Shown here piece by piece: positions 1 through 36,334 of a stretch of 36,334 bases of DNA. Position numbers and translations under genes: made by a program. Location: assembly GCA_026991575.1 (NCBI GenBank), contig JALXBF010000173.1:1-36334 (forward strand). Direction: 5' to 3'. Below the pieces are notes generated by a model that saw nothing but the letters and a program-made list of their open reading frames with translations, did not search any database and was not told the origin of the DNA. The DNA is from Planctomycetota bacterium. Lineage in GTDB: Bacteria; Planctomycetota; Planctomycetia; JALXBF01. Position 1 is the stretch's first letter. Each line of letters starts with the position of its first letter.

Positions 1-1435
1 GGATCACCTTGCCGCCGATGTCGGTCAATCGGAACTCGCGGCCCTGAAACTTGTAGGTCAGTCTTGCATGGTCGATGCCGAGCAGGTGGAGCATGGTCGC
101 GTGCAGATCGTGGATGTCCACGGGATCCTCCACCGGGAAAAAGCCCAGATCGTCGGTCCGACCGACCACGGTACCGCCGCGAATGCCGCCGCCAGCAAAC
201 CAGACGGTAAATGCCTCGCGGTGATGGTCCCGTCCTGCGTTGGGCGACATCTGACCCTGCAGCATCGGTGTGCGACCAAACTCCGCAGCCCACACGATCA
301 GCGTTTCATCGAGCAGGCCCCGTTGCTCGAGGTCTCGGATCAGGGCGGCCACGGGACGATCGACTTGCTGGCACTTCTTGGGCAGGTTCTTCGCCAGCCC
401 GCTGTGGTGATCCCAGCCCTGGTCGAACAGCTGCACGAAGCGCACGCCACGTTCGACTAGACGGCGCGCGAGCAAGCAGTTGTTGGCGAACGACGGCTTC
501 CCCGGTTGCGCGCCGTACATCTGCAAAATGTGGCGCGGCTCCTGCCGGATGTCCATCAACTCAGGCACGGCCGTCTGCATGCGGAAGGCCAGCTCGTACT
601 GACCAATCCGCGTCTCGATCTCCGGGTCCGCGACCAGTGACAGGTGTCGCCGGTTGAGCTGCTGGACAGCATCCAGAATTGCCCGTCGGTCACGCCGCGT
701 CACCCCCGCCGGGTCGGACAGGAACAGCACCGGATCACCACTACTGCGGAACTCAACCCCCTGATAGATACTCGGCAAGAAGCCCGAACCCCATAGTGCA
801 TTGCCCGCACCGGCCACCTGCCCGGTGATGAGCACGACGTAAGCCGGCAGGTTTTCGTTCTCTGTACCCAGGCCATACGTCACCCACGCTCCCATGCTAG
901 GCCGGCCAAACCTGGGAAATCCGGTGTGCAGGAACAGTTGAGCCGGACCGTGGTTGAACTCGGTCGTTCGCACCGTCTTGACGAAGGCCAGCCGGTCCAC
1001 GACGGTGCCAAGGTGAGGCAGTAGCTCTGAGAGGGGGATGCCGCTCTGGCCACAGGGGCGGAATTTGAACGGCGAACCTAACAGCCGGGGATGCCCGCGA
1101 AGAAACGCAAACCGTTTTCCTTCGATGTACTCTTTGGGACACGGTTTACCGTGATGTTTGGTGAGCACGGGCTTGGGATCGAACAGATCCAGCTGCGACG
1201 GCGCGCCAACCATATGCAGGTGGATGATGCTTCGGACTCGAGCAGGAAAGTGACCCGGGGAGGCCGCCAGGGGGCGTGATTGGTCGCGTGTCCCTGCGTG
1301 GCCATCTCGATGTAGCAGCCATGCCAGCGCCACCGGACCGATGCCTACACCGATGCGACCAAGCAACTCTCGGCGCGTGAGTCGCGTGAGCCATGCATGG
1401 CCGAACCTGTTGGGCCGTCGCGCACCGTGGTGCAT
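1..1435 (-). CDS. DUF1501 family protein (Tat-type signal), C-terminus cut by window edge
   Basis: Translating the minus strand from ATG at 1435 gives an uninterrupted frame of 478 codons that runs off the left edge. The N-terminus has a Tat-like twin-arginine stretch ([21 protein letters not shown]), as usual for exported DUF1501 proteins. Family-typical blocks follow: [15 protein letters not shown] in the first third, [11 protein letters not shown] in the middle, [13 protein letters not shown] and [17 protein letters not shown] later, and the terminal block [21 protein letters not shown]1501 proteins are sulfatase-like in fold, and the enzymatic activity of most is unknown. Only a few C-terminal residues can be missing. 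The start lies 8 nt after the stop of the PSCyt1/DUF1553 gene, so the two are surely co-transcribed. No clear Shine-Dalgarno sequence precedes it; translational coupling is likely. Confidence 0.93.
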
Positions 1436-1443
1436 GGCGTGGA

Positions 1444-4400
1444 TCACTCGCGAGTCACCATCTCATCCAGGTTGAAAAGCACGTTTGCCACCGCCCAGTA
1501 TGTTGCCAACTCCACTGCCTCTCGCTCGGGCACAGCCTCCAGCCTGCGCCCGGGCCACACCTGCGGCAACAGAGGCGAGATCCGCGCATAGGCGTCCTGA
1601 GGCCGGCTCAGCAACCGGCGGCGCTGTTTGCGCACGAGCTCGAGCAGCACGGCAAGTTCGCCGTCATCTGGCGGCCGGACCAGACAGCAGCGAAATGCGT
1701 ACGTGAGCCGCTCGACATCTGAGCCCGCCGGGTAGGTGCTCAAGACGCGGATGGCAAGTCCCAGAGCCAGCTCCGCATACGCCCGGTCGTTCATCAGCGT
1801 CAGGGCCTGAAGCGGCGTGTTGCTTACCGGACGCTGCACCACACAGCTAGCGCGGTCCGGCGCATCGAAGGTCACGAACGCCGGATAGGGCGCGCTCCTG
1901 CGCCAGATGGTGTACACACCACGGCGGAACCGGTCCGGGCCCGTCGAGGTCACGTACTTCGGGGCGTTACGCCCGACGTGCCGCCAGATGCCCGGAGGCT
2001 GCGGCGGATAGACCGGCGGCCCACCGAGCTTGTACGTCAACAGTCCGCTGGCTTGCAACGCCTGGTCCCGGATCACTTCCGCGCGCAGACGTACACGCGG
2101 AGCCCGCGCCAGCAAGCGGTTGTCTGGATCGACACCAACCAACTCTGGCCGGAACCGGGAACCCTGGCGATAAACCGCCGAGGTGACGATCTCGCGCACG
2201 ATCCGTTTCCTCGACCAGCCGTGGCTGACGAGCTCCGCGGCCAACCAGTCAAGTAGCTGCGGATGGCTGGGGGGTTCACCCTGTGTGCCAAAATCCCCCA
2301 GCGTGGGAACGATGCCGCGTCCAAACAGCTCAGCCCACCAGCGGTTTACCGTGACACGGGCCACCAGGGGATTGTCCGGATCCGTAAGCCATCGGGCCAA
2401 CCCAAGACGGTTACGCTCGTAGCCTGGCTTCATCGGGGGTAGCACGGCCGGCACGTCCGGCTGCACCCGTTCACCGGGAGTGCGGTAGTCGCCCCGCAAG
2501 AGCACGTGCGTTGCTCTGGGTTTGGGTAGTTCCACCATGACCAGCGTCGTTGGCGGCCGGATCCGATCGATTTCTTCCTGTAGCTCGGCAACACGGCGGG
2601 CAAGCCGGGCAATCCGCGCGTTGCGCTTGGCCAGGTACTGCACCAGTCGTTTCCGTTCAGAAGCAGAGCGTCGCGCTGCCGGTTTGCCCAGCAGTCGCGC
2701 AATCTCCGCCGGAACGTCCGCGGTGACGTCGTCCGCGGTGGCAAGCAACCGGAACCGCCCCAGCAGACGCGTACCACCATGCAGTTGGGCCAACTCGACA
2801 ACCAGCGTAGCATCGGCACGCACATCAACGGGCCTGTTCAAGCGGAGCACAATCCAGTGGGCTTGCCCAAAGCGAGGATGGATGGCCCAGCCACTGCGCA
2901 GGTTGCCATCGACAACATGGCGTGCCGCATAGCCGCGCGGCTCGTAGCTTGCCCACGCAGTGGCGAACACCAGGGGAACCTCACCCCCATCGTCCGTAAC
3001 AACTCGAGCCCGTAACTCGTTTAGCACGAAGTTGGGTCTTTCCGAGGAGTGCAGGCCCGGACCGCCTCCGGGTAGGCGGGCATCGTTGAGCGCTTCCAGG
3101 CGAAGGGCAGCCAGGCGGCCCGCCCCGAGCACGTAGCGGAGCCGATACGTGTCTTTCTCGGCCAGGGGCTCGGTCACAAGCACGGAGCCATCGTCCAGGA
3201 GCTGGCCGCTGCTGCCGGCTTGGGATTCAAATGCCAGAGGCTTCAGAGGAACCCAGTGCGGTGTGACTGCCAGACGGTCTGCCAGCGCCTGCGCCTGCTG
3301 GGCCACCGCCTCATCAAGCTCCGCTTGGAGGCGCGCCTTCTGTGCGCGCAGTTCCTGACGGCGCCGTGCAAGCTCCGGTGCCAGGGGCAGCTCCATCTTT
3401 GGACCGTAGAAGTTGTACGTCACGCCGTCGCCTTTAACTTCGAGGGGGGTGTTGTTGAAGAACGCGAAGAGTTGGTAGTAATCGCGCATCGTGAACGGGT
3501 CATACTTATGGTCGTGGCACTGAGCGCATTCCAGCGTGGTACCCAACCATACGGTGGCCACCGTATTAACCCGGTCAACGACCTGTTCAACACGATTCTC
3601 CTCCGGATCAACTCCGGCCTCGACGTTGCATGTCGTCAACCGCGAGAAGCCGGTCGCGATACGCTGATCGATGGTGGCATTGGGAAGTAGGTCTCCGGCA
3701 AGCTGCTCGATCGTGAACCGATCAAACGGCTTGTCCGCGTTGATTGCCCTGATGACCCAATCTCGGTAGGGCCAAACCTCGCGGTACTGGTCTGCCTGGT
3801 ATCCATTGCTGTCGGCGTATCGGGCTGCGTCGAGCCACGCGATGGCCCATCGCTCACCAAACGCCGGCGAGGCGAGCAGGCGGTCTACCAGCCGCTCGTA
3901 GCGGTCGGGTCGGGTGCTGGCCAAGTAGCTGTCGACGAACTCCGGGCTAGGGGGCAATCCCAGCAGGTCGAGGAACACGCGGCGAACAAGCACCGGCTCT
4001 GGTGCCGGTGGTGAAAGCGATAGGCTCACAGCCCGTAGCCGCACCAGGATGAATGCATCGATCGGCGTGTGAACGGTCGCAGAGGGGGGAGGAACAGGTG
4101 ACGGCGGACGGATGATCGGTGCATATGCCCAGTGGTTGGCATCCTGCGGTAGCTCGACCACCACTCCCTCCGGCCACGGAGCCCCCTGCTCAATCCAGCG
4201 CCTCACCCGCGTAATCGTTGCCTTATCCAGCGGGGCGCGACCTCGAGGCATCCGGATCGCGGGATCGTTCGTTACGAGTCGTCGGTAAAGCGGACTACGG
4301 CCCGGATCGCCCGGCACGATCGCCGGACCGTGCCTGCCACCGCGGAACGCGTCGGGCTTCCGGTCCAGCCGCAGGCCGCTCTGAGCGAGCCTCGGCCCGT

Positions 4401-4578
4401 GGCACCGCACGCACTGGTCTCGTAGCACAGGCAAGATGTCGCGCCGAAAGTCTACCCGATCGCCGGCTCGGGCCGAGCCGCTGGCCCACGCCATCAGGCC
4501 CAGACACAGTGCCGTGGCAAGTGCTGCAGCCAGACACACTGGCCGAAGAACGCTGCGCTCCCGGGCAGCTTTCTCCAT
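1444..4578 (-). CDS. PSCyt1-DUF1549-DUF1553 planctomycete cytochrome-type protein
   Basis: I place the start at ATG 4578 (1044 aa). The frame stays open up to 4809, but the extra 77 residues are low-complexity, and only from 4578 does a signal peptide follow directly (hydrophobic stretch about residues 12-37, ending ASGSARA). The mature protein opens with a cytochrome-c-like PSCyt1 domain with heme motif CVRCH (C56, C59, H60) and a candidate axial Met in IRMPRG (M110). Then come DUF1549, containing a second CxxCH ([12 protein letters not shown]), a middle region with a short coiled coil and lectin-like character, and C-terminal DUF1553 ([26 protein letters not shown]). By family precedent it is exported and paired with a DUF1501 partner, which is exactly the gene 8 nt downstream. 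Substrate and function are not known. Confidence 0.9.
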
Positions 4579-4892
4579 CGCTTTAGAGCGTCGCGTACGA
4601 GGTTTGCGGTGCACCAGCGAATCGACGTGACCGTATTGTAGCCTAACAGGAGGGTGGCTGCGTGCCAGACCGGCCCTGAGTTCCGGACCGGGCGGGGCAT
4701 CGCGGCATGCCGGCGCCCGCAGCTGGCTGTACGCTGCTGGCGGCGTCACGGCCGGCTGCGCGTGGGCCGATTGGCCGAGGCGACGACCCGAGGCATCGTT
4801 GGCAGGCAAGCTTCTCGGCGAACGTAAGCCCCCCTCGAAGCCGAACGCAGGAGACTGCTAGCTAGCCAGACTGACCGGCGGTACGCGGGTCC

Positions 4893-4943
4893 AAAAAAAA
4901 CCCTCGCCATCGGCACCGCGTGGTGCGCGGCGCCGATGGCGAG
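4893..4943 (-). terminator. Rho-independent terminator after the alpha/beta hydrolase gene
   Basis: Arms CTCGCCATCGGC (4903-4914) and GCCGATGGCGAG (4932-4943) form a perfect 12-bp stem. Read on the minus strand it is followed closely by a run of eight T (the A-run at 4893-4900). It lies about 130 nt past the hydrolase stop and before the PSCyt1/DUF1553 start, so it isolates that operon from the hydrolase transcript. Confidence 0.9.
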
Positions 4944-5075
4944 GCCGTGGTGCGTTGGCACTTGCGGAGGGAGTGACAACGCAAGCAGAGCGGGGAGTGG
5001 CTGCTTGTTATCAGCTCGTTCCCAGGACCACGTCTTCTCCGTTCCCGATCGTCTCCAGCGCGGGTCTCCGGGCAG

Positions 5076-5936
5076 CTAAACCACGTAGCAGGCGTTTTCG
5101 GCGCGGAGGAACTCGTCCGTCAGCCGAGCGAACAGCCTGGGCCGCGTCACGAAGCACAGGTGTCCTGCGCCATCGATCGCAACGAATCGCCCCAAAGGCA
5201 GTGCCTCGGCCAGTGCCAGCTGGGCCTCCCAGCGGATGATGCCGTCGGAACGGCCTGCGATCACCAGGGTCGGCACCCGGATTCGGTTCAACGAGGCGCG
5301 GACGTCGTAGTCGGACAGCAGGGCGAGCCGTTGGGCGATGATGGCCTGACCGGTACGCCAGCAGCGCTGAGCCACCAGATCGAGCAGGTCGCCAACATCC
5401 TCCTCATCGCCGAACAGCAGCCGGAAGAACCGGTTGAAGAACGGGCTGTCGGTCGGCAGCCGGTAGCGTTCGAGGATCCGGCAGGCGATCCGTGCCGCCA
5501 GGCTGCTGGAGTGCGCGGCGGCACCGCTGACCACCAGCGTCCGCACCAGCCCGGGGCAGCGAGCGGTGAGCTTCAGGGCGATGGTTGCGCCGAAGGAGAC
5601 GCCCAGCAGGTCGACGCGCTCCAACCCGAGCGTCTGAATGAAGCTTCTCTGCTCGTCGACCAGCTCGTCGAGCGAGCGCGTGGGCTGGACGACAAACGGG
5701 GCACCTTCGCCGCGGGGTTCCAGGCAGTAGATCCGTCTGTTGCGGCCCAGGAACCGGAACATCGGCCCGAGCAGCTCGAAGCCGCCGGCCAGCCCGGGCA
5801 CCACCACTAGCGGCTCACCCCGGCCACTGGTCCAGTACCGGCGAAAGTGCCCGTTCAAGCACGTGAACGCCACGCTCCCTTCCGCGGCCACCAGCCTGCG
5901 GCCAAACCGCCGTTGTCCCTTGGGAGTCAGACGCAC
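5076..5936 (-). CDS. Alpha/beta hydrolase
   Basis: This is a 286-aa single-domain alpha/beta hydrolase. The oxyanion/early strand region VVVPGLAGG (44-52) is followed by the nucleophile elbow GVSFG with Ser114. The acid is probably Asp231 in AGRSDGI and the base His259 in DGAGHLCF, so the triad is complete. There is no signal peptide, so it is cytoplasmic. A lid-like helical segment lies between about residues 145 and 215. The start is GTG at 5936, chosen because a strong Shine-Dalgarno (GGAGG, plus-strand 5945-5949) sits 8 nt upstream. The gene is divergent from the sigma-54 activator, has a -24/-12 promoter candidate about 225 nt upstream, and a good terminator downstream. The substrate cannot be deduced; lipase/esterase, haloperoxidase-like and lactonase relatives all share this pattern. 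Confidence 0.88.
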   Translation of the reverse strand: MRLTPKGQRRFGRRLVAAEGSVAFTCLNGHFRRYWTSGRGEPLVVVPGLAGGFELLGPMFRFLGRNRRIYCLEPRGEGAPFVVQPTRSLDELVDEQRSFIQTLGLERVDLLGVSFGATIALKLTARCPGLVRTLVVSGAAAHSSSLAARIACRILERYRLPTDSPFFNRFFRLLFGDEEDVGDLLDLVAQRCWRTGQAIIAQRLALLSDYDVRASLNRIRVPTLVIAGRSDGIIRWEAQLALAEALPLGRFVAIDGAGHLCFVTRPRLFARLTDEFLRAENACYVV

Positions 5937-6160
5937 CGGGTAATCCTCCAGAGGCAGCTTCCTTCGCCTCTAAGAACACGCCGCTCCAGGTTCTCTACAC
6001 TTCACCGATGTTGGGCGAAATGGTCAAGTTCATTCCAATCTGGCGATCCGGTGTCCGAACGCCGTCGCCCGGAGGAGGACCTGACACACGCTGCCGTCCA
6101 AGCCTCCTTGCCCGGTCGCGACACCCTCTTGCCGGACACCCAACCACCGTAGCCCGTGCA

Positions 6161-6176
6161 CGCACTTCCCGTGCCA
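6161..6176 (-). promoter_or_regulatory. Candidate sigma-54 (-24/-12) promoter for the hydrolase gene
   Basis: On the minus strand this reads TGGCACGGGAAGTGCG. It matches TGGCACG at -24 exactly and keeps the essential GG-N10-GC spacing; the -12 half is GTGC rather than TTGC. It points toward the hydrolase with a predicted start near 6150 and a leader of about 215 nt. A sigma-54 activator gene starts 210 bp away on the other side. Confidence 0.6.
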
Positions 6177-6257
6177 TAGTGCCCAGGTCCATGCCTTCTC
6201 CCGCGAAACCCGCCAGCGAGCCCTCGACGAAGCCGTATTCTGCGATGCGTTCACTTG

Positions 6258-6308
6258 TTTCGGCGCCGAAATGGCGATATCATAGCGCCGACACTTTCGG
6301 CGCCGAAA
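6258..6308. promoter_or_regulatory. Two identical 14-bp palindromes, putative enhancer/operator pair
   Basis: The perfect palindrome TTTCGGCGCCGAAA occurs at 6258-6271 and again at 6295-6308, 37 bp centre to centre. The sites lie about 115 and 150 bp upstream of the predicted sigma-54 start for the hydrolase, a typical place for an activator-binding enhancer, and about 80-125 bp upstream of the activator's own start codon. The Fis-type helix-turn-helix of the neighbouring activator is the natural candidate ligand; this is inference. Confidence 0.6.
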
Positions 6309-6386
6309 CGGCCGGCGGGGCCGGATCGGATCGACTGGGTTGGTCTTGCGTGCTGGGGCGGCCTGATCTGGCTGAGGTCCTGAGCC

Positions 6387-9300
6387 ATGTTTACCACGTT
6401 ACTGCGTCGACGCACGGGCCTGCTGCTGCTGGCCGTTGGTGTGGTCAGCTACTCGATCGCCGTGCTCGTGCACGTCACGTTGAGTTGGGATATTGGCTTT
6501 CAGTGTTTTTTCAGCCGCGAGATCCGACAGGTGACGATGCCGGAGCCATTGGAACAGGCCCCGGAGCCGCACGATATCGTCACCCAGATCGGGCCGCTGC
6601 CTGTGCGCACGTACCTGGACGTCCAGCCGGCCGTGGAAGCGTGCCAGCGACGGCCGGCCGACCGGCGGGCGGCCGAGTCGCCATCCATTGCCGCACTGCT
6701 CCATGAAATCGAGCAGAGCTACAGTCGGGCGGGCAAACCGGTGCCTACGGACGTGCAGATCGGTGAGACCCGCTTCGTGAGGGTTCGTGTGTTGCGTGAC
6801 GTCGACGGGCAGCTGCAGCCGCTGTGGGTCTGGGCCAGTGTGGGCCGAGTGCCGCTGCGGGACGTTGCCGTCTCGGTGCTCTGGCTGCTGCTCAACCTGG
6901 CTATCTTTGCCGTCGGCGCGCTGGTGCTGTGGCGGCGTCCGGGCGACCGTTCATCAGCGCTCTTCTTTGAACTGTGCTCCTTTACGGTCGGCGCGTTCAT
7001 GGGGGGCTTCCACTGGTGGACGCTGATCGGCCACCCGGTGTTGCTGTTCCCGTTTGTCGCCTTTGCCATGCTGCTGCCAGCTGTCAGCCTGCACTTTTAC
7101 CTGGTCTTTCCCCGCCCAAAGGAGTTCTTCCGACGCCACCCTCGCCTGACACTGCTTCTTGTGCGTGGTCTACCGCTGCTGGCAACGCTAGCGATGCTGG
7201 CGTTGATGGCTCGCGTCTCATGGCTTTACCGCCTGCACGAACCGGACCAGGAGGCGCTGGCGGCGATTGAGCGATTGCTCGAGTGGATTAAGACGGCTGC
7301 TGCCGGCTACGTCGCCCTCGCCACGGTCATGTTCGCCGGTTGCCTGGTCGCACTGATCCACAGTTTTGTTTCGAGCCGCAGCCAGGAAGAACGCAACCAG
7401 GTCAAGTGGATCCTGTTCGGCGCTGCGCTGGCAACGTTGCCGGTTACCTACACGCTGTACCTTGCCGTACGCGACCCGGTTGCTTTTGCCCTCGGCGGCG
7501 CGACACCGCCGATGTTCCTGGCGTCGATCTGCTTCACCCTGGCGTTTGCCGTCGCGATCACGAAGTATCGGCTGATGCAAGTCGGCGAAATCATCAATCG
7601 GAGTGTCGTTTATTTCGGCATCAGCACGGCCGTGGCCATTCTCTACTACGCGCTGTTGATGTTGGGCAGCTTGTGGTGGGGCAGCCAGTTGCCGCGTCGT
7701 GGTCTGACCTACCAGTCGTTCGCCCTGATCACCGCAGTGGTCTTCATCCTAGCGCTTTTGGGCTGGGGACTGGACCGGCTACGTGCGGCCTTGGAGCAGC
7801 GTTTCTGGCGGGACAAGGGACAGCTGGACCGGGCGATGCGCAAGATGGGCGAGGCAATCCGCAGCATCACGGACGAACGGCGGGTTGCCCAGCGGATGTT
7901 GGAAGCGGCAGCAGATCTGCTGGGTGTGCGGCGTGCGGCCGTGTATGTGGTTGACGCAGACGATGAGGATGGCACGGGACCGTTGCGTCTGGCTGCGTCG
8001 CTAGGCGTGCCGCCAAGACAGCTCGTGCTGGACAGGGACCATCGCCTGGTGCGTGCTGCCCGGCGCGGCCCAGTGCTGGTGTCGGCACCGGATAGTGCCC
8101 TGGACAATGACCTGCGCGGCGAACTGGCGGCAATGCAAGCCGAACTCGTACAGCTGATTGAACTCGACGGCCGGGTAGCCGGCCTGCTGATCCTTGGTCG
8201 CCGCCAGCTTGGCCTGCCATTCCGCTCCGAGGAGGTCGCCTTCTTGTCGGCGCTGGGTCAGGTGACGGCACTGGCATTGGAAGGGGCACGCAGGCGGCGC
8301 CAAATCGATCGGCTTTCGCAAGAGTTACGTGAGAAGGTGGAGCAGATCGCCGAGCAGCAGCGGCGGATCCTTGTGCTGCAGAGCCAGTTGACCACGTCGC
8401 GGCCTGCACCACGCCGTGAGCCGACTTGCGAAAGTGTGCTGCGCCAGATTCGCGGCTCTAGTGCTGCTGTTCAGTCCATGCTCGACATGGCGCGCAAGGT
8501 CGCTGCGGTGGATGCCACGGTGCTCATCCGCGGCGAAAGCGGCACAGGCAAGGAGCTGTTGGCGCGGGCAATCCATGCGATGAGTCCTCGGGCGCACAGG
8601 CCGTTTGTGGCCGTGCATTGCGCGGCTCTGTCGCCCAGCCTGCTGGAAAGTGAGCTGTTCGGCCATGTCAAGGGTGCGTTCACAGGGGCGTACAAGGACA
8701 AGGTAGGCCGTTTCAAGCTGGCCGACGGCGGCACGCTCTTCCTGGACGAAATCGGCGACATCAGCCTGGAGGTTCAGACCAAGCTGCTGCGCGTGCTCCA
8801 GGAGAAGGCCTTCGAGCCGGTCGGCTCGTCGCAGACCATCAAGGTCGACGTGCGCATCGTGGCAGCAACGAACCAGAACCTGGAGCGTCTCATCCAAGAG
8901 GGCCGCTTCCGCGAAGACCTCTTCTACCGGCTCAACGTCATCACCATCTACACGCCGCCGCTACGCGAACGGATCGAAGACCTGCCGGAACTGGTCGAGT
9001 ACTTCGTGCACAAGTTCGCCGCGGCATGCGGCAAGCGAATCCGGGGGGTCGAGGACGAGGTGCTGGTGTTGCTGAAGTCGTACCACTGGCCCGGTAACGT
9101 TCGTGAGCTGGAGAACGTCATCGAACGGGCCGTAGTCATGTGCGACGGCGACACGATCCGCGTGACCGACTTTCCCAGGGAGCTGGTCCGGGCCGCGCTC
9201 GTCGAGGAGCACGCGCAGCAGGCCGGGCCCATCGCGACACGCCTCGCAACGGTCGCCACCGGCGGCGGTAACGGGAACGGTCGGCAGCGTAGGCAGCGGC

Positions 9301-9452
9301 GGCGGTATGGCTGGATCGACGCGCAGCTAGAACGCGAGGAACTGATCCGGGCTCTGCGCGCCGCCGACGGCAACAAGGCAGAGGCCGCCCGCCGACTCGG
9401 GATGCCCCGCAGCACGTTCATCAGCAAGCTAAAGAAGCACGGCATCCTCTAG
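6387..9452 (+). CDS. Membrane-anchored sigma-54-dependent transcriptional activator (TM-GAF-AAA+-Fis)
   Basis: This is a 1021-aa protein. After a first TM helix (about 10-32) comes an extracytoplasmic segment to about 157, then roughly eight more hydrophobic helices up to about 462. A GAF-like domain (about 495-635) and a short coiled coil (about 640-680) follow. The AAA+ domain has Walker A GESGTGKE (about 714), the sigma-54 contact loop GAFTGA (about 762), Walker [12 protein letters not shown] (about 785) and the block [15 protein letters not shown]. The C-terminal Fis-type helix-turn-helix is [16 protein letters not shown]. It should hydrolyse ATP to open sigma-54 promoters. There is no receiver domain, so the signal probably enters through the membrane or GAF part. 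Most sigma-54 activators are soluble, so this layout is unusual. It is divergent from the hydrolase, whose promoter region carries matching sites. Confidence 0.93.
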
Positions 9453-9463
9453 CAAGCCGCCAG

Positions 9464-10357
9464 CTAGCGGTGGGGATGACAGACCAGGCTACAGCCGGCG
9501 GACTCGATCTGGATCGTCGGATGCTCAATCCCGTAGCGCCGGTGCAACTCGTCGGCGACTCGGGAAGCGAAATCCGGGTCATCCGGACCGCCGGGGATAA
9601 CCAGATGCACCGTCAGCGCCGTCTCCGTCGTGCTCAGTGCCCACACATGCAGGTCGTGCACCTCGGTAACACCCGGCAGCCCCGCCAGGTACGCTCGGAT
9701 CGCCTCCACGTCCACGTCCGACGGCACGGCATGCAGTGCAAGGTTGATCGCCTCGGTGAAGAGGTGCCAGGTGGCGTACAGAATGATGAAGCCGACCACT
9801 AGGCTGAGCAGCGGATCGATCCAGTAAGCGTTGGTCAGGTACATGATCAGGCCAGCCACCACCACCGCACCGGAAATCGCCGCGTCGGCGGCCATGTGCA
9901 GGAACGCCCCCCTGAGGTTCAGGTCCTGGCGACTGCCGCGCAGAAACAACAGCGCCGTGCCCGTGTTGATCACGACGCCGACTGCGGCCACGGCAAGCAC
10001 AACCAGACCGGAGACTTCCGGCGGGTCGAACAGCCGCCGGATCGCTTCCCACGACAGTGCCCCCACCGCAACGATCAACAGCAGGGCGTTACCCAGGGCA
10101 GCAAAAATCGACGTGCTTCGCCATCCGTAGGTGCGGCGGTTCGTGGGACGAAGCCGCATCAGCGCGTGTGCCCCCCAGGCCATCAGCAGGCCAAGCACGT
10201 CGCTGAGATTGTGACCCGCGTCGGACAACAGCGCCAGCGACCCGATCCACAAGCCAAACCCGGCCTCCGTAACGATGTATACAACATTAAGGATCGTGCC
10301 CAGGGCAAATGCCCGATCATACCGCACCGCGTGATTGTGGTGGTGATGATGGCCCAT
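9464..10357 (-). CDS. Cation diffusion facilitator, CzcD/ZitB-type zinc transporter
   Basis: This is a 297-aa inner-membrane protein with six TM helices of the CDF family, which exchanges divalent metal for protons. Both halves of the transport site are present: LLSDAGHNLSD in TM2 (H49, D53) and AFLHMAADAA in TM5 (H154, D158). The HxxxD/HxxxD pattern is typical of zinc transporters. A His-rich N-terminus (MGHHHHHNHA) and the usual cytoplasmic C-terminal ferredoxin-like domain (EVHDLHVWALSTTE) frame the TM core. A longer frame begins at TTG 10387, but ATG 10357 begins directly with the His-rich tail that CzcD proteins have, so I use it. The gene converges on the sigma-54 activator with only 11 nt between stop codons. 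Confidence 0.92.
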   Translation of the reverse strand: MGHHHHHNHAVRYDRAFALGTILNVVYIVTEAGFGLWIGSLALLSDAGHNLSDVLGLLMAWGAHALMRLRPTNRRTYGWRSTSIFAALGNALLLIVAVGALSWEAIRRLFDPPEVSGLVVLAVAAVGVVINTGTALLFLRGSRQDLNLRGAFLHMAADAAISGAVVVAGLIMYLTNAYWIDPLLSLVVGFIILYATWHLFTEAINLALHAVPSDVDVEAIRAYLAGLPGVTEVHDLHVWALSTTETALTVHLVIPGGPDDPDFASRVADELHRRYGIEHPTIQIESAGCSLVCHPHR

Positions 10358-10495
10358 GACTCGTTCTCTTCTCACACGCGCCACCAAGCACCTTCATTCT
10401 GATCCATTCCCTGCCCGCTGTCGATAGCGACCGGAACACGCCGCAATGGCGTTCCGTTACTGCGATAGAGCCGCCAGCGGCCTGATCGGGGCTCG

Positions 10496-10529
10496 TTGAC
10501 GTTTCTGCCGGGTGGTTTAGCATTAAACC
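10496..10529 (+). promoter_or_regulatory. Candidate thiC promoter with an inverted repeat over the -10 box
   Basis: TTGACG (10496-10501) is separated by 16 nt from TAGCAT (10518-10523), a fair sigma-70-type match. The palindrome GGTTTA-GCAT-TAAACC (10514-10529) covers the -10 box and could be a repressor site. The leader to thiC is about 65 nt and shows none of the conserved TPP-riboswitch blocks. Confidence 0.4.
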
Positions 10530-10582
10530 AGTGGGCCAGACCGCCCACGGCAAGCTGCGAACGCCCGCTGTGCCGTCCATAG

Positions 10583-11923
<1,341 letters not shown>

Positions 11924-12072
11924 CCCGTAGGAGATGAGTAACCCAGCCAGCTAGACGGTCGTCATCGCCCCCTGGCGCGGTACAATACGTTCCCAGCGAC
12001 ACGGCGGCATGTGGGTCCGTCGTTGGCCTGTGGCGATCGTGCGTCTAAAGGAAACACGACGTCCGGAGATGC

Positions 12073-12133
12073 GCCACGGAGCCGTTGTGTGCAGGAGCGG
12101 GCCGGTGCCGCAGCGGTTCTGTGGCGTTTTTTT
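12073..12133 (+). terminator. Rho-independent terminator downstream of thiC
   Basis: GCCACGGAGCCG (12073-12084) pairs with CGGTTCTGTGGC (12114-12125) over 12 bp with two G-U pairs. Seven T follow at 12127-12133. The loop is long (29 nt) and may fold further. It ends the thiC transcript or a short separate RNA that begins near the TACAAT box at about 11990. Confidence 0.75.
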
Positions 12134-12413
12134 CATAGCGGCTGGCCACGGCGCCCACCACACGCCTCCGGTTACCGAGACCTAACAAGCTCGCTGCTGC
12201 TGACCGGGCCACGCGCCGCCCCGAGAAACACACGCCGCACCTCAGAGCCACCGGCGCCAATCCCACACTGCTGCTCCAGGGGTAACGCGAACGCGCGGTG
12301 GTCACGGCACTGAGACACGCGTTCGTGCCGGGAGATTCGCCGCATTGAGCCGGCTCGCAAGAGGGTGCCCGCAGCCGGAACAGACCGTGACGGTTCCTGC
12401 GGACGCCACCGCG
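12134..12413. other. Intergenic DNA with no recognised feature
   Basis: This is the space between the thiC terminator and the stop of the convergent zinc-ribbon gene. I see no open frame with protein-like composition, no tRNA-like fold and no convincing terminator for the minus-strand gene. Confidence 0.5.
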
Positions 12414-13331
12414 CTACGACGTCGAATGGCGACCGTTACCGCCGGGATCCTCGGAGACATGCTCGTCCGCCGCGATCTTCTTCTTGCGCGCCATCCGCCG
12501 CCGCTCACATTCCGGACACCGCTCTAATGAAATGTCGTAAGGCTTACCGCAGTCAGGGCAGCGGCCCGCGCTGCGACGCAGGATGGGCAAAGCGTTCTTC
12601 AGCTCCAGCCCCTCAGGGGTCGACTCACCAAACGTCTCGACCATTCGTTCGATCAAATCGATCAGTTCCCGCGTACGGCCCTCGTGCAGTGCCTCGCGCA
12701 AGTAGGCCAACGACCAGGCCGCCAGCATCTCGTCCAGCTTGCGCCGCTCTTTTGTCTCCAGCAACCCCACCAGCCGGTCCCTCAGATCCAGCACTCCCTG
12801 AGGATTCGCCTCCTGCTTGGCCGCCTCCAACTGCTCGGTCAACTCACGCACATGCTCGGCCCGCTCGGCATCCACCAGCTCCCGCACCCGCTCCAGCACG
12901 GCCCGATCCCGGCAAAGCCGTTCCAGCTCCTCCACCAACTCCTCCACCCGATCCCACTTCCGCTCCGCAACCGCAGCCTCCAGCTCCTTGACCCTGCGGC
13001 GCACCTCCGGATGGCTCCCTTCAGCAGCGGCCCCGTCCACCGCCGCGGCTACCCCCTCGTCCCGTTGCGCGGCGTCACCGCCGGCTAAGCCGCCGCGGAC
13101 CGGAGCACGATGCGCGCGGGCTACCAGAAACCAGCTCACCGCCAGGCCAACTTGGGCAACCACCAACAGCCCGAGCACAGTAGCCCAGAACCGCGACCAC
13201 AGCACGACCGGAGCACCACCATCCGGCACCAACCCCCACTCAGCCCACGCGGAAACAACCGCGACGACTAACAGGGCCAGGATCGCGCCAGTGATGCCAA
13301 CCAGCAGGAGCCGTACGCTATGTTCGCGCAT
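12414..13331 (-). CDS. Two-TM protein with charged helical domain and zinc ribbon, function unknown
   Basis: This 305-aa protein is not assigned to a named family. Two TM helices (about residues 8-30 and 47-72) are followed by an Ala/Gly-rich linker. A long, highly charged helical stretch comes next (about 105-235, rich in Glu/Arg/Leu, as in coiled coils or TPR-like repeats). A short zinc ribbon follows, CPDCG with CPECE (C258, C261, C272, C275), and the tail is basic then polar. It is probably an inner-membrane protein with a large cytoplasmic part. The start ATG 13331 sits directly before the first TM; no Shine-Dalgarno is visible. The third-base GC preference is strong and steady across the frame, which supports it being real. 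Smc lies about 630 nt upstream on the same strand. Confidence 0.8.
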   Translation of the reverse strand: MREHSVRLLLVGITGAILALLVVAVVSAWAEWGLVPDGGAPVVLWSRFWATVLGLLVVAQVGLAVSWFLVARAHRAPVRGGLAGGDAAQRDEGVAAAVDGAAAEGSHPEVRRRVKELEAAVAERKWDRVEELVEELERLCRDRAVLERVRELVDAERAEHVRELTEQLEAAKQEANPQGVLDLRDRLVGLLETKERRKLDEMLAAWSLAYLREALHEGRTRELIDLIERMVETFGESTPEGLELKNALPILRRSAGRCPDCGKPYDISLERCPECERRRMARKKKIAADEHVSEDPGGNGRHSTS

Positions 13332-13962
13332 GCCAGTTGCCCAGATGTGCCTCGCTTGATGGTATCGCCTGTAGCCGCCCGTTACAGTCTACCAGCTTGC
13401 AACCGAACGATACGACGGCCCCGCGGCGCAACGAAGCCGAAACGAAGGGCCCGTCGCGCTGCTCAAGACGACCGTTACACTCGCAGCACGCCGCCGCACC
13501 GAACCGCCTGGCGGCAGATTGCACGACTCGGCGCCGCATCCGCTACGGACCAAACAGAATCCGACGGTGAGCTGCACAACGGCATGGCGTGCCAGTCGCC
13601 ACGGACCTCTGGGCGAGCAACCGTAGCGGCTGGCACCGGCTTGACGGTGCACCGATATGTGACAAGCCGGCAGCCGCGTCGGTGAGCGCTTGGGCTGGCC
13701 GCAAGAGACGCCCCGGTACCGGCGGGTCGCAAACTGACCGTAGTCGGCACTCCTGCTTAAGTGCCGGCTGAGGCCGATCGTGGCCTCCGCAGTTGCTGCT
13801 CAGGACGAACGCCAGACTTGAGCCACTGTCGCAGGCTGGCAGAACCGATCGAGGCCTCGGGCTTACCCCGCGGGCTAACCGTTCTGCTCAACCGCCACGG
13901 GCGTGCCGCGATGGCAACCTCCTTGGCGGCTTTGCCTTAGGATGCCCACAGCCCCGCCGTGT
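13332..13962. other. Long intergenic region with two small hairpins
   Basis: The 630 nt between smc and the zinc-ribbon gene contain no convincing gene. Two adjacent perfect hairpins lie at 13745-13766 (CGGCACT/AGTGCCG) and 13770-13787 (GAGGCC/GGCCTC), about 175 nt past the smc stop. Neither has a T-run, so they may only be RNA 3'-end structures. Confidence 0.4.
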
Positions 13963-16900
13963 TTACGCGGCCGCTTCCTGGTCAGCGGCTCGCAGCGCTT
14001 CAGGACGGATCTCGCCTGCTTCGTTGATGTCCTCCAGACGGACGGAGATCCGCTTCGAAACGCCCGACTCCTGCATCGTGACGCCGTAGAGCACGTCGGC
14101 GGCCAGCATGGTCTTCTTCGAGTGCGTGATCAGGATGAATTGCGATCGGTCCAGGAACTCCCTCAGCACGGCCGTGAACCGATCGATGTTCGCTTCGTCC
14201 AATGCCGCGTCGACCTCATCCAGGATGCAGAACGGGCTGGGCTTGGAGCGGAAAATCGCCAACAGCAACGCGACGGCCGTCAATGTTTTCTCACCGCCGG
14301 ACAACAGTGAAATCGAACGCAGTTCTTTGCCGGGGGGCTTGGCAATGATTTCTACCCCGCTCTCCAGGACGTCGTTCGGGTCCTCGAGCACGATGTCGGC
14401 CTTGCCGCCGCCGAAGAGCTTGCGAAACAGCTCCTGGAAATGCTGTCGCACGCTGTTCAGTGTCTCAAGGAACAGCCGCTTGCTGTCCTCGTTGATCCGG
14501 TCGATGATCTCCAGCAGCGACGCCTGCGCAGAGAGCAGGTCTTGGCGCTGCTCCTGGAGCGTTCGCTCTCGCTGCTCGAGCTCTTCCAACTCGCTCAGCG
14601 CCTCGAGGTTGACCGAGCCCAGCGACTGGATTCTCTTCTTCAGTCGGCGTGCCTCCTGGCTGGCTGCCTCATAGTCGAACGCCTGCGGCGGCTGCTGCGT
14701 GGCGGCCAGTTCGCGTAGGTCGACCTCGTAGTCCTCCAGGATGCGCTCGACCAGGCTGCTGCGTCTGTGCTCCAGGTCCTGGTGGCGCAGCTGTTGTTCG
14801 GTCAGTTCCTCGCGCAGCGCGTTCTGCTGACGCCGAAGCGCTTCGACTTCGGTCGCGAGCTCATGCCGCTGCGCCCGCAGCGCTTCGCGCTCGGCGATCA
14901 GCCGTCCTACGTTGCGGACCAGCTGGTCCTTGGCGGCATAGAGTTCGGCAACCTGTGCGGTGGCAATCAGCAGGGCCCGCTCGGCGGTCTTGCGCTGTTT
15001 GTCGATGCGAGCCATTTCCGCAAGCGCTTCGCGTTTGATCCGCTGCCGCTCGGCCAGGTCCTGGCGCGCCGCATTCAGCTCGCGTTCCAGTGCCCGAAGT
15101 CGCTCGCGCTCCTGGGCCAGCGCGACTCTCAGGTCCTGAAGCTCCACCTGACGTGACTCGCGCTCCTGGACCAGTAACTCACGGCGGGCCTGAAGCTCGG
15201 CAATCGCCTCACGCAGTCGCTGCTCTTGCTGCTGTTGGTCACGTTCCCGTGACCGCTTTTCGGCCAGCTCCGCCGAGAGCCGGTCGAGCTCTTTGCCGAG
15301 CAAGTCCATCTCGCTATGAAGCAACGCAAGCTCGTCACGAACGCCGTCGCATTGCTGCTGCCGCTGGGCTACGGCCCGCTCCAGCTCGCTCATACGGTCA
15401 GCCGCTTCACGTTGCTTGCGTCTAGCCTCCTGCAGTCGAGCGGCAGCGGTGTGTAGTTCCTGCTCCAGCTGAGCAATCCTTCGCTGCTCGTTGGCCAACT
15501 GGGACCGCAACCGGTCCCGCTCCGCCTCCAGTTCGCGCATCACTGCTCGCCGGCTCACCATACCACCTTCAGCTTCCATCCGGCCGAGCACGTAGCTGCC
15601 ATTCCAAGCGACGACGAGGCCATCACGCACGACCAGACACTGGCCCGGCCGCAGGCGTCCGGCCAGCACCGGGTCGAAGCGGTCCGCAACGAAGACTGAG
15701 CCGAGCAGCCGGTCCACGACGCAGCGAGCTGCCGGTGTGCAGCTGACGAGTCGGCTCAGCGGAACCGCCCCTTGCGGGGCCTCAGTCGCGGCGACATCCG
15801 TTGCCGCCGCTTCAACGAGCCGTATCGTCTGCGCAAGCTCCGCCGGCTCCAGCCGCTCGAGGAACCTGGCCACGTTGCGCACGACCAGGGCCTGCGTCAG
15901 TGAGCCCAGCACGCGGTCGACCAACTGGGCAGTCGCGACGTCCGCCTCGATCAATTCGCCAAGCACACCGATGACGTCGTCGCGTAGTTCCGGATCCTCC
16001 ATCAGCTCCCGCACGGCTGGCAACAACTGGTCCTGCTCTTGGTCCAAGTTGCGGTACACCTCGAGCTTGCTTTCGCAGCCCCGCAGCACAGCGGCCAGCT
16101 CCGCCTGCTGCTGGCGAAGCTCGGCCAGCGTCTCCTCCGTGCTATGAACCACCTGCTCGATCGTTTCGACCTCATCCTGGCAGTGAGCGGCTTCGTTCTG
16201 GGCCGCGTCCAGCTGAGCACGCAGCGAGCTGGTTTCGGCGTCCAGCTCTTGCAGCTGTCGTTGCAACTGCTCCGCTCGAAGGCGGTAGCGATCGCGCTGG
16301 CTCTCCAGCGTGCGTTGCTGGCTTTCGAGAGCGGCAATTTCGTTGCGGCAGCGAGTCAGTTCGTGGGCTTCGTCGGCCAGCGCTGCCCGCCGCTCGGCCA
16401 GCTCATCGTCAAGGCGGCGCAGTTCGGTAAGCAACTCCTGGAGCGCCTGCTCCTGGCCGCTCAGCCGCCGCTGTTTGCCTTCGATGCGGTCGTGCTCATG
16501 CCGGTAGGTTTCCTCCAGCTGGGTGAGTCGCTCCGTTAGTTCGCGGCACTTTGCCCGCGCCTCCAGCCAACGGTGTCGGCTCTGCTCCAGGGCCGCTTCC
16601 AGCTCACGGCAACGGGCCCGTTCATGCTGGATGGTGCTTTCCAGACGGGCAATCTGCTGCCGCGTGTCACTCAGTTCCGCCTCTTCGGCACGGATGGTGC
16701 GGTCCAGCTCTTCGAGCTGCCCGTCCAGCTCCAGCTCGCGACTCGTAGCCGCCGCCAGCTTCGCTTCCAGAGCGTGGGCCTGGTCTGAGAGTTCCCTGAT
16801 GCGATCCTCCAGCATCGTCAGCTGATCGCGCAGGCGGACGTAGTCGACCAGGCCTAATTGGAGGCGAAGTTCACGGAGTTGCTGGGACAGCTCGCGGTAG

Positions 16901-17538
16901 CGTTCGGCCTTGCTCGCCTGGCTCCGGACGGTCTTCAGTCGGCGGCGCACCTCGTCGAGGATGTCGTTAAGGCGGGTGAGGTTCTGCTCGACCTTAGCGA
17001 GCTTGTTAAGCGCTTCCTGTTTCTTGAGCTTAAAGCCGCGGATGCCGGAGGCCTCCTCGAAGATGAGCCGCCGTTCGCGGGGCGACGCTTGCAGCAGCGC
17101 GTCGACCCGCCCCTGCTCGATAATGCTGTAGGTTTGGCTGGATGTGCCCGTGCCGACCAGCAGCTCTTTAATGTCGCGCAGCCGGGCCGGCTTGCGGTTG
17201 ATCGAATACTCGCTCTCGCCAGAGCGGTACACGCGTCGCGTGATGGCGACCTCGTCGCCGTCGAACCGCAAATAGCGGCGACGGTTGTCAATGACAACAG
17301 TCACTTCGGCGAACCCCAGCCCTTTGCGCGTGCCGGAGCCATGGAAGATGCAATCGGCCATTTCCTTCCCACGCAGGCTCTTGGCCGATTGCTCTCCGAG
17401 CACCCAGCGGATCGCGTCCACAACGTTGGACTTGCCGGAGCCGTTCGGACCGACAATCGCCGTGATCCCCTGGCCGAATTCGAAGACCGTCTTGTCCGCG
17501 AAGCTCTTGAACCCCCAGAGCTCCAGTCGCTTTAGCAT
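13963..17538 (-). CDS. smc: Chromosome partition protein SMC
   Basis: This is an 1191-aa protein of full SMC length. The N-terminal ATPase half has Walker A GPNGSGKS (30-37) inside the block [20 protein letters not shown]. Long coiled coils (about 170-500 and 660-1000) flank a hinge (about 506-650). The C-terminal half has the ABC signature LLSGGEK (about 1078) and Walker [13 protein letters not shown] (about 1103). SMC dimers with ScpA/ScpB condense and segregate the chromosome. The start ATG gives [13 protein letters not shown], which matches the family N-terminus. It begins 20 nt after the stop of the FlgI-like/HEAT gene, so the two are probably co-transcribed. scpA and scpB are not in the window. 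Confidence 0.97.
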
Positions 17539-17558
17539 CGTGCGTCGCGCCGTGAGGA

Positions 17559-19379
17559 CTACTTGCTACTTTTCTTGTTCCGGCGGAATAGCCGGTCAAA
17601 GAAGCCGGGTTTCCTCAGGTAGCGGCTGTCGTCCTTGCTCCGCGCACCGCCCACGGGCCGTTCTGCGGCCGCCGGGCGGACCTGGCCGCTGGTCGGCCCC
17701 GACGGACGGTGCCAGCTGAAGACACGGAACAGGAATGGTACGGGCGTGTTCTGAGCCACCTGTTCCGGCCCCAAACGCCGCAGCCGTTCGATAAGCCGGG
17801 CCGGGTCCGGAACGGCGTCCACCGCCAATTGTCCGGGAAGATTCAGGTTCTTGTCAGCCAGCTGGAGCATTTCCACAAGCTCCGGATAGCGGGCTCCTAG
17901 CTTGGCCACCTCCCGGATGACAGTAGCTATCTCCAGCGAGACCGGTTCTTTGACCGGCGGTCGGCCCACGGCATAGCGCGTGACCAGCACCGCACGATCG
18001 CCCGTGTTCGCCGTCAAGAGAATATCGTCCCCAGCACGCAGGGTCAGGGGTGTCAGGAACCGCTGACGTTCACCGAAGAGAACAATCTCCGGCTCGCCCC
18101 TGGTGGTGACGTGAATCAGAGACGGGCCGCTGCTGGGCACAAGGTGCAGTCGGATGTGCCGGTCGATCAGCTCACCGCGCGTTGCCGGCGAAAGCTTGTC
18201 CTGCATCCGCAACGCGCGAAAGGCACCGTAGCGCAACTCCGCTTCCGCATCTTCGTTCATCAGAGCGCGCAGCTCAAGCCGGCTTGCCGCCTCATCTAGC
18301 GTCGCCAGGGCCGACAACGCATGCGCGCGATACGCACGGTCAATCCTGGCGACATCCGCCAGCGGCTTGGCAGCCGCCGGATCACCCAGGTAGGCCAGCG
18401 CCTCGGCCGCGAAAAACCGCACGTCCACGTTATCCGAGGACAATGCCTCTTTCAGTACCGGAATCGCTCGCCTGCCGATCCCTTCCAGTGCGATCGCGGC
18501 TGCCGCAGCAGTGGCCGGCTGCTTCAGTTCGTCCGCCAGCCGCTGCAGCCGCATCTGAAGCGCCTGCTCCGTGTGCTGATCGCGCCATAGCGGGATCGAC
18601 CGTACTACCGTCAGGAACCGGGCCGGGTTGTGCTCGTAAACGGGGGGCACCCTGAGCTCAACCTGCGTGTCATCCTTGGCGACGGCCACGTCCTTGCCAC
18701 CCGGGCCGCGAATCGGGAATCTGTCGTTGATTCGCCGGGCAATGGCCACGGTGTAGCGGGCTGAGCGGTACCGGTTTCCAGTGAGCAGATGGAAGCCACG
18801 ATTCGTCAAGCTGACGACACCACCTGAGATGATGCCACGGCGCGGATCGCCTTCCTCAGTGTGAATCGGGCCGGTGGCCAGTGCCATTTTCTTGCCACGC
18901 ACCACACCACCTGCAATGCCGGCAGCTTCGTAGAGAACCGTCTCCAGCAACCAGCCGCCACGTAGGCTGGTCGCCTGATCACCAGGCAACAGAAGCACCG
19001 CGGCATCGACACGATCCCCCCTCCGAGCTCCGGGCGGGATCACGGCTCGCACCAGCACCAGCGCCGTACGGTCGGATCGCAGGATGGACTCCGCCCCCTG
19101 AACGCCGCGCTTTTTCATCAGATGCAGCAGCTGCGTACGCGCCTCTGACGGCGGTGGATTGCTGCCAGTACCACGGAGACCAACCACCAGACCGTAGCCC
19201 TGGACCGGCAAGCCCTCCATGCCGCCGATAACAGTGACGTCCCCGATCGTCTGTCCTGACCTACCGCCGTCGGCTGCGTCCAGTCGGTGCAGGTTGAGGC
19301 CAACGGTCGCCGCTGCAGCAAGGAACACCGTTACGACCCTGGCCTCGGTGACCCGCCCGGCACTAGCTCCCTGTAGCAT
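17559..19379 (-). CDS. FlgI-like (flagellar P-ring-like) protein fused to HEAT repeats
   Basis: This is a 606-aa exported protein. A signal peptide (about residues 1-36) is followed by a region closely resembling the flagellar P-ring protein FlgI. It has the opening [16 protein letters not shown], then [30 protein letters not shown]. After about residue 290 come several HEAT-type repeats (for example [22 protein letters not shown]), then a C-terminal domain and a basic tail ([14 protein letters not shown]). The chosen ATG 19379 has GGGGAG 6 nt upstream; a GTG at 19418 is weaker. True FlgI is about 370 aa and has no HEAT repeats, and no other flagellar gene is present here. A P-ring role is therefore doubtful, and an envelope scaffold function is more likely. 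It sits just upstream of smc. Confidence 0.85.
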
Positions 19380-19794
19380 CGCTTCTCCCCATTGCTTCGA
19401 TCCATCGCTCCCGCGCACGCTGCGCGCAAGACCCCCGATCTCTCCCGCACGCTAAGGTTCTGCCCGCAGCTCGTCAAGGACAGCATCACGGCAAAAACTT
19501 GCCCTGCTCGTACAGGACGCCTGACCGTCCCCGATCGGCCGACTCCCATGACCGAAGGCGGTGCAGTGTACGAAAACCTGTGCCCGCGCTCGGCTAGCGA
19601 GCGCACCCATCGAGCAGGAACCGACGGCGACCGGAACCGACGAGCGTGGCCGGACAACCGGGTGAGAGGGGTGATTCGCAATCTTTCACCGCCGGAGGAT
19701 GACGTTTATCGCCACACAGCCCCTTGGCGAAACACACTGCCCTACCATAGCTAACTGTCTGTCCGGGAAATGCTTGGCGCACAAGATTGCCTGC
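19380..19794. other. Upstream region of the FlgI-like gene, no gene recognised
   Basis: About 415 nt between the FlgI-like gene and the first IS fragment. It must hold the promoter of the FlgI-smc pair, but I see no box good enough to call. It marks the edge between ordinary chromosome and the repeat-rich right half. Confidence 0.4.
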
Positions 19795-19992
19795 ATCGGG
19801 GAGGGTTGCGATTTGGCTAGCTGAACCCCGACGCACGGAGGCGCCCCATGGACGGGCGTTAGCATCGCTGGGCACGAATTCTGGCGTTGATCGACGCGAT
19901 TGTGCAGTCCCTGGGTGTTGGGCCGCGGTCTGGCCCGGGTCGGCGCGGTCGTCCGGCCACATCGCTGAACTAGATCTGCAACGCAATCCGGC
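19795..19992 (+). mobile_element. Left-end fragment of an IS5-type element
   Basis: This segment aligns with the left end of the IS5-type copy at 33651 onward. It has the same terminal TCGGGG...CCCCGA arrangement, and the start of transposase at 19849. In one frame it reads MDGR-stop-HRWARILALIDAIVQSLGVGPRSGPG, then RRGRPATSLN-stop-ICNAIR, which parallels the other copy residue by residue. Two TAG stops and loss of everything beyond about 19,992 make it a dead fragment. Confidence 0.75.
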
Positions 19993-20163
19993 GTCGGAAC
20001 AAAGGATTTTCGGGCAGCTTCTCACGGATCTACGGGGCGCTGTTCACCATCAATGGTGGCGAAGCCATTGACGACACGAGTTTCTGACCAACGCACATCG
20101 TGCGGGCACGCACCCTATGCGTTCACGCTGCCGGGCGGTGATCCATGACATAGCGAAGTGCAG

Positions 20164-20238
20164 CAGAGCGTAGCACAACCTGGCTAACGCACCTGCTTTG
20201 GGCGCAGGAAGTCGCTGGTTCGAATCCCGCCGCCCCGA
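20164..20238 (+). pseudogene. Decayed tRNA-Pro (anticodon TGG)
   Basis: The anticodon arm is intact (CCTGC-TTTGGGC-GCAGG, anticodon TGG), and the T-loop TTCGAAT and the 3' acceptor strand CGCCCCG are recognisable. The 5' acceptor strand CAGAGCG gives two A-C mismatches, the D-stem has two more and the T-stem one. These are mostly explained by G-to-A changes from a normal tRNA-Pro. No CCA is encoded. With five broken pairs it is unlikely to work. Confidence 0.7.
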
Positions 20239-20481
20239 GTCAGACGAAGCCGAAGAGGCTGTGACCCAGGCAAGCTCCTGGGCAGGGAGAGATATGGCCT
20301 GCGGCCGCTAAAAATGGCACCCTGGACAGACGCGGAGCACGTTGGTCAGGGAGGGTTCTGTCGTGTCGTGCAGGCCAGAGGCATCCCCTGCGTGCCGTAG
20401 GGTTCTCCCAAAGTTCGAGACGCTGACGGATGAACAGCTGATCGACTTCCGCCCGAAGCCCGAGCAGAAGACAGACCGCCA

Positions 20482-21903
20482 ATGAATCCACGAGCTGCTC
20501 TCCGCTTTGCGAAGCGGTCACAGCGTCTCCACGTTCTCATTGTGTTGGCCGTGTGTCTTTTCGGCAGCGGCTTCGTCGAACCGGGGTTGGCCGATCCGCC
20601 AGTTAACCAGTCCACACGAGTCCCGCACGGCCAACGCGCGCCGGCCACGCCACCCGACCACCCCTATGCCAGGGCCATTCTGCTCGTAGGCCCTATCGAT
20701 CCGCAGCTACGCGAAACATTGGAGAAGTGGGAGCAGATGGCCCCCGACTCGCCGGCGGCGCGCCGTTTGAGGTCTCGCTTCAGGGCCGTCATTGATCTAA
20801 TCGAGCACCACAAATCGCCGAAAGCAGAGGACTTCCGTGGAGCGCCAGCGACTCATCCCCCGGAGACGCTCTCCAGGCTTGCGGATTCAGACGCGTCGGA
20901 CCGGCTCGAGGCTGTAGCTAACGTGGCCTGGCTGGAGGCACGAGCACGGTTGCTGCAGGGTAGTCGCGGGGACGCGATACGTTTGGTCGGCGCGGTGCTT
21001 GCTTTCAGCCGGTGGGCCGGGGACAAATTCGGCATGTTTGCGTTCCTTTCCTGTGCCACGACACACAGAAACGGAGCCGAGCTTCTCGCCCGGTGGCTTC
21101 CGGGCATGACCGAGGATGAGTTGGCCCTGCTCGAAAAGGTCCTGAGGGAACTTCCTCCGCCGCCGGACGTCGTCCGTGTCCTACACTATGAGGCTCGACA
21201 GGCGCAATGCGACATCGAAGAGCTCGAGGAACTGTTCTTGGAGTGGCTCGAGGAGGCTCGTCAGGCAGGGCTCGTGCAAGAGCAGTCGGTACAACTGACA
21301 AAGAAAGTATTCGCGTTCCGGGAAACGCCGGAATCCCGGTTGATCAGCGCGCAAAAGCAGTGGGTGAAAGATCTCGAGGCCATCCTTCGTAGTGGGCGAC
21401 CCGCAGAGTGGGCGGAACTGCTATCCCGCACCGCAATGCCCGTGATCGAAGACTGGAGGGACGAGCTGTTACCATTCTTCCCGGAGTTACGTGATCGAGG
21501 CTGGCTCCGGAACCACATGTACGTGGTCTACCCCGTCCGTTCACTGATCTACCGCATCTGCCGGCGACTGAACTGGGATCCAGGACTGGCAAAGAAGAAG
21601 AGGGGGCGGCCCTTGGCTTTGCTGGTAGCGCGGCTGGATCCGAGACTCGACGCGTGCGTAGCAACGCTCTGTATTTCTCTCATCTTTGCCCAAGCGTATC
21701 CCATCTTCCTGCGAGCTGCCGTTGAGCACCTTCGCGAGGATCAGCCGGACTCGCTTACCGAGCTACACTCACTTGGCCTAACGGCTCGCATCGTTGCCGA
21801 CAACAATGGGTTCACGATACGCACCAGCCCAGGGAATCTGGAGCTTCGCGTCATGTTGCGCAAACGGGAAACGGCGCAGATGTCTGGCGAGACGCAGTTC
21901 TAA
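20482..21903 (+). CDS. Secreted protein of unknown function, first of a tandem paralogue pair
   Basis: This is a 473-aa protein with an N-terminal signal peptide (hydrophobic residues about 17-36, cleavage near GLADPP). I do not recognise the family. The body is mostly helical with many Leu/Arg/Glu. Segments shared with the next gene include LVGPID near the mature N-terminus, a long helical middle, RELPPPPDVVRVLHYEA, ELLPFFPELRDRGWLR, a RICRRL-to-GRPLALLVARLDP block, and the ending DNNGFTIRT followed by LELRV. The Arg/Pro-containing block and the C-terminal beta-hairpin-like ending are the best conserved. Its ATG overlaps the TGA of a short upstream reading frame (ATGA), and no Shine-Dalgarno is visible. 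The paralogue follows after 12 nt. Confidence 0.85.
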   Translation: MNPRAALRFAKRSQRLHVLIVLAVCLFGSGFVEPGLADPPVNQSTRVPHGQRAPATPPDHPYARAILLVGPIDPQLRETLEKWEQMAPDSPAARRLRSRFRAVIDLIEHHKSPKAEDFRGAPATHPPETLSRLADSDASDRLEAVANVAWLEARARLLQGSRGDAIRLVGAVLAFSRWAGDKFGMFAFLSCATTHRNGAELLARWLPGMTEDELALLEKVLRELPPPPDVVRVLHYEARQAQCDIEELEELFLEWLEEARQAGLVQEQSVQLTKKVFAFRETPESRLISAQKQWVKDLEAILRSGRPAEWAELLSRTAMPVIEDWRDELLPFFPELRDRGWLRNHMYVVYPVRSLIYRICRRLNWDPGLAKKKRGRPLALLVARLDPRLDACVATLCISLIFAQAYPIFLRAAVEHLREDQPDSLTELHSLGLTARIVADNNGFTIRTSPGNLELRVMLRKRETAQMSGETQF

Positions 21904-21915
21904 GGGGCGTCCACG

Positions 21916-23304
21916 GTGAGGCGTGCTATGAACCCAGGGACCCTGCTGCGGACTGCCATGCGATTGGCCGTGCTGGTTGTTCTCTGTGCCCCTTTGCCTA
22001 CCACGCAGGCTGCAGATAGCGGGCACCACGCATGCGATGCAACCACTTCGTGTCGCAAGGTGCCGTCTGCAGCACGAGACTCCTGTGAGTGCATACGCGT
22101 GCTGGATCTCGTAGGACCCGTCGATGTCACACTGGTTCGAGAGACGGAAGGTTGGGCCGAGATTGCTCCCGACTCCGAGGGCGGTCGTCGGGTGCGCAGC
22201 CGCCTTGCTCATGTCTTGCATGCCATGAAAAGAATACCCCCGGACAAGTGCAGGACGCCCCAGGAACTGAAGGAGACTGCTCCGACTTCTCCTCGAGCGC
22301 AGCTATCCGATGGCCAGGCTAGCCGGCGGCTTCGAACGGCCGTCCGAGTAGCGTTGCTCGAGGCGCGCGCCAGATTTCAACGAGGCGACCATGCCTCCGC
22401 GATACAGCTCATAGCCTCAGCGCTGCGTCTGAGCCGTCGAGTTGCAGCACATTTCGGCGTCCTCACAATAGCGGCGTGCGCAGGTGCACACTCGGAAGGC
22501 GCCGAGCTATTGGCGCAGTTCGTTCCACATTTGACCGAGGAGCATCTTGGCCTCGTGCAGACAATGATGCGTCGTTTGCCACCGCCGCCCAATCCGTTCG
22601 ACGCGCTACGGTACGAGGCCACGGTTGGCGTGGCGCGTCCTGAAGAATTGCGAAGCCTGGTTTCCGAGTTGCTCCACGACTTGCGCAGGTATGGACTGGT
22701 CCGCGCACAGTCTGTTGAACTAACACTAGCGGTGCTGCGCTTTGACCAGGTGCCACTGGCCGAATTAGCGTCCGTCCAGCTCCGCTGGGTGCGCCGCCTC
22801 GAGGCTACCCTTCGTGACCACCCTCCGACCAAGTGGTACGAGCTGGAAAACGAGCTCGCTGCGCGGGAGCTCTCCGCGTGGAAGGAGGAATTACTGCCGT
22901 TCTTCCCTGAGCTACGCGAACCCGGATGGTTGCGGCAGCATATCGAAGAGCTGTATCCGGCCAATTGCTTGCTGAATCGCATCTGCCGACGACTGGACCG
23001 GCAACCGCAACTGGCCACGGGAAGGCTGGGCCGCCCACTCGCTCTGCTGATAGCGCAGCTGAACCCACTGCTCGCTGCAGGACCGGTCGGCATGCTGCTG
23101 ATTGGAATCGAGGGCCAGCCTCTGCTGGTACTCGGGGCAATCGAGCATCTCCGCGGCCATCCGACCGAATCGCTTACCGAGCTACGCCGCCTTGGCCTGA
23201 CGGTCCATATCGTTCCCGACAACGATGGGTTCACGATACGCACCGAACCACAGGAATTGGAGCTTCGTGTGATCTTGAAGCAACAGGCAAGGCTCCGGGA
23301 ATAG
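21916..23304 (+). CDS. Secreted protein of unknown function, second of the tandem pair
   Basis: This 462-aa paralogue of the preceding gene arose by tandem duplication. A signal peptide (about 12-33, ending TTQAADS) is followed by a Cys-containing segment (CDATTSC, SCEC) absent from its partner. The shared blocks are LVGPVD, the helical repeat-like middle, RRLPPPPNPFDALRYEA, ELLPFFPELREPGWLR, RICRRL...GRPLALLIAQLNP and the ending DNDGFTIRT...LELRVILK. Translation probably begins at GTG 21916, with AAGGGG 8 nt upstream that overlaps the previous stop. ATG 21928 is an alternative. The 12-nt spacing implies one transcript. The extra cysteines suggest a disulfide-stabilised N-terminal region outside the cytoplasm. 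Function unknown. Confidence 0.85.
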   Translation: MRRAMNPGTLLRTAMRLAVLVVLCAPLPTTQAADSGHHACDATTSCRKVPSAARDSCECIRVLDLVGPVDVTLVRETEGWAEIAPDSEGGRRVRSRLAHVLHAMKRIPPDKCRTPQELKETAPTSPRAQLSDGQASRRLRTAVRVALLEARARFQRGDHASAIQLIASALRLSRRVAAHFGVLTIAACAGAHSEGAELLAQFVPHLTEEHLGLVQTMMRRLPPPPNPFDALRYEATVGVARPEELRSLVSELLHDLRRYGLVRAQSVELTLAVLRFDQVPLAELASVQLRWVRRLEATLRDHPPTKWYELENELAARELSAWKEELLPFFPELREPGWLRQHIEELYPANCLLNRICRRLDRQPQLATGRLGRPLALLIAQLNPLLAAGPVGMLLIGIEGQPLLVLGAIEHLRGHPTESLTELRRLGLTVHIVPDNDGFTIRTEPQELELRVILKQQARLRE

Positions 23305-23590
23305 TCAGGGTTCGACACGTCTGTGCCCAGGTTGACAATGCTGCCATTGACGCTGGCCCGCGCCGTGGTAGCTCGGCAAAGCAAAGCAATGGCGCGGAGG
23401 GTAAGCGAAGTCCGACAGATGGCGTAGCCGACACGCGCACGGTTGATTCCTGCACCGGGGCAGTCTCGCACCGCGACGCCGGAAACACCATCGCTTCTGC
23501 CAGCTACCTCTCGGGCGCGGCGCACTACCTCTGCTGGCCAGCAACAGCATCGCGTCAGCAGGGTTTCCGGCCCGTGGGGCGCCCGGCGAA
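23305..23590. other. Intergenic DNA without recognised genes
   Basis: About 290 nt between the secreted pair and an RHS fragment. No credible frame, RNA or IS end was found. Confidence 0.4.
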
Positions 23591-23735
23591 TCACGCTTGC
23601 GTATACGACCCCCGTCTGGCAGACGCTCTACAACGGGGCCGACGAACTGATCGCAACCATCGATCGGCTGGGGCACCAGATCAGCTACGGCTACGATGCC
23701 GCGTCGTGGGTGACGCTGATTGACCATGCATACAT
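23591..23735 (+). pseudogene. Short RHS/YD-repeat fragment
   Basis: The frame reads TTPVWQTLYNGADELIATID then RLGHQISYGYDAASWVTLID. This matches NNPVWQTLSNAAYEVIATID then PLGNQTTIAYTL in the RHS gene near 29,000, so it is a copy of the same RHS stretch with nothing of the rest of the protein on either side. A frame of 139 codons (23443-23862) spans it, but only these residues look like protein. Confidence 0.6.
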
Positions 23736-23999
23736 TGACATTGCATACGTCGATTCGCAGGGCAAAGCCAGCTTGCGGTCGACGACCGCGGCGGCAGGGC
23801 AGAAGAGAAAGTCAAGGGATTCCATCTACCCCATTCAATTAAGCTCCAGCAAGGGGGTGTAGAGTCCCGCCAGCACAGTTGGAGTCCGCTGCGGGGCCGG
23901 TCCGGCTCCCGCTTCGCCTCCCACCAACACCACGCCCGGCACAACGCAGCCATTGGCTCGACGCCAGGCCCAGCCACCGGCTCCGCACCCGGCAAGCGG

Positions 24000-25730
24000 C
24001 AAATAGTCAAACGTCCCCTGATGCCCCGAGCAGGCTTCACCTCTTCCACCGCGGGTATCCGCATCCCTCGCGGCCTCCGAAGTTCTCCCGCGGCGCTCAC
24101 GCACACTGGGCAGCACAGCCGGTCTCGAGCCGACCGGCCAAACGGAATTACGGCCGATCGAAACGATCGGCCCACCAGCCCAACCGCCCACCGTGCCATC
24201 CCTACGCAGCACCACCGAGCCGCATCCTGTCCGACCAGCGCCGCGCGCGCGGCGCGCGCTCACCCTCATCTCCCGACTAACGCCGCCACAGCGTTTACCC
24301 TAACACCGCACCACACCGCGACATGCATCCATGCCTCACACCCGCCGCCCGCTTTGGCACGGCATGTGCCATATGCGTCCACCATGACAAACACCAACCC
24401 CGCCCCGCGCCCAACTGTACACCGGGCGCGGGAACAGGGCTGCCTGCGGCCGGCCAACCGTAGCCACGGCTGCACCGACCAGGTCACCAGCAGGAGTCTG
24501 CGATACGGCTACAACTCACTGTTCAAGACAACTGACGGTGGCGGACGATGGGCATGCATGACAAAGCCTACAGACAGTTGTTCGCCAACCCCGAAGTGGT
24601 CATGGAACTGCTCTCGGTCCTCTTCCGCCTCCTGTGGGACCGGCCAGTGCCGATTCAGAACCTCTATCGCGCTGCGGAAGGCCATGTGAGTCGGCGTGCG
24701 GACCGATCGCGGCTGGCAGACCTGGTGTGGGTTGCGGAGGTGGAGGGCCGGTACGTGGTGGTGGTGCTTGAATTCACCCGCACCGTGGAGCAGGACATGC
24801 TGGGTCGCATGATGGAGTACATGGCGCTGGCGTGGCGGTCGGTGAGGCGGGAACTGTTGTCGCGTGGGGTGCCGGCGGTGCCGTTGGTGGTCGGGGTGGT
24901 GATTTACAATGGAGAGGAGCGTTGGACGGCGGCGGAGTGGATTGGGGAGAGATGGCGCGGCCCCAGCATTGGGTACGTCCGGATCGACGTCTGGCACGAT
25001 CCGCTGGAGCGGTGGGCGGACTGTCCGCTGATCAGCTATGCGTTTCGGCTGCAGCGGGAGGAGGATCCGGAGCGGGTGGTCGAGTTGCTGCGGGAGTTGG
25101 CGACGCACCTGCGGGCACATGGTTTGGCTCATCTGGAGCCTTCGTTTGCGTACTTTGCGGGGTCTGTGGTGTTGGGTGGAGAGTTAACTGAGGAGGAGTT
25201 GTCGGCCATGTCGAAGATCGAAGAGGTCAACACTCGATTGGAACAGCTCAAGGAACGATGTCGACAGCAAGGGTTTGAAGAGGGCCGTCAGCGCGGATTT
25301 GAGGAGGGGTTTGAGGAGGGGCGTGAGCAAGGGCTTAAGGAGGGACACCAGCAGGGCTTTAAGGAGGGCAGTCAGCACGGCTTTGAGGAGGGGCGTCTCC
25401 AAGGGCTCGCAGAGGGTCAGCGATTAGCATTGGTGTCGGTTTTGGAAGCGCGTTTCGCGCCGTTACCCCAGTGGGCACGCGAGCGGATCGAGCAGGCAGG
25501 CAGCGAAGAACTGAACGCGTGGATTCGTCGCGCGGTAACGGCCGAGTCCCTCGAACGCGTCTTCGAGAACGACTGAAACACCTCTGACCCGGAGTTTCAG
25601 ATCTATGCTGGCGGGGTAGGCGCACGGTCCGCGCGGCGACAGCTTGGGATCCGGTGTCCACTCTATCGGTAGATGGTTCGCCGCGTGCGCAAGCGATACG
25701 GTCACGCAGCCCTTCACCACTGGGTGCTCT
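24000..25730 (+). repeat. Direct repeat unit 1 (carries Rpn-like gene A)
   Basis: This segment is repeated at 25990-27590. Shared parts are an upstream stretch containing the 18-bp palindrome GCGCCGCGCGCGCGGCGC (24238-24255), a block beginning CCCGCCGCCCGCTTTGGCAC, the lead-in CTGCGATACGGCTACAA just before the gene, the gene itself, and about 150 nt beyond it. The coding part is almost identical between copies; the flanks have diverged much more. Unit boundaries are approximate. Confidence 0.75.
24548..25576 (+). CDS. Rpn/YhgA-type PD-(D/E)XK protein, copy A, with Glu-Gly repeat tail
   Basis: This is a 342-aa protein of the Rpn (YhgA-like, formerly transposase_31) family, nucleases that promote RecA-independent recombination in E. 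coli. Family features are the opening HDKAYRQLFANPEVV, the active-site Asp in RLADLVWV (D58), the next strand VVVVLEFTRTV with Glu75, and LVVGVVIYNGEERW. In relatives the Glu is followed by F/H-Q (E-x-Q); here position 77 is Thr, so catalysis may be altered. The C-terminal third has a coiled coil (KIEEVNTRLEQLKERC). Octad repeats of the type xxxG(F/L)xEG follow at about 239-294, ending in RLQGLAEGQ, then a conserved tail. The frame starts at ATG 24548; no good Shine-Dalgarno is visible. Copy B at 26515 lacks exactly 36 residues of the repeat. Confidence 0.85.
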   Translation: MGMHDKAYRQLFANPEVVMELLSVLFRLLWDRPVPIQNLYRAAEGHVSRRADRSRLADLVWVAEVEGRYVVVVLEFTRTVEQDMLGRMMEYMALAWRSVRRELLSRGVPAVPLVVGVVIYNGEERWTAAEWIGERWRGPSIGYVRIDVWHDPLERWADCPLISYAFRLQREEDPERVVELLRELATHLRAHGLAHLEPSFAYFAGSVVLGGELTEEELSAMSKIEEVNTRLEQLKERCRQQGFEEGRQRGFEEGFEEGREQGLKEGHQQGFKEGSQHGFEEGRLQGLAEGQRLALVSVLEARFAPLPQWARERIEQAGSEELNAWIRRAVTAESLERVFEND

Positions 25731-25763
25731 GGTTCGCCCCAGCCCGGCGAGCACCGAGCAAAC

Positions 25764-25905
25764 CGCCGTCCACGGCGTCGGGGAATCTTTCGTGGGGGAG
25801 AAACACGAACAAAGCTCGTACGGCTCGCGCTACCCATCAACAGAGCGGCAGGGGGGCATAGAGCCTCCCTGCCGCGAGTTCACGGTAGCTGGCGAGGTGA
25901 ACCGT
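25764..25905 (+). mobile_element. 5' fragment of a group II intron related to the intron at 27634-28560
   Basis: A GC hairpin (CGCCG-TCCA-CGGCG, 25764-25777) and a T-rich spacer precede GTACGGCTCGCGCTACCC at 25818. This parallels the intron 5' end GTGCGCCCGCGCTATCC. Then follow CATCAAC and a strong stem, GCGGCAGGGGGGC (25845-25857) with GCCTCCCTGCCGC (25863-25875). Nothing of the later intron domains is seen, so this is a 5' remnant. Confidence 0.5.
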
Positions 25906-25989
25906 CCCCGGACGCCGGCAAAACCAGCTGCCAACGCACCCGAAACCAACCCGCCAACGCGAAACACGAAAAAGGCAACGACCTCCCTC

Positions 25990-27590
25990 ACGCACGGGGT
26001 AAGATACCCCCCTCCCGTCGGGTGCATCCGCATCCCCGTAGGCTCAGATCATCTCCGGCAGCACCCACGCGCGCCAAGCAAGGCATCCGGTCGAACCAAC
26101 CTGCCAAAAGGGATTGCGCCCGATGAAAACGATTCGCCCGCCAGCCCAACCGCCCAGCGTGCCATCCCTCCGCAGCACCACCGAGCCGCATCCTGTCCAA
26201 CCAGCGCCGCGCGCGCGGCGCGCGCTCACCCTCATTTCCCAACTAACGTCATCAGAGGGACCCCCATAAGGCATTGTCGCACAACGACCTGTCTCCACGC
26301 CTCACACCCGCCGCCCGCTTTGGCACGGCATGTGCCATAAACACTCACCATCACAAACACCAACCCCGCCCCACGCCCAACTGTGCACCGGGCGCGGGGA
26401 CAGGGCCGCCTGCGGCCGGCCAACCGTAGCCACCGCTGCACGCACCAGGTCGCCAGCAGGAACCTGCGATACGGCTACAAGTCACTGTCACAAGACAACC
26501 GACGGTGGCAGACGATGGGCGTGCATGACAAAGCGTACAGACAGTTGTTCGCCAACCCCGAAGTGGTCATGGAACTGCTGTCGGTCCTCTTCCGCCTCCT
26601 GTGGGACCGGCCGATGCAGATTCAGAACTTGTATCGCGCTGCGGAAGGCCATGTGAGTCGGCGTGCGGACCGATCGCGTCTGGCGGACCTGGTGTGGGTT
26701 GCGGAGGTGGAGGGCCGGTACGTGGTGGTGGTGTTTGAGTTCACCCGCACGGTGGAGCAGGACATGCTGGGCCGCATGATGGAGTACATGGCGCTGGCGT
26801 GGCGGTCGGTGAGGCGGGAACTGTTGTCGCGTGGGGTGCCGGCGGTGCCGTTAGTGGTCGGGGTGGTGATTTACAATGGAGAGGAGCGTTGGACGGCGGC
26901 GGAGTGGATTGGGGAAAGATGGCGGGGCCCCAGCATTGGGTACGTCCGCATCGACGTCTGGCACGATCCGCTGGAGCGGTGGGCGGACAGTCCGCTGATC
27001 AGCTATGCGTTTCGGCTGCAGCGGGAGGAGGATCCGGAGCGGGTGGTCGAGTTGCTGCGGGAGTTGGCGGCGCACTTGCGGGCACATGGTTTGGATCATC
27101 TGGAGCCTTCGTTTGCGTACTTTGCGGGGTCTGTGGTGTTGGGCGGGGAGTTAACCGAGGAGGAGTTATCGGCCATGTCGAAGATCGAAGAGGTCAACAC
27201 TCGGTTGGAACAGCTCAAGGAACGATGTCGACAGCAAGGGTTTGAGGAGGGGCGTCTGCAAGGGCTCGAAGAGGGCCAGCGATTAGCATTGATGTCGGTC
27301 TTGGAAGCGCGTTTTGCGCCGCTACCCCAGTGGGCACGCGAGCGGATCGAGCAAGCGGACAGCGAAGAACTGAACGCGTGGATTCGTCGCGCGGTAACGG
27401 CTGAGTCCCTCGAACGCGTCTTCGAGAACGACTGAAACACTGACCCACAGCTCCAGCTCCCGGCTGGCCGGTCGGATACACGGTGCCCTCGTCGGCGATG
27501 TTTGGCCTCTTGCAGCCACTCAATCAGCAGCTCGTTCGCAGTGTGTGCAAGCCATACGCGGAAGGACACCTTCGCCACATCTCTGGAGCA
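25990..27590 (+). repeat. Direct repeat unit 2 (carries Rpn-like gene B)
   Basis: Second copy of the unit at 24000-25730. The 18-bp palindrome GCGCCGCGCGCGCGGCGC is at 26204-26221. Start codons of the two genes are 1967 nt apart and stop codons 1859 nt apart; the 108-nt difference is exactly the missing repeat block. About 150 nt after each stop still align. On the opposite strand they encode similar short peptides (LAHTANELLIEW here, LAHAANHLPIEW in unit 1), a trace of a lost gene. Confidence 0.75.
26515..27435 (+). CDS. Rpn/YhgA-type PD-(D/E)XK protein, copy B, short repeat tail
   Basis: This 306-aa near-identical paralogue of copy A belongs to the same Rpn/YhgA-like family. An open frame extends upstream to 26383, but the homology to copy A and the family N-terminus (HDKAYRQLFANPE) begin at ATG 26515, so I use that. 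Active-site residues are as in copy A: Asp58 in LADLVW and Glu75 in VVVFEFTRTV, again with Thr where the family has Gln. Only two Glu-Gly units remain (QQGFEEGRLQGLEEGQ), against about six and a half in copy A. Otherwise only scattered substitutions separate the two proteins, for example C-to-S in ERWADSPLIS and T-to-A in RELAAHL. Preservation of both frames amid strongly decayed surroundings suggests recent duplication, gene conversion or selection. Confidence 0.85.
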   Translation: MGVHDKAYRQLFANPEVVMELLSVLFRLLWDRPMQIQNLYRAAEGHVSRRADRSRLADLVWVAEVEGRYVVVVFEFTRTVEQDMLGRMMEYMALAWRSVRRELLSRGVPAVPLVVGVVIYNGEERWTAAEWIGERWRGPSIGYVRIDVWHDPLERWADSPLISYAFRLQREEDPERVVELLRELAAHLRAHGLDHLEPSFAYFAGSVVLGGELTEEELSAMSKIEEVNTRLEQLKERCRQQGFEEGRLQGLEEGQRLALMSVLEARFAPLPQWARERIEQADSEELNAWIRRAVTAESLERVFEND

Positions 27591-27633
27591 ATTCGTGAAC
27601 CGAAAGGTTCACGGATCCGGCGTGCCTGAGCGG

Positions 27634-28560
27634 GATAGGACTAGCAGGCACCGGTTGCCCGGGGCCCGCCCCCACCGAACTGGACGCACGGTTCTCCCGC
27701 ACCCGGCTCTACAGTCGGCGGCCCTACCACAAAGGAGACTTCCCTGAGGCGGTTAGCCACGCGGGACGGCCAGCCGTGTTCGACTTAAAAACGACCGAGT
27801 CACCTTCTGCGCGGGTCGCCTCCAGGCCCAACGACGCACACCGGGCTGGGACCTCACCATCTCACACGCCGTCACCCGAGGCCGCCGGGAGACAACCTCC
27901 AGCTTCACGGCCATCGCCAGAGCCTCACTCCAGCCGCGCCACCTTCTTCAGCCATCCCGAGCACTCACGCTGGTACCCGTCTGCCGCTGCACCTTCCGCT
28001 CGCCTCCACCTTCCTGGGGCCCTTCCCTCCACGGGCATGAGCCGGCTCTCTCGCTTGCTTGCGACCCTCTGACTCCTGATGGGCCGCTCCTCCTGTCGGT
28101 TCGGTGCTCTGGCTCGCTTCGGTCCGCCAAGCACCACGCGGATGGCCGGGGGACATCTTACAGGGCCCACCCTATACCCTGATGTACCGCAGGCTCCTCG
28201 CGTCCCCTGCCGATCAGGCCTCCGTCGTTCACGTCATCGGACCTTCCGAGCATTCCGCCCCCAACCACCCCACGTCGCCATCCGGATCGGTCTGTCTTCC
28301 CCGGATGCTGACCTGGCCTTCCGACAAGGCATCTTGGGCTTCGCCACTACCCGGCAGGTTCGACACGACGTCAGGCCGAATCGGGTTCCTCTCGTCCGGA
28401 CTACTCGTTCGCCTCCGGTTGCTCTCCACGTCCTCGTCAGGGGCCGTGTAACAGCAGCACCCCCGCCAAGGGAATGGGCGGCCCAGGCAGGCTACTCCAA
28501 TCGGCGGGCGGGTGGCCTTATGTCCCCCGCCCGCAAGGTTGATGGATAGCGCGGGCGCAC
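27634..28560 (-). mobile_element. Group II intron without visible reverse transcriptase, probably class C-like
   Basis: On the minus strand the element begins GTGCGCCCG, matching the group II 5' consensus GUGYG. A strong stem near the start (28504-28534) follows CTATCCATCAAC. Domain-I-like blocks come next, including GGAGGCGAACGAG, GAGAGGAACCCG and AGTGGCGAAGCCC. Domain V is at 27677-27709: GAGCCGGG, tetraloop-like GAGAA, return strand ending AGTTC, with one G-to-A change breaking a pair. A GCAA-capped domain-VI-like stem (27642-27670) and a final CCTAT follow. The total is about 930 nt, too short for a maturase, and I see no reverse-transcriptase motif. Just upstream of its 5' end is a perfect 16-bp hairpin (28581-28617), the kind of site class C introns use. 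Confidence 0.65.
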
Positions 28561-28580
28561 CTCCAAAAGATTTTCTCCTT

Positions 28581-28617
28581 CCGGGCCGCGGGCGGGTCGA
28601 TCCCGCCCGCGGCCCGG
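28581..28617. repeat. Perfect 16-bp hairpin at the 5' exon side of the group II intron
   Basis: The arms at 28581-28596 and 28602-28617 are fully complementary, around a TCGAT loop. Going away from it on the minus strand there are 20 nt including TCTTTT, then the intron start GTGCG. Class C group II introns insert just after terminator-like stems, so this is the probable target hairpin. Confidence 0.6.
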
Positions 28618-28695
28618 GTGGTCCGATTCCCTTGGGCAGGCGCTGTACACAGAGAAACTGTGCTGTCGTCTCGGAGGGAGCGCGGTGCCACCTCG

Positions 28696-28905
28696 CCGAC
28701 GCCGCGGACTGCCGTCCGCGGCGTCGGGGCCTTTTCAAATGGGAAACAGAAAAAAACAAACCTGGCACCGCCCGTGCTACCCATCAACACAGCGGCAGGG
28801 GGGGCATGAAGCCTCCCTGCCGCCCATTGAAGCACGCTCCCGGGTCGAGTGGGCCGTCCCCTGGGCGGCGTTCCTGCTCTTCCGCCCGTCGCAAGCGCCC
28901 AGTTA
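28696..28905 (+). mobile_element. Terminator-like hairpin followed by a second group II intron 5' fragment
   Basis: A perfect 14-bp stem (CCGACGCCGCGGAC, 28696-28709, with 28714-28727) followed by CCTTTTC resembles an intrinsic terminator. About 38 nt later comes GCACCGCCCGTGCTACCC, then CATCAAC and the stem GCGGCAGGG/CCCTGCCGC (28792-28823), parallel to the intron at 28560. Similarity continues for about 70 nt more and stops where RHS sequence begins at about 28,910. Confidence 0.5.
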
Positions 28906-28910
28906 CCAGC

Positions 28911-29952
28911 GCCGACACGCTGCGCTATGAGTACGACGTCCTGCACCGGCCGGTGAAGGCGATCGATCCCCATGAGGACACCGACCCGACAAACAACCCC
29001 GTCTGGCAGACGCTCTCCAACGCAGCCTACGAAGTCATCGCAACCATCGATCCGCTGGGCAACCAGACCACGATCGCCTACACCCTCACCGGCATGGTCG
29101 CCGCGGTCACTGACCCCTTGGGCCGCACGACGCGGTACCGCTACAACGCCCGCGACTGGCGGACGGCCATCATCTTGCCCGATGGCGACAGCGACCCGAA
29201 CAACAACCCGGAGATCACTTTTGGCTATGATGAGGAAGGCAATCTCATCTCGCTGACCGATGCCGACGGGAACACGACCCAGTGGCGGTTGGATGCCGTG
29301 GATCGGGTCATCGAAGAGATCAACGCGCTGGGACTGAGCCGCTTCTTCGAGCACGATGCCGCCGGACAGCTGACGGCCGTCGTCGATCGCAACGGACGGC
29401 GGCGTGAGTTCGATTACGACCTCGACGGCCGCCGCACCGCAGCGAAGTGGCTCGACGGCCAGGGCCAGATCGTCTTCCAGATCAACTACACCTGGGATGC
29501 CGCCAACCAGTTGATCGGCGTCTCCGACCCGAACCAGACCTACACGCTTGCCTACGACGACGCCGGCCGCATCATCAGTCTGGACAACACCGGTAGCCCC
29601 TCGATCTACCCGGTCATCCAGCTCACCAACACCTACGACGATGCCGCCAACCGCATCCGCCTCACCGACAACTACGGCACCGAGTTGCGGTACGAGTATG
29701 ACAGCCTGTCGCGCATGACGCAGGCGGACTTGATGGAATGGCAACTACGTGCCGCGTTGGCACCACACGCTTTCCGACCCGTACAGGTGGACAACCTTTC
29801 CGAGGAAGGAAAAGATCATCTGGACGACACTCTACATGCGCTACTTTACGCACAAGAGAGTACTCCAGCAGATCATGCGCATCCCGTGGGCGTATGATGG
29901 CGCCGCTGCGGGTGCGGTGTACGGGGGTGTCTCCGGCTACTACGGTTACTAG
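28911..29952 (+). pseudogene. RHS/YD-repeat protein remnant with frameshifted C-terminal tail
   Basis: From 28911 to about 29,733 the frame encodes a run of YD/RHS repeats: LRYEYDVLHRP, FGYDEEGNLISLTDADGNTT, FFEHDAAGQLTAVVDRNG, FDYDLDGRRTAAKWL, TYDDAANRIRLTDNYG and YEYDSLSRMTQAD. RHS proteins form a shell that encloses a C-terminal toxin. There is no N-terminus and no RHS-associated core motif (DPxGL). At 29,734 the protein-like sequence moves to another frame: WNGNYVPRWHHTLSDPYRW, then FPRKEKIIWTTLYMRYFTHK, ending AYDGAAAGAVYGGVSGYYGY and a TAG at 29950-29952. So the gene is truncated at the front, has lost its core region and carries a frameshift. The tail may be a toxin or spacer domain; I do not recognise it. 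Confidence 0.7.
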
Positions 29953-29980
29953 GGTTCCAACCGCCCTGGAGGTTTGCACC

Positions 29981-30820
29981 GTGCCGCTCTTTCTCGGCTG
30001 TTGGCGAACTCCTCTGAAACACGTAGAACGTGTCGCACTGGCCGCGTGGCGCCGAAGTCTGGCACCCGAGGCACGTGCTCTGCTCCGCCGGCAACTAGCG
30101 GTTCGCACCGCGATCTCCCGCGACCTTCGCGGAAAGTGCGTCTCTTTCGGCGTCGGACACACAGGCGTGCCAAAATTCCCGAACACGTCGGAAGCGCACG
30201 CGGCCCGGGTTGTCATGAAGGCCAGCGTTGCCGGCCCAATCCGGTTACGGTGCGACATCTATTGTTGTGCCGGATACCTTTTCGAGCTGATTTTCAGCCG
30301 GCCTACGGCCGACATCCAGAGAATAGACCTTTCTAGTATTCATGTGGACCTCTACGCCAATCTGCTCGAAGCGGAAGGTGAGCCCACGGCACTATCGGTG
30401 CGCGATATGAATCGCCTAGCTGACCATTTTGCGATCGGCCCTATCGATGACGCAAGGACTCCCGCTCCTGCACGCCGGCTAGACGCGTTTCGGCGGGCCT
30501 GGGTTGACGTCCTCCCGCACGATTACCTTCAGCTGTGCTCGTGGTGTGACTCTATTACAAGCGGCCAGTGGCAGTTCTTGGGAACTACAGCCTACCTGGT
30601 TGCTTTTACCGAAGACATCAACCTTCTCGTCCTAGCTTCTGGTCCTAACGGGCTCATGCTAGCGGTGCGTGTGCCGGCGACTCGGGACACTGTCGTGGAA
30701 CTATACGAACATGACACGCCCGTTCCAATCGGTCAGTGGGATGGGTTTGTGGACGCTTTCCGGTATGTCTGCTCAGGGCTGTCTGGTCCGAACAGCGCCC
30801 CGGCATTTCGTCGGGGCTGA
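29981..30820 (+). CDS. Putative immunity protein downstream of the RHS tail (SUKH-like C-terminus)
   Basis: This is a 279-aa soluble protein. It starts at GTG 29981 with a strong Shine-Dalgarno, GGAGG (29968-29972), 8 nt upstream. An open frame to 29738 exists, but it only shadows the RHS tail. The gene begins 28 nt after the RHS stop, the usual place for the immunity gene of a polymorphic toxin. Residues about 1-120 form one domain (SLAPEARALLRRQLAV to AGYLFELIFSRP). Residues about 165-270 have the pattern of SMI1/KNR4 (SUKH) immunity domains: LPHDYLQLCSWCDS early, then NLLVLASGPNGLMLAVRVPA and a closing IGQWDGFVDAFRYV. The SUKH assignment rests on pattern, not on an alignment. Unlike the RHS gene it is intact. 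Confidence 0.7.
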   Translation: MPLFLGCWRTPLKHVERVALAAWRRSLAPEARALLRRQLAVRTAISRDLRGKCVSFGVGHTGVPKFPNTSEAHAARVVMKASVAGPIRLRCDIYCCAGYLFELIFSRPTADIQRIDLSSIHVDLYANLLEAEGEPTALSVRDMNRLADHFAIGPIDDARTPAPARRLDAFRRAWVDVLPHDYLQLCSWCDSITSGQWQFLGTTAYLVAFTEDINLLVLASGPNGLMLAVRVPATRDTVVELYEHDTPVPIGQWDGFVDAFRYVCSGLSGPNSAPAFRRG

Positions 30821-30954
30821 CACATCCGAAATCGTGAAAGGGGATCGCGTACAGAGCTGTTGTAGCAGGCCGATCCTGTTCGCTCCGTTTTGCATGCAGA
30901 CCGAATCGATGCTCCCCTCGGGGTAAGGGTCCCTTGGAGTCAGGACAGGGCCTG

Positions 30955-31990
30955 GCGCATTTGCTAGTGCCGTCGTCGGCGCTGGCACCAAACGCCGAAT
31001 GCGCATCTGCTCCTCCCGAAATGAGAGATCCAAGCTCCAGTGCAGCTGGTTCTCGGTCGACCAGCGCTTACGAAGTGCCTTCGCATGGGGTCGGCATCCG
31101 GCTCGTTGCTGGATACGTGGTAGCCCACGTGCTCTATCCCCCGCCCAGAACACTGGCAAATCGTCTCGGTTGTCGCCAGTGCGATCGTTCTGATGCTCTG
31201 CCAGCCAGGCAGCGCGCGGATCTCGGCCGGTGCCGGCGTCGCCGTCGCGCAACGAGTCTCCCGACGGCCATGCCCACGATCCTGCTGGCAGCACCTCGGA
31301 AGTCTGGACAGCTTCCCTCTTTCGCCCATGGCCATAAGATACTCCCGCACCCTCAGATAAAGCGTCGGCTGGTTTGCCTTCAAGGTCAGCACGTACTTCC
31401 ACACGTTCGCCACGATCGGTTCGACAATGTGCGCGTGGCAGCCAGCCGCGTCGCTCGTCACACTGGCGCCATTCAGTTCGAGCGAATCGATTAGATGCGG
31501 CATCACCACCGTCTCGTTGGTATACGGCTCGGCACCGACCTGGCGCAGCGCCACCGCCTCCTCCGTGGCCCATGCTGTAACCACCTGCAGCACCGCTCCC
31601 CCAGCCCGCCCACGCTGCGCCCGTCGCGACGCCATCCCGTCTATCGCCCCCAACGACTGAGCGACCTCCCACGGCGGGCACGCAAGTCCAACAGCTACTC
31701 CGTCCACGCCCCGATCAACTCCTCAGGGTCCACGCCCTGAAACACGTGCGCAAACGTGTCATCCGACGGAATCCCATGCGGCAAATCCAGCGACCTGCGA
31801 AAAAAACGCCTCTTCTCATGCAGCAACATGTCACGATTGCCTGCAAACTCCTCGCCCTGCATAGGATGGCGCATGACGCCAGAACCACGACCGTATCCAG
31901 CCGATGACGAACCCTCGCGCGCTGACGCCCCGGGTCCCGCATCCTCGACAGATACTGCACCAACGGATCCTCGCTGCCCGGGCCATGCTA
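30955..31990 (-). pseudogene. ISAs1-family transposase, broken by several frameshifts
   Basis: Successive pieces in different minus-strand frames reconstruct an ISAs1-type transposase. The first is VQYLSRMRDPGRQRARVRHR then LDTVVVLASCAILC. Next is EEFAGNRDMLLHEKRRFFRR then SLDLPHGIPSDDTFAHVFQG, followed by VVTAWATEEAVALRQVGAEP, LIDSLELNGASVTSDAAGCH and YVLTLKANQPTLYLRVREYL. The last is RWSTENQLHWSLDLSFREEQ. At least three frame changes separate them, so it is not functional. Inverted ends could not be identified. The element lies between the immunity-like gene and the membrane-protein gene at 32124. Confidence 0.75.
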
Positions 31991-32123
31991 CTCCTCCATG
32001 ATCCCTAGTCCGAAGCCGGTGAGCGCGGACAGTTTGCCACCATCCCTCTCTGATGCAACGGCCGCCCTTCGTCGTGGGACCCACGGTTCCAGGTGCGTCA
32101 GCCGTGACGGAAAGGGGTGCTAC

Positions 32124-32741
32124 TCAGAAGGCAGCGGATGCAATGCAGACGATCAGTAAGAGCGTGTACGCCGTGGTGTGTTCTCTGCGCTCTGCTTCAT
32201 TGTCGACGTTCAGTGCGTGGAACACGAGACGCGTTAACAGGCAGGACAGTCCGACGATGGCGAGCCCCCTCATCAGAACCAGCTCGGTACTTGCGACGAT
32301 AGGCGGTTCCAACGGTGACGTCGGACGTGAGGTGTGCCACCCAGCCAGTTCGGTTGCGAGGGAGAGAGACGTCGAAGGCAGAACCGTGACGGCGTACGCG
32401 AACGCCGGGGCAGTGAGCGCAAATGCCAGCACCACGGCAAACCAACGAAAGACCCATGACGGCACGATGCGCCGCGCTAGCGTGGCCAATGTGTAGGTCA
32501 ACACGCAGAACAAGACCGCACCACATGCAGCCAGAGAAGACGCTACGGCTGCGTGGGGTGTCCACCACCAGGCGGATGCGGCAACTGCGGCTTGGTAGAA
32601 CGATCGGGGGAAGTCGAACGGCGGAGCCGTACTGGCACAGCGCGACCAGACGAAAGCTAGAAGGTACACTAGGGCCAGCGTGCTCGACGTGCGATCCAGG
32701 AGGTCTCTTGGAAGCCAGTTTGCCTTGAACACGCCACGCAT
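32124..32741 (-). CDS. Multi-pass membrane protein of unknown function
   Basis: This 205-aa protein has four or five TM helices. They include LALVYLLAFVW near the N-terminus, AAVASSLAACGAVLFCVLTYT, WFAVVLAFALTAPAFAYAVTV, and LAIVGLSCLLTRLVF and AYTLLLIVCIASAAF at the end. The last helix reaches the C-terminus. No enzymatic motif is visible. I chose ATG 32741, which has AGGGGAG about 10 nt upstream. The frame is open to ATG 32765 (213 aa), which has no Shine-Dalgarno. It faces the same way as the lipoprotein gene 300 nt upstream but is too far for certain co-transcription. An immunity role in the nearby RHS locus is possible but unsupported. Confidence 0.7.
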   Translation of the reverse strand: MRGVFKANWLPRDLLDRTSSTLALVYLLAFVWSRCASTAPPFDFPRSFYQAAVAASAWWWTPHAAVASSLAACGAVLFCVLTYTLATLARRIVPSWVFRWFAVVLAFALTAPAFAYAVTVLPSTSLSLATELAGWHTSRPTSPLEPPIVASTELVLMRGLAIVGLSCLLTRLVFHALNVDNEAERREHTTAYTLLLIVCIASAAF

Positions 32742-32765
32742 GGGATCGTTTCTCCCCTTGCGCAT

Positions 32766-33057
32766 GGGCCGATGTTACGAACCACTGGTAATCCGCTAGC
32801 CGCCAGTCGAGTGGCGTCGCTGGGGGAGCTGCTGCATGAGCTCGCGGTTGGTCGACCCGGCGGCGCTCTCGCCGTTCCCTGGCTGCCCTCCGGCGCCCAG
32901 CAGACCCGTTAGCGCGCCTAGGCATCTGCTGTGTCCTCGTGAGACTGCTGGAAGCCGTCCTCACCCAGGGGACCGGAAACACCACGGTCTGCGCGATTGG
33001 TCCGGCTCTGAGCCGGGCGAGAGCTTGAACGCAGTGGCGCTGACGTCGTGGCCGGCT
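32766..33057. other. Intergenic DNA between membrane-protein and lipoprotein genes
   Basis: About 290 nt without a supported gene. A plus-strand frame (32836-33489) crosses it, but its composition is that of a shadow of the lipoprotein gene. Confidence 0.4.
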
Positions 33058-33576
33058 CTAGTGGCGAGGCAGCGGATGGCTGTTTGGGGATCTCGTGTGC
33101 AGTCCGACGCCCAAGGCGCAGTCGTCTGCCTGCTCTGCGGTGTCAGGCCCCGCAGGAGCCTGTGCCTCCAGCGACGACAGCAGCACAGCCTCAAACTGTT
33201 CGCCGAAATCTCTGCGCCATGTGCCCCAGTACAGCGTGCCGTGATGAAACTCGTACCGCATCCACTCGCCCGACTTGAGCGTGATATCGAGTTCGATCGG
33301 GGGACAGCCGCATTCCCATCGGGCGTAGTAAGGCCGAGAGCGCTGGGGCAGGGCATCTGCGATCCTGCGAATGGTCGGCGGGTCGTCGATTCTCACACTC
33401 CGGCCCCAATAGCTAATCCGCACATAGGAAGCGGAGCCGAGCGCATGCCGAATCTCTTGGGCCGTTGGCGGGCCCCAGCGCAAGCCTGAACTGCAGCCAC
33501 CGCTCGCGGCAACCCAGAGCAGAGCAAGGTATGCCCACCACCGTCTTGAGGCAGCATCACCCATCCGCCGCTGCAT
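33058..33576 (-). CDS. Small lipoprotein of unknown function
   Basis: This 172-aa protein has a short basic N-terminus, a hydrophobic stretch and a lipobox-like AASGGC (Cys about 28), so it is probably cleaved by signal peptidase II and lipidated. The mature part carries a compact domain (about 38-140): YVRISYWGRSVRIDDPPTIR, then a segment with paired cysteines (WECGCPPIELDI), then MRYEFHHGTLYWGTW. Alternating strands and a short helix fit a small alpha/beta sensor-like fold. I do not recognise the family. Starts at ATG 33576 or ATG 33564 are both possible, and neither has a clear Shine-Dalgarno. An IS5-type element begins 75 nt upstream and may have separated it from its promoter. Confidence 0.7.
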   Translation of the reverse strand: MQRRMGDAASRRWWAYLALLWVAASGGCSSGLRWGPPTAQEIRHALGSASYVRISYWGRSVRIDDPPTIRRIADALPQRSRPYYARWECGCPPIELDITLKSGEWMRYEFHHGTLYWGTWRRDFGEQFEAVLLSSLEAQAPAGPDTAEQADDCALGVGLHTRSPNSHPLPRH

Positions 33577-33650
33577 GCCTAATTATCGTCACCTTCCTTC
33601 GGTGCCATGGAGTCTGTCCGAAACATGCCGGGCGAATAGAATCCCCTGCG

Positions 33651-34580
33651 TCGGGGGGCTGTGGTTAGCCAAACAGACCCCGAACCCAGGGAGGCATCGC
33701 ATGGACGCACGCTATCGCCGTCCGCAACCAATTGTAGCCTTGATGAAGGCGAGCGTTGATGAAGGTAATTGTGGAGTCTCTGGGCGTTGGGCCGCGTTCC
33801 AGCCCGGGTCGGCGTGGTCGGCCAGCCACATCGCTGAGGCGGATCTGCAACTCGGTTTGGTATCGGATCCGTGCGGGCTGCCCGTGGAAAGCCATCCCGG
33901 CCACCGACGAGCTGGCCAACGGGAGCACCGCACACGAGTGGTTCAAGCGGTGGACGGAGGCTGGGGTGTTCGCACCGTTGCACCTGGTGCTGGTGGCATT
34001 GTACGTGGAGGACGGTCGGGCGCGGCTGCGTCGACTTGGAATCGACTGTACTCTGGTGCCGGCGCCGTTGGGATGCGAGGGCAGCGGGCCGAATCCGGCA
34101 GACCGTGGGAAGGAGGGAATAAAGGTGTCGGTAGTGGTGGACGAGGCGGGTGTGCCGCTGGCGGTGCATGTGGCTGGGCGAACATCCCGGAGTTCAAGCT
34201 GTTAGGCGAGACGTTGGCGGAGCTGGCTGGTCCGGTGTTGGAGGGGTTGGCCAAGGGCAAGATCCAACCGGAGCTCGTCGCAGACAAGGGTTACGACTAC
34301 AGTCAGGCCCGTGAGCAAGCAGCTGAGTACGGCTTCATGCCGCGGTTCGCCAAGCGGCGTGCCTCCTACAGGCGAGCGCCGAAGAAGGTGCATCGGGTCC
34401 GAGCCAACACAGAACGAGTGGCAGCCTGGCTGAAGTCGTTCCGGGGCGTACGCCTATGCTGGGCCCGTAAGCGGTGCTGCTATCTAGCCGCTGTCGCTCT
34501 CCCCACAGGGCACTATACCCTACTCATGACCGGAGCTTTCCTCGACGTGGCGCTGTCCGAGCTAGGCGGTACACCCTGGC
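33651..34580 (+). mobile_element. IS5-family element, inactive copy
   Basis: The left end starts near TCGGGG at 33651 (paired with CCCCGA at about 33679) and is shared with the fragment at 19795. The right end is uncertain. Sequence near 34,560-34,580 resembles an imperfect inverted copy of the left end (TAGC-N4-ACAG on the reverse strand versus TAGC-N3-ACAG), which would place it there. The expected transposase stop is missing, and the element abuts the C-terminal codons of the minus-strand membrane gene. Confidence 0.6.
33701..34580 (+). pseudogene. IS5-type DDE transposase with a 16-nt duplication and a 1-nt deletion
   Basis: The start ATG 33701 has AGGGAGG 6 nt upstream. The reconstructed protein reads MDARYRRPQPIVALMKVIVE, then GRRGRPATSLRRICNSVWYR, then GIDCTLVPAP (first catalytic Asp), VADKGYD (second Asp), and RVRANTERVAAWLKSFRG (Glu), a full DDE set. 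The frame is broken twice. TTGATGAAGG repeats with a 16-nt period at 33740-33765, and removing one 16-nt unit restores the reading. Near 34,177 one base is missing in the Gly codon of HVAG-ANIPEF. The fragment at 19849 lacks the 16-nt duplication, which confirms it as secondary. Confidence 0.75.
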
Positions 34581-35186
34581 TGCGGCGTGACCGGCCAGAG
34601 CCATGTGAACACCCAGTAGGTGCAAAACCAACATGGCCAACGTGCCCACGTACACGGCCGTGCAGACCCGAGCCCAAGCGGGAGCCTTCGTCTGAGCCAG
34701 TGCCAAGCTCCGGGCTAGCAACTCCAGGGCAGCAGTGCATCCCACGAGAAAGCCGGCCCGGAAAGCACCGGTAGGGCCGATTCGTAACAACCATGTCCCC
34801 ACAAGAAGCGACGCAAACAGAACGCCGAACACGACCCAGGGGTCCAGCGAGGACACGTGATGCGGCGGATAAACCGCGTAATCGTCCTCGCCCGCTAGCC
34901 GAAAGAGAGCGAGCCGGAGTAACCGTTCCCCAGGTCCAACTGCTAGCATCATTAACAGAGCGATCCTAACGCCAGATCGGAAGGCTTCGCGCCGTGAAAG
35001 ACGCGGCGGTGATTTGGTAAACAGCAGGCTCACGATCCCGGGCCCGATGAGAAAGTCCACCCCCCAACCCAGAAGCCGCCCAGACACGATGCTGTAAGTA
35101 ACGATAAGTAGGGACCACAGGAAGATATCGCAGGCATTGGTAAGGATACTAGGTCGTTGGTCCCTACGACCGGCGTGTGAAGACAT
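34524..35186 (-). CDS. Multi-pass membrane protein of unknown function
   Basis: This 220-aa protein starts at ATG 35186 with GGAGG 7 nt upstream, a good ribosome-binding site. About five TM segments are visible: FLWSLLIVTYSIVSGRLLGW, FLIGPGIVSLLF, GVRIALLMMLAV, WVVFGVLFASLLVGTWLLRI, and AVYVGTLAMLVLHLLGVHMA. A conserved-looking periplasmic or cytoplasmic loop (RLAGEDDYAVYPPHHVSSL) lies in the middle. The last 15-20 residues (RVYRLARTAPRRGKLRS) overlap the probable IS5 end. The original C-terminus was therefore probably replaced when the IS inserted or its end was deleted. No family recognised. Confidence 0.72.
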   Translation of the reverse strand: MSSHAGRRDQRPSILTNACDIFLWSLLIVTYSIVSGRLLGWGVDFLIGPGIVSLLFTKSPPRLSRREAFRSGVRIALLMMLAVGPGERLLRLALFRLAGEDDYAVYPPHHVSSLDPWVVFGVLFASLLVGTWLLRIGPTGAFRAGFLVGCTAALELLARSLALAQTKAPAWARVCTAVYVGTLAMLVLHLLGVHMALAGHAAARVYRLARTAPRRGKLRS

Positions 35187-35319
35187 CTGCAGACCTCCGC
35201 GTCACCGCCCGACCAACGGCGGCACTGCCCAGACCACACGGTGGCTAAATAGCAGTGCCATCGGGATTAACGCCAGGCTTTCTTGCTGACGCCATCCGAC
35301 CATCCCGAGACCTTCTTCT
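35187..35319. other. Short intergenic region upstream of the membrane-protein gene
   Basis: Holds the Shine-Dalgarno of the membrane-protein gene (GGAGG just before 35186). No further feature could be supported. Confidence 0.35.
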
Positions 35320-35800
35320 TCATAGTAACCCACCAGCCCCGGATCGCCCGCGGCCAGGGTCACCGGTGGCCGCACCGGCCATCAAGTGGAACAAGTGGAA
35401 ATCGAAGTCGGCAACTGCTAGCACGACGACGACAGCGGGACCGCCTGCAGCGCGGTCGCACGAACAGAGTCTGCACTCGCAAGGCCAACTGCTATGAGCC
35501 CACTCAGCGTCCCGAGCACCCCGGCAAGAAGAGTGTCCTTCGTGAAATCGTCCCATCCGATCGGGTCACCTGTTGCCTCTCTTTCGGCTAGTTCCTCACC
35601 GCCAGTCCACACGAAACCTGCAATGGCTGCTGCCCCTGCAAAGTTTGGGCTGGGGTTTCGCGGAAATGTCCCAACGGAATCGGACAATGTGACGGGTGGC
35701 GTTTTCCACGTGCCCGTAACGTAAGGCTTTCTGGGTCACTTGCAGCTGGCTCGCGAATAAGAACAGACGGAGATCCGGCTCAAGGAAGTAGGCACGCACG
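35320..35800 (-). pseudogene. Fragments of a broken gene in three frames
   Basis: Three consecutive protein-like stretches lie in different minus-strand frames. The first (from 35,799) reads YFLEPDLRLFLFASQLQVTQ then KALRYGHVENATRHIVRF. The second (35,670-35,480) is FAGAAAIAGFVWTGGEELAE, then GDPIGWDDFTKDTLLAGVLG, then TLSGLIAVGLA. The third (to 35,320) is VVVVLAVADFDFHLFHLMAG. No good start codon or Shine-Dalgarno serves any piece alone; the best frame of 89 codons uses TTG 35687. This looks like one gene with two frameshifts, hydrophobic and Gly-rich toward the end. The family is not recognised; an RHS-type tail is one possibility. Confidence 0.4.
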
Positions 35801-35898
35801 TACTAGGCAGCCTGGTGGGCCGCCTCCGCTCTAGGGGCAAAGCCGAAGCGTGAGTGGCCGCTCCCACCCCGTAGAGACAGGCCGAAGCGTGCATAGGC

Positions 35899-36334
35899 CT
35901 AGGTCTCGGGAATACTGCCATCCCGATCGACCCACCCTCGCACGCTGACGCGGTAGCCGGTGGGGTCGAAGGTGATCTCGCCAAAGGTGTGCTCGCGCAT
36001 AATGAGCGAGTCGATCGCAGCGGCGTCGAGGCGGCGCCCGGTGAGCTGTGGGGCGATGCCGCCGAAAGTGTCCACAGCCGTGAAATCGGTAATCGGATTG
36101 GCCGCGAAGATGGCGCTCGCGTAAACGCCGCCCACTTGCGGGGCCAGCCCGCCCTGGACAACCTGCTCCGCCGCCCAGCGCTTCATGCAGCGATTCACCC
36201 ACCACTGCGGTGTACGACCCCTACCACGCGCCGCCGGAGAAACCAGCACATACAGCGGATCACGACCAGGCAACAACGCCACCACGCACAGACACTCGTA
36301 CCCCTCTAGCCCAGGCAGCCTCACCCGAAAGCCT
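35899..36334 (-). CDS. Protein of unknown function, probably cut by the right window edge
   Basis: The minus-strand frame is open from the window edge to the stop at 35899. GTG 36324 is a possible internal start (141 aa), but codons before it are also open, so the gene may begin outside. Recognisable stretches are CLCVVALLPGRDPLYVLVSP, then a basic region with QWWVNRCMKRWAAEQ, then AIFAANPITDFTAVDTFGGI and REHTFGEITFDPTGYRVSVR, ending GWVDRDGSIPET. It has no signal peptide or long TM helix in the visible part. I cannot name the family. Confidence 0.6.
   Translation of the reverse strand, partial: GFRVRLPGLEGYECLCVVALLPGRDPLYVLVSPAARGRGRTPQWWVNRCMKRWAAEQVVQGGLAPQVGGVYASAIFAANPITDFTAVDTFGGIAPQLTGRRLDAAAIDSLIMREHTFGEITFDPTGYRVSVRGWVDRDGSIPET

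Follow-up and report, generated by a model that had tools for sequence, protein, structure and literature searches.

In a planctomycete contig we identified the remains of an RHS polymorphic-toxin gene whose immunity gene has been left intact, a reading to which we give a probability of about 0.85. The window, by which we mean the whole stretch of DNA analyzed, is 36,334 nt of contig and belongs to a draft genome of 4.96 Mb in 191 contigs that is 97.8% complete. Judged by its homologs, the 279-aa product of the intact gene (P0001) is best read as an orphan immunity protein of two domains (a polyimmunity protein) lying beside a dead toxin. A sequence-only reading of the same DNA had described RHS repeats, then a tail in another frame and, 28 nt further on, a gene, and this description proved exact (Table 1). 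It had also held that the toxin carrier was ruined and the presumed antidote kept, and the deletion between core and tip, the intactness of P0001 and the adjacency of the two families in other genomes agree with this.

Table 1. Coordinates of the RHS remnant, the immunity-like gene and the adjoining transposase in the window
Feature	Position	Strand	Evidence
RHS/YD-repeat core remnant	28890..29736	+	Profile matches and DNA identity to paralogs
Deletion junction	29732..29738	+	Comparison with RHS paralogs
RHS frame, out-of-phase read-through to the stop at 29895-29897	29737..29897	+	
RHS tip (toxin) end: last 72 codons and stop, without FSHWxPxR	29734..29952	+	
Ribosome-binding site GGAGG, 8 nt upstream of GTG	29968..29972	+	Sequence
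P0001, 279-aa immunity-like gene, intact	29981..30820	+	Homology to immunity-like family
P0001 N-terminal immunity domain, about residues 1-132	29981..30376	+	Homology, AlphaFold2
P0001 C-terminal SUKH-like domain, about residues 139-267, LPHDYL motif	30395..30781	+	
ISAs1-type transposase, broken (DDE_Tnp_1_assoc and DDE_Tnp_1)	30964..32084	-	

A Deletion Joins the RHS Core to the End of a Tip

Profile searches confirmed the RHS repeats seen in the earlier reading, the frame beginning at about 28890 matching PF05593 (E = 5.3e-40) and TIGR01643 (E = 8.8e-36). All or part of the segment 29033-29736 was 93-96% identical in DNA to stretches on about 10 other contigs of the same genome, and the C-termini or tips differed between the copies; a core common to copies with different tips is a mark of RHS toxins. 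Past the point equivalent to 29736, the core goes on (MTQAELVVSGTPKATAQFAYDAA...) in every paralog reaching that far, the four intact paralogs having 607-640 further codons of core. In the window, homology to all RHS paralogs ends at 29736 and the end of a tip begins out of frame. The frame of this tail, WNGNYVPRWHHTLSDPYRW... at 29734-29949 with a TAG stop at 29950-29952, is not the RHS frame, and the two sides of the join have at most about 5 bp in common. As judged from the paralogs, part of the RHS gene was deleted, from midway through the core into the tip, so that the core now meets the tip's last 72 codons in the wrong frame; the loss would amount to roughly 1.6-1.8 kb if the missing part was of the usual length. 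The complete core running in frame into an intact tip that defines a working RHS toxin is missing, and the gene is a pseudogene of the family; an immunity gene does follow directly downstream, after the gap of 28 nt.

As RHS genes are multi-copy and many contigs of the assembly end inside RHS copies, the same arrangement could be produced if the assembler had misjoined a core and a tip end that come from separate RHS loci. We consider such an artefact very unlikely: with a divergence of 4-7% from each of the other copies, the core in the window is not a collapsed repeat, the common sequence at the join is too short for an assembler overlap, and the tip is found on no other contig.

Ten paralog tips compared with Pfam returned nothing but DUF4347 and a sub-cutoff match to KinB, and most of the paralogous RHS genes have some ORF next, yet no clear immunity family was recognized there. 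A smaller second RHS scrap lies at 23605-23718 of the window.

The Tail Is Related to the Tips of Intact RHS Proteins

The sequence-only reading had allowed that the tail might prove to be random sequence. This did not happen: homologs end intact RHS proteins elsewhere, and by this homology the tail represents a conserved domain. Among 398 genomes of the class, one relative was found, 43% identical (E = 3.6e-5), in a Gemmatales MAG (SKYB77; here G113), where it lies downstream of an RHS core and is itself decayed. Scanning a genome collection with the tail sequences of the window and G113, we found intact RHS proteins with the same terminal domain in Aquabacterium commune DSM 11901 (an ORF of 1,719 codons, locus L079) and Xanthomonas euvesicatoria ATCC 11633 (1,558 codons, locus L080). 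Further tips came from 399 genomes of the Aquabacterium order, one in genome G1368 and two, one of them divergent, in genome G1398.

The aligned tip domain has the pattern FSHWxPxR...NGNYV....H...DP....QQ..RxPN..G. Its C-terminal part, NGNYV...H...DP...QQ..RxP...G, is present in the window, with 15 columns invariant among six sequences. The tip of the window starts only at WNGNYV, the N-terminal part including FSHWxPxR having been deleted, and the toxin is therefore most probably dead in any reading frame. The domain gave no match in Pfam or NCBIfam, and a phylum-wide search with the two-row tail profile returned the window as its sole match. No second copy of the tip was found elsewhere in the genome of the window, and no intact cognate toxin was found in this 97.8% complete draft, as expected for an orphan immunity gene. 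AlphaFold2 modeling of the tip from three sequences gave no usable fold (pLDDT 32), and no HNH/EndoVII profile of Pfam matched the tip. Our guess that the tip might be an HNH-like nuclease comes from its SHWxP...NGN...H pattern and from HNH-fold toxins being frequent partners of SUKH proteins.

The state of the tip also bears on whether the remnant could be kept as a silent cassette, a recombination donor of tips for other RHS genes. Tip swapping needs many RHS copies with similar core DNA and different tips, and the genome has these, with cores 93-96% identical. In the window, however, the tip no longer has its N-terminal part (with FSHWxP) and does not share a reading frame with the core, leaving no working toxin to donate, and we regard this explanation as highly improbable.

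P0001 Belongs with the Family That Follows the Tip

The gene for P0001 was described in the sequence-only reading as intact and with a ribosome-binding site, in accordance with its 279 codons, its GTG start 28 nt past the stop of the tail and the GGAGG upstream. When the bases of this region were shuffled 2,000 times, the longest open frame had 361 codons, against 372 in the actual sequence. The codon usage is not host-typical and lies between those of host genes and noncoding DNA; as it is intermediate, homology is the stronger proof that this is a gene. The GC content drops from 63% in the RHS core to 58-60% in the tail and the P0001 gene, as for an imported cassette of tip and immunity gene.

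Leaving aside the decayed tip of G113, all five tips outside the window are followed by a gene of a single immunity-like family. In Aquabacterium commune, this gene overlaps the RHS stop (ATGA) and is homologous to residues 10-128 of P0001, and in Xanthomonas euvesicatoria a gene 20 nt after the tip matches the same residues (BLASTP E = 2e-4 in a single comparison). Intact RHS proteins ending in the same tail and followed by a homologous gene, proposed beforehand as a check, thus exist in both species. The genes after the tips of G1368 and G1398 are family members with E values of 3.8e-50 and 7.6e-34, and the gene after the divergent tip of G1398 gave a weaker match (E = 2.2e-4). The gene after the decayed tip of G113 had no match to the family. 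The protein after the tip of G1398 has two domains and, at 281 aa, is co-linear with P0001 throughout (BLASTP E = 2e-9 over residues 27-251). With a profile of seven members built without P0001, P0001 ranked first in its own genome (E = 1.5e-4; the next protein had 0.38), and the profile search of the 279-aa protein that had been suggested did connect it to an immunity-like family. By these homologies, P0001 belongs to the immunity-like family following the tip.

Further members of the family were found in Xanthomonadales, and as some of them adjoin other RHS tips, the pairing of toxin and immunity gene is not exclusive. The homologs that we examined follow the tip or lie mostly in RHS neighborhoods, one of them in an array of RHS tips on an IncC plasmid, and the possibility that they would occur mostly away from RHS loci, which would have spoken against the sequence-only reading, did not come true. 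Another explanation is that P0001 serves some intracellular unit, as its antitoxin or regulator, and lies next to the RHS gene by accident. The function of P0001 is predicted from sequence, which leaves room for this, but we find it scarcely credible, since at five other loci this tip is followed by the same family, which also appears in the plasmid array.

The plasmid array is an observation in its own right. On pN069_1 (NZ_AP019818.1 81293-89634, locus L135), a conjugative IncC plasmid, four RHS core fragments alternate with small hypothetical genes, the immunity-family relative included, near blaCTX-M-2; the region resembles a mobile array made up of immunity genes and orphan RHS tips. In Aquabacterium commune, the immunity gene is directly followed by one more RHS C-terminal fragment, whose tip is a different one (L079, 6741-7385).

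Direct searches with P0001 found nothing real in genome contigs, viral contigs, plasmids, PDB, Pfam, NCBIfam, PHROGs or 59-398 relatives, and no other copy in the 97.8% complete genome of the window. Matches at E of about 0.003 in one genus consisted of antisense frames and a serine/threonine kinase and were discarded. The N-terminal domain has no Pfam family, and the immunity family is without an entry in Pfam or NCBIfam. AlphaFold2 predicted for this domain two helices followed by a beta sheet, with pLDDT mostly 66-90; Foldseek with the whole P0001 model, in which the C-terminal half is of low confidence, gave no match at E <= 0.001.

The Second Domain Is a Possible SUKH Relative

The C-terminal half of P0001 contains the motif LPHDYL and is modeled, at low confidence, as helices, four strands and a helix. 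The SUKH-like pattern noticed here in the sequence-only reading held up in part. It found no backing in Pfam, where neither P0001 nor the 281-aa homolog matched a SUKH profile up to E = 10, nor in P0001 taken alone, whose score against a SUKH alignment of sequences from relatives was no higher than shuffled versions reached. It gained support from a two-sequence profile of P0001 and its homolog, which scored 26.7 against SUKH with the full domain aligned, the maximum in 150 column shuffles being 15.2. With reserve, we take the C-terminal domain to be a diverged relative of SUKH. In G1368, a separate ORF after the immunity gene of the tip passes the SUKH-1 cut-off (PF09346, 5.8e-6), and the immunity and SUKH parts are thus neighbors in this genome and fused in others. 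If the SUKH-like domain covered a second toxin, P0001 may be a polyimmunity protein.

The row of genes in G1368 (L132) is on the reverse strand and consists of the tip, the immunity gene, the SUKH-1 ORF and, possibly frameshifted, a second immunity paralog. It reads as a small polyimmunity locus.

Shield or Relict

Under our preferred reading, a cassette of tip and immunity gene would have been imported, its intact tip poisoning neighboring cells and the 279-aa protein binding and blocking the tip. The toxin would then have been lost by deletion while the immunity protein stayed, and the host, unable to fire the toxin, would yet survive its delivery by related bacteria. In this scheme toxicity, neutralization, protection, retention by selection and the assignment of the toxin as a nuclease are inferred. 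We see roughly even odds for the broader proposal that a previously uncatalogued RHS toxin family and its immunity family span Planctomycetota and Proteobacteria and that the fusion of immunity and SUKH domains, once its carrier had been destroyed, persisted as a shield against two toxins.

The locus could instead be a pure relict, the toxin having been destroyed recently and the immunity gene, of no benefit to the host, being merely not yet decayed. The parts are the same as in our preferred reading and the sole difference is whether the gene is still useful. The decayed surroundings (the broken transposase, the RHS scrap at 23605-23718 and, in G113, the decayed tip) and the weak codon statistics of P0001 are what a relict would look like. 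Set against this, the gene is whole from its ribosome-binding site and start through all 279 codons although the toxin beside it is clearly dead, and a distant genome (G1398) has the same two-domain architecture; we hold the relict to be a serious possibility but a somewhat doubtful one. The locus offers a clear planctomycete example in which the toxin is gone and its immunity gene survives, and a toxin-immunity family pair absent from Pfam and NCBIfam is now defined by motifs and several intact examples. With environmental bacteria carrying intact pairs, it is testable across phyla whether orphan immunity protects against the toxins of relatives.

Mobile and Repeated DNA around the Locus

Directly downstream of P0001 is a broken ISAs1-type transposase, related to copies on four further contigs that carry RHS genes, and a piece of an IS4/5-family transposase (DUF4096, 2.6e-15) lies at 33756-34205. 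Upstream of the RHS remnant, 28055-28907 is a dispersed, apparently noncoding repeat, found at about 40 places in the genome with copies about 72-91% identical and often just ahead of RHS copies. Rfam gave no match for this repeat, the sole match in the window being a tRNA at 20164-20238. Near copies of the dispersed repeat there are two very similar Transposase_31 (YhgA-like) genes, at 24548-25576 and 26383-27435. Two similar-looking genes stand in tandem at 20482-21903 and 21916-23304 (473 and 462 aa, without Pfam match), and on another contig (C21) an RHS copy is followed by a gene resembling this pair.

Comparison with Known Systems

H-repeat (ISAs1-type) elements accompany the Rhs loci of Escherichia coli, and here, too, an ISAs1-type transposase adjoins the RHS remnant and has relatives on four other RHS contigs. 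Unlike the H-repeats, the planctomycete copies are decayed, and their association with RHS is one of co-occurrence.

The locus resembles rhs-CT/rhsI and the orphan rhs of Salmonella (PMC3967940, PMC3150448) in its YD-repeat core common to several copies, its variable tip, the small immunity gene directly downstream and the presence of orphan fragments. It differs from them in that the tip is cut and out of frame, so that just the immunity gene can work, and in that the tip and immunity families are outside Pfam and NCBIfam. In Serratia, orphan Rhs immunity proteins, such as those of Rhs NADase immunity, are discussed as possible protection against foreign effectors (PMC10539506), and P0001 likewise comes from a genome that lacks a working cognate toxin. 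The present case differs in its planctomycete host, in toxin and immunity families that are apparently different, and in that protection is a prediction. Polyimmunity proteins combine SUKH with at least eight unrelated immunity domains, and the partners of SUKH include many HNH-fold toxins (Zhang et al. 2012, PMC3482391). P0001 is built similarly, with an immunity domain and a SUKH-like domain in one protein, but its N-terminal domain has no Pfam family and its SUKH-like part is too diverged for Pfam. The locus is an addition to the known RHS toxin-immunity systems and not a new kind of system.
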